Position numbers and translations under genes: made by a program. Positions 1-64,000 of a stretch of DNA of 64,000 nucleotides are shown here, piece after piece. How positions within the stretch are numbered: position 1 is the stretch's first letter; every line of letters starts with the position of its first letter. The notes below the pieces were generated by a model that saw only the letters and a program-made list of their open reading frames with translations, was not told the origin of the DNA and made no database searches. This DNA comes from Idiomarina rhizosphaerae. Lineage in GTDB: Bacteria > Pseudomonadota > Gammaproteobacteria > Enterobacterales > Alteromonadaceae. The stretch is taken from contig NZ_JAMZDE010000006.1 in the NCBI RefSeq assembly GCF_024159085.1, positions 62,001 to 126,000 on the forward strand. Reading direction: 5' to 3'.

Positions 1-2724
1 GGTAAAGCCATGGAGACGCCGCGTGGTGCGTTCCGTCGCCTTGTTCGCAAACTCGGTAAACCCATTATTCGCAAGGCTACCTACACAGCCATGCAAATTA
101 TGGGTAAGCAGTTTGTACTGGGACGTACCATTGAGGAAGCCTTGAAAGAAAGTCGCGATAACCGTGACAAGGGCTACACTCACGCTTACGACATGCTTGG
201 CGAAGCCGCATTGACAATGAAAGATGCGGAATACTACAAGCAGCAGTACGTCAACTCAATCAAGACGATAACCAAAGAAGAATTCAATAACCCGGATGCG
301 CCGCGCCCGACAATTTCAATTAAATTGTCAGCATTGCACCCTCGTTATGAAGCATCAAATCACGAACGTGTGCTGACTGAGCTGGCCACCACTTTGACGG
401 AATTGGTCAAGCTGGCTAAAGAAGCCGACGTTGGTGTAACCATTGATGCTGAAGAAGCCGACCGCCACGAGCTTTCAATGGAGCTGTTTGAGAAAGTCTA
501 CCGCAGCGGCGTCTGTAAAGGCTGGCCACGTTTTGGTTTGGTTGTACAGGCTTACTCGAAGCGTGCACTACCAACCTTGTGCTGGATAACCGCACTCGCC
601 AAAGAGTGTGGCGATGAAATTCCTGTACGCTTGGTAAAAGGGGCTTATTGGGATAACGAAATTAAGTGGACCCAGGAAAATGGTTTGCTTGGCTACCCGG
701 TATTTACCCGTAAGTCACACAGCGATATTTCATACCTGGCCTGTGCCCGTTACTTACTGAGTGACGACACCGACGGTGCTATCTACCCGCAATTCGCGAC
801 TCACAACGCGCAAACCTTTATGGCCATTCAACAAATGAATGAGACCCATCAGCGTCGCATTGAGTATCAGCGTTTGCACGGTATGGGTGATAGCTTATAC
901 GACACCATAATGGAACAAAATCCAGGTATGGTGGTACGTATCTACGCACCGGTCGGGCCTCACAAAGATTTGTTACCGTATTTAGTTCGCCGGCTTTTAG
1001 AGAACGGTGCTAACTCGTCGTTTGTCCACAAGCTGCTAGATGCAGACACCCCGGTCAATGACTTAGTCGAGCATCCGATGAAAACCGCGTCCGGCTACGA
1101 AAAATACGCAAACAGCAAAATTCCACTTCCCTCAGAAATGTATGGGGATCGCACAAATTCATTAGGATTGAATATGAATATTCACTCACAAGCAGATGAT
1201 TTTATTGCAGCGGTTCAACAATACCGTGACAAACAATGGCAAGGCGGCCCCATCGTTGATGGGAAAACCATAGAAACCGACCACCATGTCAGTATTACCA
1301 GCCCTCAGGAAACCTCTAAGCAGGTTGGCAGTATCTACTGGGGTGATAAAAAGCTTTCGGAGCAGGCACTGAAAAGTGCGAACGCTGCCTATAAATCCTG
1401 GCGTAACGTTCCTACCGAAGAGCGGGCGAAATGCTTAGAAAACTTCGCTGACTTAATGGAAGCGAACCGTAACGAGCTTATCGCTCTGTGCTCGGTAGAA
1501 GCAGGTAAAGGCTTACAGGACGGTATCGACGAAGTTCGCGAGGCAGTTGATTTCTGTCGCTATTACGCCAATCAAGCGCGTGAACTCATGGGTGGCCCTA
1601 TTCAGTTACCGGGTCCAACAGGCGAAGACAATGAGTTATTTGTTGAAGGCCGTGGAACTTTCATCTGTATTAGCCCCTGGAACTTCCCTCTTGCGATTTT
1701 CGTGGGTCAGGTTGCAGCCGCTTTGGTTACCGGTAACTCAGTTATTGCTAAACCGGCAGAGCAAACTGGGCTTATCGCATACCGCGCAGTGCAGCTGGCT
1801 TTAGAAGCGGGTATTCCAGGTAACGTACTGCACTTTATGCCGGGCAGTGGTGCCGAAGTCGGTAGCTACCTAACCAGTCAGGAAGATATTGGCGGTGTTT
1901 GCTTCACCGGTTCAACTTATACCGCTCAGGCCATTAACCGCGCGCTAGCGGCTCGCACGGGCCCAATTGTCCCATTGGTTGCTGAAACCGGCGGACAAAA
2001 CGCTATGATGGTTGACTCCACCGCTCTGCCGGAACAGGTTGTTACCGATATCGTTGCCAGTGCCTTCCAGAGTGCAGGACAGCGCTGTTCAGCCCTGCGA
2101 GTTCTGTTCGTACAGGATGATGTCGCTGATCGTGTTCTCGACTTACTGCGTGGCGCTATGGAAGAGCTGAAAGTTGGTGATCCGCTGTTGCATGAAACCG
2201 ACGTTGGTCCAGTTATTGACGGCATTGCAAAAACCAACCTGGAACAACACATATCTGATATCCAGCAAGCTGGCCGTCTGATTGCTCGCGCGCCGCTGCC
2301 AGATTACGCTATGGGCGGTACCTTTGTTGCGCCGACAGCAATCGAAATTGACAGTATCAGCCAGTTGGTGAAAGAAAACTTCGGTCCTATTCTGCACGTT
2401 ATTCGCTTTAAAACGAGTGAAATTGACGAGGTTATCGAAAGCATCAATAACACAGGCTTTGGTTTAACTTTCGGTATTCACAGCCGTAACGAAACCTTTG
2501 CTCACGACGTGGCTAGCCGTATTGATGTGGGTAACGTCTATATTAACCGTAACCAGATAGGTGCCATTGTCGGCGTACAACCATTTGGTGGTCGAGGCAT
2601 GTCAGGTACCGGACCTAAAGCTGGTGGTCCACACTACCTTACTCGTTTTATTACCGAGAAGACGCGTAGTGATAACATTACGGCCGTTGGTGGTAACGCC
2701 ACCTTGTTGTCTTTGGACGATTAA
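1..2724 (+). CDS. putA: Bifunctional proline dehydrogenase / P5C dehydrogenase (PutA), 5' end missing
   Basis: PutA oxidises proline to glutamate in two steps, using FAD in the proline dehydrogenase half and NAD in the aldehyde dehydrogenase half. The reading frame is open back to base 1, so the ATG at position 10 is not the real start and an N-terminal piece lies outside the window. The proline dehydrogenase barrel fills roughly residues 60-390, with RLVKGAYWDNE and the Arg-rich YLVRRLLENG signature. The aldehyde dehydrogenase half has the SPWNFP motif, the general-base ETGG and the catalytic Cys in SAGQRCSALR (codon at 2086). The protein ends about 40 residues after the dehydrogenase fold, so the long C-terminal domain of trifunctional enterobacterial PutA is absent. 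A DNA-binding N-terminal domain cannot be judged here. Confidence 0.96.
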   Translation, partial: GKAMETPRGAFRRLVRKLGKPIIRKATYTAMQIMGKQFVLGRTIEEALKESRDNRDKGYTHAYDMLGEAALTMKDAEYYKQQYVNSIKTITKEEFNNPDAPRPTISIKLSALHPRYEASNHERVLTELATTLTELVKLAKEADVGVTIDAEEADRHELSMELFEKVYRSGVCKGWPRFGLVVQAYSKRALPTLCWITALAKECGDEIPVRLVKGAYWDNEIKWTQENGLLGYPVFTRKSHSDISYLACARYLLSDDTDGAIYPQFATHNAQTFMAIQQMNETHQRRIEYQRLHGMGDSLYDTIMEQNPGMVVRIYAPVGPHKDLLPYLVRRLLENGANSSFVHKLLDADTPVNDLVEHPMKTASGYEKYANSKIPLPSEMYGDRTNSLGLNMNIHSQADDFIAAVQQYRDKQWQGGPIVDGKTIETDHHVSITSPQETSKQVGSIYWGDKKLSEQALKSANAAYKSWRNVPTEERAKCLENFADLMEANRNELIALCSVEAGKGLQDGIDEVREAVDFCRYYANQARELMGGPIQLPGPTGEDNELFVEGRGTFICISPWNFPLAIFVGQVAAALVTGNSVIAKPAEQTGLIAYRAVQLALEAGIPGNVLHFMPGSGAEVGSYLTSQEDIGGVCFTGSTYTAQAINRALAARTGPIVPLVAETGGQNAMMVDSTALPEQVVTDIVASAFQSAGQRCSALRVLFVQDDVADRVLDLLRGAMEELKVGDPLLHETDVGPVIDGIAKTNLEQHISDIQQAGRLIARAPLPDYAMGGTFVAPTAIEIDSISQLVKENFGPILHVIRFKTSEIDEVIESINNTGFGLTFGIHSRNETFAHDVASRIDVGNVYINRNQIGAIVGVQPFGGRGMSGTGPKAGGPHYLTRFITEKTRSDNITAVGGNATLLSLDD

Positions 2725-2740
2725 AGACCAGCAAGAGACA

Positions 2741-2770
2741 AAAAAGCCAGCGAGAAATCGCTGGCTTTTT
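2741..2770. terminator. Bidirectional intrinsic terminator between putA and the acyl-CoA dehydrogenase operon
   Basis: A perfect 13-bp inverted repeat (AAAAAGCCAGCGA / TCGCTGGCTTTTT) with a GAAA loop lies between two convergent genes. T-runs on both strands make it usable from either side. Confidence 0.92.
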
Positions 2771-2773
2771 ACT

Positions 2774-3223
2774 TTATTCTTCGTTTATTTCTTCGTAACG
2801 TTTTAGCTCTATCTGGTAATTTTCCAGTTGCTGCCTGAGGCTGTCATTTAAAACGACAATAATTTCCTGCCTGCGCCCTTTTTCATCAACAAAACTCAAA
2901 CCGGCTAAATCCTTTTCATACTGCTGCAATACCGGCGGGCTTTCCAACTGGTAAGTTCTGGGAGGTAAAATTAAGCGCTTTTCCGTTAGCTCAAGGCCTT
3001 TATAAAACGCGGCTGGTTGCAATGGCCTGAACTTCACTACAATTGCCATAATAATAGCCATGGTCAATAGTGCGCCTGTAACGATAATCCACAAGGGAAC
3101 CGCATCGCCGATGTAAATTGCCATCCATATCGCTAAAAAGAAGCCGCCCCAGGCCTGGGGACGGCGACTATCACGATAAAACGTCAGTGCATTGCTTTCT
3201 TTTTTTTCGTTTTTAGAATTCAT
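2774..3223 (-). CDS. Small two-helix membrane protein of unknown function, coupled to the acyl-CoA dehydrogenase
   Basis: I do not recognise this 149-residue protein. It has a charged N-terminus, two hydrophobic helices at about residues 26-38 and 43-64, and a soluble C-terminal part of about 85 residues that is rich in Gln, Glu and Leu and ends in an acidic tail. The ATG at 3223 is chosen because it sits 11 bases inside the end of the upstream acyl-CoA dehydrogenase, typical of translational coupling. A longer frame reaching back to 3256 would overlap far more. Its position suggests a membrane partner of fatty-acid oxidation, but that is inference only. Confidence 0.7.
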   Translation of the reverse strand: MNSKNEKKESNALTFYRDSRRPQAWGGFFLAIWMAIYIGDAVPLWIIVTGALLTMAIIMAIVVKFRPLQPAAFYKGLELTEKRLILPPRTYQLESPPVLQQYEKDLAGLSFVDEKGRRQEIIVVLNDSLRQQLENYQIELKRYEEINEE

Positions 3224-4997
3224 CGTCACTATGTAAGTAAAGGCTTTCACTACCATCTTTTATCGCAGCTGCCAGGCTATGAATGCGAGGCAAAATGCGG
3301 GCAAAATAGAAGCGTGCCGTTTTTGCTTTAGTTGCAAGGTATGGCTTGTCGTTTAACAGTGGTTCTGCGGCTATTGCCATTTTTAACCACAGGTAAGCGT
3401 ACGAAACATAACCTACCAGATGCAGATACTCAACCGCCACACTGTTCACTAAGTTCTCATCACCAGCCGCTTTTTGCAGTACTTCCTCACTGACACCATT
3501 GAGGATATTCAGCGCCTGCTGCAATTGCTCACGCTGCTTTATCCATTCATTGCCAGTAGCGCTTTCATCCAGAAAGCTCTGAATTTCTTCGTTAAACGGC
3601 TGCAGTAGCTGGCCTTGTGAACCAAAAACTTTACGACCCAGCAAGTCCAGAGCCTGAATACCATTAGTGCCTTCGTATATTTGAGCGATACGCGTATCGC
3701 GAACCAGCTGTTCCTGGCCCCATTCTCTGACATAACCATGCCCGCCAAAAACCTGTTGGCCATGAATGGTCGACTCCAGTCCGGTGTCGGTTAAAAACGC
3801 TTTCGCAACAGGCGTCAATAAAGCCACCATGGCATCGGCTTTTTGTCTAACCTTGTCATCCCCGGCGTATTTTGAACGATCGAGCTGCTGCCCCACCCAG
3901 GTCGAAAACGCGCGACCACCTTCGGTCAAAGACTTCATGGTCAGCAACATACGGCGCACATCGCCGTGCACTAAAATTGAGTCAGCTTCAGCACTGTCGT
4001 TACGAGTTGCTTTTGCACCACGGCCCTGAATACGATCTTTAGCGTATTCCAGAGCATTCTGATACGAACGCTCTGCTGCGCCCAGCCCCTGAATACCAAC
4101 GCCTAATCGCTCATAGTTCATCATGGTAAACATAGCAGGCAAACCTCGATGAGGCTCACCCACCAGCCAGGCCTTTGCACCATCAAAATTCATCACACAG
4201 GTTGCTGACGCGTGAATACCCATTTTGTGTTCAATAGAACCGCAGCTAACATTGTTGCGTTCGGTCAGGTTACCCTGCTCGTCGGATAAAAACTTAGGCA
4301 CAACAAACAACGAAATACCTTTTGTACCCGCCGGTGCATTAGGCAGTTTAGCAAGCACCAGATGTACAATATTGTCGGTTAAGTCGTGCTCACCGCCGGT
4401 AATAAATATTTTGGTACCGCTAAGCGAAAAACTGCCATCCTGCGCAGGAATAGCCTTGCTACGAATAATGCCTAAATCCGTTCCGGCATGCGGTTCGGTC
4501 AGGCACATGGTGCCTGTCCATTCACCCGATACCATACGTGGTAAGTAATGATTTTTTAGTTCTTCGCTACCATGCGAGTTAATTGCCATGATAGCGCCGG
4601 AGGTTAGGCCCGGATAAAGAGAAAAGGCTATGTCCGCGCTGCAAAGCATTTCTTCGTATTGAGCAGATAAAGATTTAGGCAGACCCATACCGCCAAAATC
4701 GGGATTTGCCGTTACACCAACCCAGCCACCTTCAGCCAGCTGGCGAAAATTCTCTTTATAGCCTTTAGGTGTTGTCACCTCCCCGTCCTTAAACTTAACA
4801 CCTTCTTCATCCGCTTCACGGGCTATAGGCGCGACCAAGTTTTCCGCAACTTTTGCACCTTCATCAAGAATAGCGCCAGCGGTTTCAACGTCCATCATGT
4901 CGGCAAGTTCCGGAGTCTGCTGCCAGTCATCAGCAACGCGGAATACATCATGCAATACAAAATCCATGTCGTCGCGGGGAGCTCTGTAGTCAGCCAT
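3213..4997 (-). CDS. Acyl-CoA dehydrogenase, long DmdC/FadE-like type
   Basis: This FAD enzyme introduces a trans-2 double bond into an acyl-CoA, passing electrons to ETF. At 594 residues it belongs to the longer branch with an extra C-terminal domain, which includes 3-methylmercaptopropionyl-CoA dehydrogenases (DmdC) and many uncharacterised fatty acyl-CoA dehydrogenases. Visible marks are the flavin-binding CLTEPHAGTD segment, the MGIHAS loop, GGHGYVREWG, and the catalytic base Glu442 in QIYEGTNG. The C-terminal 120 residues form the extra helical domain. It is first in a two-gene operon with the small membrane protein. The promoter and a palindromic operator lie at 5041-5099. Substrate chain length cannot be read from the sequence; DMSP breakdown is possible but unsupported, since no other dmd gene is near. 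Confidence 0.9.
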   Translation of the reverse strand: MADYRAPRDDMDFVLHDVFRVADDWQQTPELADMMDVETAGAILDEGAKVAENLVAPIAREADEEGVKFKDGEVTTPKGYKENFRQLAEGGWVGVTANPDFGGMGLPKSLSAQYEEMLCSADIAFSLYPGLTSGAIMAINSHGSEELKNHYLPRMVSGEWTGTMCLTEPHAGTDLGIIRSKAIPAQDGSFSLSGTKIFITGGEHDLTDNIVHLVLAKLPNAPAGTKGISLFVVPKFLSDEQGNLTERNNVSCGSIEHKMGIHASATCVMNFDGAKAWLVGEPHRGLPAMFTMMNYERLGVGIQGLGAAERSYQNALEYAKDRIQGRGAKATRNDSAEADSILVHGDVRRMLLTMKSLTEGGRAFSTWVGQQLDRSKYAGDDKVRQKADAMVALLTPVAKAFLTDTGLESTIHGQQVFGGHGYVREWGQEQLVRDTRIAQIYEGTNGIQALDLLGRKVFGSQGQLLQPFNEEIQSFLDESATGNEWIKQREQLQQALNILNGVSEEVLQKAAGDENLVNSVAVEYLHLVGYVSYAYLWLKMAIAAEPLLNDKPYLATKAKTARFYFARILPRIHSLAAAIKDGSESLYLHSDDEF

Positions 4998-5040
4998 ATC
5001 ATTACCTCTTGTAGAAATTACAAAGCGTTCAAACTAATAA

Positions 5041-5058
5041 TTTAAACGCCTGTTTAAA
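5041..5058 (-). promoter_or_regulatory. Perfect palindromic operator, PsrA/FadR-like, upstream of the acyl-CoA dehydrogenase
   Basis: The arms TTTAAAC and GTTTAAA are separated by four bases. The layout AAAC-N4-GTTT resembles the motif bound by PsrA, the TetR-family fatty-acid regulator of gammaproteobacteria. It sits just downstream of the predicted -10 box, where a repressor would block transcription. Assignment to PsrA is inference. Confidence 0.5.
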
Positions 5059-5070
5059 CTTTATCGCACA

Positions 5071-5099
5071 AGAGTATGAATCCCTTTGCAGGATGTCAA
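5071..5099 (-). promoter_or_regulatory. Sigma70-type promoter of the acyl-CoA dehydrogenase operon
   Basis: On the minus strand a perfect TTGACA (5099-5094) is followed after 17 bases by TACTCT (5076-5071). The predicted start of transcription is near 5064, about 65 bases upstream of the ATG at 4997. Confidence 0.6.
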
Positions 5100-5105
5100 T
5101 AATTT

Positions 5106-5816
5106 CTATGGTTGCCAGTCTTCTAAAGCTGGCTGGGAGAATGCCTGTGAGTCTTTAACCAAAACCACCTTTTGCGGCTCTATTCGCAATATTGTCAGCT
5201 GATTTAACGCGTCGCCCTCGTACAGTCTCTGGCCATTCAGTTCAATCCACCGCTGCGACGCGCTGGAACGATACATGTGGCTGTCATAACTAAAGGCTGG
5301 TATTTGGCTCTGAAACGAGCGTGAAAGTTCACTTAATGAGGGTATCACACTTGTATCGCCTCTATTATCATCGCTACTACTGGTATCATTCACTGCCGCT
5401 TCAAAGCGCTGCAACAAGTCTGGCGAAACAGTCGAGAGATCCAGCGCTTGCCGCTGCGACCTCGCTTGTCCAGTTGGCTCCGATTCTAACGATTGCTGTT
5501 GACCACCGCTTTGCGTTACTTCAGGCTCTTCCTCCGGAGCGGGTTCGGGTTCAGCTTCCCATTCAACCAATTCAATACTGGCGGTTTCCCCCCACCGGAA
5601 ACCTTCCGCTTCAGGACCTTGAGACTGGTTTGTTTCACCAAGCCAAACAGCTCCGGCAGAGCCCAGCACTGCGCCGAGAATAAGCGCCAAAGGCCAAAGT
5701 AACCAACTCCAGCTACGGCTATGTTTATCGTTAGCCATAAGCGAGGCATCGAGCACCGAGGTTTGTTTTAATAATGGCGACTGTTGTTGCTTTAACGCTT
5801 TTAATAAGGATGACAT
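5106..5816 (-). CDS. gspB: General secretion pathway protein B (GspB/ExeB-like)
   Basis: GspB forms an inner-membrane complex with GspA that helps the type II secretin pass through the peptidoglycan and assemble. The 236-residue protein has a short cytoplasmic start with MSSLLKAL, one transmembrane helix around residues 38-60, a long periplasmic linker rich in Glu, Pro and Gln, and a conserved C-terminal domain from about residue 185 (QRWIELNGQRLYEGD) typical of the family. It follows gspA by 12 bases on the same strand. No other gsp genes are in the window, so the secretin and core apparatus must be elsewhere. Confidence 0.85.
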   Translation of the reverse strand: MSSLLKALKQQQSPLLKQTSVLDASLMANDKHSRSWSWLLWPLALILGAVLGSAGAVWLGETNQSQGPEAEGFRWGETASIELVEWEAEPEPAPEEEPEVTQSGGQQQSLESEPTGQARSQRQALDLSTVSPDLLQRFEAAVNDTSSSDDNRGDTSVIPSLSELSRSFQSQIPAFSYDSHMYRSSASQRWIELNGQRLYEGDALNQLTILRIEPQKVVLVKDSQAFSQPALEDWQP

Positions 5817-5828
5817 TACTTGCTCTCT

Positions 5829-7247
5829 TTACTCGCTTTCTTTACCCAATCGGGGCCCAAAGTCAGACGCGCGTGATGCCAGCCATGCCATTGTCGCTTC
5901 ATCCAGCTTTCCGGTTACCCGCAGCCCCTGGCTTTTTTGCAGTGCTTTAAATTGTTCAGCCGATGACTGACTTTCCCATTCAGGACTCAAGTGTTTTGCC
6001 ATCTGTTCACGAACCCACTGTTGATGTGCGTCGCCGTTTTCAGCCAACGGCTGTTGATACAAAATAAGAAAAGCACCGTTCCAGCCATTAGTATCTATCG
6101 CCGTACCATCGGTTATTAAATCGGCGCTTTTATTTCGCTTATAAAGCAATGCCGGATAGTTAATGCTGCGCAGCTGCTGCAGGCTCTGGTTTAACTCAAG
6201 GCAAGCGAGATCATATTGTTCTACCCACTGACAAAAATCCGCATCTACCGGCGGTTCAGGCAAGCCCCAGACACTAGCCAGCTCCTTTGCGGCCTGATAT
6301 TGACTGCTGGTAGCATCATCCGACGGTCTTTCCGTATTGTTAATTAGGGTGTAACTGCCAATAGCGCTGGCGACAAGAAGCACAAAAGCCCCCGTCCAGC
6401 GCCATAAAGCCGAGTGTGGCTGCCGATTTCTGCTATCGGTAGTGCCATTCAGTTCAATATGCGCTTGCTGTATATGCCTTGGCAACACTTCGCTACTGGA
6501 TTCCGTATAAGCGGCCAGCAATGCCCGGTCACAATAAAGGTTTAATAAACGGGGAATGCCCTGAGTTAACTGATGTGCCTTCCGCCCTGCAGCTGAACTA
6601 AATAACGGACGGTTTGCGCCAGCCACCTGCAGGCGATAAGCAATGTAGCGTTGCGTATCCTGCTCGGTCAGCGGCAAAATATGATACCGGGCGGTAATAC
6701 GCTGTGCCAGTTGACGAAGCTCCTGCCGACGCAGTAAGTCCTGTAATTCCGGCTGACCAATGAGAATGACCCGAAGTAATTTACGATCATGAGTTTCTAA
6801 GTTGGTCAGTAACCTCAGCTGCTCCAGAACCTGTGGTCGCAGATGCTGAGCTTCATCAATAAGCACCACACACTGGCGACCATCATCATTGGCTTTCAGA
6901 AAAAACTGGCTGAGCTTATCGGTCAGTGTTTTGCGGGTCGCGGAGCGTTTTTGATAACGGATACCAAATTCATCGCACAGGCTGGCAAGCAGTTCATCTT
7001 CATTCAACATCGGGTTGAGGATGAACGCAGTTTCTGTTGATTCAGGCAACTGCTCCAGTAACGCTCTGGAGACTGTGGTTTTACCGGTGCCCACTTCCCC
7101 GGTTAACAGAATAAAGCCGCCACTGCCTTGCAGCCCTTGCGTCAGGTGTGCCAACGCCTCCTGATGCCGCTCACTCAAATAAAGGTAATTCGGGTCCGGA
7201 GCAATAGAAAACGGCTCTGCCTGAAGACCAAAATAGTTTTGATACAT
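5829..7247 (-). CDS. gspA: General secretion pathway ATPase A (GspA/ExeA-like)
   Basis: GspA is an inner-membrane AAA ATPase that, with GspB, remodels or binds peptidoglycan during secretin assembly. Residues 1-270 hold the ATPase with Walker A GEVGTGKTT and Walker B CVVLIDEAQ. A single transmembrane helix follows at about 285-305 (WTGAFVLLVASAIGSY). The periplasmic part ends in a peptidoglycan-binding type 1 domain near residues 425-460 (FKALQKSQGL through LDEATMAWLA). The 472-residue length is a little shorter than Aeromonas ExeA but keeps every domain. It is divergent from cca, with about 110 bases between them, and begins the gspAB operon. Confidence 0.9.
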   Translation of the reverse strand: MYQNYFGLQAEPFSIAPDPNYLYLSERHQEALAHLTQGLQGSGGFILLTGEVGTGKTTVSRALLEQLPESTETAFILNPMLNEDELLASLCDEFGIRYQKRSATRKTLTDKLSQFFLKANDDGRQCVVLIDEAQHLRPQVLEQLRLLTNLETHDRKLLRVILIGQPELQDLLRRQELRQLAQRITARYHILPLTEQDTQRYIAYRLQVAGANRPLFSSAAGRKAHQLTQGIPRLLNLYCDRALLAAYTESSSEVLPRHIQQAHIELNGTTDSRNRQPHSALWRWTGAFVLLVASAIGSYTLINNTERPSDDATSSQYQAAKELASVWGLPEPPVDADFCQWVEQYDLACLELNQSLQQLRSINYPALLYKRNKSADLITDGTAIDTNGWNGAFLILYQQPLAENGDAHQQWVREQMAKHLSPEWESQSSAEQFKALQKSQGLRVTGKLDEATMAWLASRASDFGPRLGKESE

Positions 7248-7356
7248 ATCGGTCCGCTACTGTGCTGATAGTATTATTTGTTCAACAGTGTAACGACTTG
7301 CTTGCACATCGACCAGTGATTCGACATGATCATGCCAAACAAAGTTGAGGTGAACA

Positions 7357-8469
7357 GTGGACGTATACTTAGTCGGCGGCGCAGTACGCGATAAACTCCT
7401 AAAATTACCCGTGCACGAACGTGACTGGGTAGTGGTAGGTTCCCGTGCAGAAGACTTGCTCAAGCAGGGGTTCCAGCAAGTTGGTAAAGACTTCCCGGTA
7501 TTCCTGCACCCCAGTACCCGTGAAGAATACGCGTTGGCCCGTACAGAGAGAAAGTCCGGCAAAGGCCACACCAGCTTTGACGTTTTTGCCTCCCCCGATG
7601 TAACTCTGGAGGATGATTTAGCCCGTAGAGATCTTACTATTAACGCCATTGCGCAAAGTGAGGACGGTGAAATAGTCGATCCATACAATGGCGTTCAAGA
7701 TATTAAAGAGCGCAAGTTACGCCACGTTTCTGAGGCTTTTACTGAGGACCCGCTACGGGTATTAAGAGTGGCACGCTTTGCCGCACGTTTTGCCCACTTA
7801 GGTTTTACCGTGGCCGATGAAACTCTGCAACTGCTGCAAGAAATGTCTGCCAGCCAGGAGCTCAGTCACTTAGTCCCGGAGCGGGTCTGGCGGGAATGGG
7901 AGAAGTCGCTGGTAACCCAGACACCAACCGTTTTTTTAACTCTGCTTAAAGACATACAGGGGCTTTCTCAGGTGTTGCCCGGAATAACCGCCGATGATTC
8001 ACAATTGCAGCGTTTGCAAAGAACATCGACTTACTCCGATTCGGCGACACTGAGATTTGCCAGCTTGTTTATAGAGCAGACAACCCCTGAGAGCCTGAAG
8101 CAGTTCTGTCGGCAACTGGCTATTCCGAATCACTACCGTGACTGCGCTTTGCTGGCTAGAAATCATGAGGATTTTATTACTTCACCGGAGCTCCCCGAAA
8201 AAGTCCAACTGGCAGCAATACTGAAACAAATTGACTACTGGCGTCGTCCCGAAAAGCTCGAGCAATTACTGCAGTTAAGGCAAGCTGAATATAGTGAATC
8301 TACGCAACAGCAAAGTATCGCTGTTCAGCATAAAAAGTTACGTTCGGGGGCAGAACAAGCAGCAGCGCTTAATGCTGAGACTTTGCAGCAACAGGGCTTT
8401 ACCGGTAAAGCCCTGGGCGATGCCTTACGCGAACAGCGTGAGCAGATACTTGCTGAAGCATTGAATTAG
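7357..8469 (+). CDS. cca: tRNA CCA nucleotidyltransferase, short form without a clear HD domain
   Basis: Cca adds or repairs the 3' CCA end of tRNAs. The GTG start at 7357 is supported by GAGG six bases upstream and by alignment of [11 protein letters not shown] with the start of known enzymes. The class II head and neck are present: [27 protein letters not shown] and the [15 protein letters not shown] block. Two things are odd. The metal-binding pair, usually Asp-x-Asp in KDRDWVVVG, reads Glu-Arg-Asp here (HERDWVVVG, residues 21-23). The protein is only 370 residues, and the HD phosphohydrolase region of the roughly 410-residue enterobacterial enzyme is not recognisable. It should still add CCA, but the phosphatase/phosphodiesterase side activities are probably absent. 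Confidence 0.93.
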
Positions 8470-8975
8470 TCATCCAGCCAATGAGTATCACTAATCGGCT
8501 CTAATTGTTGCGGCGAGTCTTTATGGGTCTGCTGGTATTGTTCCCACAACTGCTGGTAACTTACATTTAAAAGCGGATGCAGACGGCTTCCGACAATTTC
8601 AGCCAGCGGCCAGAGCACAAAAGCATTTTCAAGAATTTCGCCACGGGGTAACTGCGGCTGTTGCTCCCGAATGACGTCATCATACAACAATACATCAATG
8701 TCTAATGTTCGCGGACTGAACTTGGCACTGCCCGGAATCCTTCCGTTTTCCTGCTCAATGCGCTTACATTCAGCCAGAACTTCGGTAACAGAAAGGTCAG
8801 TTTCTACTTCGACCACCAGGTTGTAAAAATCACTGCCGGAAAACCCCACCGAGGCACTGCAAAAAATTCTGGAGCGTTGCTGCCAGGTAAAGCTCTTTGC
8901 AATGGCTTTCAGCCCTGCCCGAATGTGCTTTTCACGATCCGTATTAGAGCCTATTCCGAAAAAAACTTGCGCCAC
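8466..8975 (-). CDS. folK: HPPK, 6-hydroxymethyl-7,8-dihydropterin pyrophosphokinase
   Basis: FolK transfers pyrophosphate from ATP to 6-hydroxymethyldihydropterin, a step of folate synthesis. The 169-residue protein starts with the family signature [11 protein letters not shown] and carries the [13 protein letters not shown] block that binds magnesium and pterin. The gene lies 11 bases behind folB on the same strand, so the two folate steps are co-transcribed. Its stop overlaps the end of convergent cca by four bases. Confidence 0.95.
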
Positions 8976-8986
8976 AACTTATCCTC

Positions 8987-9370
8987 TTACCCAAATGGAC
9001 TGTCAAAAACGCTTCGGCGAACTGTTACGGCGACCGTTTTAGCATTAGCCACAGCTCCGGGTTTAGCCACCCGAACTTCAACGTTTTGTACTCCAAATTC
9101 ATTCAAAATGAGGCCGGCAACACCTTCCGCAACCGTTTCTATAAGCTGACGCGGTTTTTCAGTTACCCAGGCAGACACCCGTTCGCTCACCAGTGCATAA
9201 TCTAAAGCGTCATCGATATTGTCGGTGGTTGCCGCGCGCTGGTTGTCCCAGCTCATCTGAATATCCAGCACCAACTGCTGCTTTTTTTCTTTTTCCCAGT
9301 CATAGACACCAATGATGGTCTCTACGGTTAAGCCTTCAATGCTAACGACATCAATATCTGCTTGTTCCAT
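8987..9370 (-). CDS. folB: Dihydroneopterin aldolase
   Basis: FolB cleaves dihydroneopterin to 6-hydroxymethyldihydropterin, the substrate of the next gene product FolK. The family marks are IEGLTVETIIGVYDWE near the N-terminus, SWDNQRAA, and the C-terminal VEVRVAKPGAV. The ATG at 9370 gives 127 residues. An alternative TTG at 9397 would add nine residues with no homology and no better ribosome site. Divergent plsY begins 97 bases away. Confidence 0.93.
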   Translation of the reverse strand: MEQADIDVVSIEGLTVETIIGVYDWEKEKKQQLVLDIQMSWDNQRAATTDNIDDALDYALVSERVSAWVTEKPRQLIETVAEGVAGLILNEFGVQNVEVRVAKPGAVANAKTVAVTVRRSVFDSPFG

Positions 9371-9467
9371 TTGTGTTAACCCGTGGTAATTGCCCAAAAA
9401 ACCGCTTATTCTAGGGGCATTGACTTTTAATCGCAGTCTACCTTAATCAACGAGGGATTCGTACCCC

Positions 9468-10058
9468 ATGACAGCGCTTACTTTACTGATGATACTTTCA
9501 GCCTACCTTCTGGGCTCTATCAGTAGCGCTGTGGTTATCTGCCGACTTTGGGGCTTACCTGACCCGCGCAAAGAAGGCTCGGGCAACCCCGGAACAACCA
9601 ATGTTTACCGGGTTGGCGGGAAAATCCCTGCGTTATTAACCCTATGGTTTGATGTTTTAAAAGGTATGGTTCCGGTCTGGGGGTCTTATTTTTTAGGTAT
9701 AGAGCCGTTTTTCCTGGGCCTAATTGCTGTTGCTGCCTGTCTTGGCCACATTTTCCCGCTCTACTTCCATTTTCGTGGCGGCAAAGCAGTTGCTACCGCA
9801 TTAGGGGCTATGTTTCCGGTAGCCTGGGAGATGGCTTTGCTGCTTATTGCAACCTGGTTACTGGTTTTCCGTATAAGCCGGGTATCTTCTTTAGCGGCTT
9901 TAGTAACCGTTTGCCTGGCACCCTTTTATGCCTATTGGATAAAACCCCAATACACGGTGCCGGTTATTATGATTTCACTATTGATACTATGGCGTCACCA
10001 GGCCAATATTTTACGTTTGACCTCCGGCGAAGAAAAAGCCTTTAAACGGCGTCGCTAA
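9468..10058 (+). CDS. plsY: Acyl-phosphate:glycerol-3-phosphate acyltransferase PlsY
   Basis: PlsY is an inner-membrane enzyme that acylates glycerol-3-phosphate from acyl-phosphate in the first step of phospholipid synthesis. It has the three conserved loops: [13 protein letters not shown] followed by [15 protein letters not shown], then [19 protein letters not shown], and the C-terminal [14 protein letters not shown]. Several hydrophobic helices fill its 196 residues. Its end overlaps the convergent tsaD end by 17 bases. Confidence 0.96.
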
Positions 10059-11076
10059 TATTCGCCATCGGTTTCAAATCTGTCATCGGCCATCTTGGAT
10101 GTGTTTTTACTGCCAATGACTCACGTTCCCCCGCTTGTAAACGCAGAGCGCCAGCTAAGGCGATCATTGCGCCGTTGTCGGTACAAAATTCCGTGCGGGG
10201 ATAAAACACCTGACCCTTCTGTTTTTCTAGTAAAACTTCAAGTTTTGCGCGTAAATGCTTATTGGCACTAACACCACCGGCAACGACCAAACGCTTGTAG
10301 CCGGTTTCTTTTAGCGCCCGGCGACATTTAATCACCAGCGTATCAACCACCGCATCTTCAAATGCCCGCGCAATATCCGCCAGGGTCTGCTCATCACTGT
10401 CATTAGCAGCCAAAGTGTTGGCCGCGGAAGTTTTCAAACCACTGAAGGAAAAGTTAAGGCCAGGCCTGTCTGTCATTGGTCTGGGAAAGGTAAAGCGGTC
10501 GCTGTTGCCCTGTTCAGCCAAAGCCGCCAGTCGCGGTCCTCCCGGATAATCCAGCCCCATTAGTTTGGCGGTTTTATCAAAAGCTTCACCGGCGGCATCG
10601 TCTACTGATTCGCCCAGTAACTGGTATCCGCCTATACCTTTTACTTGTACCAGTTGAGTATGCCCACCTGATACAAGCAAAGCGACAAAAGGAAATTCGG
10701 GCTGGTTTTCTTCCAGCATGGGCGCCAGCAAATGGCCTTCCATATGGTGAACCCCAACCGCCGGTAGGTTCCAGCCAAAAGCCAGGCTGCGGCCGATGCA
10801 GGCACCAACTAACAACGCACCAACTAATCCCGGACCCATAGTATAGGCAATGCCATCCAGTTGTTGATGTGTGATACCCGCTTCTTTTAGAGCAGCTTTA
10901 ATCAGCGGTAGGGTTTTACGTACGTGGTCACGAGATGCCAGTTCAGGTACAACGCCACCATAGTCAGCGTGCAGTTTCACCTGCGAATACAACTGGTGTG
11001 CTAATAAGCCCTTTTCGGTGTCGTACACCGCAACGCCAGTTTCGTCACAAGACGTTTCAATACCCAATACCCGCAT
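10042..11076 (-). CDS. tsaD: tRNA threonylcarbamoyl transferase subunit TsaD
   Basis: TsaD, with TsaB and TsaE, places threonylcarbamoyl on A37 of tRNAs reading ANN codons. The 344-residue protein starts at the ATG that gives [16 protein letters not shown]; an upstream TTG at 11088 is less likely. Metal ligands are visible in [10 protein letters not shown], followed by VSGGHTQLV, the PGGPRLA loop and [10 protein letters not shown]. In many relatives tsaD is divergent from rpsU-dnaG-rpoD. Here its divergent neighbour is a lipoprotein amidase. Confidence 0.97.
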
Positions 11077-11203
11077 AGTACTAACCAATTCTGCTATTTA
11101 CCGACAATTGACGCTATTTTACCTGATTTTCATTCTCATGACTCGCCTTACAGGAAAAGTTATGCCACTTTATAAAAAACATAAAAACAACAAAGGCTTT
11201 AGC

Positions 11204-12760
11204 ATGAGACAACTCTTTGCATTTCTATTTATTCTGACCTTATCGGCCTGTCAGACATCACCGACAGAGCAGCACAAGTTTTCCTGGCAGGACGCCTCTG
11301 TTATCGAATTGCAAAACGCCATGACCAATGGTGATTTAAGCGCCGAACAACTCACACAATATTACCTGCAGCGTATCAATACTCATAATCGTCAGGGTGC
11401 TAACTTGCGAGCGGTAAACAGCGTAAATAAGAACGCTCTGACAGATGCTAGACGGCTTGATGAGGAACGCGAACAAGGCAAGATTCGCGGTCCATTACAC
11501 GGTATTCCTGTTCTTTTAAAAGACAACATTGATACCGCCGACGGTATGGCAAATACCGGGGGTTCATTATTGTTCGCAGAAAACTACCCGGAAGATGATG
11601 CATTTCTTGTACAACAACTACGTGATGCCGGCGCTATTATTCTAGGTAAGGCCAACTTAAGTGAGTGGGCGAATTTTCGTTCGACCCGCTCGAGCTCGGG
11701 CTGGAGTGCTATCGGTGGTCAGGCGGTCAATCCGTACGACACAACTCGTTCCACTTGTGGCTCCAGTGCAGGTTCCGCTACCGCCGTTGCTGCCGATTTA
11801 GTCGCACTTGCGGTAGGTACCGAAACCGACGGCTCGCTAACCTGTCCGGCCGCGGTTAATGGTATAGTTACCATCAAGCCTACGCTGGGCCTTATCAGTC
11901 GTGATGGCATCATTCCTATTGCACACAGCCAGGATACCGCAGGCCCGATGGCCCGTAGCGTAGCCGGAGCCACCTTAATGCTGGATGCGATGCAAGCTTA
12001 CGATCCGGATGACCCCGCGGGCTATCGTACTGAAACGAATTTTGCTTCGCATTTAAAAACAGACGGACTCAAAGGCAAGCGTATTGGTGTGGTTCGCAAC
12101 TTAATGGGTTATAACGAATTACTAGACCAACAGTTCGAACAACAACTTTCGGTTTTGAAAGCTCAGGAAGCTGAAATTGTTGACGTTGAGATGGCAACCT
12201 ACGGTGAATATGGCGGTGATGAATTTACCGTGCTGCTGTATGAGTTTAAACAGGATATGGCGGCTTACCTGAGCAGCACGAATCTGCCCTATAACAATTT
12301 AAGCGATATGATAGCGGCAAATAATGAATTGCCTGAGCAGGAATTGTCACTATTTGGTCAGGAACTTTTTGAAATGGCAGAGGCTCAGGATGACGAAGCC
12401 GCTTACCAGAAAGCGTTGGCCAAAAGTAAAAAACTGGCGGGTAAAGAAGGCATCGATGCCATGCTTCAGGAGAACAATATCGACCTACTAATAGCTCCGA
12501 CAACAAGCCCAGCCTGGAAAATTGATCACGTAATTGGCGACAACTATTCAGGCTCGGCCAGTTCACCGGCGGCCGTTGCCGGATATCCGCACATATCAGT
12601 GCCAATGGGTTATATCCAAATTGGAGACGAACCCGCCCTACCGGTAGGTATCAGCTTCTTTGGTGCCGCACGCTCTGAGGCCACGCTCATAGAAGCGGCA
12701 TTCGCCTACGAACAAGCGACAAAACACCGTAAACCACCTAATCTGGTTGTAACTGACTAA
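11204..12760 (+). CDS. Amidase-signature family hydrolase, predicted lipoprotein
   Basis: This belongs to the amidase signature family, which hydrolyses amides with a Ser-cisSer-Lys triad. The Lys is in HGIPVLLKDNID, and the serines are in GSSAGSATAV and GTETDGSLTCPA. The start at 11204 gives MRQLFAFLFILTLSACQTS, a lipoprotein signal peptide with an LSAC lipobox, so the enzyme is probably anchored on the periplasmic side. An ATG at 11162 with its own AGGA is a second possible start, giving a long basic leader. The 518-residue length fits Gram-negative exported amidases. The substrate is unknown; a peptide amide or other exogenous amide is plausible. It overlaps the convergent PhoD-like gene by 23 bases. 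Confidence 0.85.
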   Translation: MRQLFAFLFILTLSACQTSPTEQHKFSWQDASVIELQNAMTNGDLSAEQLTQYYLQRINTHNRQGANLRAVNSVNKNALTDARRLDEEREQGKIRGPLHGIPVLLKDNIDTADGMANTGGSLLFAENYPEDDAFLVQQLRDAGAIILGKANLSEWANFRSTRSSSGWSAIGGQAVNPYDTTRSTCGSSAGSATAVAADLVALAVGTETDGSLTCPAAVNGIVTIKPTLGLISRDGIIPIAHSQDTAGPMARSVAGATLMLDAMQAYDPDDPAGYRTETNFASHLKTDGLKGKRIGVVRNLMGYNELLDQQFEQQLSVLKAQEAEIVDVEMATYGEYGGDEFTVLLYEFKQDMAAYLSSTNLPYNNLSDMIAANNELPEQELSLFGQELFEMAEAQDDEAAYQKALAKSKKLAGKEGIDAMLQENNIDLLIAPTTSPAWKIDHVIGDNYSGSASSPAAVAGYPHISVPMGYIQIGDEPALPVGISFFGAARSEATLIEAAFAYEQATKHRKPPNLVVTD

Positions 12761-13778
12761 GGTTGAGTTTACGAGTATCGAGCGGCCGGCCGTCGACATC
12801 GCGGAGTGTTAGTTCCAGTTCCGGCTGCTCTTTCCAAATAACTTCAATTTGACCGTAACGGCTTTCAGCATAAGCCTCACCGTCGCGATAACTAGATGAG
12901 TAAGGCGTTTCACCATCAAAGTTAATGGACCCAGGCGTCACCTGCCAGAGCGGATAAGACAGGAATTCATCTGACTTAGCGAACTCGCCGAACAAGCGGT
13001 CACCACTGGCCAACAGTACCCCCGAAGGCTTCAATTCAGTCAGCAACTCTTTTAAACGTTTCTGTTCACGCAGATAAAGTGCCCAGCTGTCATAGCCGTT
13101 AGCAGGAGCTATGACTGGCGTAGAACTCATAATAATGCGGACTTCCGCGGGCTTTTGTAATTGCTCCGCAAGCCACTGCCACTGTTCATCACCCAGCAAA
13201 TCGCCCGTATTATTAGACTGATAGGGGCCTAGGTCAGCATTAAATCGGCGAGTCTGACGCTCTACCCAGCCCACCTGACTCAGTGGGTCACGGTTCCAGC
13301 GACCGTCCAGAACAATAACCTGCACGCGTTGCGGTTCATTACCAAAAATTACGCTCTTTGCAATACCATGACTTTGAAACAGCCGTTCCGAGGTTGCCGG
13401 CTCACGCCAAAAGGTCAGAAAGTGGTTGCGAACGGCATAGCGATTGGGGTTATCTTTTCCGCTCTTGCCATCCAGACTGTAATCGTTACGGTTCCAGACC
13501 GACATAACCGCAGAGTTGCGCCGCAGAACCCGTGGCCCGCGGTAACGGTTAAACACCTCATAAGCATCCAGTAAATCATCCATGTCACCGGCGTTCTCAT
13601 CGATAGTATCGCCCAGAAACACAAAGACTTCAGGCTGCGCATGATTAATAGCATCCCAGACTTCCTGTCGCTTGGTATGGTCAATGCAACAGCCAAAAGC
13701 CACTCGTGTTGTCTGCTGCGCGGGCGCACTAAACGCCACAGCCAACAGCAGAAGCAGCCAAACGCTCCGTATTAGCAT
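12738..13778 (-). CDS. Degenerate PhoD-like metallophosphatase, exported, probably not a normal phosphatase
   Basis: The 346-residue protein begins with a Sec-type signal peptide ending near SAPAQQ and then follows the PhoD-like fold block by block: VAFGCC, VFLGDTIDE, VIVLDGRWNRDPL, LLGDEQWQWLAEQL, SSTPVIAP and LWQVTPGSI. However, the usual WDDHDY motif reads WNRNDY (residues 95-100), and the usual SGDRH reads SGDRL (Leu262), so both signature histidines are gone. The first Cys and the GD of the first motif remain. It may have another activity or serve as a binding protein. It starts by a one-base TAATG overlap with the pilT stop, implying coupled translation. Confidence 0.75.
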   Translation of the reverse strand: MLIRSVWLLLLLAVAFSAPAQQTTRVAFGCCIDHTKRQEVWDAINHAQPEVFVFLGDTIDENAGDMDDLLDAYEVFNRYRGPRVLRRNSAVMSVWNRNDYSLDGKSGKDNPNRYAVRNHFLTFWREPATSERLFQSHGIAKSVIFGNEPQRVQVIVLDGRWNRDPLSQVGWVERQTRRFNADLGPYQSNNTGDLLGDEQWQWLAEQLQKPAEVRIIMSSTPVIAPANGYDSWALYLREQKRLKELLTELKPSGVLLASGDRLFGEFAKSDEFLSYPLWQVTPGSINFDGETPYSSSYRDGEAYAESRYGQIEVIWKEQPELELTLRDVDGRPLDTRKLNLSQLQPD

Positions 13779-14812
13779 TAGAAATCCTCTTTAGTCACCG
13801 CACAGCGGCGTGCCTCTTCTGCATCTATATCGCCACGAGCCAGTAATTTCTTGAGTGCCTGATCTAATGTTTGCATGCCCCGCTCTGCTCCAGTTTGAAT
13901 AGAGGAGTACATTTGCGCCACTTTGTCTTCTCGAATCAAGTTTTTAATAGCTGGCGATGACAGCATAATTTCATGTGCGGCAACACGACCACCGCCAACT
14001 CGTTTTAGCAAGCTCTGCGAGATAACCGCACGTAAAGATTCTGACAGCATGGAGCGGATCATCGGTTTATCATCGCCCGGAAATACGTCAATAATGCGGT
14101 CGATAGTTTTAGGTGCAGAAGTTGTATGCAAGGTACCTAAAACTAAATGCCCGGTTTCGGCTGCCGTCATAGCTAAACGGATGGTTTCTAAATCGCGCAT
14201 TTCACCCACCAGAATCACATCAGGATCTTCACGCAGTGCTGAGCGCAGGGCCGCACTGAAACTGCGAGTATCCCGATGAATTTCACGCTGGCTGACCAAG
14301 CTTTTCTGGTTATCGTGCACAAATTCAATAGGGTCTTCTATGGTCAAAATATGCAGCGCCCGGTTTTGGTTCAAATAATTAACCATGGCCGCTAGTGTGG
14401 TTGATTTACCCGAGCCGGTCGGTCCGGTTACTAACACTAACCCCCGGTTGGCACTGACAATGTCCTTAAATATTTCCGGAGCATCCAGTTGCTCTAAAGT
14501 GGTGACTTCGGCAGGTATCATACGAAAAGCGGCGGCAATGCCTTTGCGCTGGGTAAACACGTTGGCACGGAAACGCGCAACGCCTTCTATTTCAAAGGAA
14601 AAATCACACTCAAATTTTTCCTCGAACTCCTGCCACTGGCCTTTGGTCATCACCTCAAACAACATGTCTTTCAGCTCATCCGGCTGATGCTCGGGTTGAT
14701 TTAGCGGACGAATGTCCCCATCCACTCTAATCATAGGGACACTGCCGGAGGACAAATGTAAGTCCGAGGCATTTTGTTTCACACTGAAGGCCAGTAATTC
14801 GTTAACATTCAT
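13778..14812 (-). CDS. pilT: Type IV pilus twitching-motility ATPase PilT
   Basis: PilT is the hexameric retraction ATPase of type IV pili. The 344-residue protein has the N-terminal PAS-like domain (NASDLHLSSG, MIRVDGDI) and a RecA-like domain with Walker A GPTGSGKST, the Asp box ILTIEDPIEF, Walker B DPDVILVGEMRD and the His box GHLVLGTLHTT. The C-terminal helix carries the AARxxR-like AEEARR and VTKEDF ending. The ATG at 14812 matches the family start. It is divergent from yggS with 24 bases between, the same arrangement as yggR-yggS in E. coli. Confidence 0.95.
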   Translation of the reverse strand: MNVNELLAFSVKQNASDLHLSSGSVPMIRVDGDIRPLNQPEHQPDELKDMLFEVMTKGQWQEFEEKFECDFSFEIEGVARFRANVFTQRKGIAAAFRMIPAEVTTLEQLDAPEIFKDIVSANRGLVLVTGPTGSGKSTTLAAMVNYLNQNRALHILTIEDPIEFVHDNQKSLVSQREIHRDTRSFSAALRSALREDPDVILVGEMRDLETIRLAMTAAETGHLVLGTLHTTSAPKTIDRIIDVFPGDDKPMIRSMLSESLRAVISQSLLKRVGGGRVAAHEIMLSSPAIKNLIREDKVAQMYSSIQTGAERGMQTLDQALKKLLARGDIDAEEARRCAVTKEDF

Positions 14813-14836
14813 ATATCTTATCCCTGAATAAGTGAG

Positions 14837-15559
14837 ATGCCGGTGGCAATGACAACTAAGGTAGCAGAAAAGATAACAAATAATCTCGCGAAAATACGTC
14901 AGCAATTGCAGATTTTATCTGAAGAATCGCCACACCAGCAGTCGGTCAAATTGCTGGCGGTGAGTAAAAAACATTCTTTAGAAGCGATAAAAGCCGCTAT
15001 TGCCGCCGGGCAAATGCATTTTGGCGAAAACTATGTTCAGGAAGCCGTTGATAAAATTACTCAGCTAAAAGAACAAACTACTGAGCCGGTGCAGTGGCAT
15101 TTTATCGGCCCGGTTCAGTCGAACAAAACAAAAGACATAGCTCAGCACTTTGACTGGGTACAGAGCGTAGAGCGGGAAAAAATCGCTCGTCGTCTCAATG
15201 AGCAGCGCCCCGACGATTCGCAGCAGCTCAACCTGTTATTGCAGGTTAATATTGATGATGACGACAATAAATCGGGTTTAGCTCCCGAGCAGGTTGATGC
15301 TTTAGCGGAATACGTTATGAATTGCCCTAAACTAAAGTTACGCGGTTTAATGACTATTCTTAAAGCTGGGACAACAGAAGACGAACGGAAAAAAAGCTTT
15401 CAGCACATGTATAAGCTCTACCAACAGTTGCAGCAAACTTATGGCGAGCAAATTGATACCTTATCTATGGGTATGTCCGCTGATATGCGACAAGCGGTGC
15501 TTGAGGGTGCTAACATGGTACGTATTGGAACAGCAATTTTTGGAGAACGGGAGTCCTAA
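14837..15559 (+). CDS. yggS: Pyridoxal phosphate homeostasis protein YggS/PLPBP
   Basis: This PLP-binding protein of the PROSC family keeps free PLP and amino-acid pools in balance and has no known enzyme activity. Marks are LLAVSKKHS with the PLP Lys, FGENYVQEA, WHFIGPVQSNKTK, LRGLMTI and the C-terminal SMGMSADM phosphate-binding loop. A second ATG lies four codons in (14849). Its stop overlaps the proC start as TAATG, consistent with an operon. Confidence 0.95.
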   Translation: MPVAMTTKVAEKITNNLAKIRQQLQILSEESPHQQSVKLLAVSKKHSLEAIKAAIAAGQMHFGENYVQEAVDKITQLKEQTTEPVQWHFIGPVQSNKTKDIAQHFDWVQSVEREKIARRLNEQRPDDSQQLNLLLQVNIDDDDNKSGLAPEQVDALAEYVMNCPKLKLRGLMTILKAGTTEDERKKSFQHMYKLYQQLQQTYGEQIDTLSMGMSADMRQAVLEGANMVRIGTAIFGERES

Positions 15560-16383
15560 TGAACGACATTCGGAATATTGCCTTTATTGGCGCAGGAAAC
15601 ATGACACAAAGCATTGTCGGCGGTATGTGCAAAAGCGGTTACCCTGCTGACAAAGTCTGGGTCAGCAACCCCAGTGACGCCAAGTTAGAAAAAATGAAGT
15701 CCGAACTGGGTGTGAACACCAGCAACGATAATCTGGAAGTGGTGAATAACGCTGATGCTATCGTACTGTCGGTTAAACCTCAGTTAATGGCAGAAGTTTG
15801 TGCTCACTTACGTGAAAACGTGCACAATCTGACTGACAAGCTCATTATCACCATTGCTGCAGGTATCCGTATTCCTAAGTATCGCGAGTATTTAGGCGAA
15901 AACATCCGTATTATCCGGGTTATGCCAAATACGCCGTCACTGGTAGGCCAGGGCATGTCAGGTTTAGTCACAGATGACTCTGTTGACGAAGCGGATAAAA
16001 ACTTTGTAACCGAAGCCTTTAATGGCGTAGGTGAAACACTCTGGGTTAGTGACGAAGATCAACTCGATATTCTTGGCGCCGTAGCAGGCAGCGGACCAGC
16101 TTACTTTTTCGAGTTTATGGACAGCCTGGCAAAAGCCGCGACTGAGCTTGGTTTTGATGCAGAAAAAGCGCGCGCTATGGTTCAGCAAACCTGCTTAGGT
16201 GCCGCTCAAATGGCCAAGGAAAGTGAATTGTCGCTGGAAGACTTGCGCAAACAAGTCACCAGTAAAGGCGGCTCCACGGCTAAGGGTGTTGAAGCTTATC
16301 AAGACTCAGACTTACACGGTATTTCGGAAAAAGCGGTAAAAGCCGCCGTTAACCGTAATCAGGAAATGGCGAAACTCTTTTAG
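15559..16383 (+). CDS. proC: Pyrroline-5-carboxylate reductase
   Basis: ProC performs the last step of proline synthesis, reducing pyrroline-5-carboxylate with NADPH. The N-terminal Rossmann motif is FIGAGNMTQSIVGG, followed by VKPQ, RVMPNTPSLVGQGMSGL, and the C-terminal QTCLGAAQMA and SKGGSTAKGVEA motifs. It is 274 residues, the usual length. Together with proB and proA later in the window, all three steps of proline synthesis are present, as well as PutA for degradation. Confidence 0.97.
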   Translation: MNDIRNIAFIGAGNMTQSIVGGMCKSGYPADKVWVSNPSDAKLEKMKSELGVNTSNDNLEVVNNADAIVLSVKPQLMAEVCAHLRENVHNLTDKLIITIAAGIRIPKYREYLGENIRIIRVMPNTPSLVGQGMSGLVTDDSVDEADKNFVTEAFNGVGETLWVSDEDQLDILGAVAGSGPAYFFEFMDSLAKAATELGFDAEKARAMVQQTCLGAAQMAKESELSLEDLRKQVTSKGGSTAKGVEAYQDSDLHGISEKAVKAAVNRNQEMAKLF

Positions 16384-16391
16384 GAGTCATT

Positions 16392-16919
16392 ATGAATAAC
16401 GCCCTTACATTTTTAGTCGCAACCATAATTGACCTGTATTTGGTCATAGTACTTTTGCGACTATGGATGCAGTTAACTCAAGCTGACTTTTACAACCCGG
16501 TCAGCCAGTTTGTTTATAAGGCAACCCAGCCTGTAGTGGGTCCGCTGCGAAGCTTTATGCCAATGCTGGGCAAGCTGGACACAGCTAGCTTAATTTTTGC
16601 ATTGGCATTAGGCATGCTGAAAGTAGCGGCTCTGGTCTGGCTTAACAATTTAGTTGTCGACCCGCTGGTGATTGTTATTCAGGGAATATTAACGGCTGTA
16701 AGCAGTTTGCTGTCAATGTTGTTCTGGGTACTGGTTATTCGGGCAATACTCAGCTGGTTCTCACAGGGGTACAACCCGGTAGAAGCCATGCTACACCAAA
16801 TCACAGAGCCGTTATTAGCGCCTGTACGTAAAATTCTTCCTCCAATTGGAGGCTTAGATTTATCGGTACTGGTTGTCATTATTGCACTGCAATTTTTACG
16901 CATATTAATTGGTGTTTAA
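16392..16919 (+). CDS. yggT: YggT family membrane protein
   Basis: An inner-membrane protein with two copies of the YGGT domain, each with the pattern LRLWMQ...NPVSQFVYKATQPVVGPLR and LSWF...NPVEAMLHQITEPLLAPVRK. The family is linked to osmotic or ion tolerance and is almost always near yggS and proC. It follows proC by eight bases. Confidence 0.92.
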   Translation: MNNALTFLVATIIDLYLVIVLLRLWMQLTQADFYNPVSQFVYKATQPVVGPLRSFMPMLGKLDTASLIFALALGMLKVAALVWLNNLVVDPLVIVIQGILTAVSSLLSMLFWVLVIRAILSWFSQGYNPVEAMLHQITEPLLAPVRKILPPIGGLDLSVLVVIIALQFLRILIGV

Positions 16920-16942
16920 AGCTACTGGTGGAGGAAAAAGTG

Positions 16943-17365
16943 ATGAGTAAAACATTCTTTGTTAAAACAGTAATGACTATGTCTTTGCTATTTTCAGGCA
17001 TTGTTATGGCCGAACAGAAAGAGACGCTCGGCGACTGGGATGTTCACTACAGCGCTTTTAACTCCACCTCTTTATCTCCCGCTATTGCGACGCAATACGA
17101 CTTAACCCGTAGTGCATCGAAAGGCGTTATCAATATTGCGGTATTGGATAAAAAGACTCAAAAAGCGCAAACACCAGAAGTAACAGGGCAAGTGGTTAAT
17201 CCGCTGGGACAAATACAGGAGCTCGATTTTCAACAGGTGACTGAAGGTGATGCCAGTTATTACCTGGCTCAGTTTGAGCACTCTAATGCCGAAACCCTGC
17301 GTTTTACCATTCAGGTTGGTGAACATCAGTTTAAATTTAACCAGGAGTTCTGGTTAAACGATTAG
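16943..17365 (+). CDS. DUF4426 family exported protein
   Basis: The 140-residue protein starts with a signal peptide (FFVKTVMTMSLLFSGIVMA) and continues as a small beta-rich domain with GDWDVHYSAFNST and the ending FKFNQEFWLND. It matches the DUF4426 proteins found after yggT in marine gammaproteobacteria, whose function is unknown. The ATG at 16943 is preferred because GGAGG lies about ten bases upstream; a GTG at 16928 in the same frame overlaps that site. Confidence 0.8.
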   Translation: MSKTFFVKTVMTMSLLFSGIVMAEQKETLGDWDVHYSAFNSTSLSPAIATQYDLTRSASKGVINIAVLDKKTQKAQTPEVTGQVVNPLGQIQELDFQQVTEGDASYYLAQFEHSNAETLRFTIQVGEHQFKFNQEFWLND

Positions 17366-17367
17366 CT

Positions 17368-19092
17368 TTAAACCGGCTTAACGCCTATTGACTGAATATC
17401 ACCTTTATCACTGATTTTCCTTACCGTCAGAATGACATCGCCCAAACGTATCATATCGCCAATCACCACACGGCGGTGGAACTTCAGTAAAAAGTAGTCA
17501 GATATCGTGGTGCTCAATAAGCCTTCATTGAGTTCCCCTACGGGATAGAAACTACCAACATCGGCCAGGGTAAGATCTCCCCGTAAGGTGAAATCACCAA
17601 AGAAGTCTTTTTCCGATACTTTTAAGCCCTTACCACCTGAAGCTAGAATTCTGCTCACTTCATCAATATCGTTTACCGTCGCGGCGACCAGTAGGCCATC
17701 ACCCTCCTCCACCATGGGCTGAGTTTCTGGCTGTAACCATTCGCCATCTCGGATGAGCCCCACGAAGGTAGCCGGAGCCGTTAGTTTTAGCTCCTTCCAG
17801 GTATGGTCACAAGCTGGCGAGTTTTTGTCGATTTGATAAAGCCAGACTTCCAGGGCTTCCTTACTGGGAACTGAGGATAGTGGCATACGCTGCTGAGGTT
17901 TAGCTTTTAACGGTACCTCAAGCCCTAACCAACGCGCTACCGGTGCAATACTCCACCCCTGGATAATGAGTGAAATCATGACCACCACAAAGGCAATATC
18001 AAAATACAGTTCTTGATCAGGTACGCCACTCAACCAGGGGAATAACGCCAGTATAATAGGAACCGCACCTCTTAAGCCCACCCAGCTAATAAACACCTGT
18101 TCACGCCAGGGAAAGCTAAACGGCAGTAAGCTAACAACGACAGCTAACGGGCGGGCAATAAAAATTAAGGTAAAGGCAATACCAATGGCTACCGGCGCAT
18201 TAGCCACTAAATGAGAAGGAACAACCAATAACCCCAGAATAAGGAACATGGCTATCTGACTTAGCCAGGCCAGCCCATCCTGCACTTGCAGTATATGCAC
18301 TAGTTGAGGCAGTCGCGCATTGCCAATAACAAAGCCCATTAAATAGACAGCCAGAAACCCACTGGCATGGAGTTTTGCGGTTAGTGCATAAATGGAAATA
18401 GCGCAGGCTACCGCTAGCAATGGAAAGAAGCTGAAACTAAGAGGCAACTTACGTGCCGCAATAATGAATAACCGACCACCTAACCAACCTATGGTCAGGC
18501 CGCCAATTAGCTGCCAGATGACATCAAGGCCTACCCAGTACCAGTCAGGGAAGCTGCCACTGGCTACGGCACCGGTCATGGTTAAAGTCAAAATAACGGC
18601 CATGGGGTCGTTACTGCCCGACTCTATCTCAAGGGTAGATGCAACCCGCTCTTTAATCTGCAACCCGCGGGACTGAAAGATACCAAACACCGCAGCAGCA
18701 TCTGTAGAGCTGAGTATCGCCCCCATCAGTAAAGCCGCAGGCCAGGGTAAACCAAACCAATACACCGCTGCAGAAGCCACCAGAGTACAGGTTAATGCAA
18801 CACCTATGGTCGCCAGACTAATAGCTGGCCAGAGTGCTACCCGAAACCGCTCAGGGTGCGTTCGCATCCCACCATCAAACAAAATAATAACCAGAGCCGC
18901 AGAGCCAATAAAAAACGCAATATCCGGATTGTTAAATTCGACACCTAATACACCTTGCTCACCCGCGAGCATTCCAATCAACAAAAAGGTCAGCAGTACA
19001 GGTGCACCCAGCCGGTTGGATGCTACAGCAGCTAAAATACTGACAACCAGCAGCAAGCCACACAATAAAATCAAGGTGTTAGCCGAATCCAA
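17368..19092 (-). CDS. nhaP2: Potassium/proton antiporter of the CPA1 family (NhaP2/CvrA-like)
   Basis: A 574-residue cation/proton antiporter with about twelve transmembrane helices. Characteristic pieces are LLIGMLAGEQG, LFDGGMRTHPE, GAILSSTDAAAVF, ESGSNDPMAVILT and WVGLRGAVPI. The cytoplasmic tail holds an RCK_C/TrkA-C-like domain at about residues 405-490 and a CorC-HlyC-like end, as in Vibrio NhaP2. It is convergent with the DUF4426 gene (two bases apart) and splits the yggS-to-hemW neighbourhood. It probably exports K+ under alkaline or K+-rich conditions. Confidence 0.92.
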   Translation of the reverse strand: MDSANTLILLCGLLLVVSILAAVASNRLGAPVLLTFLLIGMLAGEQGVLGVEFNNPDIAFFIGSAALVIILFDGGMRTHPERFRVALWPAISLATIGVALTCTLVASAAVYWFGLPWPAALLMGAILSSTDAAAVFGIFQSRGLQIKERVASTLEIESGSNDPMAVILTLTMTGAVASGSFPDWYWVGLDVIWQLIGGLTIGWLGGRLFIIAARKLPLSFSFFPLLAVACAISIYALTAKLHASGFLAVYLMGFVIGNARLPQLVHILQVQDGLAWLSQIAMFLILGLLVVPSHLVANAPVAIGIAFTLIFIARPLAVVVSLLPFSFPWREQVFISWVGLRGAVPIILALFPWLSGVPDQELYFDIAFVVVMISLIIQGWSIAPVARWLGLEVPLKAKPQQRMPLSSVPSKEALEVWLYQIDKNSPACDHTWKELKLTAPATFVGLIRDGEWLQPETQPMVEEGDGLLVAATVNDIDEVSRILASGGKGLKVSEKDFFGDFTLRGDLTLADVGSFYPVGELNEGLLSTTISDYFLLKFHRRVVIGDMIRLGDVILTVRKISDKGDIQSIGVKPV

Positions 19093-19222
19093 ATAGAATC
19101 TCCTTATCTTTGTCTCTGCTTGTTCATCATAGCAGGTTTCACTTAGAGGCTAATGTTAGATTTCAAATCCCGTTAAAACCCTTTATCCTGTGCCCCTTGA
19201 TAATTAGGGTACAGGTTCGCTT

Positions 19223-19834
19223 ATGACGTCACAAAAAACCTTAGTGCTGGCTACCGGCAACGCAGGAAAAGTTGCGGAGTTGCGCCACATGTTAAGTCAG
19301 ACACATGCCACTGCCGACTGGCAAGTTCGTCCGCAGTCAGAGTGGGACTTCGCTGAAGCTGATGAAACCGGCACAACTTTTGTTGAAAATGCCATTATAA
19401 AAGCTCGCCACGCTTGCCAGCAAACGGGTTTACCTGCTATTGCTGATGACTCAGGTCTGGCCGTTACGGCTTTAAAAGGCGCCCCCGGGGTTTACTCGGC
19501 TCGCTACGCTGGCGGCAATGCCACCGACTCCGACAATATCAATAAACTACTGCAAGCCTTAGAGGGCGTTGAAGAAAGCCAGCGTCAGGCCAGTTTTCAT
19601 TGTGTACTGGTTTATATGCAAAATGCGGAAGATCCGACACCAATAATCTGCCAGGGTCGCTGGGACGGACACATATTAACTCGCTCGGTTGGAGAAGAAG
19701 GCTTCGGCTACGACCCGGTGTTCTGGGTTAAAGAAAAAAACTGTTCCGCAGCGCAATTAAGCAAAACAGAAAAACAAGGGCTCAGCCACCGCGGACAAGC
19801 GTTAAAGCTGCTGCTGGAGCAGTTAGCTGAATGA
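19223..19834 (+). CDS. rdgB: dITP/XTP pyrophosphatase
   Basis: RdgB cleans the nucleotide pool by hydrolysing dITP, dHAPTP and XTP to monophosphates. The protein shows LATGNAGKVAELR at the N-terminus, ETGTTFVENAIIKA, the ADDSGLAV metal-binding motif, GAPGVYSARYAG and the C-terminal GFGYDPVFWV and LSHRGQAL. It is 203 residues, the usual size. It overlaps hemW by four bases (ATGA). Confidence 0.97.
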   Translation: MTSQKTLVLATGNAGKVAELRHMLSQTHATADWQVRPQSEWDFAEADETGTTFVENAIIKARHACQQTGLPAIADDSGLAVTALKGAPGVYSARYAGGNATDSDNINKLLQALEGVEESQRQASFHCVLVYMQNAEDPTPIICQGRWDGHILTRSVGEEGFGYDPVFWVKEKNCSAAQLSKTEKQGLSHRGQALKLLLEQLAE

Positions 19835-20982
19835 CTTCTCCTCTGACTCTTCCCCCGCTGTCTCTGTACATACACATTCCATGGTGTATTCAGAAGTGCC
19901 CTTATTGTGACTTCAATTCCCATAAGCTGACCGGTGATGTGCCTGAAGCGAGCTATGTCGGCCGTCTTTTAGAAGACTTACGAGCCGACTTTGACTGGGT
20001 TCAGGATCGGGAAATTCAGTCGATATTTATCGGCGGAGGAACCCCAAGTGTATTGTCCGCAAAAGCAATACAGCAGTTAATGGACGGCGTTCGTTCAATA
20101 GTGACTTTAAGTTCCGATTGTGAAGTCACTATGGAAGCGAACCCGGGAACCTTTGAGACTGAAAAATTCTCTGCTTTCGTTGCTGCAGGCATCAACCGCT
20201 TGTCTATTGGTGTTCAGAGCTTACAGGAACATCAGTTACAACGCTTGGGGCGTATTCACAATCCGCAACAGGCAAAAGATGCGGCCGCGCACGCAAGTGA
20301 ATTACCGCTATCCAGTTTTAATCTCGACCTTATGCATGGCTTACCGGATCAAACCGTAGAAATGGCATTAGACGACTTACGTCAGATTATTGCCCTGAAC
20401 CCACCGCATATCTCCTGGTATCAATTGACTATTGAGCCGAATACCTTGTTTGCCAGCCAGCCGCCCGAGCTACCGGATGACGACACACTGTGGGAAATTT
20501 ACCAGCAGGGTCATAAACTTCTGGAAGCAGCCGGTTATTCTCAGTACGAAGTGAGCGCTTACGCTAAACCAGGCCATCAGAGCAGGCATAACCGTAACTA
20601 CTGGCAATATGGCGACTATTTAGGTATTGGCTGCGGAGCCCACAGCAAAGTGACTTTGCCCCAGCAAAATAAAATTCTGCGTTGCGAAAAAGTGAAGCAC
20701 CCCAAAGGCTATTTAGATTTAACCAAGCCTCTGCGTTATCAATTAAAAGAAGTCGCAGTAGATGACCGCTTGTTTGAGTTTTTCATGAACCAATTCCGCT
20801 TACTGGAGCCGGTTAGTAAAGGTAACTTTGAACAAACCACAGCTCTTTCTGCAGAGGCAGCCTCAAAGCAGTTAGCGAAAGCGAAAACTCTGGAACTTGT
20901 AACAGAAGACGAGCTTAACTGGCAATTGACTCAACGCGGCCACAGATTCTTAAACTCGGTTCTGGATACGCTTCTGGATTAA
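19831..20982 (+). CDS. hemW: Heme chaperone HemW, radical SAM protein
   Basis: HemW is a radical SAM protein related to HemN that binds haem and delivers it to apoproteins. The [4Fe-4S] motif CIQKCPYC uses Cys19, Cys23 and Cys26, followed by DFNSHK. Further marks are FIGGGTPS, ANPGT and RLSIGVQSL. The three-Cys motif with phenylalanine after CPYCD and the absence of HemN-specific residues argue for HemW over coproporphyrinogen dehydrogenase. It is the second gene of the rdgB-hemW operon. Confidence 0.93.
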   Translation: MTSPLTLPPLSLYIHIPWCIQKCPYCDFNSHKLTGDVPEASYVGRLLEDLRADFDWVQDREIQSIFIGGGTPSVLSAKAIQQLMDGVRSIVTLSSDCEVTMEANPGTFETEKFSAFVAAGINRLSIGVQSLQEHQLQRLGRIHNPQQAKDAAAHASELPLSSFNLDLMHGLPDQTVEMALDDLRQIIALNPPHISWYQLTIEPNTLFASQPPELPDDDTLWEIYQQGHKLLEAAGYSQYEVSAYAKPGHQSRHNRNYWQYGDYLGIGCGAHSKVTLPQQNKILRCEKVKHPKGYLDLTKPLRYQLKEVAVDDRLFEFFMNQFRLLEPVSKGNFEQTTALSAEAASKQLAKAKTLELVTEDELNWQLTQRGHRFLNSVLDTLLD

Positions 20983-20993
20983 CCCAGAAGCGT
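20968..20993. terminator. Hairpin enclosing the hemW stop codon
   Basis: A 10-bp perfect stem (ACGCTTCTGG / CCAGAAGCGT) has the loop ATTAAC, which contains the hemW TAA. It lies between convergent hemW and trmB. There is no T-run on either side, so it is a weak terminator or a 3'-end protecting hairpin. Confidence 0.5.
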
Positions 20994-20999
20994 GGCAGG

Positions 21000-21716
21000 T
21001 TAGTTGATTTTAAACTGAAGGTCCCAAACGCCATGGCCTTTTCCTTCGCCCCGGCGTTCAAACTTGGTTTTTGGGCGATTGTCAGGACGAGGCACATAAT
21101 CGCCTGAAGACGACAAATTCGTTAAGCGGGGTTCGTCATTCAGAACTTCCAGCATATGCTCGGCATAGTTTTCCCAGTCAGTTGCAAGATGAATAACACC
21201 GCCAGTCTCAATTTTCTGAATTAATAATTGCACAAACTCGGGCTGTACGATGCGGCGTTTATGGTGACGCTTCTTGTGCCAGGGGTCGGGAAAGAAAATT
21301 TGAACACAGTTCAGACTTTTATCCGGAATACATTGTTTTAATACTTCAACAGCGTCTTCATGAAACACCCGAAGGTTTTTCACCTCAGCTTCCTCAGCAG
21401 CCATAAGACAAGCCCCGACACCTGGTTCATGCACTTCTATACCAATAAAGTCACGCTCGGGGGCATTAGCCGCCATCTCGACTAACGAATGTCCCATACC
21501 AAAACCAATTTCCAGAGTTACCGGCGCTTGCCGACCAAAAACACTAGCCAAGTCCAGTCGACCATTTTCCAGCGTTAAACCTACTGAAGGCCACAGACGT
21601 TCAATTGCAGCAGCCTGTCCTTTCGTCAGTCTTCCTTCTCTTTTCACAAAACTGCGCACGGTTCTTACGTATTTACCCGCGGCGGCGGCTTCTTCTGCGC
21701 TCTTAAAATGGCTCAT
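21000..21716 (-). CDS. trmB: tRNA (guanine-N7)-methyltransferase
   Basis: TrmB makes m7G46 in the variable loop of tRNAs, using SAM. The 238-residue protein has the SAM-binding [23 protein letters not shown], the catalytic [16 protein letters not shown] region and [14 protein letters not shown]. It sits between hemW and ompA in a neighbourhood that in relatives is trmB next to mutY. Confidence 0.97.
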
Positions 21717-21753
21717 GACCTTCCTGCAAATTACTCATTAGCTGATACGAAAA

Positions 21754-21781
21754 AAACAGGCCTGAAAAATCAGGCCTGTTT
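21754..21781 (-). terminator. Intrinsic terminator of ompA
   Basis: A 12-bp perfect stem (AAACAGGCCTGA / TCAGGCCTGTTT) with a four-base loop is followed on the minus strand by a run of seven T. It lies 46 bases beyond the ompA stop codon. Confidence 0.9.
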
Positions 21782-21827
21782 AAAGTAGAGCTATTATCGC
21801 TATTTCAAGCAATCAATACAATCGGTA

Positions 21828-22919
21828 TTAACGAGTTTTAGGTACCCGGTTTACGACTTTCAATGTTGCTTCGATGCGACGGTTGTCTTGACGATCAGCT
21901 GCACTGTTTTCGCGAACTTTCGGTTGAGATTCACCGTGACCTTTAAAGTCGACGCGGCTTTTCGCTATACCGTATTTATTCACTAGCGCATTAGCTACCG
22001 ATTCAGCGCGACGCTCAGATAACCACTGGTTATACTTAGCTTCGCCCGTGCTGTCTGTATGGCCATGAATAGTAATATCCAGCTGTGGATGTTCTTTCAT
22101 GAAATCGGCCATGTCTTCAATTTGAGAAAATGCATTATCTCGAATTTTCGATGAATTTAAATCAAATTCAACAAGTAATTCCTCAGTAATGGTCTCGTTT
22201 TCATAAAGAATACAACCGTTTTCGTCTACCGAATAATTTCTGGGTGTGTTGGCGCATTTGTCTTTTGAGTCAACAACGCCGTCACCATCAGAATCTACAG
22301 GTTTAGACTCCGGCGCAGGTGCCGCTTTTTGAGGTTCAGGACGTGGCTCCGGACGTGTTCTTGGTTCAGGGCTGGTATCGCGGCCACCAAAGAACCATTG
22401 CAAACCAACGTTTGCGAACATTTCCGTGTAGTCTTCTTCCCAACCACGCTGAGCACCACCTTCTATACGCCAGGCCAGGTTATCGGTAATAAAGCTACGA
22501 TGACCAAGTGTGGCTCGTGCGGCAACATCCGTAACATCACCAATTTCAGTGTTGTTTACACCTAAACCAGCATAAAAGTTGTTGTTGAAGTGGTATAGCG
22601 CATCAACACCGTAGCTGTCGCCGTAGGCATCGCCTGCGCCAACCAGATCAGCTTCCATGTAGTCATAATAAATACGGGCTTCCCATGCTTCAGTAAACAT
22701 CATGCCCGCTTCGACACCCGAAGTGATGGTTTTAAATCCGTCATCAACGAAAAATGCTTGACCATTTTTTACCGCAACGCGATCATCGTCGGCAGAAAAT
22801 GCCCCTAAACGCGCGCCCAGATAAAAGTCGTTTTGCTCAACCTCGGTCTGCTGCGCAAAAACTGGAGCGGTTAATCCAGCGGTTAGCAAAGATATAGTGA
22901 TTAAATTTAAGGTTTTCAT
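21828..22919 (-). CDS. ompA: OmpA family outer membrane protein
   Basis: The 363-residue precursor has a signal peptide ending in APVFA-QQ, an N-terminal beta-barrel of about 180 residues (starting DFYLGARLGAFSADD), a Pro/Glu/Arg-rich linker (residues 195-220), a thrombospondin type 3-like calcium repeat (DSDGDGVVDSKDKC with a Cys pair) and a C-terminal OmpA peptidoglycan-binding domain (GHTDSTGEAKYNQWLSERRA, ending RRIEATLK). The start at 22919 has AGGAG eight bases upstream; the longer frame to 22982 has no such site. It tethers the outer membrane to the wall and is expected to be highly expressed. It stands between trmB and mutY. Confidence 0.92.
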   Translation of the reverse strand: MKTLNLITISLLTAGLTAPVFAQQTEVEQNDFYLGARLGAFSADDDRVAVKNGQAFFVDDGFKTITSGVEAGMMFTEAWEARIYYDYMEADLVGAGDAYGDSYGVDALYHFNNNFYAGLGVNNTEIGDVTDVAARATLGHRSFITDNLAWRIEGGAQRGWEEDYTEMFANVGLQWFFGGRDTSPEPRTRPEPRPEPQKAAPAPESKPVDSDGDGVVDSKDKCANTPRNYSVDENGCILYENETITEELLVEFDLNSSKIRDNAFSQIEDMADFMKEHPQLDITIHGHTDSTGEAKYNQWLSERRAESVANALVNKYGIAKSRVDFKGHGESQPKVRENSAADRQDNRRIEATLKVVNRVPKTR

Positions 22920-23034
22920 TGCAAAGCTCCTTTTAATTGCAATAACAATCATGCTCGGAATATGAGACACTGTGTATGTCATAAAGAGTAGTACATTCTT
23001 CAGTTAAGTCATTTTTATTTGCAGAGATTTACAG

Positions 23035-24075
23035 TTGACTCAGACATTCAGCTCACAGGTTCTCAATTGGTTTCAGCAATACGGGCGTAAGCATCTGCCA
23101 TGGCAGAAAAACGTCACGCCGTATCGCGTCTGGGTGTCAGAAATTATGCTGCAACAAACCCAGGTCACTACCGTTATTCCGTACTTCGAACGTTTTATGG
23201 CAACCTTTCCTACGATTCAGGAACTGGCCTCAGCTCCACAAGACAAAGTATTGAATTTATGGACTGGATTAGGCTATTACGCAAGAGCCCGTAACCTTCA
23301 TAAAACTGCAAAACTTGTTTGCACTCAATATAACGGTGAATTTCCCAAAAAAGTTCATGAACTCGAACAATTACCTGGGGTTGGTCGCTCAACAGCCGGT
23401 GCAATTCGCTCACTTGGACACAGTGAGTACGCACCTATTTTGGATGGCAACGTTAAGCGTGTATTAGCACGTCATTTTGCTGTTTCTGGCTGGCCTGGTA
23501 AGGCAGATGTTTTGAAGCAGCTGTGGCAACTGAGTGAACAGTTGACCCCGAAGCAAGACTCCGGCGCATACAATCAGGCAATGATGGATATCGGTGCAAT
23601 GATTTGCACTCGCAGTAAACCGCTTTGCGAGCAATGCCCTGTCAATAGCACCTGTACCGGCAGAGCAACGGACACAATAGCACAGTATCCGGGAAAGAAG
23701 CCGAAAAAGATTAAACCAGTAAAAGCAACCCACATGCTGCTTTTTCGGCATAATCATCAGTTTTTGCTCGAGAAGCGCCCGCAGTCTGGTATATGGGGCG
23801 GGCTTTGGTGCTTTCCACAATGTGATGAGGAAACGGATATTCCTTCATTAGTCCAACAATACGGTCTCACTGAACTGGCAAGACAGCAACTACCACCTTT
23901 TCGCCATACCTTTAGCCATTTCCACCTTGACTGTAAGCCACTGCTAATTGACGTTGCTCCCTCTGAGACTTTACTTAACGAAGCTCAACACTTATGGGTA
24001 AAGGCTGATACCAATCAGGACTTGGGCTTTGCTGCACCAACCGTTAAACTGATGGGGCAGTTAACTACTAAATAG
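23035..24075 (+). CDS. mutY: A/G-specific adenine DNA glycosylase
   Basis: MutY removes adenine mispaired with 8-oxoguanine. The 346-residue protein starts at a TTG (23035). It has the HhH-GPD core with [14 protein letters not shown] containing the catalytic Glu, [12 protein letters not shown], and [10 protein letters not shown] with the catalytic Asp. The iron-sulphur motif C-X6-C-X2-C-X5-C is in the segment [13 protein letters not shown] plus the Cys five residues on. The C-terminal NUDIX-like domain for 8-oxoG recognition follows ([27 protein letters not shown]). It precedes yggX by eleven bases, the common arrangement. Confidence 0.97.
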
Positions 24076-24086
24076 GTGAACACAGC

Positions 24087-24359
24087 ATGAGCCGTACCGT
24101 ATTTTGTGAGCATTTTCAAAAAGAAGCCGAAGGTCTCGACTTTCAACTCTACCCCGGCGAGCTGGGCGAGCGTATTTTTAACCACATATCAAAAGAAGCC
24201 TGGGCCGAGTGGCAGAAAAAACAAACCATGCTGATAAACGAAAAACGTTTAAACATGATGGATCCCACCGATCGTGAATTTCTTGAAAAGCAGATGACAG
24301 CCTTTCTATTCGAAGGCGAAAACCCCGAAATTGAAGGCTATACCCCACCAGAGAATTAA
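24087..24359 (+). CDS. yggX: Fe(2+)-trafficking / oxidative damage protection protein YggX
   Basis: A 90-residue YggX protein that protects iron-sulphur clusters and labile iron under oxidative stress. It has the usual start [19 protein letters not shown] with the single conserved Cys, then [23 protein letters not shown] and a C-terminal [12 protein letters not shown]. It is co-transcribed with mutY. Confidence 0.96.
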
Positions 24360-24413
24360 TGTATTACATTAACGAATTTCCTGACTCGACTCTTTTTTCT
24401 TGTAAATCGAAAT

Positions 24414-24436
24414 TATTGTCTAATATATTGACAATA
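24414..24436. promoter_or_regulatory. Inverted repeat upstream of proBA
   Basis: TATTGTC and GACAATA are arranged as 7-base arms around nine bases, overlapping a TTGACA at 24428. No -10 box lies at the right distance from that TTGACA. A weak extended -10 (TGTTAGACT, 24478-24486) is closer to proB. This could be an operator of the proBA promoter, but the evidence is only the symmetry. Confidence 0.3.
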
Positions 24437-24515
24437 GGTATGGCTTATGAGCCTCGCTGGAGCTTAGACAGCCAATCTGTTAGACTACTAACGAATTCAA
24501 CAAAAGGGAGTCTCT

Positions 24516-25628
24516 ATGAAAGCGCCATCCTGGCGAAGAGCCGTACTGAAAGTGGGGAGTGCGCTCATCGCGCCAGATGAAACTGGGGTTAGCACCAAAT
24601 ACCTATTACCCATAGCTCGTTTTATTAACGAGTGCCGAGAACGCGGACAAGAAGTTGTCTTAGTCTCGTCAGGCAGTGTTGCTGCCGGCCGCAAACATTT
24701 TAACTTCGAACACAAGAAAGTACCGGTTGCCGTGCGCAAAGCAATGTCGGCGGTTGGTCAAAATGAAATGATGGGTTACTGGTCACGCTTTTTCGATTCC
24801 CCCTGCGCCCAGTTGCTTATGACCCACAGCGACTTACGCGACCGAGCTCGCTACGTCAGCATTAAAAACACCCTAAACAGATTGTTAGAGCACGACATTT
24901 TACCAGTGGTAAATGAGAACGATGCTCTTGCTACCGACGAAATGAAAGTGGGTGATAACGATAACTTGTCGGCCATGATCGCAACTTTGGTTGATGCCGA
25001 CGCCCTGTTTATTTGTTCAGACATCGACGGTCTGTATGACTCAGATCCGAATCTGAATCCGGATGCGAAAAAAATACCGGTGGTTGAACAAATTGACGAA
25101 AGCATTTATTCGCTTGCCGGTGGTTCCGTAAGTTCCGTCGGTACAGGGGGAATGCGCACTAAAGTTGAGGCGGCAGAGAAAGCCACTTCACACGGTATCG
25201 ATACTTACATAGTTAACGGTCGTAAAGGTGAAACTTTTGAATCGTTACTACAAGGGGATATCCCCGGCACATTATTCCGTCGCCAATCTGATCCAATTAG
25301 CAATAAAAAGCATTGGTTAAGACACACTCTGGTCGCCCAGGGTGAAATATTGGTTGATGAAGGTGCTGAGAAAGCATTAATTGAGAACGGTGCCTCACTA
25401 CTCAGTTCAGGCATCGTTGATGTACAAGGTGACTTTGATCGCGGTGACGCCGTGCTGGTTCGCAGTGCCAACGATACTGACGCTATCGCAAAAGGTATTT
25501 GTCAGTACAGCGCGCACGAACTGATGCACATTAAAGGGCAGCAAACTGAAGATATAGCAGAGAAATTTGGCTATAGCCCGATAACGGAAGTTATTCACCG
25601 TGACGACCTAATGATTTTGGAGGACTAA
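24516..25628 (+). CDS. proB: Glutamate 5-kinase
   Basis: ProB phosphorylates glutamate, the first and feedback-regulated step of proline synthesis. The 370-residue form has the amino acid kinase domain (KVGSALIAP, VLVSSGSVAAGR, VNENDALAT, VGDNDNLSAMIA, GTGGMRTKVEAA) and a C-terminal PUA domain (residues about 275-365, ILVDEGAEKALIENGASLL). AAGGGAG lies upstream of the ATG. It overlaps the proA start by one base (TAATG). Confidence 0.97.
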   Translation: MKAPSWRRAVLKVGSALIAPDETGVSTKYLLPIARFINECRERGQEVVLVSSGSVAAGRKHFNFEHKKVPVAVRKAMSAVGQNEMMGYWSRFFDSPCAQLLMTHSDLRDRARYVSIKNTLNRLLEHDILPVVNENDALATDEMKVGDNDNLSAMIATLVDADALFICSDIDGLYDSDPNLNPDAKKIPVVEQIDESIYSLAGGSVSSVGTGGMRTKVEAAEKATSHGIDTYIVNGRKGETFESLLQGDIPGTLFRRQSDPISNKKHWLRHTLVAQGEILVDEGAEKALIENGASLLSSGIVDVQGDFDRGDAVLVRSANDTDAIAKGICQYSAHELMHIKGQQTEDIAEKFGYSPITEVIHRDDLMILED

Positions 25629-26881
25629 TGAGTCAACAAATAGCAAAAGAAATTTCACAACGCGCGGCGAAAGCCGCACGGGCAGTAGCCACCTTATCTG
25701 AAGCAGATAAAAACAGCGTACTGCAGAAAATGGCTGACGCTATTCGTGCACGCCAAGATAAGATTATTGAAGTAAATAAGAAAGATCTGGTCGCTGGTAA
25801 AGAAAAAGGCCTGAGTGATTCTATGATGGATCGTCTTGAGTTAACGCCTGAACGCATTGAAGGTATGGCTTCTGCCATTGAAGAAATCATTGCGTTGAAA
25901 GATCCTGTAGGCGATAGCTACGTTCTGGACGAGCGTCCTAACGGAATGAAAATTGAGAAAATGCGCATTCCTCTGGGCGTTATATGTATGATTTACGAAG
26001 CTCGTCCTAACGTAACTGCTGATGCTGGAGCACTGTGCTTCAAATCGGGTAACGCCGTTATCTTGCGTTGTGGGCGTGAAGCAATTGACAGCAGTAAAGC
26101 CATTGCTGAAGCATTGCACGAAGCTTTAGAAGCCAGCAATCTGCCTAAAGACGTTATCACCGTGGTGCCAACACCTGACCGCGAACTGATGACTGAACTT
26201 CTGCAACAGAAAGACTATATTGATCTGGTTATTCCTCGCGGCGGTGAAGGCTTGATTCACTTCGTTAGTGACACCAGTAAAATCCCAGTCATTCAGCATT
26301 ATAAAGGTGTTTGCCACCTGTACGTTGATAAAGATGCAGACCTTGATAAAGCTCTGGCTATTTTGCTTAACGGTAAAACTCAGCGTACCGGCGTTTGTAA
26401 TGCGCTCGAAGGTCTACTGGTTCATCAGGACGTTGCTGATAAGTTCTTGCCTATGGCTGCTAAGGCTCTGGCTGAAAAAGACGTAACCATCCATGCAGAT
26501 AAGCGTTCAGTAAGCTACTTTGATGGCGCTGATGAGATTGCAGACGATGCTTTTGGTGAAGAATACCTGGCTCTTGAAATTGCGGTTCGCACCGTCGACA
26601 ACTACGAAGGTGCTATTGAGCATATTCAGGAGTTTGGTAGCGGTCATACCGAAGTTATTATCACTGAAAACGATGAAACGGCTAAGCGTTTCATTCGTGA
26701 AGTAGATTCAGCCGTTACCATGGCAAATGTCTCTTCTCGCTTCTCTGATGGCGGCCAGTTAGGTTTGGGTGCTGAAATTGGTATCTCTACCAGTAAGCTA
26801 CACGCATACGGACCAATGGGTCTTGAAGCACTAACAACTGAGAAATTCGTGGTGACCGGTAACGGTCAGGTCCGCGACTAG
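25628..26881 (+). CDS. proA: Glutamate-5-semialdehyde dehydrogenase
   Basis: ProA reduces glutamyl-5-phosphate to the semialdehyde, which cyclises to pyrroline-5-carboxylate for ProC. Signatures are IPLGVICMIYEARPNVT, FKSGNAVILRCGREA, IPRGGEGLIHFV, the catalytic Cys in QRTGVCNALE, and the C-terminal VNxS-like MANVSSRFSDGGQLGLGAEIGIS. It is 417 residues, the usual length. A strong terminator follows. Confidence 0.98.
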   Translation: MSQQIAKEISQRAAKAARAVATLSEADKNSVLQKMADAIRARQDKIIEVNKKDLVAGKEKGLSDSMMDRLELTPERIEGMASAIEEIIALKDPVGDSYVLDERPNGMKIEKMRIPLGVICMIYEARPNVTADAGALCFKSGNAVILRCGREAIDSSKAIAEALHEALEASNLPKDVITVVPTPDRELMTELLQQKDYIDLVIPRGGEGLIHFVSDTSKIPVIQHYKGVCHLYVDKDADLDKALAILLNGKTQRTGVCNALEGLLVHQDVADKFLPMAAKALAEKDVTIHADKRSVSYFDGADEIADDAFGEEYLALEIAVRTVDNYEGAIEHIQEFGSGHTEVIITENDETAKRFIREVDSAVTMANVSSRFSDGGQLGLGAEIGISTSKLHAYGPMGLEALTTEKFVVTGNGQVRD

Positions 26882-26894
26882 TATTTCACGCATT

Positions 26895-26936
26895 AAAAAG
26901 CCCCGGTCACTTCACTTAGTGGCCGGGGCTTTTTTT
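26895..26936 (+). terminator. Intrinsic terminator of proBA
   Basis: The 16-bp stem AAAAAGCCCCGGTCAC / GTGGCCGGGGCTTTTT has one G-U pair, an eight-base loop and a run of seven T. It lies between convergent proA and waaA-kdkA and may serve both directions. Confidence 0.93.
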
Positions 26937-26948
26937 ATGGCTTAAAGC

Positions 26949-28934
26949 TTAACGACGGTAGCCAGTTAATAATTCAGGCCAGTCACGTGACTCCTTCCAG
27001 TAGAACGTCTCATTCTTCTCTTTTTCTTTGCGTAAAGAGCGCAATAGCCGTTGGATATTGGCTTCTTTCCAGTCACCATTTTCACGGAAATCGCATTTAT
27101 CAAAATCGACAATCCAGGCTTTGTCTTTGTCATCCAGCATAAGGTTGTGACAATTTAAATCTGAATGGTAGACACCGGTATCGTGCAGCTCTTTAATAAC
27201 ACTTCCCAGCTTTTGCCATAACTCTGCGGAGAGTTTCTTTTCACGCAGTAAGCGAAAAACATCGACAGCCCCCGGTATAACTTCTACCAGAATGTCGGCT
27301 TTGTAACTGAAAACCGCTGTCTTTTCCATACGAGCTGCTACTGGACGAGGAACGGGCAAACCAATTTCCCGCAGCTTCAATAGCAAATCGAACTCATGAA
27401 TAGCCCGGCTTTTTTCCGCAGGTTCACGTAAAAAACGATCTTTATTAATTTTACCGACTAAACCACCACGATAATAATGGCGCAGTAAAAGTCCCAAATC
27501 ACCCTGCTGAATAAACCAAACTGTTGCGCGTCCCGTTGAGTTTCCCGCAATCGACTTCTGTTGCTGCCAATACTGGGCTGTAAAATGCTTGTCTTCTATC
27601 GTTTCAAAAATATCGCTGTCGTAGCGAATAAGCCCTTGGGGACTCTGCTCTGTTTTTATCATACCACTTCCTGTCAGAGTATATTCCAGTGCCCGCTTTA
27701 ATACTCTTAACGTAGCACCCTGGTGCGTTTGTAAAACGCTTTTAGCAGCTTCATGTTGCGCTTTCATGACAGCTGTCTGCTGCATCAACTCCACAGCTTT
27801 TTTAATTTCTCCGGCATTACTGACCCACTGCACAGCGCCCGCCTTTGCCAACTCACCATAAACTTGCGGGAAATTGAACACATGCCGCCCTGACATAACA
27901 TTGGAGCCAGCAGCAATAACTTCAAGGGGGTTGTGCCCTCCTCGCTTAATAATACTTCCGCCGACAAAGCTCACCGAGGCTAATTGACCCCAAAGCATCA
28001 TTTCCCCCATGCTGTCAGCGAGAAAGACATCACAGTCTGTAGGTATAGCATTACTTTGGGTTCTACGAGCAAGCTTAAGTCCGGATTCCTGTATCATTTG
28101 TGCTACCAGCTCAAATTGCTCAGGGTGTCGAGGCGCAATGATAAGGCATGAATTCGGTAAGTCCTGTTGAATAAGTTTATGTGCTTCTAACAGCACCTCA
28201 TGCTCACCCGGATGGCTGCTACTAGCCAGCCACACATGTCGCGATGCACAGCTATGCTGCCATGCCAGAGCTTTTTCAATGTCAGTAGCACAAAGCTCAA
28301 CGTCGTATTTAAGATTTCCATCCACAAACAGCACACTATAGGGGACACCTAAAACCTTCATTCTGCGCGCCGTTTCTTTATTCTGAACAGAAACTAATGT
28401 CAGTTGTTTCCAAACCGTCTTCATCAACCAGTGAAACCGCCTATAACCCGCCGCTGAACGAGCCGAGAGGCGTGCATTTAACAATGCAACGGGAATATTA
28501 GCACTGGCACATTGATGTAACATTTGCGGCCAAAGCTCGGTTTCCATTACCCACACGGCTTTAGGTTTAAACTTACGTACAAAACGCTTCGCAGCACCCG
28601 GAGTATCTATCGGCCAGTAGCGACAACTAACAGCGTCGCCAAAATGCTGCTGGATAAGTTCCCGGGCCGTTGGTGTCATACAGGTAATGAGTATTTTTTG
28701 ACACGGTTCCTGACGCAAAAGCTGCTCGATTAACCGTTTCGCCGCCAAGGTTTCGCCAACGGAAACGCTATGAATAACCACACAGCCGTGCTGTCTTTTA
28801 TCAACAGAGCCCAGCGCAAGCCGTTCTGACCAGTTCTGACGATAGCGGCTGTCTTTTCTGCCACGCAACCACAACCAGACAAAAACGGCTGGAGTGACCA
28901 GCCGTATTAATACTCCGTAGATCCACAATCGCAT
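26949..28934 (-). CDS. waaA: Fusion of Kdo transferase (WaaA) and Kdo kinase (KdkA)
   Basis: One uninterrupted frame of 661 residues joins two lipid A-core enzymes. Residues 1-424 are a full-length WaaA, which adds Kdo to lipid A precursor: an N-terminal membrane anchor (LWIYGVLIRL), IHSVSVGET with the catalytic Glu, ETELWP, ARLSARSAAGY, and SFVGGSIIKRGGHNPLE. Residues 425-661 are a full-length KdkA, the kinase for Kdo O4: GGLVGKINKDRF, GVYHSDLNCHNLML and IVDFDKC. The junction is a Met codon at 27662 preceded by AGGA six bases upstream, so separate KdkA could also be made. The start at 28934 is five bases after the previous stop and matches the E. coli WaaA start. KdkA is usual in organisms with a single Kdo. 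Confidence 0.93.
   Translation of the reverse strand: MRLWIYGVLIRLVTPAVFVWLWLRGRKDSRYRQNWSERLALGSVDKRQHGCVVIHSVSVGETLAAKRLIEQLLRQEPCQKILITCMTPTARELIQQHFGDAVSCRYWPIDTPGAAKRFVRKFKPKAVWVMETELWPQMLHQCASANIPVALLNARLSARSAAGYRRFHWLMKTVWKQLTLVSVQNKETARRMKVLGVPYSVLFVDGNLKYDVELCATDIEKALAWQHSCASRHVWLASSSHPGEHEVLLEAHKLIQQDLPNSCLIIAPRHPEQFELVAQMIQESGLKLARRTQSNAIPTDCDVFLADSMGEMMLWGQLASVSFVGGSIIKRGGHNPLEVIAAGSNVMSGRHVFNFPQVYGELAKAGAVQWVSNAGEIKKAVELMQQTAVMKAQHEAAKSVLQTHQGATLRVLKRALEYTLTGSGMIKTEQSPQGLIRYDSDIFETIEDKHFTAQYWQQQKSIAGNSTGRATVWFIQQGDLGLLLRHYYRGGLVGKINKDRFLREPAEKSRAIHEFDLLLKLREIGLPVPRPVAARMEKTAVFSYKADILVEVIPGAVDVFRLLREKKLSAELWQKLGSVIKELHDTGVYHSDLNCHNLMLDDKDKAWIVDFDKCDFRENGDWKEANIQRLLRSLRKEKEKNETFYWKESRDWPELLTGYRR
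27660..27672 (-). promoter_or_regulatory. Internal Shine-Dalgarno and ATG at the WaaA/KdkA junction
   Basis: AGGA (27672-27669) stands six bases ahead of the in-frame ATG at 27662. Translation from it would give a 237-residue KdkA, close to the 241 residues of the Haemophilus enzyme. Confidence 0.6.
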
Positions 28935-28939
28935 ATCAT

Positions 28940-29716
28940 TTAACGCCAGTATTCGGCTATCCACTTGGTTGGCAGAACCTTACGGTACCACTTGCCGCTT
29001 CGGCCTTCCAACGCATCATCCGGGTGCGGTTTGCCGTGGAAAATAATAACTTTCGCTTCTTCCGGAATACGCGGCTCCTGAAAAAAGCTAAGTGGAAATG
29101 GACGCAGACAATGGCGCTTAAAGCTACGACACCACTTTTCCGGCCAATACGTCAGCTTGTTTTGGCGATCGACAAAGTGCGTAATATATTCTTGTTCATT
29201 TCGTACGTCAGCAATAGCCGCTTTCGGGTCTTTTTTCAGATGCTCTAACGCATCTTCATGAGCGCCAATATCAAAACGAAATACCGATGTATTCCCGGTA
29301 GCGTCAGATTTATCCCACTCTTTGATCACCATAAACTCGCCTTCCGGCTCAAAGAATTCGTCCAGGCTGCCAACAATAATAATATCCAGATCCAGGAATA
29401 AGGTTGGGCCTTCAAGATCATAAAGCGGGTTCGCAAAGCAGGTAAGCTTTAACCAGCCGTGACCTTTTGTCCACGGAACTTGTTCATCAAAGTCTTTAAA
29501 GCCAATTTTAGGAATAGCTTTTACTTCAATCTCGTCATTGATACCCTCAAAGTCATCGGTAAAACAGACAAAACGGAACGGTCGACTAAGGTGCCGACTG
29601 ACCATTGAATGCAATGTATTGACGTAATCGGGGCCATACTTTTTACCCCATTTAATGCAAATGACGTTGACCGGTTTTTGCTCTGATGAATTCTCGTTAT
29701 CCGTTACCTGACTCAT
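28940..29716 (-). CDS. Predicted glycosyltransferase next to waaA-kdkA
   Basis: This 258-residue cytoplasmic protein looks like a nucleotide-sugar glycosyltransferase of GT-A fold: VNVICIKWGKKYG at the N-terminus, FRFVCFTDD, and the metal-binding DxD in TLFLDLDIIIVGSLDEFF. The C-terminal part has VIIFHGKPHPDDA, typical of related capsule and LPS transferases. The donor and acceptor are unknown. It lies five bases ahead of waaA-kdkA and is the first gene of that unit, so a role in LPS core assembly is the best inference. Confidence 0.7.
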   Translation of the reverse strand: MSQVTDNENSSEQKPVNVICIKWGKKYGPDYVNTLHSMVSRHLSRPFRFVCFTDDFEGINDEIEVKAIPKIGFKDFDEQVPWTKGHGWLKLTCFANPLYDLEGPTLFLDLDIIIVGSLDEFFEPEGEFMVIKEWDKSDATGNTSVFRFDIGAHEDALEHLKKDPKAAIADVRNEQEYITHFVDRQNKLTYWPEKWCRSFKRHCLRPFPLSFFQEPRIPEEAKVIIFHGKPHPDDALEGRSGKWYRKVLPTKWIAEYWR

Positions 29717-29839
29717 AACTACTCCAATCTGAAACTGAAACTACCGCGCATAATGCCATATTTTGGTGCATTTAGGTATGTCGATCTGAATCCCTGAATA
29801 GAACGTAATGAAGCTATCAACCCTAACCCCTCACTACTT

Positions 29840-31396
29840 ATGAAAATTCATACTCTACGGCTAATACTTGGCGACCAACTCAATGCCAGACATTCGTGGT
29901 TCAGAGAAAAGAACGCGGGCGTACTCTATGTGATGATGGAGCTCAAACAAGAAACTGGCTACGTTGTTCACCATCGGCAAAAAGTATTAGCCTTTTTCGC
30001 TGCAATGCGGGCTTTCGGTAACGCACTGAGTACTGCAGGACATCAAGTAAACTATATAAAACTTGATAATGACACTAATAACCAAAGCCTGACCCAGAAC
30101 CTTCAGCAATTAATGCAAGACCACGAAGTGACTACTTTGGAGTGCCAGCAACCCGACGAATACCGTCTCGATCATCAACTTAAAAGCTGGGCCGGCGCCA
30201 ATAAAATTAATATAAACTGGTTTGATACAGAGCACTTTCTTACTGGCCGCAACTCGCTAAAAGAGTATTTCCCCAATAGCGAAAACTACTTAATGGAAAC
30301 CTTCTACAGAAAGGTACGTAAGCAATACGATATTCTGATGGAGGATGGACGCCCGACCGGAGGCCGCTGGAATTACGATAAAGAAAACCAGAAAAAGATT
30401 CCCGCAAATCATGACCTAGAACCGCCTTTAATCTTCTCTAATGACGTATCAGATATTGATGAGCTGTTGCACAACAGTGAAGTTAAAACCATGGGGCAAG
30501 CGAACGCGGCTCAACTGATATGGCCGGTTAACCGAAGACAGTCTAAGCAGTTGCTTGAACATTTTTGTCAGTTCGGACTCCCCGACTTTGGTCGTTATCA
30601 GGACACCATGGCAACAGAAAACAACGTTGGTGAATCTCACTGGAGTCTTTATCACTCACGGCTTTCATTTTCTCTCAACACCAAAATGCTGCATCCGTTA
30701 GAAGTGGTTAACGCTGCTATTGATGCCTGGTCGAAAAATAAAGACAGCATTTCACTTGCCCAAATTGAAGGCTTCTGTCGGCAAATTATTGGCTGGCGAG
30801 AGTTTGTGCGGGGCATTTACTGGGCGCATATGCCTGACTATAAAAACCTTAACGATCTTAACCACACTAGAGCGCTACCGGAGTTTTACTGGAATGCCGA
30901 CACCAAAATGAACTGTCTGCACTATTCCATTAAGCAGTCGTTAGACTATGCCTACGCACATCACATACAGCGGTTAATGGTAACTGGAAATTTCGCACTA
31001 CTGGCCGGTGTATCACCGGATGCTTTGGACGACTGGTATCTTGGCATTTATATTGATGCCATTGAGTGGGTGGAACTGCCCAATACGCGCGGCATGAGCC
31101 AGTATGCCGACGGCGGATTGATAGCAACCAAACCCTACATTGCCAGTGCCAACTATATGCAAAAAATGGGGCACTATTGTAAAGAATGCTATTATAATCC
31201 GAAGAAGAAAACCGGTGAGAAAGCTTGTCCTTTTAACAGCCTGTACTGGCATTTTATTGAACGTCATAAAGAACGCTTTAAAGACAATCACAGGATGAGC
31301 ATGATGTATCAGGTCTGGAATAAGAAACCCGAAGAAGAACAGCTGGCGTTAATCAAACAAGCCGAAACTTATTTAGATAATATCAACGATTTATAA
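29840..31396 (+). CDS. Iron-sulphur bacterial photolyase/cryptochrome (PhrB/CryB-like)
   Basis: This 518-residue flavoprotein belongs to the FeS-BCP branch, prokaryotic (6-4) photolyases such as Agrobacterium PhrB. The N-terminal antenna domain starts [15 protein letters not shown]. The FAD domain has [17 protein letters not shown] and [14 protein letters not shown]. Four cysteines, Cys359 (MNCLHYS), Cys447, Cys450 (YCKECYYN) and Cys463 (KACPFN), keep the 88-3-13 spacing of the cluster ligands that I recall for PhrB. It should repair UV damage or act as a blue-light receptor. It is followed 12 bases later by a lipocalin, a pairing common in marine bacteria. Confidence 0.93.
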
Positions 31397-31408
31397 AAGG
31401 AAGCACTA

Positions 31409-31945
31409 ATGAATAAATGGATGGTGTCATTGTTTTTTACGTTTCTACTGAGTGCCTGTAACTCTCAACCAACGCCGGTAGCTGATGTTGTTGACGACTT
31501 TGAGGCCGAGCGCTACCTGGGTAAATGGTACGAAATAGTCCGCATGCCACACAGTTTTGAAGAGGGCCTTCAGGGTGTTACGGCAGAGTATCGGTTAAAT
31601 GGTGATGGCACACTGGAAGTGACCAACCGGGGCTACCATGTCAAAAATGAAGAATGGCAAACCGCCATTGGGTTGGCTGAGCCGGTCGAAAATATGGACG
31701 CCGCATATCAGGTTACCTTCTTCTGGCCCTTTTATGGCGGTTATTACGTGAGTTGGTTAGGTGGTGATTATCAGCAGGCAATAGTAACCAGCGACTCACA
31801 CGAGTATTTCTGGTTTTTATCGAGAAGCCCGGATGTTGCTCAGGCAGATATTGATTACGCCTTAGCCAAGGCTCATGAGTGGGGATATGACATCGACCAG
31901 ATGATCATTGTTGATCATCCGGCCGAGTTAAGAGACTTTAATTAA
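31409..31945 (+). CDS. blc: Outer-membrane lipocalin Blc-like lipoprotein
   Basis: A 178-residue bacterial lipocalin. The signal peptide ends in the lipobox LSAC (residues 14-17). The first lipocalin motif is YLGKWYEIVRMPHSFEEGL, and later motifs are VTNRGYHV, FFWPFYGGYYV and YFWFLSRSP. It likely binds lysophospholipids or fatty acids at the outer membrane. It is co-transcribed with the photolyase, possibly as a light or oxidative stress unit. It shares its last ten bases with the convergent end of deaD. Confidence 0.92.
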   Translation: MNKWMVSLFFTFLLSACNSQPTPVADVVDDFEAERYLGKWYEIVRMPHSFEEGLQGVTAEYRLNGDGTLEVTNRGYHVKNEEWQTAIGLAEPVENMDAAYQVTFFWPFYGGYYVSWLGGDYQQAIVTSDSHEYFWFLSRSPDVAQADIDYALAKAHEWGYDIDQMIIVDHPAELRDFN

Positions 31946-33722
31946 AGCGGCGCGCGGCACCTTTACCAGAGCTGCGCTTAGGGCCACTACGAGCATCACG
32001 GTCACGCGGCGGACGTGGCGCGCGTTTAACTTGCTCGTCACTTAGCTCAAGGCCCATAGGCTGTTGACGCACGCGAGCTTTTTTCAGTACATGCACGATG
32101 TCTTTTGGCATGCCTTTTGGCAGTTGCACTAAAGAGTGATTATCAAACAACTGAATTTGCCCAATATATTTGCTGTCCATTGAAGCTTCGTTAGCAATAG
32201 CCCCAACGATGTCACCCGGACGAGCACCATGCTCACGGCCTACCTGAATTTTGTAGGTTTCAAAATCTACATCCGCTGCACGACCACCACGTTCTGCACG
32301 AGGTTTACGTTTATCGCCACGGTCACTACGTTCATTACGACCAGAACGTTCGCTACGCTCACCGCGAGCTTCACGTACCGGACGGTCTTCTTTCAGGAAT
32401 AACGGACGCTGCTCATTATGCTGAGCCAACAACGCTAATGCGATTTCTTCAGCGCTTAACTCTGACTGTTCGAGCCACTCGCCTAACAGTTTCTCTAGTT
32501 TAGGCTTATCAGCGCTTGCAGTTTCAGGAGCCAGTGACGCCTGCAACTTCTCTAACAATTGTTGCTGACGGTACTTGCTCAGTTCATTGGCGTTTGGTAC
32601 TTCAAAGAACTCAACCGGAGCATTGGTTAAGCGCTCATAGTGACGCAACAAATGACGCTCTTTTGCACGGAAGAACAAAATCGCTTCACCTGTACGGCCG
32701 GCACGACCAGTACGTCCAATACGGTGAACATAAGATTCAGTATCGCTCGGTAAGTCATAGTTAATAACGTGCGTAATTTCAGGAACGTCTAAGCCACGGG
32801 CAACAACGTCGGTTCCTACCAGAATTTCGATGTGTCCACTACGTAACTGACTAACAGTCTGCTCACGCTGAGCCTGGTTCAAGTCACCGCTTAATGGCGC
32901 CGCTTTAAAGCCATTGCGTTGCAGCAATTCAGCCACATCCATCGTATCCTGACGGGTACGTACGAAAATTAACGCACGTTGGTAAGGAGTCACTTCCAGT
33001 AACCGCGTCAGAGCGGTCATTTTCGTCATGCCCTGAACTTTCCATGCTTTCTGCTTAATCGTCGCTTTTTCGCGGGCAATAGCTTCAATCTGAATATTCA
33101 GCGGATCTTTCAGGAAGGTTTTTGCCAGTTTACGAATTGCATTCGGCATAGTTGCTGAGAATAACGCGCGTTGCGCCGTATTCGGTACAGCTTTTAAAAT
33201 CGTTTCGATGTCTTCAATGAAACCCATGTTCAGCATTTCATCGGCTTCATCCAGAACGCCCACTTTCAAACCATCTAGTTGCAGGACGTTTTTATTCAAT
33301 AAGTCGATAAGACGACCCGGGGTACCAACAACAATAGCGGTCCCCTGCTTCAGGGCTTTAACCTGAGGACCAAATGGAGCGCCACCGTAAACGGTTGCTA
33401 CGCCAACGCCACGCATTTTCGCAGCAAAGCCTTCAAGCGCTTCAGCTACCTGAATAGCCAGCTCACGAGTTGGAGTTACGACTAATACTTGAGTTTGCTT
33501 AACCGACGCATCAATTTTTGCCAGTGCAGGCAGACCGAATGCAGCAGTTTTACCGGTACCGGTCTGAGCTTCGCCCAGCACGTCCTGCCCTTCAAGCAGT
33601 GCAGGAATAGCCTGTAGCTGAATAGGAGTCGGAGTTAAAAACTGCATTGCGTTTAATTGTTCAAGCACAGCACTAGGTAAGGCCATGTCGTTAAACGACA
33701 GACCCGTTTGGGTATTTGACAT
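31938..33722 (-). CDS. deaD: DEAD-box RNA helicase DeaD/CsdA
   Basis: An ATP-dependent RNA helicase acting in ribosome assembly and cold adaptation. The Q motif (MQFLTPTPIQ) and motifs I (AQTGTGKTAAF), II (VLDEADEML), III (SAT), V (ARGLDVP) and VI (HRIGRTGRAGR) are present in the first 400 residues. The C-terminal third has a DbpA-type RNA-binding domain (VGREHGARPGDIVGAI) flanked by Arg-, Ser- and Gly-rich low-complexity tails. It is 594 residues, near the E. coli protein. A leader of about 175 bases precedes it, as expected for a cold-inducible, structured 5' region. Confidence 0.95.
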   Translation of the reverse strand: MSNTQTGLSFNDMALPSAVLEQLNAMQFLTPTPIQLQAIPALLEGQDVLGEAQTGTGKTAAFGLPALAKIDASVKQTQVLVVTPTRELAIQVAEALEGFAAKMRGVGVATVYGGAPFGPQVKALKQGTAIVVGTPGRLIDLLNKNVLQLDGLKVGVLDEADEMLNMGFIEDIETILKAVPNTAQRALFSATMPNAIRKLAKTFLKDPLNIQIEAIAREKATIKQKAWKVQGMTKMTALTRLLEVTPYQRALIFVRTRQDTMDVAELLQRNGFKAAPLSGDLNQAQREQTVSQLRSGHIEILVGTDVVARGLDVPEITHVINYDLPSDTESYVHRIGRTGRAGRTGEAILFFRAKERHLLRHYERLTNAPVEFFEVPNANELSKYRQQQLLEKLQASLAPETASADKPKLEKLLGEWLEQSELSAEEIALALLAQHNEQRPLFLKEDRPVREARGERSERSGRNERSDRGDKRKPRAERGGRAADVDFETYKIQVGREHGARPGDIVGAIANEASMDSKYIGQIQLFDNHSLVQLPKGMPKDIVHVLKKARVRQQPMGLELSDEQVKRAPRPPRDRDARSGPKRSSGKGAARRFN

Positions 33723-33742
33723 ATTTGTCTCACTTTATTCCC

Positions 33743-33760
33743 GTTTGCCCATTGGCAAAC
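33743..33760 (-). promoter_or_regulatory. Hairpin ahead of the deaD start
   Basis: A 7-bp perfect stem (GTTTGCC / GGCAAAC) with a four-base loop ends 20 bases before the ATG, next to the likely ribosome site. It could affect translation initiation at low temperature. Confidence 0.5.
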
Positions 33761-33765
33761 ACAAT

Positions 33766-33846
33766 AAAAAAGGGGTTATGGCCCGGCAACAGGAATCAGT
33801 GTTCAGTCTCTAAACTGTCTGGACTGGAATCAGGCGCTGCAACCCC
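33766..33846 (-). promoter_or_regulatory. Possible attenuator in the deaD leader
   Basis: On the minus strand GGGGTT (33846-33841) can pair with AACCCC (33777-33772), which is followed at once by six T (33771-33766). The intervening 63 bases contain a repeated CTGATTCC. The stem is only 6-7 bp with a long loop, so this is a candidate, not a confident terminator. Confidence 0.35.
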
Positions 33847-33904
33847 ACGAATCAAGGGTGACCGCTGCCTCATCAGTTATGCGGTGTTCCTTGAGGAACG
33901 GCGG

Positions 33905-33932
33905 ATTATACGTTTTTTTACTCAAAAAGCAA
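33905..33932 (-). promoter_or_regulatory. Predicted deaD promoter
   Basis: On the minus strand TTGCTT (33932-33927) and a perfect TATAAT (33910-33905) are spaced by 16 bases. Transcription would start near 33898, giving a leader of about 175 bases. The rest of the gene-free stretch, 33933-34050, holds an AT-rich region with the promoter of gabD and no visible gene. Confidence 0.6.
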
Positions 33933-34050
33933 TGCCTTTGAGCTTTTTTTCACCAAACGCATCTATTTCCATCAAAATAATCGAAAAAGTTGAACCATTT
34001 CTTTTTATATTGCCTACATTATTAGAGTTATTCTCAAATTTGGAGGAATT

Positions 34051-35508
34051 ATGTCAGCACATTCTATGTCATCCCTGACTAAGAAAGACTGCTTTATTGA
34101 AGGTCACTGGGTTCCTACGGACAAACGTTTCTCAGTAACTAACCCGGCAACTGGCGAAGTAATAGCCGAGGTTGCTGACGCTGACGAAGATTTAACTCAA
34201 CGCGCCATAAATGTTGCAGAAACAGCCCTGAAAAGCTGGCGCAAGAAAACGGCTCGTGAGCGTGCGATGCTGCTGCGTAAATGGTACGAGTCCATGATGG
34301 ACAACAAGCAGGCTCTGGGTGAGTTAATGAGTGCAGAGCAAGGTAAGCCGGTCGCTGAAGCCATTGGCGAGGTCGAATACGGCGCCAGCTTTGTTGACTG
34401 GTTTGCCGGTGAGGCTGAACGCATCGATGGCGATATATTGCCTAACGCCGATAGCAGTAAGCGCGTAATGGTCACTAAAGAACCGGTTGGTGTCTGTGCA
34501 GCCATTACGCCCTGGAACTTCCCCAACGCGATGATCACTCGTAAAATTGCGCCGGCATTAGCGGCTGGGTGTACCATCGTGGTTAAGCCACCGCAATTAA
34601 CTCCACTTTCCAGTCTGGCATTAGCCCAACTGGCTAGTGAAGTTGGCATTCCCGACGGCGTTATCAATATTATTCCGACCAGTGATGCCAAGAGCGTAGG
34701 TAAGCGTTTAGCGACCTCACCACAGGTTCGCAAGCTGTCATTTACCGGTTCTACAGGTGTCGGAAAAATTCTAATGCAGCAATGTTCGGAGCACGTCACC
34801 AAATTGTCTCTTGAGCTTGGCGGTAACGCTCCGTTCCTGGTCTTTGACGATGCCGATATAGAGCAAGCCGCGGAACAGCTAATAGCCTGCAAATTCCGCA
34901 ATGGCGGGCAAACCTGTGTTTCAGCGAACAGGATACTGGTACAACAGTCAGTAGCCGAAAAATTTACCGACGCGGTTGTCAGTAAAGTGAAAGCTCTGAA
35001 AGTAGGGCCCGGTACAGAAGAAAATGTCGACCTAGGTCCGCTTATCGATCAGGACGCTGTTGATAAAGTACAACGTTTAGTACTTGCTGCTAAGTCTGAC
35101 GGTGCAACCATAGAAACCGGCGGCTCAGTAATGACCGAGTTAGGCGATTTATTCTATGCACCAACCGTCATTACAGGCGTAACCGAAGAAATGGATATTA
35201 GTGAAGAAGAAATCTTTGGTCCGGTAGTGGCTATTAATACCTTTGAAACAGAAGAAGAAGGCATTGAGAAAGCCAACAATACTCCATTTGGCCTGGCTTC
35301 TTACTTCGCAGCCAAAGACACCGCTCGTATTTTCCGCGTAAGTGAAGCGCTTGAATACGGCATGGTTGGTGTGAATACCGGTGGTATCTCTCACGCCTAC
35401 AACCCATTTGGCGGAATTAAAGAATCCGGTGTTGGTCGTGAAGGTTCTAAGTACGGTATTGACGAATACCTTGAGTTAAAAACGGTGACTCTTGGCGGGC
35501 TTGGATGA
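34051..35508 (+). CDS. gabD: Succinate-semialdehyde dehydrogenase (NADP+) GabD-like
   Basis: This 485-residue aldehyde dehydrogenase oxidises succinate semialdehyde (and probably glutarate semialdehyde) to the acid. It has the GabD-type PWNFPNAMITRK motif, FTGSTGVGK, the general-base LELGGNAPF, the catalytic Cys289 in GGQTCVSANR and the C-terminal PFGGIKESGVGREG. The ribosome site TGGAGGA is strong. No GABA transaminase gene is adjacent; instead it overlaps another aldehyde dehydrogenase by four bases (ATGA). Confidence 0.93.
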   Translation: MSAHSMSSLTKKDCFIEGHWVPTDKRFSVTNPATGEVIAEVADADEDLTQRAINVAETALKSWRKKTARERAMLLRKWYESMMDNKQALGELMSAEQGKPVAEAIGEVEYGASFVDWFAGEAERIDGDILPNADSSKRVMVTKEPVGVCAAITPWNFPNAMITRKIAPALAAGCTIVVKPPQLTPLSSLALAQLASEVGIPDGVINIIPTSDAKSVGKRLATSPQVRKLSFTGSTGVGKILMQQCSEHVTKLSLELGGNAPFLVFDDADIEQAAEQLIACKFRNGGQTCVSANRILVQQSVAEKFTDAVVSKVKALKVGPGTEENVDLGPLIDQDAVDKVQRLVLAAKSDGATIETGGSVMTELGDLFYAPTVITGVTEEMDISEEEIFGPVVAINTFETEEEGIEKANNTPFGLASYFAAKDTARIFRVSEALEYGMVGVNTGGISHAYNPFGGIKESGVGREGSKYGIDEYLELKTVTLGGLG

Positions 35509-36878
35509 ACCCATTTGAACAAACGCTTAAGCAGTTAAAAAGCCATTTTGACAGCGGGCTCACTCGTCCGCTGTCATGGCGTTTAAACCAACTTCAGCAA
35601 CTTCAGCGCTTTCTCATTGAAAACGAAAAACCAATACTGCAAGCACTGAAAGCAGACCTCAACAAACACCCAAGCGAAGCGCGCTTAACCGAACTACAGT
35701 TCCTACAAAACGACATCAAACATACTATTAAAGCTCTGCCAAAGTGGAGCAAGCCTCACAAAGTTGGTAACCCTTTACTGGCCTGGCCGGCGAAAAGCCA
35801 GCTAGTACCTGAGCCGCTTGGTACGGTGCTAATTTTAGGTGCATGGAACTACCCTTTACAGTTACTTCTGGCGCCTTTAATTGCAGCCATTGCGGCCGGC
35901 AACTGCGCCGTCATAAAGCCCTCTGAACATGCGACGGCAACAGCAGACCTACTGGCGCGCCAGTTACCAGACTATCTGGACAATGCCGCGATAAAAATTG
36001 TGACCGGAGCAGCGACTGAATCGCAACAACTGACAGCACTGCCCTTCGATCACATTTTCTATACTGGCGGTGAAAACGCAGCCAAAGCTATTATGGCCGC
36101 TGCGGCCGAGAATTTGACCCCGGTCACGCTTGAACTTGGCGGTAAAAGCCCGGCGGTAGTTTTAGCCGATGCGCCAATACGAGTCACAGCTCGGCGTATT
36201 GTCTGGGGTAAATTCCTTAACGCCGGGCAAACCTGTATAGCACCAGATTACGTGCTGGTAGAAGACAGTGTTAAAGAACAGCTCATTGCCGCCATACGGG
36301 AGGAGCTAATTCAATTTTATGGCGAAGACCTTCAGCTCAGCAATGATTACGGCAGGATCATTCATCAGACTCACTGGCTGCGATTGACGCAAATGCTGGA
36401 AGGCGAAAACGTAGTTGTCGGCGGCGACTCTGATAAAAGCGAGCTTTATATTGCGCCCACAATAGTCGATGGTATAAAAGACGGCAGTGCGCTCATGCAG
36501 GAAGAAATTTTTGGTCCGTTACTGCCGGTTATAACCATTAAGTCTGCAGCGGATGCCATCGAGGAAATCCGTCGCCATCCAAAACCGTTAGCGCTCTATG
36601 TGTTTAGCAACAATCAGCGCCTGCTCGATTTATTTACACAGCAAGTGTCTGCCGGCAATGTTTGTTACAACGACACGCTCATGTTCATGCTGAACGATGA
36701 ATTGCCTTTTGGTGGCGTTGGTCGCAGCGGTATCGGCCGCTACCACGGTAAATGGGGCTTTGATACCTTCAGCCATTTAAAACCCGTGATGAAACGCAGT
36801 TTTCGCTTCGATGTCGCTTTACGCTACCCGCCTTACAGCAAGTTAAAAGATAAAATCTTATCCTGGTTTAGTCATTAA
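35505..36878 (+). CDS. Class 3 aldehyde dehydrogenase (fatty/coniferyl aldehyde type)
   Basis: A 457-residue aldehyde dehydrogenase of the shorter class 3 lineage, which lacks part of the N-terminal oligomerisation region. Motifs are LGAWNYPLQLLLAP, LELGGKSPAVV, catalytic Cys244 in NAGQTCIAPDY, LPFGGVGRSGIGRYHG and the C-terminal KWGFDTFSHLKPV. Members oxidise medium- or long-chain or aromatic aldehydes and sometimes have a membrane-binding tail; the hydrophobic, aromatic end here (YPPYSKLKDKILSWF) fits that. It is translationally coupled to gabD. Confidence 0.9.
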   Translation: MNPFEQTLKQLKSHFDSGLTRPLSWRLNQLQQLQRFLIENEKPILQALKADLNKHPSEARLTELQFLQNDIKHTIKALPKWSKPHKVGNPLLAWPAKSQLVPEPLGTVLILGAWNYPLQLLLAPLIAAIAAGNCAVIKPSEHATATADLLARQLPDYLDNAAIKIVTGAATESQQLTALPFDHIFYTGGENAAKAIMAAAAENLTPVTLELGGKSPAVVLADAPIRVTARRIVWGKFLNAGQTCIAPDYVLVEDSVKEQLIAAIREELIQFYGEDLQLSNDYGRIIHQTHWLRLTQMLEGENVVVGGDSDKSELYIAPTIVDGIKDGSALMQEEIFGPLLPVITIKSAADAIEEIRRHPKPLALYVFSNNQRLLDLFTQQVSAGNVCYNDTLMFMLNDELPFGGVGRSGIGRYHGKWGFDTFSHLKPVMKRSFRFDVALRYPPYSKLKDKILSWFSH

Positions 36879-36960
36879 CCATTGAAATTATGGACTCGCG
36901 TCAGCATATCCCTGATAACAGAGATTAAAGTGGCTTATTAAAACAGGAGCGTCGCAGCTG

Positions 36961-37812
36961 ATGTCCGAATCCAATATCGTTAACCTTGACTTGCAGAACT
37001 TTCAGCAAGTTTTGCTGGAAGGCTCAAAAGAGAAACTCATTATTATCGATTTTTGGGCTGACTGGTGTGAACCCTGCAAACAACTTATGCCAGTGCTTGA
37101 AAAGCTGGCTATACAATACAGTGATCAAATTATTCTCGCCAAGATAAATTGTGATGAGCAGCAAGAATTAGCCGCCCAGTTTGGTATTCGCAGTTTACCT
37201 ACCGTAGCCTTTTTTAAAGACGGTCAGCCAGTTGACAGTTTCGGTGGAGTGAAAACCGAAGGTGAAATTCGGGAAATACTGACGAAACACCTGCCCAGCC
37301 CGTCAGATGACTTAATTCAACAAGCTCATGTCGCTATGGGCGAAGGTGACACGAATACGGCTTATACTCTGGCTAAACAAGCTTACGATTTAGACAACAC
37401 CAATATGCAGGCTCTTAAACTCTTAGCCGAAGCCGCAGTCGATGCCGGTCGCCTGGATCAGGCCAAAGAGCTGGTCGCTAAGATTCCACTGGTCGAGCAA
37501 GACAGTGATTATCAGCGTATAAAAGGCAAGCTTGAGCTGGCCGAAGATGCCGCTGACTCTCCGGAATTACGTGCGTTGCAGGAGCAAGTAGAAAATAACC
37601 CCGACGACCTGGCTTTAAAATTACAGTTGGCACTTAAATTTCATGAAGCAAATCGTGATGAAGAAGCCCTGCAGCAGGTTTTCATTGTGTTGGGTAGAGA
37701 CGTCAATTTCGCTGATGCGAAAAAATACGCCCTCGATATTATCAATTCGTTACCCGATGGTGATCCTCTGGCAGCGACCTATCGTAGAAAATTGTACAGC
37801 ACAATGTATTGA
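36961..37812 (+). CDS. cnoX: Thioredoxin-like co-chaperone CnoX/YbbN
   Basis: A thioredoxin domain (residues 1-115) followed by tetratricopeptide repeats (about 120-283), the architecture of YbbN/CnoX, which protects proteins from chlorine or oxidative stress and passes them to GroEL and DnaK. The active site is DWCEPCK with Cys36 and Cys39, so it keeps a CXXC pair, unlike E. coli where one Cys is lost. It may therefore be an active thiol reductase. It is 283 residues and is followed by its own terminator. Confidence 0.9.
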   Translation: MSESNIVNLDLQNFQQVLLEGSKEKLIIIDFWADWCEPCKQLMPVLEKLAIQYSDQIILAKINCDEQQELAAQFGIRSLPTVAFFKDGQPVDSFGGVKTEGEIREILTKHLPSPSDDLIQQAHVAMGEGDTNTAYTLAKQAYDLDNTNMQALKLLAEAAVDAGRLDQAKELVAKIPLVEQDSDYQRIKGKLELAEDAADSPELRALQEQVENNPDDLALKLQLALKFHEANRDEEALQQVFIVLGRDVNFADAKKYALDIINSLPDGDPLAATYRRKLYSTMY

Positions 37813-37851
37813 AGACCTGCATTGGTGGTTGTTCACTAGCAGCAGTGTTTG

Positions 37852-37879
37852 GCCGGCTTCCCCAGCCGGCTTCTTTTTG
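37852..37879 (+). terminator. Intrinsic terminator of cnoX
   Basis: The stem GCCGGC / GCCGGC with a seven-base loop is followed by TTCTTTTTG. Confidence 0.8.
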
Positions 37880-37905
37880 TCCTGACGTTTTGTAATAATG
37901 AACTC

Positions 37906-39027
37906 ATGCAAGAAAACTATAAGCAAAGCATTCAGTCCGGTGCGCTCCAGCCCGATAAATATCAGTTAAAGGCGGTAAAAGCACTACAGCAACGACTGGA
38001 CTCACTTGCACAAGGACATAAACCGAAAAGTCTTTACTTATTCGGCCCGGTCGGCCGGGGAAAAACCTTGCTGATGGATATGTTTTATCAGCATCTTTTT
38101 GAAAACAAGGCCATTCGACTGCATTTTCACCATTTTATGGCCAAAATCCACGAAGAACTTAATCACCTTCAGGGCGAAGCTAACCCTATGCAAATTATTG
38201 CTAAGAGGTGGTCACAGCACTATTCGATAATCTGTCTGGATGAGTTTTTCGTTGAAGATATTGGCGACGCAATGATTTTAGCCGGGCTATGGCATGCATT
38301 GTTCAACGAGGGTGTTAGTTTAATAACAACCTCGAACGTCCCACCCAATGAGCTCTACAGAGATGGCTTGGCGCGTCATCGCTTCGAACCTACAATAGAT
38401 TTATTGAATAAAGAGTGTGACTGCCTGGACTTAGGTATGGGCGTTGATTATCGCCGACTGCACGAAACAGATTTACCTTATTACCTTAAGCAAGGCACTC
38501 TGCAACAACTCCGCTCACTTGCAGAAAGCTGTTTCGGTAGCACAAAAGAAACCCCCTCCGTTAGGATAATGAACCGCGAAATCCCCTGTTTATGGCAAAA
38601 TAATAAAGTGATTGGCTTTGATTTTATGTCACTCTGCTCAGGTCCCAGAAGTCAGCGCGACTATATGGAGCTGGCCGATAGTTATGCTGCTATTGCAGTA
38701 CATAAGGTTCCGGCCTTTTCTTATATACCGGATAAAGACCTGGTACATGGAGTAGAGGAAACCTACCAACGCGAACATCAGACAAATATTGTCAGCAAAC
38801 TGGATAACGAAGCCCGCCGTTTTATTGCTTTAGTCGATGAGTGCTATGACCGAAAGTGTCACTTATTGGTAACCGCTGAAACCGACATTGATAGATTGTA
38901 TCAGGCCAGACAATTGGCTTTTCCTTTCCGGCGTTGTGTTTCACGGCTTTTTGAAATGCAGCAATGGAGCGACTCAATTCAGGGAAACACGCTGGTAAAA
39001 AGACGCCAATCTGTTCCAGAGAGTTGA
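37906..39027 (+). CDS. zapE: Cell division protein ZapE (AFG1-like ATPase)
   Basis: ZapE is an AFG1-family ATPase that binds FtsZ and acts at the division ring under stress. The 373-residue protein has Walker A FGPVGRGKTLLMD, HFHHFMAKIHEEL, Walker B IICLDEFFVEDIGDA, TTSNVPPNELYRDGLAR with the sensor Asn, and the C-terminal RRCVSRLFEMQ. The ATG at 37906 matches the family start and lies after the upstream terminator; the longer frame from 37849 would run through it. Length agrees with the E. coli protein. Confidence 0.94.
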   Translation: MQENYKQSIQSGALQPDKYQLKAVKALQQRLDSLAQGHKPKSLYLFGPVGRGKTLLMDMFYQHLFENKAIRLHFHHFMAKIHEELNHLQGEANPMQIIAKRWSQHYSIICLDEFFVEDIGDAMILAGLWHALFNEGVSLITTSNVPPNELYRDGLARHRFEPTIDLLNKECDCLDLGMGVDYRRLHETDLPYYLKQGTLQQLRSLAESCFGSTKETPSVRIMNREIPCLWQNNKVIGFDFMSLCSGPRSQRDYMELADSYAAIAVHKVPAFSYIPDKDLVHGVEETYQREHQTNIVSKLDNEARRFIALVDECYDRKCHLLVTAETDIDRLYQARQLAFPFRRCVSRLFEMQQWSDSIQGNTLVKRRQSVPES

Positions 39028-39276
39028 ATTCCCTGTATTTACCAGCGTGTTAAAACTGAGTTAATGAAATGTTATCTAATTTGCAACAAATTCCAATATT
39101 ACAATTGTCATGGATGTTAAAATAAGTTTTGTTTCCAAGCCGGATTTCCCGCATTCTGCCGCACAAACAGTCATTAGCTGCTTGCCGTTAAATTAACGCC
39201 TTGCTAGGATTGCTGGAATTTGCTGAACAGCAGCGCTTAAAAAGCGTAAAACAAAAACGATAAAAGAAGGTTCAGA
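39028..39276 (+). promoter_or_regulatory. Intergenic region upstream of the NSS transporter
   Basis: No gene is visible in 249 bases. It holds an odd-centre palindrome CGTTAA-A-TTAACG at 39186-39198 and a small GCGCTT / AAGCGT hairpin near 39234-39247, just ahead of the ribosome site of the transporter. Both may be regulatory; a convincing -35/-10 pair is not seen. Confidence 0.3.
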
Positions 39277-40695
39277 ATGAGCGAACAACGCGATCAATTT
39301 AGCTCTAAGATTGGCTTCATATTAGCAGCGGCAGGTTCTGCCGTCGGCATTGGTAACTTAGTTGGGTTCCCCGTTGCTGCCACCAAGAATGGCGGTGGGG
39401 CATTTTTAATTATCTATGCGTTATTCGTTGCCTTTATCTGCGTGCCAGTTATGTTGGCGGAAATGGGTCTGGGCCGGCGCGCTCAAAAAAGCCCTTTAGG
39501 TTCATATAAATCTCTGGCACCAAACAATAAAGGCTGGCATCTTGCCGGCTTACTGGCCGTTATCACTCCGTTTATGATTGCAGTTTTCTACATGGTCATT
39601 ACGGTGTGGATCTTCGGTTACCTCTGGCATTCAGTCACTGGTAACCTTGATATGCTCGCTGACGCCGAATACTTTGGCCAATTCGTAAACGATTATGGTT
39701 TTGTTGGTTTTCTTATTGCAGTGACAATAATCGTCAATGTCATCTTACTCGGTGGTGTTCGTCAGGGGATAGAGAAAGCCGCGAAATTCCTGATGCCAGC
39801 ATTGTTTATTATGCTCATTTTGCTGGTTATCTTTGTACTTTCGCTGGATAACGCCGTGCTCGGCCTTGAGTTTTATCTGGTTCCCGACTTTTCAAAAATT
39901 GATGGTTCGGTAATAAACGGCGCATTATCGCAGGCATTTTTCTCGTTATCGCTCGGTATGGGCATTTTAATAACCTATGGCTCTTATTTCAGCCGTAATG
40001 ATGACATTGTCACCTCAGGTAAACTGGTCGCTTTAACAGATACAGCTGTTGCCTTTACCGCCGGTTTAATGACTCTGCCAGCCATATTCGCCATCAATCC
40101 AAATACTAATCCGAACTCGTTGAGCGACTCTTCGGTTAGTATGATTTTCTCTTTCTTTCCGCAAATATTCATTGCTCTGGAAGGCGTTGTGGGCTATGTC
40201 GGCGCAAGCATTGCCGCTACTATCTTCTTCCTCTTAACCTTTATTGCGGCCATTACGTCTTTGGTTTCTATTCTTGAAGTACCAACCGCCGCGGTCATTG
40301 AGCGAGCGAAGATAAGTCGTAAAAAAGCTCTGCTGTTCATGGGTATTGCGGTAACGGTATTGACGCTTATTGCCGCTACCTCTTTTGGTTTTGTTCCGGC
40401 ATTCACTGAGTTTACTTTCTATGCTGACACGCCTAAGTCAGTTTTCGATGTAATCTATGATGTTTTTTACGACACCATCTTGCCGCTGAATGGTCTTTTA
40501 ATTTGCTTATTTGTCAGTTTTCACTGGCGCCGTAAGAACCTGGATTCGGAACTTGCTGAAGGCAACCCCGGTTATCCAAATACACTACTGGCCAAATATG
40601 TGCGCTTATCTATCTGTACCTTCATTCCGTTGATATTAGCGGCGGTATTTATTAATACGGTGCTGACTAAATTCTTCGCTTACCCTATTTTCTAA
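39277..40695 (+). CDS. Sodium-dependent transporter of the NSS (SNF) family
   Basis: A 472-residue secondary transporter with eleven to twelve membrane helices, which by family imports an amino acid or related amine with Na+. The first helix reads GFILAAAGSAVGIGNLVGFPVAATKNGGGAF. LeuT has GNFLRFP at this place; the Arg that forms the outer gate is Gly here. Helix 6 has SQAFFSLSLGMGILITYGSY, a typical unwound substrate-binding stretch. The substrate is not deducible. TmcA begins one base after its stop. Confidence 0.9.
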   Translation: MSEQRDQFSSKIGFILAAAGSAVGIGNLVGFPVAATKNGGGAFLIIYALFVAFICVPVMLAEMGLGRRAQKSPLGSYKSLAPNNKGWHLAGLLAVITPFMIAVFYMVITVWIFGYLWHSVTGNLDMLADAEYFGQFVNDYGFVGFLIAVTIIVNVILLGGVRQGIEKAAKFLMPALFIMLILLVIFVLSLDNAVLGLEFYLVPDFSKIDGSVINGALSQAFFSLSLGMGILITYGSYFSRNDDIVTSGKLVALTDTAVAFTAGLMTLPAIFAINPNTNPNSLSDSSVSMIFSFFPQIFIALEGVVGYVGASIAATIFFLLTFIAAITSLVSILEVPTAAVIERAKISRKKALLFMGIAVTVLTLIAATSFGFVPAFTEFTFYADTPKSVFDVIYDVFYDTILPLNGLLICLFVSFHWRRKNLDSELAEGNPGYPNTLLAKYVRLSICTFIPLILAAVFINTVLTKFFAYPIF

Positions 40696-40696
40696 A

Positions 40697-42535
40697 ATGT
40701 CAGAACGCAGCGGTTACCGACAACTCCAACTGCTGCAAGATGCGAGCCTCTGGCGCGAATACTGCGAGGCTCGCTCTGACAGTTCTATCTACTTATCAAA
40801 CCAACAGACTCATGCCGATGCCGTACTCTCCCGTTACCGGGATTATCTGGGGCATGAGTTTGAACAAGTCTGGATAGACTGCCAAGACGGTTTGCACGCC
40901 GACGCCATAGCCGCACTTTGTGGCACCGTTACCACCGGTGGTCTGTTGTCTATTTTACTTCCGGCTAAGAGCAGCGCCATGAGTCACCGCATGGAGCGTT
41001 TTGCCGAAAAGCACTTTGCCGAGTCAAATACCCACATGCAGTCATCGGTCAGCGAACCCGAAACACGTTCAGCAAATGAGACGCTACAGCTAACCAATGA
41101 GCAGAGCTCTATTTTTAACGCTCTTACGCAAAGCACAGAAAAACCATACGAAACTCATATCATTACCGCCGAACGCGGTCGCGGTAAAAGCACCTTGTTG
41201 GGTCAGGCGCTTGCCCAAGCAAAAGAGCACAGTTCGATTATCGTAACGGCACCACGAAAGGCCAATGCTAAAATTTTGCTACAGCAGGCGCCGGAAGCTC
41301 ATTTCGTTGCCTGGGATAAGCTACTGGAACAACCCAGTAATTCGGAAATAACATTAATTATTGATGAAGCAGCGGGTCTGCCATTGTGGGTAACAGAACA
41401 GCTATGCCAAAAATTTAATCCCTGGCTGCTTGCCACAACCGTTGCTGGTTATGAAGGTTGTGGTCGTGGTTTTGCCGTGCACTTTACTGACTGGGCTAAG
41501 AAAACCTTGCCACAGATATCGGTTCACCAGCTGACTCAACCATTACGCTGGCCCGTAAATGATCCGTTAGAGCAATGGCTGACCGACACTTTTCTCCTTA
41601 ACGAACAGCCAGTAACACAATTCGGGATCCGGGAGTCCGGCACTTTTATTAAACACGCATCGGAACTTGAAGAAGATATGCTGCAACAGTGTTTTCAACT
41701 TCTTCTCAACGCACATTACCAAAGTAGCCCGAATGACCTTAACCTGCTGCTGACCGAACCCGGACATAGGCTCGCATATCAGTCCACGAACGGAGAAGTT
41801 ACTGCGGTTGCCTGGCTTATGAGTGAAGGGCCCATTTTATCGCCATTAAAAGAAGAAGTCAGACAAGGGCAAAGACGCCCCAAAGGAAATTTACTGCCTC
41901 AGGCCATAGGCTACTTTCTGCAACAGGACTGGGCTATGGATTTACATTGGCTCAGAGTTGCACGTATTGCGGTACCAGCAGCGAAAAGACGACGTAAAAT
42001 CGCCTCCGAATTGCTGGCTGAGATTTACCGGTGGGCACTGGACAACAATTACCAAATGCTGGGCACCAGTTTTGCCTGGTCACCGGGACTGGATAATTTC
42101 TGGAAGAAGAATGGCTATGCCCTTTGGCGCCTCAGTAGCCGTATAGACAGCGTATCCGCACGGCCAGCGGCTATTTATGTCCAACCTCTATCAAATGAGT
42201 TCACTGGTTTATGCCAAGTATGCCAATTGCTCAACCAGTGGGGACATAACCAGCTACAATGGTTGTCAGGTGGCAAAGAAATGCTGCAACTAACAGAAGA
42301 AAGCAATGAGATAAGAACAAGCCTTATTCAAGCATACCGTGTTAAGGCAATACCTTTTGACGCGGCACATTTTGCCTTAGCGCAGTGGTTTTATTGGCAA
42401 CATAATCAACACCCTTTGACCGAACTGCTATGTAACTCATCAACAACACTCAAACATCTGGGCGAGTATTGGGGGGGAATATCGCAGCGTCTGGCAAATG
42501 AAAATCTCTGTAAAGAAGTGCTCTCACTACACTAA
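40697..42535 (+). CDS. tmcA: tRNA(Met) cytidine acetyltransferase
   Basis: TmcA makes N4-acetylcytidine at the wobble base of elongator tRNA-Met, using acetyl-CoA and ATP. The 612-residue protein has a helicase-like ATPase with Walker A ITAERGRGKSTLLGQ and Walker B LIIDEAAGLPL, then a GNAT acetyltransferase part (WLRVARIAVPAAKRRRKIASELL, LGTSFAWSPGLDNFWKKNGY). It is somewhat shorter than the 671 residues of the E. coli enzyme. It may be transcribed together with the transporter before it. Confidence 0.93.
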   Translation: MSERSGYRQLQLLQDASLWREYCEARSDSSIYLSNQQTHADAVLSRYRDYLGHEFEQVWIDCQDGLHADAIAALCGTVTTGGLLSILLPAKSSAMSHRMERFAEKHFAESNTHMQSSVSEPETRSANETLQLTNEQSSIFNALTQSTEKPYETHIITAERGRGKSTLLGQALAQAKEHSSIIVTAPRKANAKILLQQAPEAHFVAWDKLLEQPSNSEITLIIDEAAGLPLWVTEQLCQKFNPWLLATTVAGYEGCGRGFAVHFTDWAKKTLPQISVHQLTQPLRWPVNDPLEQWLTDTFLLNEQPVTQFGIRESGTFIKHASELEEDMLQQCFQLLLNAHYQSSPNDLNLLLTEPGHRLAYQSTNGEVTAVAWLMSEGPILSPLKEEVRQGQRRPKGNLLPQAIGYFLQQDWAMDLHWLRVARIAVPAAKRRRKIASELLAEIYRWALDNNYQMLGTSFAWSPGLDNFWKKNGYALWRLSSRIDSVSARPAAIYVQPLSNEFTGLCQVCQLLNQWGHNQLQWLSGGKEMLQLTEESNEIRTSLIQAYRVKAIPFDAAHFALAQWFYWQHNQHPLTELLCNSSTTLKHLGEYWGGISQRLANENLCKEVLSLH

Positions 42536-42600
42536 TGTGACTTGTTGTTTTGACAGCAAATTCCTATGATCACCGCAGAACCTAAACAGGAAGCCCAACC

Positions 42601-44757
42601 ATGACTCGTTATTCAGCTTTTATTCTTTGTTCAACTGTGTTGATACTGAGTGCCTGTAGCTCTTTCGAACAGGAAAAAGAACAACCTGACGGCCCTTACC
42701 CCGAAACTAAAACCGTCGAGCAGCAAGATGATTATCACGGTACCCGGGTTGAAGATCCTTACCGCTGGCTAGAGCAGGATAACCAGGAAGTGTCTAATTG
42801 GGTGGATGCGCAAAACCAGTTATCTACTCCTTTATTGCAAAATCTTCCGGCGTTCGCGGGCATTAAAGACCGCATGACTGAACTGTGGAATTATGAAAAA
42901 GTCAGCACGCCTTTTCGCTATGCCGACCGGTACTTTTATTTCTCAAACGACGGCCTTCAGAATCAGTCCGTGCTTTACACCATGACAGATTTAAACAGTG
43001 CCCCAGATGTTTTGATTAACCCTAATAACTTCAGCGACGACGGAACCGTCTCGCTGGCACGTATTAATGTTTCTCCCCGCGCTACCTATGTTGCTTATGC
43101 CACTTCTGACGGAGGCAGTGACTGGACGGAAATAAAAGTCCGTAATGTCGAATCAGGAAAAGACACCAGTGATGTTATTGAAGGGGTAAAATTTACCGAA
43201 GTCGCCTGGCTGCCAAACGAACGTGGTTTTTATTACAGCCGCTATCCTGAAAATAAAGACGGCAGCTTTGATGATACAAAACCTGTCAGTGTCTATTTTC
43301 ACAAACTGGGAACGAAACAAAGCGACGACGAGCTGATTTTTGCTTTTGATAACCAACCCGACCTAAACCCTTACGCAAAAGTATCGGACGACGGTAAGTA
43401 CTTACTTATTGATGTCTTTAAAGGCTACGATGCTAATGCAGTATACCTGCGTCCGCTAGCACAGGAAGATGCACCTTTTGAAGGGCTTTTCACCAAGTGG
43501 GACGGTCAATATCAATACGTTACCAGCCAAAAAGGCCAGCTGTATTTTAAAACCACGAATGAAGCGTCGACAGGTCGTGTCGTTGCCGTTGACCCCAAAC
43601 AACCTGAACCTGAGAACTGGAAAGAAATTATTGCCGCTAAAACCCATACACTGAAAGACGTACATGCGGTAAACGGCCAACTATTTGCACATTATTTTCA
43701 GTCAGCGCGCTCACGAGTGGCTATATTTGATATAAAAGGAACCATGCTTCAGGAGCTGGCTTTACCCGGTATTGGATCAATTAGCGGTTTTGAAGGCAGC
43801 CATAAAGCACCCGATGTATTCTTTTCCTTCAAAAGCTTTACCGAGCCGGGAAAGATCTATCGCTACCAGCCTGACCAACGACGTACCACCTTGTGGTATG
43901 AAACCAAAGTGCCGGCCGAGTTAGATCAATATACAACCGAGCAAGTGGTATACAACAGTGCCGATGGCACCGAAGTCCCAATGTTTTTAGTGCACCACAA
44001 GAACATTGAACTTAACGGCGAAAACCCAACGCTGTTATATGGCTATGGCGGCTTCAATATTTCTATTACGCCAGATTACGACACAACCCGTCTTATCTGG
44101 TTAGAAATGGGCGGCGTACTGGCCATTCCAAACCTTCGCGGCGGCGGCGAATTTGGTGAAATGTGGCATCAACAAGGCACTAAAGAAAACAAGCAAAACG
44201 TCTTTGACGATTTTATTGCCGCCGCTGAATGGTTAATAAACAACAACTACACCAACAAGAATAAGCTAGCTATTCAGGGACGCAGTAACGGCGGTTTATT
44301 GGTCGGCGCCACAATGACTCAGCGTCCTGAATTGTTTGCCGCGGCCCTTCCTGCCGTTGGTGTTATGGATATGCTGAGATACCAACTGCCCAGCGCCAAT
44401 GCTCGAGGCTGGAGTAGTGAATTTGGTTTAAGCGAAAATAAAGAGGACTTCAAAACTCTTTATGCTTACTCGCCGGTGCATAATACCGAGAGCGGCACCT
44501 GTTATCCGGCAACCTTGATCACTACCGGCGACCACGATAATCGAGTGGTTCCGTGGCACAGCTACAAATTTGCAGCTGCACTGCAACGTGACCAAAGTTG
44601 CGATCAGCCCATACTGTTAAACGTAGAGACTCGCGCTGGTCACGGAGCCGGTACACCAACATGGATGCGCATTGAAGAACATGCCGAAAACTGGGCCTTT
44701 TTACATAAGCATTTAGGTATGAATTCAGAGGTAGCAGAAAGCAACGCTTCTGAATGA
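42601..44757 (+). CDS. Prolyl oligopeptidase (S9A), predicted lipoprotein
   Basis: A serine peptidase that cuts short peptides after proline. The signal peptide has a lipobox (LSAC, residues 16-19), so the enzyme sits on the envelope. The beta-propeller takes residues about 100-440 after an N-terminal VEDPYRWLEQ segment. The catalytic domain has YGYGGFNISITP, the nucleophile Ser562 in GRSNGGLLVGA, DHDNRVVPWHS and the catalytic His681 in AGHGAGTPT. At 718 residues it is full length. In a proline-using organism it would supply proline peptides for PutA. Confidence 0.94.
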   Translation: MTRYSAFILCSTVLILSACSSFEQEKEQPDGPYPETKTVEQQDDYHGTRVEDPYRWLEQDNQEVSNWVDAQNQLSTPLLQNLPAFAGIKDRMTELWNYEKVSTPFRYADRYFYFSNDGLQNQSVLYTMTDLNSAPDVLINPNNFSDDGTVSLARINVSPRATYVAYATSDGGSDWTEIKVRNVESGKDTSDVIEGVKFTEVAWLPNERGFYYSRYPENKDGSFDDTKPVSVYFHKLGTKQSDDELIFAFDNQPDLNPYAKVSDDGKYLLIDVFKGYDANAVYLRPLAQEDAPFEGLFTKWDGQYQYVTSQKGQLYFKTTNEASTGRVVAVDPKQPEPENWKEIIAAKTHTLKDVHAVNGQLFAHYFQSARSRVAIFDIKGTMLQELALPGIGSISGFEGSHKAPDVFFSFKSFTEPGKIYRYQPDQRRTTLWYETKVPAELDQYTTEQVVYNSADGTEVPMFLVHHKNIELNGENPTLLYGYGGFNISITPDYDTTRLIWLEMGGVLAIPNLRGGGEFGEMWHQQGTKENKQNVFDDFIAAAEWLINNNYTNKNKLAIQGRSNGGLLVGATMTQRPELFAAALPAVGVMDMLRYQLPSANARGWSSEFGLSENKEDFKTLYAYSPVHNTESGTCYPATLITTGDHDNRVVPWHSYKFAAALQRDQSCDQPILLNVETRAGHGAGTPTWMRIEEHAENWAFLHKHLGMNSEVAESNASE

Positions 44758-44829
44758 TGATTTCATAAAAATATGCTATCTTTCGCAGCAACTTTATTAG
44801 TTAAAAGATTTCTGTGAAGGATAGCATTC

Positions 44830-46029
44830 ATGTCTAAAGTTCTAATTATTGGTGCCGGCGGTGTTGCTGGCGTAGTCGTACAAAAATGTGCAGGCCTACC
44901 TGAAGTATTCTCTGAGATTCATCTAGCCAGTCGCACTCTGTCAAAATGTCAGGCGTTGCAGGAAAAAGCCGGTAAAGACCGCGTTGTCGGTGTGTATCAG
45001 GTCGATGCCGATGATTCAGCCGAAGTTGCTGAGCTCATTCGCGGTATTAACCCGTCATTGGTTATTAACGTCGCGCTTCCATATCAGGACTTACCTATCA
45101 TGGATGCTTGTCTGGAAACCAACGTGCACTACCTTGATACCGCAAACTACGAACCAAAAGACGAAGCGAAATTTGAATATTCGTGGCAGTGGGCTTATCA
45201 GGAACGCTTTAAAGAAAAAGGTTTAATGGCCTTGTTGGGAGCCGGTTTTGATCCGGGTGTTACCAACGTATTTACGGCTTATGCCGCCAAGCACTACTTT
45301 GACGAAGTGCATTATCTGGACATTGTTGACTGCAACGGTGGTGACCACGGTCAGGCGTTTGCGACTAACTTTAATCCGGAAATTAATATTCGCGAAATTA
45401 CCCAAAAAGGTAAGTACTGGGAAAACGGCGAGTGGCATGAAACCGATCCTATCAGTGTGCGTAAAGATCTGGACTACCCCAATGTTGGCGTACGCCCTTC
45501 TTACCTGCTGTTTCACGAAGAGCTGGAATCGCTGGTTAAGCACTTCCCGACCATTAAACGTGCGCGTTTCTGGATGACCTTCGGTGAGCAGTACCTGACG
45601 CATTTACGTGTACTTGAAAACGTTGGTATGACGTCTATTCAGCCAGTTGAGTTTGAAGGTAAAAAGATTGTACCACTGGAGTTTTTAAAAGCCGTGTTAC
45701 CTAACCCGGGCTCTCTGGCTGAAGGTTACACCGGCAAAACCTGTATTGGTACTTATGTCACGGGTATGAAAGACGGTCAGGAAAAAACCATCTTCATCTA
45801 CAACAACTGTGACCACGCCGAAACTAACAAAGAAGTGGGCGCTCAGGCCGTTTCTTACACCACCGGCGTACCGGCGATGATTGGCGCATCTATGATGCTG
45901 CAGGGTCATTGGATGGAACCAGGCGTCTGGAATATGGAACAGTTTGACCCGGACGAGTTTATGGAACGGCTGAACAAATATGGCCTGCCATGGCAGGTTA
46001 TGGAATGCGATAAGCCATTTGAGAAGTAA
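44830..46029 (+). CDS. Carboxynorspermidine/carboxyspermidine dehydrogenase
   Basis: The enzyme condenses aspartate semialdehyde with 1,3-diaminopropane or putrescine and reduces the product with NADPH, giving carboxy(nor)spermidine. It belongs to the saccharopine dehydrogenase (LYS1-like) fold: VLIIGAGGVAGVVVQKCA at the start, the GAGFDPGVTNVFTAYA loop, and the C-terminal YTTGVPAMIGASMML. It is 399 residues and 15 bases ahead of the carboxy(nor)spermidine decarboxylase, which confirms the pathway. Confidence 0.93.
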   Translation: MSKVLIIGAGGVAGVVVQKCAGLPEVFSEIHLASRTLSKCQALQEKAGKDRVVGVYQVDADDSAEVAELIRGINPSLVINVALPYQDLPIMDACLETNVHYLDTANYEPKDEAKFEYSWQWAYQERFKEKGLMALLGAGFDPGVTNVFTAYAAKHYFDEVHYLDIVDCNGGDHGQAFATNFNPEINIREITQKGKYWENGEWHETDPISVRKDLDYPNVGVRPSYLLFHEELESLVKHFPTIKRARFWMTFGEQYLTHLRVLENVGMTSIQPVEFEGKKIVPLEFLKAVLPNPGSLAEGYTGKTCIGTYVTGMKDGQEKTIFIYNNCDHAETNKEVGAQAVSYTTGVPAMIGASMMLQGHWMEPGVWNMEQFDPDEFMERLNKYGLPWQVMECDKPFEK

Positions 46030-46044
46030 CAGAGAAGACAACGC

Positions 46045-47178
46045 ATGAGTCAATATACATCGCCGGAAATTCCGTCTCCCTGCTATGTGCTGGATGAAAA
46101 ACTGCTGCGCAAAAACCTCGAGCTGATGCAAAAGGTACAAGAGCAAAGCGGTGCCGACATTATTCTGGCACTGAAAGGCTACGCCATGTGGTCAGCTTTT
46201 CCGCTTATTCGTCAGTATCTCAAAGGCTGCACAGCCAGCTCTGTCTGGGAGGCAAAGCTGGCAGCGGAGGAGTTTTCGCGCGAAGTTCATGCTTATGCGC
46301 CAGCTTATAAACAGGACGATATTGATGAATTGCTGCCGCTGGTGAATCACCTGTCATTCAACAGTGTTTCACAATGGCACAAGTACCGTGAACAGACAGC
46401 AGCTGCCGGTGTTTCCATTGGTCTTCGTATTAACCCCGAGCATCAGGAAGCCGAAACCGAGCTTTATGATCCCAGTGCGCCCGGTTCACGCCTGGGTATT
46501 CGCGCCAGCGAACTTAAGCAGCAGGACTTAACCGGCGTTGAAGGCTTGCACGTTCATAACCTGTGCGAGTGCGACTCTTTTGCCCTTGAGCGTACCCTGG
46601 AAGCCGTTGAAAGCCGTTTTGGCGAACAGCTAAAACAAATGAAATGGCTGAACTTAGGCGGTGGCCATCTCATGACCCGTCAGGGCTACGATGTCGACCA
46701 TCTGATAAAGCAGCTGAAGCGCCTGCGTGAAACCTACGACCTACAAGTGATACTGGAACCCGGCTCGGCCGTTGCCTGGCAAACGGGTCCGCTGGTCTGC
46801 GAAGTGGTGGATATTGTTGAGAACCAGGGGCAAATTGCTTTACTGGATATTTCAGCTACCGCGCATATGCCGGACGTGTTGGAAATGCCTTATCGCCCGG
46901 TCATTACAGGAGCAGGCTTACCGGCAGAAAAAGCCTTCAGTTACCGCTTGGGTGGCAACAGTTGCTTAGCCGGGGATGTTATCGGCGAGTACAGTTTTGA
47001 TCAGCCGCTGGCTGTTGGTGACCGCTTAGTATTTGAAGACATGATGCACTACACCATGGTGAAAACATCATTCTTTAACGGCGTTCAGCATCCGGCTATT
47101 GGTATTTTGCGGGAAAATGGTCAGTTTGATTGTATACGACAATTTAGTTACGAAGATTTCCGCAACCGGTTATCCTAA
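46045..47178 (+). CDS. nspC: Carboxynorspermidine/carboxyspermidine decarboxylase
   Basis: A PLP-dependent decarboxylase of the alanine-racemase/DapDC fold that yields (nor)spermidine. It starts PSPCYVLDEKLLRKNLELM; the PLP Lys is in ILALKGYAMW, and later motifs are GLHVHNLCE, LNLGGGHLMT, VILEPGSAV, and GNSCLAGDVIGEY with the second-subunit catalytic Cys. At 377 residues it matches Vibrio NspC. The gene for making diaminopropane is not nearby, so spermidine from putrescine is the more likely product. Confidence 0.95.
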   Translation: MSQYTSPEIPSPCYVLDEKLLRKNLELMQKVQEQSGADIILALKGYAMWSAFPLIRQYLKGCTASSVWEAKLAAEEFSREVHAYAPAYKQDDIDELLPLVNHLSFNSVSQWHKYREQTAAAGVSIGLRINPEHQEAETELYDPSAPGSRLGIRASELKQQDLTGVEGLHVHNLCECDSFALERTLEAVESRFGEQLKQMKWLNLGGGHLMTRQGYDVDHLIKQLKRLRETYDLQVILEPGSAVAWQTGPLVCEVVDIVENQGQIALLDISATAHMPDVLEMPYRPVITGAGLPAEKAFSYRLGGNSCLAGDVIGEYSFDQPLAVGDRLVFEDMMHYTMVKTSFFNGVQHPAIGILRENGQFDCIRQFSYEDFRNRLS

Positions 47179-47202
47179 CTTTTCGTTAAGCTAAATCTAA
47201 AC

Positions 47203-47231
47203 AAAAAGGCCACTAATCCAGTGGCCTTTTT
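47203..47231. terminator. Bidirectional terminator between nspC and motX
   Basis: A 12-bp perfect stem (AAAAAGGCCACT / AGTGGCCTTTTT) with a five-base loop. T-runs are found on both strands. It overlaps the last codons of motX, and the motX stop codon is inside it. Confidence 0.92.
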
Positions 47232-47839
47232 GCTTTTTCAACTACCGAAGGTGGCATCCGTTCAGCCAGCTTCGCAAGTTTTTGTTCAATATCGGCATAA
47301 GTCCGCTTATCGGCCGTAATTGAGTTATGCAGCCAATGATAGGCTTTTTCGTAATCATAAGGACTTCCCTGACCAGACAACAGGATATCGGCAAAGCGTC
47401 GTTGTGCCGGTAAATTCCCTAACGATGCAGCTTCACGAAGGTACAAAATGGCGCGCTCGATGTCTTTCTGCACCAGAACACCTTCGTGGTAATAGCGACC
47501 TAACTGCTCCAGAGCTTCCAGTAAGCCATGCTGAGCTGCTTTCTCCATATACAGCAGGCCAAGTTCAGGGTCACGGTCATAACACACTCCCCAGGCCATC
47601 ATGTCGCCATAAAGAAACTGATAAGTCGGTCGGCGCTCAAGCTCAGCCTGAGCTTCAATATCCTGTGCCAACTGGCAGCGATCGGTATCGCGTACTCGTT
47701 TCAGATGCGCATTAGTTGCAAACATCTCAACCAGTTCCGCGTCTGAATATAGCTGTACCGCTTGAACGTCCTGAGCATGTGCTTTGTGTATAGCGGTCAA
47801 TCCGGCTACAGCAATCAGCATTGGAATGACTATCTTCAT
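47213..47839 (-). CDS. motX: Sodium-driven flagellar motor protein MotX
   Basis: A 208-residue periplasmic protein with a signal peptide (cleavage near AHA-QDVQ) and Sel1-type repeats (AAQHGLLEALEQLGRYYHEG and LREAASLGNLPAQRRFAD). The whole protein follows Vibrio MotX: VQLYSDAELVEMF, DRCQLAQDIEAQA, YQFLYGDMMAWGVC and GSPYDYEKAYHWLHNSITAD. MotX with MotY forms the T ring that holds PomA/PomB stators of the polar Na+ motor. It stands alone between the nspC terminator and coaX. Confidence 0.9.
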   Translation of the reverse strand: MKIVIPMLIAVAGLTAIHKAHAQDVQAVQLYSDAELVEMFATNAHLKRVRDTDRCQLAQDIEAQAELERRPTYQFLYGDMMAWGVCYDRDPELGLLYMEKAAQHGLLEALEQLGRYYHEGVLVQKDIERAILYLREAASLGNLPAQRRFADILLSGQGSPYDYEKAYHWLHNSITADKRTYADIEQKLAKLAERMPPSVVEKAKRPLD

Positions 47840-47876
47840 AAAGTTGCCTGTGGTCTCTGTGAATATGCCTAAAAGC

Positions 47877-48665
47877 TTAACTGTTTAGGTTATCGGCACA
47901 GAGTCGCAAACCCTTAAACAACAAATCGTCATAACGGCAAAATTCAACCGACAACGTTCTCATCAAATGTTCACCGTCACCACCGGTGACCACCACATCA
48001 AAAGGCTGGTCGGAAAAATAGCGGCCGGACAACTGAATCGCTTGTGCGATAGCACCGGTTAAAGCCGCTTCGGCCCCTTGAGTAATGCCGTCAAAAGTAT
48101 CCAGCCCGGCAGCTAAACCATCACGCTCAATGTCATTTACCGTAATGCCCTTTAAATTAGCCGTACCCTGACCCAGCGCATTTAGCATTAACTGCCGTCC
48201 GGGAACAATCCAGCCACCAAGATGACGACCATCAGCTGTCAACCAGTCAATGGTCAGCGCAGTACCCGCATCCACAATCAGTGCGTTCTGCTTCACTTGC
48301 TCATGACAACCGAGTAAGGCCATCCAGCGGTCCGAGCCAAGGCGTTCTGGCTCTTTAGTGTAACCATTAGTAACCCCTGCTTGCTGTGCTCTGGTTTTTT
48401 GCCAGAAAACTTTTATACCCAGTTCCGCCAGCGAGTTATTTAACGTATCCATAACCTGAACGGCGGCTACACTGCAACCAATAGCATGCTGCTCACGTTC
48501 TATCTGACGACCGCTGACAACTTCAAGTAACAAATCTTTTAGCGGCTGGCTTAAATCGTTTAGCCAGCTCTGATGAGGAATAGCTCCCAGAATCTCTATT
48601 TTATCGGTGTCAGCATCCCACCATGCAAATTTGCTGCGAGTATTGCCCGCATCAATTAGTAGCAT
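47877..48665 (-). CDS. coaX: Type III pantothenate kinase
   Basis: CoaX phosphorylates pantothenate, the first step of CoA synthesis, and is insensitive to CoA feedback. The 262-residue ASKHA-fold protein has LLIDAGNTRSKFAWW (phosphate motif), RLGSDRWMALLG, VDAGTALTIDW and GGWIVPGRQLM, then VVTGGDGEHL. It overlaps the end of birA by 14 bases and is the last gene of the acs-to-coaX cluster. Confidence 0.96.
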   Translation of the reverse strand: MLLIDAGNTRSKFAWWDADTDKIEILGAIPHQSWLNDLSQPLKDLLLEVVSGRQIEREQHAIGCSVAAVQVMDTLNNSLAELGIKVFWQKTRAQQAGVTNGYTKEPERLGSDRWMALLGCHEQVKQNALIVDAGTALTIDWLTADGRHLGGWIVPGRQLMLNALGQGTANLKGITVNDIERDGLAAGLDTFDGITQGAEAALTGAIAQAIQLSGRYFSDQPFDVVVTGGDGEHLMRTLSVEFCRYDDLLFKGLRLCADNLNS

Positions 48666-49647
48666 CTTGCGCCCTCAATGAAACTTCACCTCCAAAATAA
48701 CGGCGTACGCCCTGTTCATCTTCTACCAGTAACGCACCATTTTCGTCTATTCCACGACAGGTTCCCAGGCAAATTCTCTGCCCCATAATAAGCTTCACAG
48801 GCTTGTCCAAAAAGCAGTCGTACCGGCGCCAGCTTTGCTGAAACGCAGCGAGTCCATGTTGCTCGTATTGCTGTAAAGCCGACAAAACAGAAGCCCGCAC
48901 CCGCGCCGCAATATGGTTGCGCGACCTCGGCTCAGGTAATTCAGAATTCAGATCCGTCCAGGCCTGATCAATGCTCGCACCAACATGCTCTGGCATGGTT
49001 AAATTAATACCAATACCAATAATGCTGTGCGCAGCACCTTCCGGCGAGGTTTCAAGATCAACCAGTATTCCCGTCACTTTCTTACCGCTAATATAAACAT
49101 CGTTAGGCCATTTTACGCTAACGCCTTCAATACCCAGGTCAGTAAAACATTCAGCCAAAGCTACCCCCGCAGCAAGGCTTAACCCCATGGCGCCATGAAT
49201 TCCGTCATCTAAAGGCCAGTACACGCTAAAATAAAGATTATTGCCAAAGGGCGAAATCCACTTTTTCCCACGACGCCCGCGACCGGCGGTCTGAGCTTCG
49301 GCGAAAATAGAAAAACCCGCTTCTAAAGGCCCTTCTTTTGCCAGCTCTTTAACCCGGTCGTTACTGGAATCAACCACCGACTTCACTTCAAACCCCGGTG
49401 ACTGCCGCCACTTTTCCGGGCTTTCTCTTTCAATCACCCCGGCCTGCAACAGTTCTATCGGCCGGGCAAGCTTATAGCCCCGACCCGTTACCGAAAACAG
49501 CTCCAGCCCAAGCTCTTCAAGTTTATGAATGTGTTGATTTACCGCTGCCCGGGATATAGCCAGAGACTCACCAATAGCCTGCCCGGAATGAAACTCACCA
49601 TTAGCCAGTAAAGTAATTAACTGATCAAGACGTTCTGCCTGCTTCAT
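48652..49647 (-). CDS. birA: Biotin ligase / biotin operon repressor BirA
   Basis: BirA attaches biotin to the acetyl-CoA carboxylase carrier protein and, with its N-terminal helix-turn-helix, represses biotin synthesis. The DNA-binding domain is residues 1-65 (HSGQAIGESLAISRAAVNQHI). The ligase domain has AEAQTAGRGRRGKKWISP (biotinyl-AMP loop), VKWPNDVYISGKKVTGILV and GIGINLTM. The C-terminal SH3-like domain follows. It is 331 residues and overlaps both neighbours. Confidence 0.96.
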   Translation of the reverse strand: MKQAERLDQLITLLANGEFHSGQAIGESLAISRAAVNQHIHKLEELGLELFSVTGRGYKLARPIELLQAGVIERESPEKWRQSPGFEVKSVVDSSNDRVKELAKEGPLEAGFSIFAEAQTAGRGRRGKKWISPFGNNLYFSVYWPLDDGIHGAMGLSLAAGVALAECFTDLGIEGVSVKWPNDVYISGKKVTGILVDLETSPEGAAHSIIGIGINLTMPEHVGASIDQAWTDLNSELPEPRSRNHIAARVRASVLSALQQYEQHGLAAFQQSWRRYDCFLDKPVKLIMGQRICLGTCRGIDENGALLVEDEQGVRRYFGGEVSLRAQDATN

Positions 49648-50645
49648 TTCTTTACCGCCAACTGCACAAGGCCATGTTGGCCGACCAGACGAACTTCAGG
49701 TTCCAGCATAATGCCACTGGCATCCACCACTTGTTTCATAATTTTCAGTGCCAACTGCGTAATATCACTGCCCGTGGCCTGTGCTTTATTAATCAATACC
49801 AATGCCTGATGCGGGTTAACAGCTGCATCGCCGACAAACGCTGACTTTAGACCTAAATGCTCAATAAGCCATCCAGCCGCCACTTTTACTTGGTTATCGG
49901 CTACTGGAAAATAGACCATGTCCGGCCATTTCTGCAACAGCTCATCAAGCTGCGCTTTGGTAATAACCGGGTTTTTAAAAAAGCTGCCGGCATTGGGTAT
50001 AACTTTTGGGTCCGGCAATTTTTTCTGACGCACTTCCACAACCGTATCGAAAATTTTCTGAGCACTCACATGTCCCTGCAGTTGGTTTAACGGAGCATAG
50101 TGAGTAACCGGCTGCCAGTCTTTCGGCAACCGAAACACCACCGAAGTTATCAACCAACGGCCAGGATTTTGTTTGAAGACACTGTCGCGATACGCGAACT
50201 GGCAGGCTTCTCTGTTCATAGAAACCCAGCGTTTTTCTTTAATATCCCAGGCCGTTACCTGTTCAATAAAAGTTGCCACCTCGACCCCATAAGCCCCAAC
50301 ATTTTGCACCGGAGCCGCACCGACTGAGCCCGGAATTAGCGCTAAGTTCTCCAGCCCGTCGATACTTCTTACGCGTAAGTCAGCAACAAAGTTATGCCAA
50401 TTCTCGCCTGCTGCGGCAGTAATTAAATACGAGTCTTCCTGTTCTTCAATGCAGACACCCAGTAGACGGTTGCAAATGACGGTTCCATAGAAGTTGTCGA
50501 CAAATAAGGTGTTACTGCCCTCACCAAGCAAATAATAAGGTTCCTCAAATACTAACTGCTCAACGTCGTCGCTGCTTTTCAGTTCAATTAACGAACGGCA
50601 TTGTGCCGGCAGTTTAAATGTGTGTCGCTCGGCAAGCTCTATCAA
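49644..50645 (-). CDS. murB: UDP-N-acetylenolpyruvoylglucosamine reductase
   Basis: MurB reduces UDP-GlcNAc-enolpyruvate to UDP-MurNAc in peptidoglycan synthesis, using FAD. It is a type I enzyme of 333 residues with YLLGEGSNTLF, IPGSVGAAPVQNVGAYG, FAYRDSVFK with the catalytic Arg/Tyr, and NAGSFFKNPV. The start is a TTG that overlaps the crbS stop (TTGA) and has GGGAGGAG seven bases upstream. It overlaps birA by four bases. Confidence 0.95.
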   Translation of the reverse strand: MIELAERHTFKLPAQCRSLIELKSSDDVEQLVFEEPYYLLGEGSNTLFVDNFYGTVICNRLLGVCIEEQEDSYLITAAAGENWHNFVADLRVRSIDGLENLALIPGSVGAAPVQNVGAYGVEVATFIEQVTAWDIKEKRWVSMNREACQFAYRDSVFKQNPGRWLITSVVFRLPKDWQPVTHYAPLNQLQGHVSAQKIFDTVVEVRQKKLPDPKVIPNAGSFFKNPVITKAQLDELLQKWPDMVYFPVADNQVKVAAGWLIEHLGLKSAFVGDAAVNPHQALVLINKAQATGSDITQLALKIMKQVVDASGIMLEPEVRLVGQHGLVQLAVKK

Positions 50646-53600
50646 CTTCTGGCTCCTCCCGCCTTTCGGGTGCTAATGTATTTTAAAAATGCTTTTAATG
50701 CGGCAGGCTTAGCCGGTTTAGGTAAAAATTGCAGACCGCTTTTGCGGGCTGCCTGCTTCACGGCATCATCGCGCATGGCTGTCACCAAAGCGGCCGGTAT
50801 CTGTTGCTGCCAAATATCACGTAATTCCTGTGCCAACTGCAAGCCGTCGCCGTCACCTAACTGATAATCTAATAACAGTCCGTGCGGCGCTTTGTTCTGA
50901 CTGTGAGCCTTAGCATAAGCTAAAGCTTTGCTATAACGATTAAAGGTTAGCGCTTCGCATCCCCACTTATTCAATAGCGCGCTCAACGCGCTTAAATTTT
51001 CATTGTCGTCATCGACCACAATAAGTTGTAAAGGGTCAGATAAAGCATCTTCCAGTTGTTTCTTCGGCCGGCTGACAACCTGAGCAGCATTGCCTAATGG
51101 CACTCTGACCGAAAAACAAGAGCCTTTACCTTCAACCGACTCAACCTGTACGTCACAGTTTAACTGTTCCCCCATACGTTGGGCGACACTTAATCCAAGG
51201 CCGACACCGTCTACAGTTTGATTCTGTACTCGATAAAATGCGTCAAACACCTTATTTTGCTGCTGCGCCGCAATACCCGGACCAGTATCCCATACGGCTA
51301 TTTGCAGCTCCTCTCTGCGCTTGCGCACGCCCAACAACACGCTGCCTCTTTGAGTGTATTTTATGGCATTAGATAAAAAGTTCTGCACAATTCGGCGCAA
51401 ATACGTTGGGTCGGTATACACTGGCCTGTCTTTATAAAACGCACGAAAATCCAGTTTCCGCTGCTCCGCCAGCACCGCGTATTCTTCAACCAGAGGCTCC
51501 AGTAAAGAGCTAAGTTGCACATGCCGGAACTGCGGTTTCAGGGCACCCTGATCCATTTTCGCTATCGACAATAAGGTAGAGAGTAAATGCTCTGTTGACC
51601 CAAGTGCAGTATCCAGCTTGCCAACCAAAGACAAATTCCGCTCCGACAGTTCTTTCTCCTGAATAGCCGAAAGGTACAAACGCGCCGCATTAAGAGGCTG
51701 CAAAATATCATGACTGGCCAGTGCCAGAAAACGCGTTTTAGAAGCATTAGCCGCTTCAGCTTCAGCCTTGGCCTTTTTCAGCTCGTCCTCAACTTGTCGA
51801 CGCCTGTCTATTTCCGCTGTCAGCTCCTGGTTTATCTCGCGTATTTCCTGAGTCCGAACGTCAACCCGCTGCTCCAGGTCAATATTGGCATCTTCCAGTG
51901 CCTGCTGGGTTTCAACGTGCGACGTAATGTCGGTAAAGCTGGTAACGAAGCCTCCGGTCGGCAAAGGGTTACCTACCATTTCTATAACCCGCCCATCGGC
52001 GCGGCGACGAATAAAACGGTGTGGCGACCCCAGCTGCATATAACGCAAACGCTTATTAACCAACTCGTCAACGTCACCGGGACCACATTCACCACGCTCT
52101 GCGTTATAGCGAATAAGGGTCGCTATGGGCTGTCCGGGCTTCACCATGCCCTCAGGATACTGAAATAAATCCATATAGCGTTTATTCCAGGCCACTAAAC
52201 GTAACTCGGCATCCACGACACTAATGCCCTGCGCCAAATTCTCCAGTGAGCTAAACAAAATAGATTGCTGGGTTTGCAAAGCTTGCGTTGTATCGTCAAA
52301 GAAGTGAACAACTTCCTCTAAATTCAGCTGCTTATCGCGCAGTGCCGCGTCAACCAGAGAGCGCGCCGTGGCTGACCCCAACACCCCGGCTATTGCTCTC
52401 TCCACAAAGCTGATAAAGGTTTTTTCTGCCACAGCTTCCAGCGGAAGCTCCGTATTTTCCGGACGCTGATAATATTGCATTAACTGCTGAGCCCGCTCTG
52501 CACCTAAAAAGGTTCTTAACAGCAACAACATATCAGCATTGGTGGCACTGTCGTTTTTGTTGAAATGCAAGTCGGGTAAAGCGGCTCTGGGTTTAACAAA
52601 GGCGGTTGCCTGAATACGATCAACCAAACGCGGTTTTGCGAGCAATGAAAACACAATAAACCCGAAGCTGTTTAAAGCTAAGGAGACCACAGTGCCTCGG
52701 GTTATGATTTCCACATCGGTTAGCTGTAAGTCGGTATAAAGGGGGATTAATACCGCTAAAACCCAGCCGACGGAACCCGCAGCCAAGCCGGCGTAAACAC
52801 CCCGTGCGTGTCCTTTCCGCCAGTATAGTGCGGCGAGCAACGCCGGCAGCAGCTGTAACACTAGCGAAAAAGCCAACAAGCCAATACTCACTAAGTTAGT
52901 CCGGGCTGCCCAGAAGTAATAACATAAGAACGACAGCACCATAGTAACGGCAATAGCTACGCGGCGAATTAATAGTAAGGCCCGGTCGTATTCACGACGC
53001 CGATGTTTTAGCGGCAAACGAGACTCTCGTTGCAATAAAATAGGCATGATAACGTCGTTGGTTATCATGGTACTTAAGGTTACAGACGCGATAATCACCA
53101 TGGCTGTAGCTGCCGATATACCACCAATAAAAATAACCAGCGATAACCAAAGCTGATCTTTGAGCAACGGCAGTTGCAGCGCAAACGTTGAGCCGTCGGT
53201 GGTTGCTGACAAGTAAAAAGTGCCCGCAATAGCAATAGGAACAATAGCAGCAGCGGTCAATGCCAGATACAGAGGGAAGCCCCAGCGGGCCGTGCGTAAA
53301 TGCCGGACATCAACATTGTCCACTACCGCCACATGAAACTGTCTGGGTAAACAAAGAATAGCCCCGGCCGCCATCAGGGTTTGTACAATGAACTCAAACT
53401 CGCCAAAGGCTGCAAATGACCACTGAGGTTTCGTTGCGTCACTGAATGAACTGAATAAGTCCGATTGTGCGTCGCCCTGAATCAGGAACCAGGCAAAAAC
53501 ACCAGCTGCCAGCAATGCGACCAGTTTTATCATCGACTCAACAGCAATAGCCAGTATCATGCCACTGCGATATTCAGTGACTTCAACGTGGCGGGTACCA

Positions 53601-54115
53601 AACAACATAGCAAAAATTGCCATTAGCGCAGCGGCACCCAGTTCTTTTATCGAGAACTGTGCCATCACTCCAGTGCTTTCAGTCAGAACCGCAAAGCTAA
53701 TGCCCACAGCTTTTAACTGAAGCGCAATGTAAGGAATAATAGCAACGGCAGCAATGGCGGTAACAGCCACGGCAAGCCGCCTACGCTTACCAAAGCGGGA
53801 AGAAATAAAGTCGGCTATTGAAGTAATGTTTTGTTGTTTACTAACCGAAACCAGCTTTTCCAGAATTCGGATACCAAACAAGAACAGCAAAATTGGCCCG
53901 AGCAAAATAGGAAAGAACGCCCAACCGTCAACCGCTGCATTACCCACAGCGCCGTAATACGTCCAAGACGTGCAGTAGATGGCCAGCGACATAGAGTAGA
54001 CAACTGGCTTGTGACTGATTTTATTCGCCCACGAGCCTAAACGGTCGCCCCAGGTGGCAACTGCGAAGAGGAAAATCACATAAGCCAGCGAGGCAAAGAT
54101 CAGTAACCAGGTCAT
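50642..54115 (-). CDS. crbS: Hybrid sensor kinase with a sodium:solute symporter input domain (CrbS/MxtR-like)
   Basis: At 1157 residues this is the CrbS type of acetate-switch sensor. Residues 1 to about 490 are an SLC5-type symporter domain with some thirteen helices. A linker follows, then a PAS domain at about 615-735 (LENLAQGISVVDAELRLVAWNKR) and a coiled coil. The DHp helix has the phospho-acceptor His802 in LALASHDILQPLNAARL, then the ATPase domain (NFLSNAIKYT, VWDTGPGI) and a C-terminal receiver with Asp1083 (GLLLDYQLGDGDG). It probably senses acetate or its flux and signals to the adjacent CrbR. It overlaps crbR and murB by four bases each. Confidence 0.92.
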   Translation of the reverse strand: MTWLLIFASLAYVIFLFAVATWGDRLGSWANKISHKPVVYSMSLAIYCTSWTYYGAVGNAAVDGWAFFPILLGPILLFLFGIRILEKLVSVSKQQNITSIADFISSRFGKRRRLAVAVTAIAAVAIIPYIALQLKAVGISFAVLTESTGVMAQFSIKELGAAALMAIFAMLFGTRHVEVTEYRSGMILAIAVESMIKLVALLAAGVFAWFLIQGDAQSDLFSSFSDATKPQWSFAAFGEFEFIVQTLMAAGAILCLPRQFHVAVVDNVDVRHLRTARWGFPLYLALTAAAIVPIAIAGTFYLSATTDGSTFALQLPLLKDQLWLSLVIFIGGISAATAMVIIASVTLSTMITNDVIMPILLQRESRLPLKHRRREYDRALLLIRRVAIAVTMVLSFLCYYFWAARTNLVSIGLLAFSLVLQLLPALLAALYWRKGHARGVYAGLAAGSVGWVLAVLIPLYTDLQLTDVEIITRGTVVSLALNSFGFIVFSLLAKPRLVDRIQATAFVKPRAALPDLHFNKNDSATNADMLLLLRTFLGAERAQQLMQYYQRPENTELPLEAVAEKTFISFVERAIAGVLGSATARSLVDAALRDKQLNLEEVVHFFDDTTQALQTQQSILFSSLENLAQGISVVDAELRLVAWNKRYMDLFQYPEGMVKPGQPIATLIRYNAERGECGPGDVDELVNKRLRYMQLGSPHRFIRRRADGRVIEMVGNPLPTGGFVTSFTDITSHVETQQALEDANIDLEQRVDVRTQEIREINQELTAEIDRRRQVEDELKKAKAEAEAANASKTRFLALASHDILQPLNAARLYLSAIQEKELSERNLSLVGKLDTALGSTEHLLSTLLSIAKMDQGALKPQFRHVQLSSLLEPLVEEYAVLAEQRKLDFRAFYKDRPVYTDPTYLRRIVQNFLSNAIKYTQRGSVLLGVRKRREELQIAVWDTGPGIAAQQQNKVFDAFYRVQNQTVDGVGLGLSVAQRMGEQLNCDVQVESVEGKGSCFSVRVPLGNAAQVVSRPKKQLEDALSDPLQLIVVDDDNENLSALSALLNKWGCEALTFNRYSKALAYAKAHSQNKAPHGLLLDYQLGDGDGLQLAQELRDIWQQQIPAALVTAMRDDAVKQAARKSGLQFLPKPAKPAALKAFLKYISTRKAGGARS

Positions 54116-54744
54116 AACTGCAGGCGTTCAGCCACCAAAACCGCCTGGGTACGACTGTACACACCAAGTTTACGAAAAATTGCCGTGATATGCGCTTTGA
54201 CTGTTGCTTCAGTAATGCCCAATTGATAGGCGATTTGTTTATTCAGCAAACCTTCATGAAGAAAATGTAAAACCCGATATTGCTGTGGGGTAAGCTCCGA
54301 AACCTTTTGCGCAAGCTGCTGATCTTCGTCCGAAATCACATCCAGACGCTCTCTGTTCTCTTTGGGAACCCAAGTGTCGCCTTGCAGGATGGTGTCTATT
54401 GCTTCTGCTATTTCTGCAGAGGGTAATGATTTTGGAATAAAGCCTAACGCCCCAAAACCAATGCACTTAGCCACAATGGAGGAATCCTCACTACCGGAGA
54501 TGATGGCAACGGGAAGCAGCGGGTAGTCTTCCCTCACACGAATAAGACCATACAAATCACCACTACCGGGCATGTGTAAGTCCAGCAGCAATAAATCGAC
54601 ATCGTCGTCGTTATTTAGCGCACTCAGAGTTGAGTCTAAGTCTTCAGCTTCGCGTAAGGTCAGCTCAGAAAAGTGATTCGCGAGAGCGCCCTGCAGCGCC
54701 TCGCGAAACAATGGGTGGTCATCTGCGATTAAAAATTTCGCCAT
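54112..54744 (-). CDS. crbR: LuxR/NarL-type response regulator (CrbR/ErdR-like)
   Basis: The 210-residue regulator has a receiver domain with ADDHPLFREAL and the phospho-acceptor Asp55 (LLLLDLHMPG), and a C-terminal LuxR helix-turn-helix at about 147-203 (LTPQQYRVLHFL, GLLNKQIAYQLGITEATVKAHI). In Vibrio and Pseudomonas the orthologues activate acs. Here it lies 21 bases behind acs, and its stop overlaps the start of the sensor gene, so the switch and its target are in one transcript. Confidence 0.93.
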   Translation of the reverse strand: MAKFLIADDHPLFREALQGALANHFSELTLREAEDLDSTLSALNNDDDVDLLLLDLHMPGSGDLYGLIRVREDYPLLPVAIISGSEDSSIVAKCIGFGALGFIPKSLPSAEIAEAIDTILQGDTWVPKENRERLDVISDEDQQLAQKVSELTPQQYRVLHFLHEGLLNKQIAYQLGITEATVKAHITAIFRKLGVYSRTQAVLVAERLQL

Positions 54745-54765
54745 GAGATTCCAGATTAAGTGACA

Positions 54766-56706
54766 TTATTTATTCATTCGATTCTCTATCAAAGAATCTA
54801 CCACACTTGGATCGGCAAGCGTAGAGGTGTCACCGAGGTTTTCATACTCATTAGCGGCAATTTTACGCAGAATACGACGCATAATTTTACCGGAACGAGT
54901 TTTCGGTAAGCCTGTAGTCCAGTGAATTAAGTCAGGTGTTGCTATCGGGCTTAATTCAGAACGAACCCAGTTACGAACTTCTTTGGTGAGCTCGTCAGTA
55001 ACTTCCACGCCTTCCACAGGCGTTATATACACGTAGATACCCTGACCTTTTAAGTCATGCGGGTAGCCAACAACGGCCGCTTCGGCCACCGCTTTATGGG
55101 CTACCAGGGCACTTTCAATTTCAGCCGTACCCAAACGGTGTCCTGATACGTTCAGAACATCGTCCATGCGGCCGGTTATCCAATAGTAGCCATCGGAGTC
55201 ACGGCGGGCGCCGTCACCACTGAAATACATGCCTTTAAAAGTAGAAAAGTAGGTTTGCTCGAAACGTTCATGGTCGCCCCAAAGCGTGCGCATTTGGCCC
55301 GGCCAGGAGTCTTTAATAACCAACCCGCCTTCGGCTTCACCTTCCTGAATGTTGCCTTCGCTGTCAACCAGCGCGGGCTGAATACCAAAGAAAGGACGAG
55401 TCGCAGACCCTGGTTTCAAATCAGTTGCGCCCGGCAGAGGAGTAATCAAAATACCGCCGTTCTCGGTCTGCCACCAGGTATCCATAATAGGGCATTTGCC
55501 GTTACCAATAGCGCGGTGATACCACTCCCATGCTTCAGGGTTAATTGGTTCACCAACACTTCCCAGAATACGTAAGCTTTCACGAGTCGAGGTTTTGGCC
55601 GCTTCGTCGCCTTTAGCCATTAACGCACGGATAGCGGTTGGTGCCGTATAAAGAATATTCACTTTATGTTTATCGACAATTTCACCAATACGACCAACAC
55701 CCGGATAAGTGGGAACACCTTCAAACATCAGTGTAGTTGCGCCATTAGCCAATGGCCCGTAAACAATATAAGAATGGCCTGTAATCCAGCCAACATCGGC
55801 TGCACACCAGTAGACTTCGTCTTCCTGATAGTCAAAAACATACTCGTGGGTCATTGATGCGTACACCATATAACCACCGGTGGTATGTACAACCCCTTTA
55901 GGTTTGCCGGTTGAGCCCGAGGTATAGAGAATGAATAGCGGATCTTCAGCGTTCATCACTTCAGCCTGACACTCATCACTCACTTCACCAACTAATTCGT
56001 GCCACCAAACGTCACGGCCCTCTGTCCATTCAACCTCACCTTCGGTAACACGGCACACAATACTGTGCTCTAACGACGGGCAGGCATCATCTGACAATGC
56101 TTTATCAACGTTAGCTTTCAGACCAATGGTACTGCCACCTCGCCGACCTTCGTCAGCAGTAATAATGGCTTTTGCCTGACAGTCGTTAATACGGTCAGCA
56201 ATGGCATTAGGTGAAAAGCCACCAAAAATCACCGAATGCACCGCGCCAATGCGTGCACAAGCCAACATGGCGTAAGCCGCTTCCGGTACCATGGGCATAT
56301 AAATCGCGACGCGGTCACCTTTGCCAATACCTAATTTTTTCAGGCCATTAGCAAAACGGGATACCTCTTTATGTAGCTCGCGATAAGTGATGTGTTTGTC
56401 TACACTAGGGTCGTCGCCTTCCCAGATAATCGCAGTTTTATCTGCATTATTCGCGAGATGGCGGTCGACACAGTTATAACAAGCGTTTAAAGTGCCGTCT
56501 TCGTACCACTTGACGCTGACTTTTCCTGATTCAAAACTGGTGTTTTTTACTTTGTTGTAAGGTGTGAACCAAGTAATACGCTGTCCGTGTTCACTCCAAA
56601 ACCCTTCAGGATCGTCTATAGACTGTTGGTAAAGTTTTTTGTAACCGTCATTATCGATTTTGGCTTTTGCTTTAATGTGTTCAGGAACTGAATAGAGTTG
56701 CGACAT
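54766..56706 (-). CDS. acs: Acetyl-CoA synthetase
   Basis: Acs activates acetate to acetyl-CoA through acetyl-AMP. The 646-residue protein has the AMP-binding loop [67 protein letters not shown] hinge region, and the C-terminal Lys of [15 protein letters not shown] that is reversibly acetylated in this family. The ATG at 56706 has AAGGAGGAAG just upstream, preferred to a start eight codons earlier. It is the first gene of the leftward cluster and is divergent from the DcaP porin. Confidence 0.97.
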
Positions 56707-56770
56707 TACCTCTTCCTCCTTAATTCGCAAGATGGTATCTGTTGTACGTTTTAAAGGGCTTAAACACTAT

Positions 56771-56784
56771 TAGACCATAGTCTA
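56771..56784. promoter_or_regulatory. Short dyad in the acs-dcaP promoter region
   Basis: TAGAC and GTCTA flank four bases, 64 bases upstream of acs and 107 bases upstream of the porin. It is the clearest symmetry in the 185-base divergent region and could be bound by a NarL-type regulator such as CrbR. A TATACT at 56826-56831 may be the -10 box of the porin gene. Confidence 0.3.
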
Positions 56785-56891
56785 GATTGATAAAAATTGA
56801 CCAGTTAACGAGAATTAACAGCGTTTATACTTGGCATGACTAAAAAGTGCACAATCAAAAAATGACTATTTGGCTTACAGGGGAGAACACC

Positions 56892-58091
56892 ATGGCTAAA
56901 ACAAGTACCGCAAAAAAATTCACCTTAACGGCGGCAAGCGCTGCTGTACTAGGTGTTATGAGCTTAGGCGCTCAAGCTGACCAGACAGATATCGATTTCG
57001 GCGGTTACGTAAAACTGGATATGTTGGTATCTGATTACGCTGATGGGCAAGCACCTGCAAGTGCAAACATTGGACGTCAACAGTACATCCCAAGTATCAC
57101 TCCAGTTGGTGGTGAAGGCGATGATCTGACTACAGACTTTCATGCTCGGCAGTCGCGTTTCTTCCTGACCAGTAAAACCGAATTAGATAATGGTGAAACA
57201 CTGACCGGCCATATTGAAATGGACTTTCAGTTAACTCCTGATGGCGACGAGCGTATTTCAAACTCATACAACCCGCGTCTGCGTCAGGCCTTTCTTAAAT
57301 ACGGCAAATGGACCTTTGGTCAAACTTGGTCAAACTTTCAGGATCTAAACGTTCTGGCTGAATCTGTCGATTTCATCGGTATCACCGACGGTATTATCTT
57401 CGTTCGTCAGGCGCAGATTCGTTACACCTCAGGCGGCTTTAGCGCCTCTATCGAGAACCCTGAAACAACGGTTACAGAAACCAGAACCGGCGGCGTTGCG
57501 GCTCCGGGTGGGCGTATTGTCTCCAGCGATGGTTTTGTTCCGGATGTAACCTTTAAATACACCGGTAAAACAGACAACTTAACCTGGCAGGCATCAGCAC
57601 TTTTACGCCAGCTGGCTTACGATGTTCCACAAACCGGCGATGACGAAACAACTTTTGGTTATGGTGTTAGCCTTGGGGCTAAATACACCTTCGGCATGGA
57701 CGACATTCGTGCGTCAATCACCACAGGTTCTGGCTTAGGCCGCTACTTAGGTCTTAACACCTGGAATGGCGCCTACATTGACAGCAATGGTGAACTTGAA
57801 GCCATTGATTCAACGGGTGTTTCGTTTGCTTACCGTCACTTCTGGACTGAGAAATTACGCTCTAACGTTGTTTACTCGCGTGGCTGGGCAGATAACGATG
57901 AAGAGTTATTAGCATCTGTCAACCCAGCGACTTACACTGAATACACTCAGCGTCTTGCGTTTAACCTGATGTATTCACCAGCGTCTAACCTGACTTTTGG
58001 TGCTGAAATTTCACAAGCGAACCGTGAAACTGAAGCCAATGTTGACGGTGACTTAAACCGTTTACAGCTGATGGCTATGTATAAGTTTTAA
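56892..58091 (+). CDS. DcaP-type outer membrane porin
   Basis: The 399-residue precursor has a signal peptide ending near LGAQA-DQT and then a beta-barrel rich in aromatic strands: DIDFGGYVKLDMLVSDY, DFHARQSRFFLTSKTEL, IEMDFQL, RLRQAFLKYGKWTFGQTWSNF, ending LMAMYKF with a C-terminal Phe. This is the DcaP family of trimeric channels for organic acids. The ATG at 56892 follows GGGGAGAAC; a longer frame to 56847 has no such site. It is divergent from acs, which suggests uptake of acids coupled to the acetate switch. Confidence 0.85.
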   Translation: MAKTSTAKKFTLTAASAAVLGVMSLGAQADQTDIDFGGYVKLDMLVSDYADGQAPASANIGRQQYIPSITPVGGEGDDLTTDFHARQSRFFLTSKTELDNGETLTGHIEMDFQLTPDGDERISNSYNPRLRQAFLKYGKWTFGQTWSNFQDLNVLAESVDFIGITDGIIFVRQAQIRYTSGGFSASIENPETTVTETRTGGVAAPGGRIVSSDGFVPDVTFKYTGKTDNLTWQASALLRQLAYDVPQTGDDETTFGYGVSLGAKYTFGMDDIRASITTGSGLGRYLGLNTWNGAYIDSNGELEAIDSTGVSFAYRHFWTEKLRSNVVYSRGWADNDEELLASVNPATYTEYTQRLAFNLMYSPASNLTFGAEISQANRETEANVDGDLNRLQLMAMYKF

Positions 58092-58110
58092 TCAATAAAG
58101 TAGATACGGG

Positions 58111-58140
58111 CGCACAAAGAAATATGTTCTACTTTGTGCG
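58111..58140. terminator. Hairpin between the DcaP porin and ppx
   Basis: A 9-bp perfect stem (CGCACAAAG / CTTTGTGCG) with a twelve-base loop lies between convergent genes. An outer AGTAGA / TCTGCT pairing can extend it. Only a short T-rich end (TGTTTTC) follows on the plus strand. Confidence 0.6.
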
Positions 58141-58150
58141 TCTGCTGTTT

Positions 58151-59662
58151 TCAACAGACTAGCAGTTCGTAACCTAATTTATGGATAATTTTGGCCTCGG
58201 ACTCAAGTTGCATAGTAAGTACTGAATCCTCTTTAGCTGAACCTTTCAGTTGCAGTTTCAACGCCCCGTCTTCAACAATCGCCTCATCCAATGAGCTCGA
58301 GTTTTGCCTATCGCTGTTTAAAATAACGCCCAGACGCATAATTATCAGCATTTTAATGAGCTGATTCTGGCTAAAAAGAATCAGATCCGGGAATTCTGCG
58401 GTTTGTATTTTTTTACGAAAGTACCGAACAATGGTTGATAAGAACCGCTGTTCTTCGGCATTAAACCCGGGCATATAAGCGTGAGCTAAAATATAGCCAG
58501 AGTGCTTTTGGACACCACTGGCACTAATGCTTAACCCAACCTCGTGTAACTTAGCCGCACCTTCTAATAACACTTCCAAATCTTGTCCGGTGAGTCCCCA
58601 GCTTTCAGCTACGCTACCCCAAATTTGCTGAACCGTAGATAACACCCGCTGGGCTTGAGCCGAATCAACCGAGTAGCGTTGCGCTAAACTGTTGATGGTG
58701 CGCTCACGGACGTCCTGATGCAGCAAGACTTCGCCTGCCAGTTCATACAACACGCCTTCTCTTAGCGCAGAGTCGTGAGGAACCAGACGTTCAATTCCCA
58801 GTTCTTCGAAAATACCCAACAGCACCGCAACACCGCCAGCAATAGACTCTCTCCGCTCTGGTGAGACCCATTCTTTATTCAGTTTTTTTACCGACTCAGC
58901 TGCAATAAGATCCGTTCGACACCCCTGAAGCTGGGAATAAGTTATGCCCAGAGGTTGCTCGCCATCACGTTTCACAATCCACTGATAAATAGCCTTAATG
59001 GTTCCCGACGTACCGAAAACACTTTCTACCGGCTGCTCCGCCAAATAATTCGCTATAGGCTCAACATGCTGACGAGCCGATACAACCGCCTTATCAAAAC
59101 GTTTGGGGGTGATTTTCCCTGATGAGAAAAACTCTTTTGAAAAAGCCAGGCTTCCAATACTTCGCGAGCTTAAGAACTTCGGTTGGCGATTTTTTCCAAT
59201 AGCGAACTCAGTACTGCCTCCGCCAATATCAATAACCAGCTGAGAACCAGTAGATTCGGAACTGGTTTCTGCTACGCCACGAAAAATTAACCGGGCTTCT
59301 TCCCTGCCTGAAATGATTTCGATAGGAAACGGCAAGACTTTGGCGGCTTCAGCCAGAAATCGTTTACGATTCTTAGCTTTTCGCAAGGTGTGTGTAGCCA
59401 CAACTTTAACGGTATCGCGATGGAAACCTTCCAGCCGAACAGCGCATTGCCGGAGTGCTTCAACACCACGGTAAAGCGCAGCATCACTCAGGTGTCTATT
59501 AGAGAGGCCTTCTCCCAGTTGTACGGGTTGCTTGAATTTGAAAATAGGCTGAAGCTGACCTTCCACTAAACGCGCAATAATTAAATGAAAGCTATTGGAG
59601 CCAATATCCAAAGCAGCAAATTGCTTCGGGTCATTATTAGAGGTCTTTTTGTTGGCTTTCAT
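58151..59662 (-). CDS. ppx: Exopolyphosphatase
   Basis: Ppx releases phosphate from the ends of long polyphosphate chains and may also cleave pppGpp. The 503-residue protein has the ASKHA N-terminal FAALDIGSNSFHLIIA, VVATHTLRKAKN, and LVIDIGGGSTEFAIG, then the HD-like C-terminal domain (LHEVGLSIS, SGYILAHAYMPGF). The ATG at 59662 is supported by homology and gives a 26-base overlap with the ppk end; a longer frame from 59785 lies deep in ppk. Co-translation with ppk makes the polyphosphate cycle one unit. Confidence 0.95.
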   Translation of the reverse strand: MKANKKTSNNDPKQFAALDIGSNSFHLIIARLVEGQLQPIFKFKQPVQLGEGLSNRHLSDAALYRGVEALRQCAVRLEGFHRDTVKVVATHTLRKAKNRKRFLAEAAKVLPFPIEIISGREEARLIFRGVAETSSESTGSQLVIDIGGGSTEFAIGKNRQPKFLSSRSIGSLAFSKEFFSSGKITPKRFDKAVVSARQHVEPIANYLAEQPVESVFGTSGTIKAIYQWIVKRDGEQPLGITYSQLQGCRTDLIAAESVKKLNKEWVSPERRESIAGGVAVLLGIFEELGIERLVPHDSALREGVLYELAGEVLLHQDVRERTINSLAQRYSVDSAQAQRVLSTVQQIWGSVAESWGLTGQDLEVLLEGAAKLHEVGLSISASGVQKHSGYILAHAYMPGFNAEEQRFLSTIVRYFRKKIQTAEFPDLILFSQNQLIKMLIIMRLGVILNSDRQNSSSLDEAIVEDGALKLQLKGSAKEDSVLTMQLESEAKIIHKLGYELLVC

Positions 59663-61727
59663 AATCTCTCTTACGTCGCTTAAGATATCGGTGAATAGCG
59701 ACTTGTGAAGGCACCAGCGAACGGCCTTTAGGAGGAGCCAGCCGATCCGACTCAAAACAGTATTTATTCTGTTGTTCCGCATCAATAAAGCGTGACTTCG
59801 CTTTATCCTGCCACTGCAAATTCATAATTTTCAAAATATCAGTTTTCACCTCATCATCATAGATGGGTGCGGCAACTTCCACACGATGATCCAAGTTACG
59901 TGTCATTAAGTCGGCCGAAGCAATGAAGACTTCTTTCTTGCCTGCGTGCTCAAACACGTACACCCGGGCATGCTCCAGATAGCGGTCAACAATACTACGA
60001 ATTTCAATGTTCTCGCTGAGGTTTTCGATTCCAGGACGCAAAGAACACATGCCTCGCACTATGCCTCTAATTTTAACACCGGCACGCGACGCTCTATACA
60101 GTTGCACAATTAGGCTTTCGTCTTCTAAGTTATTCACTTTAAAAAACAGTTCTGCGGGTTTACCGGCTTTAGCCTGATCTATCTCGAACTCGATAAGATC
60201 ATTTATTCTCTGTCGCATATTTACCGGCGCTACCATTAAATGACGGAACTTATGTGCCCGGTAGGGTTGCTCAAGATAATGAAATACCGACTCAACATCG
60301 GTACAAATATCCGGCTGACAGGTAAATAAACTAAAATCGGTATAAATTTGTGCCGTTCCCTCGTGAAAGTTACCGGTTCCAATTACCGCATAACGCCGGT
60401 CAAGGTTACCCTCATTGCGATGAATCAGCACCAGCTTTGAGTGCACTTTAAGCCCATGAATGCCAAAGCTGACACGGACACCTGAGTCGGTTAATTCCTT
60501 TGCCCATTCAATGTTTGCTTCTTCATCGAACCGAGCCTGAAGCTCAACCATAACGGTCACATGCTTCCCGTTTTGCACCGCATCCATCAAGGAACGTATT
60601 ACCCGTGAATTGGGCGCCACCCGATAAATACACATTGAGATTCGGGTCACTTTAGGGTCATAAGCAGCCTGCCGGACAAATTCGGTAAAATGCGAAAACC
60701 TGTGGTACGGGTAATACAAAGCGATATCGCTTTTCTGAATGGCATCAAACACATTATCAAAGTGTGAGAATTTCGGATGAAATAACACCGGCAAAGCTTT
60801 GTGCGTCAGTGATTTTTTGCCTAAGTGCGGAAACTTAGCGAAATCCCGTGTATTGCGATAACGCCCCCCAGCTACAAAAGAGTCAAATTGCGTTAGCTGC
60901 AGCTTTTTGCTTAGAAAGGCGAGCATTTCTTCCGGCATTGCGCGGTCGTAAACTAAACGTACAGGATCAGCCTTCACCCTTTGCTTTAAGCCTTCTTCCA
61001 TACGTTCAAGCAAGCTTTGTTCAATATCATCTGAAGGGCGGTATTCCGCGTCCCTGGTGGTTTTAAACGAAAAAGCCCGCAGTTGCTTGAATGGAATAAT
61101 TCCCTTAAACAGCACCTCTAAATTCAATTGCATAATATCATCTAGAAAGAGGAGCTTATGCTTCTTACTGTGCCCCTTAGCAGGCAACTTAATAAAGCGA
61201 TCCATCTGATCAGAAGGCACTTCCAGCAGCGCATATTGTTTGTCATCAGAGTTTATAATTTCAACACAAAGGTAGGTTTCATCTTCGCGGATAATATTAG
61301 AAAGGTTCCCTTTACCATTAACCCATATAGGCACAATAAAACGCTGTACTTTTTCTGTGAAAAAGCGCTTCAGCCTTTGCTTTTCTTCCTCGTTCAACTG
61401 GTCAATGCTTAGTAGCGAAATACCATTTTTTCTTAAAGTTTCTAATACTTCTTCCAGTACTTCATCAAAACGTTTTTGCAGCAACACAACCTTTTTTTGC
61501 AGCTGTGCCATTAGCTGCTCATATTGTTCACGCTCTTCTGTCGCCTGACTAAAGAAAATACGGCGCTTTACATCAGCCACGCGCACCTGAAAAAACTCAT
61601 CCATATTACTGGAAAAAATTCCGAGAAAGCGAATTCGTTCAATTGCCGGAACCGTGCTGTCAGCAGCCTCTTGCAACACCCGTTCATTAAAGGAAAGCCA
61701 GCTTAGTTCTTTATTAAAAAATTTCAT
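59637..61727 (-). CDS. ppk: Polyphosphate kinase 1
   Basis: Ppk1 reversibly polymerises the gamma phosphate of ATP into polyphosphate at the inner membrane. The 696-residue protein starts FFNKELSWLSFNERVLQEA (N domain), continues with the head domain, and has the two PLD-like catalytic parts: the phosphorylated His429 in IHGLKVHSKLVLI and the second His in NLDHRVEVAAPI. No Shine-Dalgarno is visible before its ATG. A good Pho box lies 62 bases upstream, so phosphate starvation should induce it. Confidence 0.97.
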   Translation of the reverse strand: MKFFNKELSWLSFNERVLQEAADSTVPAIERIRFLGIFSSNMDEFFQVRVADVKRRIFFSQATEEREQYEQLMAQLQKKVVLLQKRFDEVLEEVLETLRKNGISLLSIDQLNEEEKQRLKRFFTEKVQRFIVPIWVNGKGNLSNIIREDETYLCVEIINSDDKQYALLEVPSDQMDRFIKLPAKGHSKKHKLLFLDDIMQLNLEVLFKGIIPFKQLRAFSFKTTRDAEYRPSDDIEQSLLERMEEGLKQRVKADPVRLVYDRAMPEEMLAFLSKKLQLTQFDSFVAGGRYRNTRDFAKFPHLGKKSLTHKALPVLFHPKFSHFDNVFDAIQKSDIALYYPYHRFSHFTEFVRQAAYDPKVTRISMCIYRVAPNSRVIRSLMDAVQNGKHVTVMVELQARFDEEANIEWAKELTDSGVRVSFGIHGLKVHSKLVLIHRNEGNLDRRYAVIGTGNFHEGTAQIYTDFSLFTCQPDICTDVESVFHYLEQPYRAHKFRHLMVAPVNMRQRINDLIEFEIDQAKAGKPAELFFKVNNLEDESLIVQLYRASRAGVKIRGIVRGMCSLRPGIENLSENIEIRSIVDRYLEHARVYVFEHAGKKEVFIASADLMTRNLDHRVEVAAPIYDDEVKTDILKIMNLQWQDKAKSRFIDAEQQNKYCFESDRLAPPKGRSLVPSQVAIHRYLKRRKRDYESQQKDL

Positions 61728-61788
61728 AGCGTAGACATGGCAACAGATACATCATGCGACTAGCCTAGCGTATTCGGGCTGTATTTTT

Positions 61789-61806
61789 ATGACAGTAATA
61801 TGACAG
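61789..61806 (-). promoter_or_regulatory. Pho box upstream of ppk-ppx
   Basis: On the minus strand CTGTCATATTACTGTCAT agrees with the E. coli PhoB consensus (two CTGTCAT-like repeats, 11-base period) at 17 of 18 positions. It ends 61 bases before the ppk ATG. Confidence 0.85.
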
Positions 61807-61829
61807 TCGCGTTATAAAACGCGACTGTC
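61802..61829. terminator. Hairpin after phoA overlapping the ppk Pho box
   Basis: A 12-bp perfect stem (GACAGTCGCGTT / AACGCGACTGTC) with a four-base loop begins 22 bases beyond the phoA stop. It lacks a T-run on either strand. One stem arm forms part of the first PhoB half-site. Confidence 0.6.
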
Positions 61830-61851
61830 GGAGGGAACTTACAAAAAGGGG

Positions 61852-63159
61852 TTATTTAACGACTTTTATTAACTGCTTGCCAATATCAGTATTGTCCATA
61901 TAGCCACCGAAATTCTCGCTATACGGGCCGGCGGCAAAGACCGGAACATCAACACCGGTGTGCCCGCTGGTTGTCCAGCCGGTACCAGTAATATCACCAG
62001 TTATATAGACCAACGCCTGATGCAGGGCCTCTTGTTGCTCTTCACCTTCTGCTTCCGCGGCAATAGCAAGCTCATCAAGATATTCCTGAGTCAGCTCAAA
62101 GTTAACTTTGTCGGCTACATACTCCGCCCAGTTATCAGTATCCATGGTAGCCATTTCCTTACTCATGGAGGCAATAGAGCTTTCAATTTTCATAACACGG
62201 TCAGAATGCCAGGCATACTCACCGTCTCGCCCTAATGTCAGGCCGCCAGTTGAATGATCAGCCGTCATAACAATTAAGGTATTGGGGTTCTTTTCGCGGT
62301 ACTCGCTCACCACTTTCAATGCGCGGTTTAGCCCGTCCATTTCGTGTACGGCACAAGCGATGTCATTAGCATGACCACACCAGTCAATTTCGCTGCCTTC
62401 AATCATTAAAGCGAACGGCTGCTGCTTTTTATCTAGTAAACGCAAAGCGGTACGTGTCATATTGGCCAACGCATCAACATCGCCATCAATAGCAAAAGGC
62501 AGACCTTTTTCCGCAAAAAGCCCCATCACAGGCGTAGTCTCAACAGAGCTCAGCTTTTGCATATCGGTTACTACCTGCATACCGTGCTCCGGCAATACAT
62601 CCAGCCAGTTTTTGTCGTCACGGTTAAAATAGCTTTGTCCGCCACCTAGCATCACATCAAAAGACGGCTTACCTTCAACCACCTGAGTCGCAATTTTATC
62701 GGCTATTTGGTTATATTCGTAGCGCGACGGGTGATGAGTGAAAAACGATGCCGGTGTTGCATGGTTAACTTGGGATGTGGATACCGAGCCGGTTGACCAG
62801 CCATTCTCACGAGCCAGTTCCATAATGCTTTGCAGTGGGTATTTATCTGAATCGACCGCAATAGCCCCGTTATAGCTTTTCACACCCGTGGCCAAAGCGG
62901 TTGCACCTGCGGCTGAGTCGGTAACCCAGGTATTATCATCCGGATAGGTGGTTGCGGCGCCTTTCAGCATGGCATCAAACTCAGTTTCAGCAATAGTTTT
63001 GCTGTCTAAATCAGACATGGCATAACGGTACGCGCTAATATATTCAAACCCCATACCATCACCAATAATATAAATAATATTGGGTTTCTGTTCTTCTGCC
63101 TGCACCATTGTTGATGCCAAAGCCAGTCCAATACCGGCTGCCAATGCTTTGAGTTTCAT
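61852..63159 (-). CDS. phoA: Alkaline phosphatase (PhoA family)
   Basis: A periplasmic zinc- and magnesium-dependent phosphomonoesterase of 435 residues. The signal peptide ends near MVQA-EEQ. Metal and active-site blocks are IIYIIGDGMG, VTDSAAGATALATG with nucleophile Ser82, MIEGSEIDWCGHAND, MTADHSTGGLTLG and the C-terminal SGHTGVDVPVFAAGPYS. The ATG at 63159 has AAAGGAG eight bases upstream; a start 13 codons earlier is unlikely. It is preceded by a Pho box with well-spaced -10, and is followed by the Pho-regulated ppk-ppx. Confidence 0.95.
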   Translation of the reverse strand: MKLKALAAGIGLALASTMVQAEEQKPNIIYIIGDGMGFEYISAYRYAMSDLDSKTIAETEFDAMLKGAATTYPDDNTWVTDSAAGATALATGVKSYNGAIAVDSDKYPLQSIMELARENGWSTGSVSTSQVNHATPASFFTHHPSRYEYNQIADKIATQVVEGKPSFDVMLGGGQSYFNRDDKNWLDVLPEHGMQVVTDMQKLSSVETTPVMGLFAEKGLPFAIDGDVDALANMTRTALRLLDKKQQPFALMIEGSEIDWCGHANDIACAVHEMDGLNRALKVVSEYREKNPNTLIVMTADHSTGGLTLGRDGEYAWHSDRVMKIESSIASMSKEMATMDTDNWAEYVADKVNFELTQEYLDELAIAAEAEGEEQQEALHQALVYITGDITGTGWTTSGHTGVDVPVFAAGPYSENFGGYMDNTDIGKQLIKVVK

Positions 63160-63188
63160 ACCACGACTCCTTTGTGAATAACCTAACC

Positions 63189-63223
63189 AGTATACCAAAG
63201 CGCGAATGTCAGGAATATGACGA
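63189..63223 (-). promoter_or_regulatory. PhoB-type promoter of phoA
   Basis: On the minus strand the Pho box-like TCGTCATATTCCTGACAT (63223-63206) agrees with the consensus at about 13 of 18 positions. It is followed after eleven bases by TATACT (63194-63189), the usual Pho box to -10 spacing. No separate -35 is needed. Confidence 0.75.
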
Positions 63224-63234
63224 TAGCCGCAGAA

Positions 63235-64000
63235 TCATTGCCGTTTAGCGGTAATATTACCGTCAGCCAGACGAACTTCTATTGATTCACCCACAGCCAC
63301 TTGCTTTTCGCTACGAACAACATCGCCGTTTTCTGTAAGGACGATAGCGTAACCCCTTTCCAGAGTATTCAAAGGACTGACAAGGTTCAGAGACTGCATC
63401 AACTGTTGCTGCTGAGTTCGTTTGTCTTTTAAAACTCGTTGCATAACCTGCGGTAATCGTTGCTGCTGCGTCTGAAGTTTTTGCTGCAAACGCTGTAACT
63501 CTTTTTGCGGATGCATAGCCTGCAGGCGACCGTGTAAATAAGACGCTTGCTGCTTCTGTCGCGCCAGGCGGTTCTGTAACGCCCGGTTAGCTCTGGCTTG
63601 CAGTTCATCGGCCAACTGCGACTGTTGTTGCAACTGTCGTTGCGGGTGCTGCTGTTGCAGCCGGGTTTGTAAAAATTGCCAACGCTGCTGTAAACGCTGC
63701 AACAATCTTTGCTGCGCCAGACCTAAGCGCTGTTGCAGTGCCTGTGCCTTTTGCTGTTGCTGCTGTTGGTCTCTGGTGACTAACTCAGCGGCTGCGGACG
63801 GTGTCGGAGCGCGGACATCAGCAACAAAGTCGGCAATAGTAAAGTCAATTTCATGACCCACAGCGCTAATGGTTGGCATGGGCGCTGTCGCCAAAAGACG
63901 CGCAAAAATCTCATCGTTAAAACACCACAAGTCTTCCAGAGAACCACCGCCACGGCTGACTAACAGTACATCCACTTCATTACGTTCAAATGCCGTTTTT
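63235..64000 (-). CDS. xseA: Exodeoxyribonuclease VII large subunit, 5' end outside the window
   Basis: XseA with XseB degrades single-stranded DNA from both ends. The frame is open to the window edge, so only the C-terminal 254 or so residues are seen. The catalytic domain shows [48 protein letters not shown] very Gln-rich coiled coil of about 130 residues follows, and then the C-terminal domain [16 protein letters not shown]. The GTG at 63975 is internal, not a start. Confidence 0.95.

Follow-up and report, generated by a model that had tools for sequence, protein, structure and literature searches.

A fused Kdo transferase-Kdo kinase gene in Idiomarina and related genera, with a conserved putative translation start at the domain joint

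Does a gene that joins a Kdo transferase to a Kdo kinase make a single bifunctional protein, or does it also supply the kinase on its own? This question is raised by a locus in a 64,000-nucleotide stretch of Idiomarina rhizosphaerae DNA, hereafter called the window. Positions 26949-28934 (minus strand) translate into a single frame of 661 amino acids plus a stop codon, with zero internal stops. Residues 1-424 (27663-28934, minus strand) make up WaaA, the lipid IVA Kdo transferase, and residues 425-661 (26949-27662, minus strand; 237 amino acids plus stop) make up KdkA, the Kdo kinase. The first KdkA residue is M425, at window position 27662, and the KdkA part is the same frame that an internal start would yield. 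Pfam places Glycos_transf_N (PF04413) at residues 33-212 (E 4e-60) and the Kdo/WaaP kinase family at residues 454-659 (E 2e-45). The whole-length NCBIfam profiles give the same picture: NF004388 (lipid IVA Kdo transferase) aligns with residues 4-415 over model positions 5-417 of 425, with a score of 439.9 bits that is barely above the cut-off of 438, and NF002475 (Kdo kinase) aligns with residues 426-660 over model positions 3-236 of 241, scoring 274.9 bits where the cut-off is 142. Translation, Pfam, and NCBIfam thus confirm the coordinates and lengths in the original prediction, which had placed a 424-residue WaaA and a 237-residue KdkA in one frame.

The WaaA part also matches the solved relative 2XCI, with E61 aligned to the GE of that protein, and its AlphaFold model reaches block-mean pLDDT values of 71-95 over residues 31 to 420, with lower values before residue 31. 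A helix is predicted at the N terminus, through which the WaaA part would be anchored in the membrane. The KdkA half was modeled poorly (block means of 26-54), leaving WaaA as the only confident part, and when most of the KdkA sequence was used as a query, only weak kinase matches came back, the best being 4C0T (E 7e-4). The assignment of this half comes from the NF002475 profile and from its motifs.

We examined these motifs in an alignment of 44 fusions, comprising 18 from Idiomarina (genus g1), 6 from g51, 5 from g66, 7 each from g18 and g69, and 1 from g72; 20 further g51 genomes and G815 are outside this alignment. The WaaA residues H55, E61, E131, E133, H334, N335, and E338 are invariant in all 44, so that the Glu of SVGE, the E-x-E motif, and GGHN are all kept. 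Equally invariant are the kinase residues H590, D592, N597, D610, and D612, which preserve HxD...N and DFD. We take the Glu of SVGE (E61) to be catalytic, and the other listed residues presumably play the roles that go with their motifs. On this conservation, both the WaaA and the KdkA halves look active. Each of the 19 Idiomarina genomes has exactly one full-length Kdo-kinase domain; the remaining PF06293 matches in the genus are partial and reach at most 31.3 bits, 12 of them exceeding the low family cut-off of 21.3, and the second match in G012, the I. zobellii twin, scores 19.5 and falls under it. The source genome has one Pfam WaaA match, and the window protein (P0001) matches the 18 fused Idiomarina genomes at one place each.

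The frame is open through both domains in 18/19 Idiomarina genomes, two of which share the gene sequence exactly with records of I. abyssalis and I. zobellii. The exception is G015, where waaA and kdkA are adjacent in different frames with 10 nt from the waaA stop to the kdkA ATG. Whole-genus searches found the fusion in 26/26 genomes of g51, in 5/6 of g66 (the sixth, G174, gave no match), and in a single genome, G815 (locus L140), of the 17 in g11. Among the other 16 g11 genomes, kdkA lies separately close behind waaA in 13 and is absent from the fetched waaA locus in 3. At two g11 loci, L141 (G822) and L142 (G817), waaA and kdkA stand in the same frame with a single stop codon separating them. 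A family sample of 196 genomes held at least 34 fusions (8 in g1, 6 in g51, 5 in g66, 7 in g18, 7 in g69, and 1 in g72). Together, the fusion is present in at least 65 genomes of seven genera (18 + 26 + 5 + 7 + 7 + 1 + 1), at least 21 of them in the five genera besides g1 and g51. The expectation that both domains would be found in one protein across relatives was borne out when this search was run.

Among named genomes, 9 of 37 loci were fused with open frames, all of them from Idiomarina (I. abyssalis, I. ramblicola, I. zobellii, I. piscisalsi, I. fontislapidosi, I. baltica, and two Idiomarina sp.) or from an Idiomarinaceae MAG; the other 28 were Aeromonas WaaA. Outside the family, no fusion appeared among the matches listed for an order sample of 394 genomes and a class sample of 229. 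Other long WaaA frames occur in these samples, with lengths up to 764 amino acids in the order and 848 in the class, and we inspected five such loci. Three have a WaaA ORF of ordinary length (423, 455, and 426 amino acids). In the remaining two, G777 and G654, WaaA forms the C-terminal end of a frame that extends farther upstream and in G654 takes in a further long ORF. KdkA followed WaaA in none of the five, and these frames were rejected as fusions.

The joint between the two domains reads ACAGGAAGTGGTATG in the window. It contains AGGA, a Shine-Dalgarno core (27669-27672, minus strand), 6 nt before an in-frame ATG (27660-27662, minus strand) that is the predicted start of a free KdkA. We scored a signal as a Shine-Dalgarno 4-mer lying 4-9 nt before a Met codon; a wider limit of 4-11 nt was adopted after misses had been seen. 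This Met is present in all 18 fused Idiomarina genomes, each time preceded by AGGA, at a spacing of 6 nt in 17 genomes and 8 nt in G013. Over the 18 frames, only 19/281 Met codons have a signal at 4-9 nt, and 18 of those 19 are the junction Met; the signal thus precedes 18/18 junction Met codons versus 1/263 other Met codons. The Met aligned to residue 1 of the window protein lacks it in 17/17 rows.

Genus g51 behaves in the same way. Five of its first 6 genomes have the signal at 4-9 nt, and 20 new genomes, used as a test, were all fused and had it in 16 cases. The g51 misses carry the signal at 10-11 nt, giving 26/26 under the 4-11 nt limit. For the two genera together, the joint has the signal in 39/44 fusions at 4-9 nt, compared with 7/465 other in-frame Met codons; under the post hoc 4-11 nt limit, these counts become 44/44 and 11/465. 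In control windows as large as the stretch searched at the joint (35 codons), it occurs at 4-9 nt in 35/9638 cases in Idiomarina and 119/14189 in g51 (154/23,827 together). Because the genomes within these genera are related, the counts do not represent independent events.

Conservation of the signal does not follow from conservation of the protein. The residues over it form 23 distinct five-residue strings, such as TGSGM, TGSSM, TGNFM, IGQQM, RTLKM, and EFTSM, and the codon register varies as well: AGGA lies over T-G or I-G in most Idiomarina genomes, in G013 and the majority of g51 it covers R-T, and other g51 fusions place GGAG over G-A, E-F, or E-L. An AGG codon is found at the joint in 17/26 g51 genomes, compared with 20/1219 Arg codons elsewhere. 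Codons -10 to -1 show a synonymous change of 0.021 among the ten closest genomes, against a mean of 0.439, the lowest value of 646 ten-codon windows. With six-codon windows the contrast is weaker, those that cover the signal reaching only ranks 8-11 of 641. As the signal is kept while residues and register vary, the conservation is one of nucleotides rather than of residues, and in Idiomarina and g51 it goes beyond what the protein needs, as expected of an internal start. Weighing against the signal as a special case, a stretch about 40 codons upstream of the joint (residues ~382-394, QQTAVMKAQH; window about 27770-27800, minus strand) shows synonymous change nearly as low.

In any single genome, the strength of the Shine-Dalgarno sequence is no proof of an internal start. 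The duplex energy at the Idiomarina joint, -3.9 to -4.3, is ordinary: in 17/18 rows, 1-7 of the 24-39 other ATGs, taken from all frames, score at least as well (in the L015 row, a different ATG was scored). Duplexes are stronger in g51, where 0-2 of 25-39 ATGs are equal or better (six rows, in some of which the scored ATG may be a neighbor). Across the whole window, the signal precedes the first ATG of 16/46 long ORFs and is found at 12/291 internal ATGs. On these counts, the motif alone is weak evidence, and its conservation carries the argument. The mRNA around the internal ATG was not unusually open (MFE of -13.1 versus a gene mean of -14.6).

From these comparisons, we propose that one gene gives two products, a tethered WaaA-KdkA and a free 237-amino acid KdkA, and assign this reading a probability of roughly 0.65. 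The full-length product would be anchored by its N-terminal WaaA, which would attach a single Kdo to the precursor of lipid A; the tethered KdkA domain would then phosphorylate the same Kdo at O-4, producing a mono-Kdo-4-phosphate core. Ribosomes starting at the in-frame Shine-Dalgarno/ATG of the domain joint would make the free kinase. It is an inference that the full-length protein is active in both its domains, that ribosomes use the internal signal, and that tethering is of benefit. The original prediction had spoken of one protein, which would channel the Kdo-lipid from transferase to kinase. The fused frame it described is real, but with the Shine-Dalgarno/ATG kept across two genera, g1 and g51, an account with one protein is probably incomplete, since we also predict a free KdkA. 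Beyond the two products, we consider it somewhat probable that selection keeps an internal ribosome entry signal at the joint, so that a membrane-tethered transferase-kinase and a free kinase come from one frame in at least two genera, while further genera have the fusion but not the signal, and that this arrangement allows the gene to be split readily, of which G015 may be an example.

The alternative that survives best, although we regard it as unlikely, is that the full-length bifunctional WaaA-KdkA is the sole product and that the joint retains, as a relic, the Shine-Dalgarno/ATG of a formerly separate kdkA. In favor of this reading, several split relatives do have a kdkA with its own Shine-Dalgarno just downstream of waaA. 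The genera that mostly lack the signal also speak for it: in g18 and g69, an ATG with the signal is present in 1/14 fusions at 4-9 nt (G184) and in 2/14 at 4-11 nt (G150 in addition). The signal being mostly absent there, a free KdkA is not required by every fusion, and a fusion without a second product appears viable, judging from these genes. In g66, the signal lies at 5-6 nt in 3/5 fusions and at 11 nt in 2/5; the single fusions of g72 and g11 are without it. GTG or TTG codons with such signals are found in some fusions.

Repeated fusion or fission would likewise favor a relic. On a tree of WaaA plus KdkA from 52 genomes, the fused and split states require 4 changes, or 3 after one long row is dropped, to which the g11 fusion, found later and outside the trees, adds one more. 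A quick tree places G015 inside the fused clade with an SH-aLRT of 99%, which suggests that its two genes arose by a fission that the internal start may have eased. A tree holding the 24 fused Idiomarina and g51 rows together without G015 was not rejected (p-AU of 0.061), and fission in G015 is therefore not taken as proven. Against the relic stands the expectation that an unused signal should decay, yet it persists in 39/44 or 44/44 Idiomarina and g51 fusions, depending on the limit, over residues that vary freely and with the lowest synonymous change among the ten-codon windows.

Shine-Dalgarno-like stretches can pause ribosomes, although this is disputed. The stretch at the joint could therefore act as an elongation pause that gives WaaA time to fold or insert ahead of KdkA synthesis, with no second product. 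Its position between the two domains suits such a role, but a pause has no need of an ATG, and an in-frame ATG follows at 4-11 nt in 44/44 Idiomarina and g51 fusions, which makes this explanation improbable. If waaA and kdkA encoded two separate proteins, the fused frame would be an error of sequencing or assembly; the two genes of G015 in different frames would agree with this, but the open frame in at least 65 genome records effectively rules it out.

The fusion can be set beside three known systems. Compared with WaaA (KdtA; solved relative 2XCI/2XCU), the whole domain and its conserved motifs are alike; the difference is that no stop follows residue 424 and a Kdo kinase forms the C terminus. 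Compared with KdkA, a Kdo 4-kinase with reported O-4 kinase activity in Haemophilus influenzae (PMC4702295), the whole domain and kinase motifs are again alike; outside the fused genera, most relatives encode KdkA in a gene of its own, which in some lies beside waaA on the opposite strand, whereas here KdkA forms the C-terminal end of WaaA. Genes with an internal in-frame start, such as that of Cas11b (PMC11899642), give a full-length and a C-terminal product, as predicted here, with the difference that both parts of the present gene are complete enzymes for consecutive steps of one pathway. In a corpus of 5.39 million open-access papers, judged by title or the start of the abstract, we recognized no described WaaA-KdkA fusion, consistent with the earlier statement that no example was known; the passages considered of PMC1183210 and PMC4702295 contain no such description either. 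Automatic annotations may well show both domains together.

The inner core that the fusion would make has been described. The lipooligosaccharide of I. zobellii KMM 231T is reported as Neu-(2->6)-Glc-(1->5)-Kdo4P on lipid A, with a single Kdo that is glycosylated by Glc at O-5 (PMC9695755). The phosphate was placed at Kdo O-4 by chemical shifts and a 1H,31P correlation; the Kdo shifts are given as 4.48 ppm for H-4 and 4.28 ppm for H-5, and the H-4/phosphate cross-peak is listed at 4.28, the H-5 shift, perhaps a printing slip (PMC9695755). The word "genome" is absent from the text of that report, and the passages considered here name no gene for the Kdo phosphorylation step. The I. zobellii KMM 231 record (L034) carries the fusion, and its gene is identical to that of G012. 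The prediction of a mono-Kdo, 4-phosphorylated core therefore agrees with a structure already in print for a fusion-bearing species, and the single Kdo fits the monofunctional WaaA that is predicted. This chemistry belongs to I. zobellii and not to the strain of the window, and the fused gene is the putative source of the Kdo phosphate. What is new here is the retention of the Shine-Dalgarno and ATG at the joint.

These findings link a gene to a published inner-core structure with one Kdo-4-phosphate, that of I. zobellii, and show that, in a group of genera, two enzymes acting one after the other in an outer-membrane pathway share a single polypeptide. As a conserved feature, the internal start offers a testable case in which separate dosing of the parts would be retained after gene fusion, and the fused, probably two-product, and split relatives form a natural series on the benefit of tethering.

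Directly upstream of the fusion lies an ORF of 258 amino acids (28940-29716, minus strand), probably in the same operon, which gave no Pfam match even at an E value of 5. Only 5 nt separate its stop from the waaA ATG, a gap that suggests coupled translation of waaA. The ORF is upstream of the fusion in 18/18 fused Idiomarina and 26/26 g51 genomes. It was not found in the G015 stretches L021 and L107, which have a different ORF in its place; an ORF resembling the one at window position 29840 is still upstream there. Because of its position, the 258-amino acid ORF is a candidate for the enzyme that extends the core by its next sugar, for example Glc at O-5 of Kdo.

On the other side of the fusion, a glutamate kinase-like ORF (AA_kinase plus PUA) is followed by proA (24516-26881, plus strand), which ends opposite the fusion. 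The stops of proA and the fusion converge, and between them, at 26900-26929, lies a GC-rich inverted repeat, GCCCCGGCCACT ... AGTGACCGGGGC, with one mismatch, which by eye looks like a terminator.
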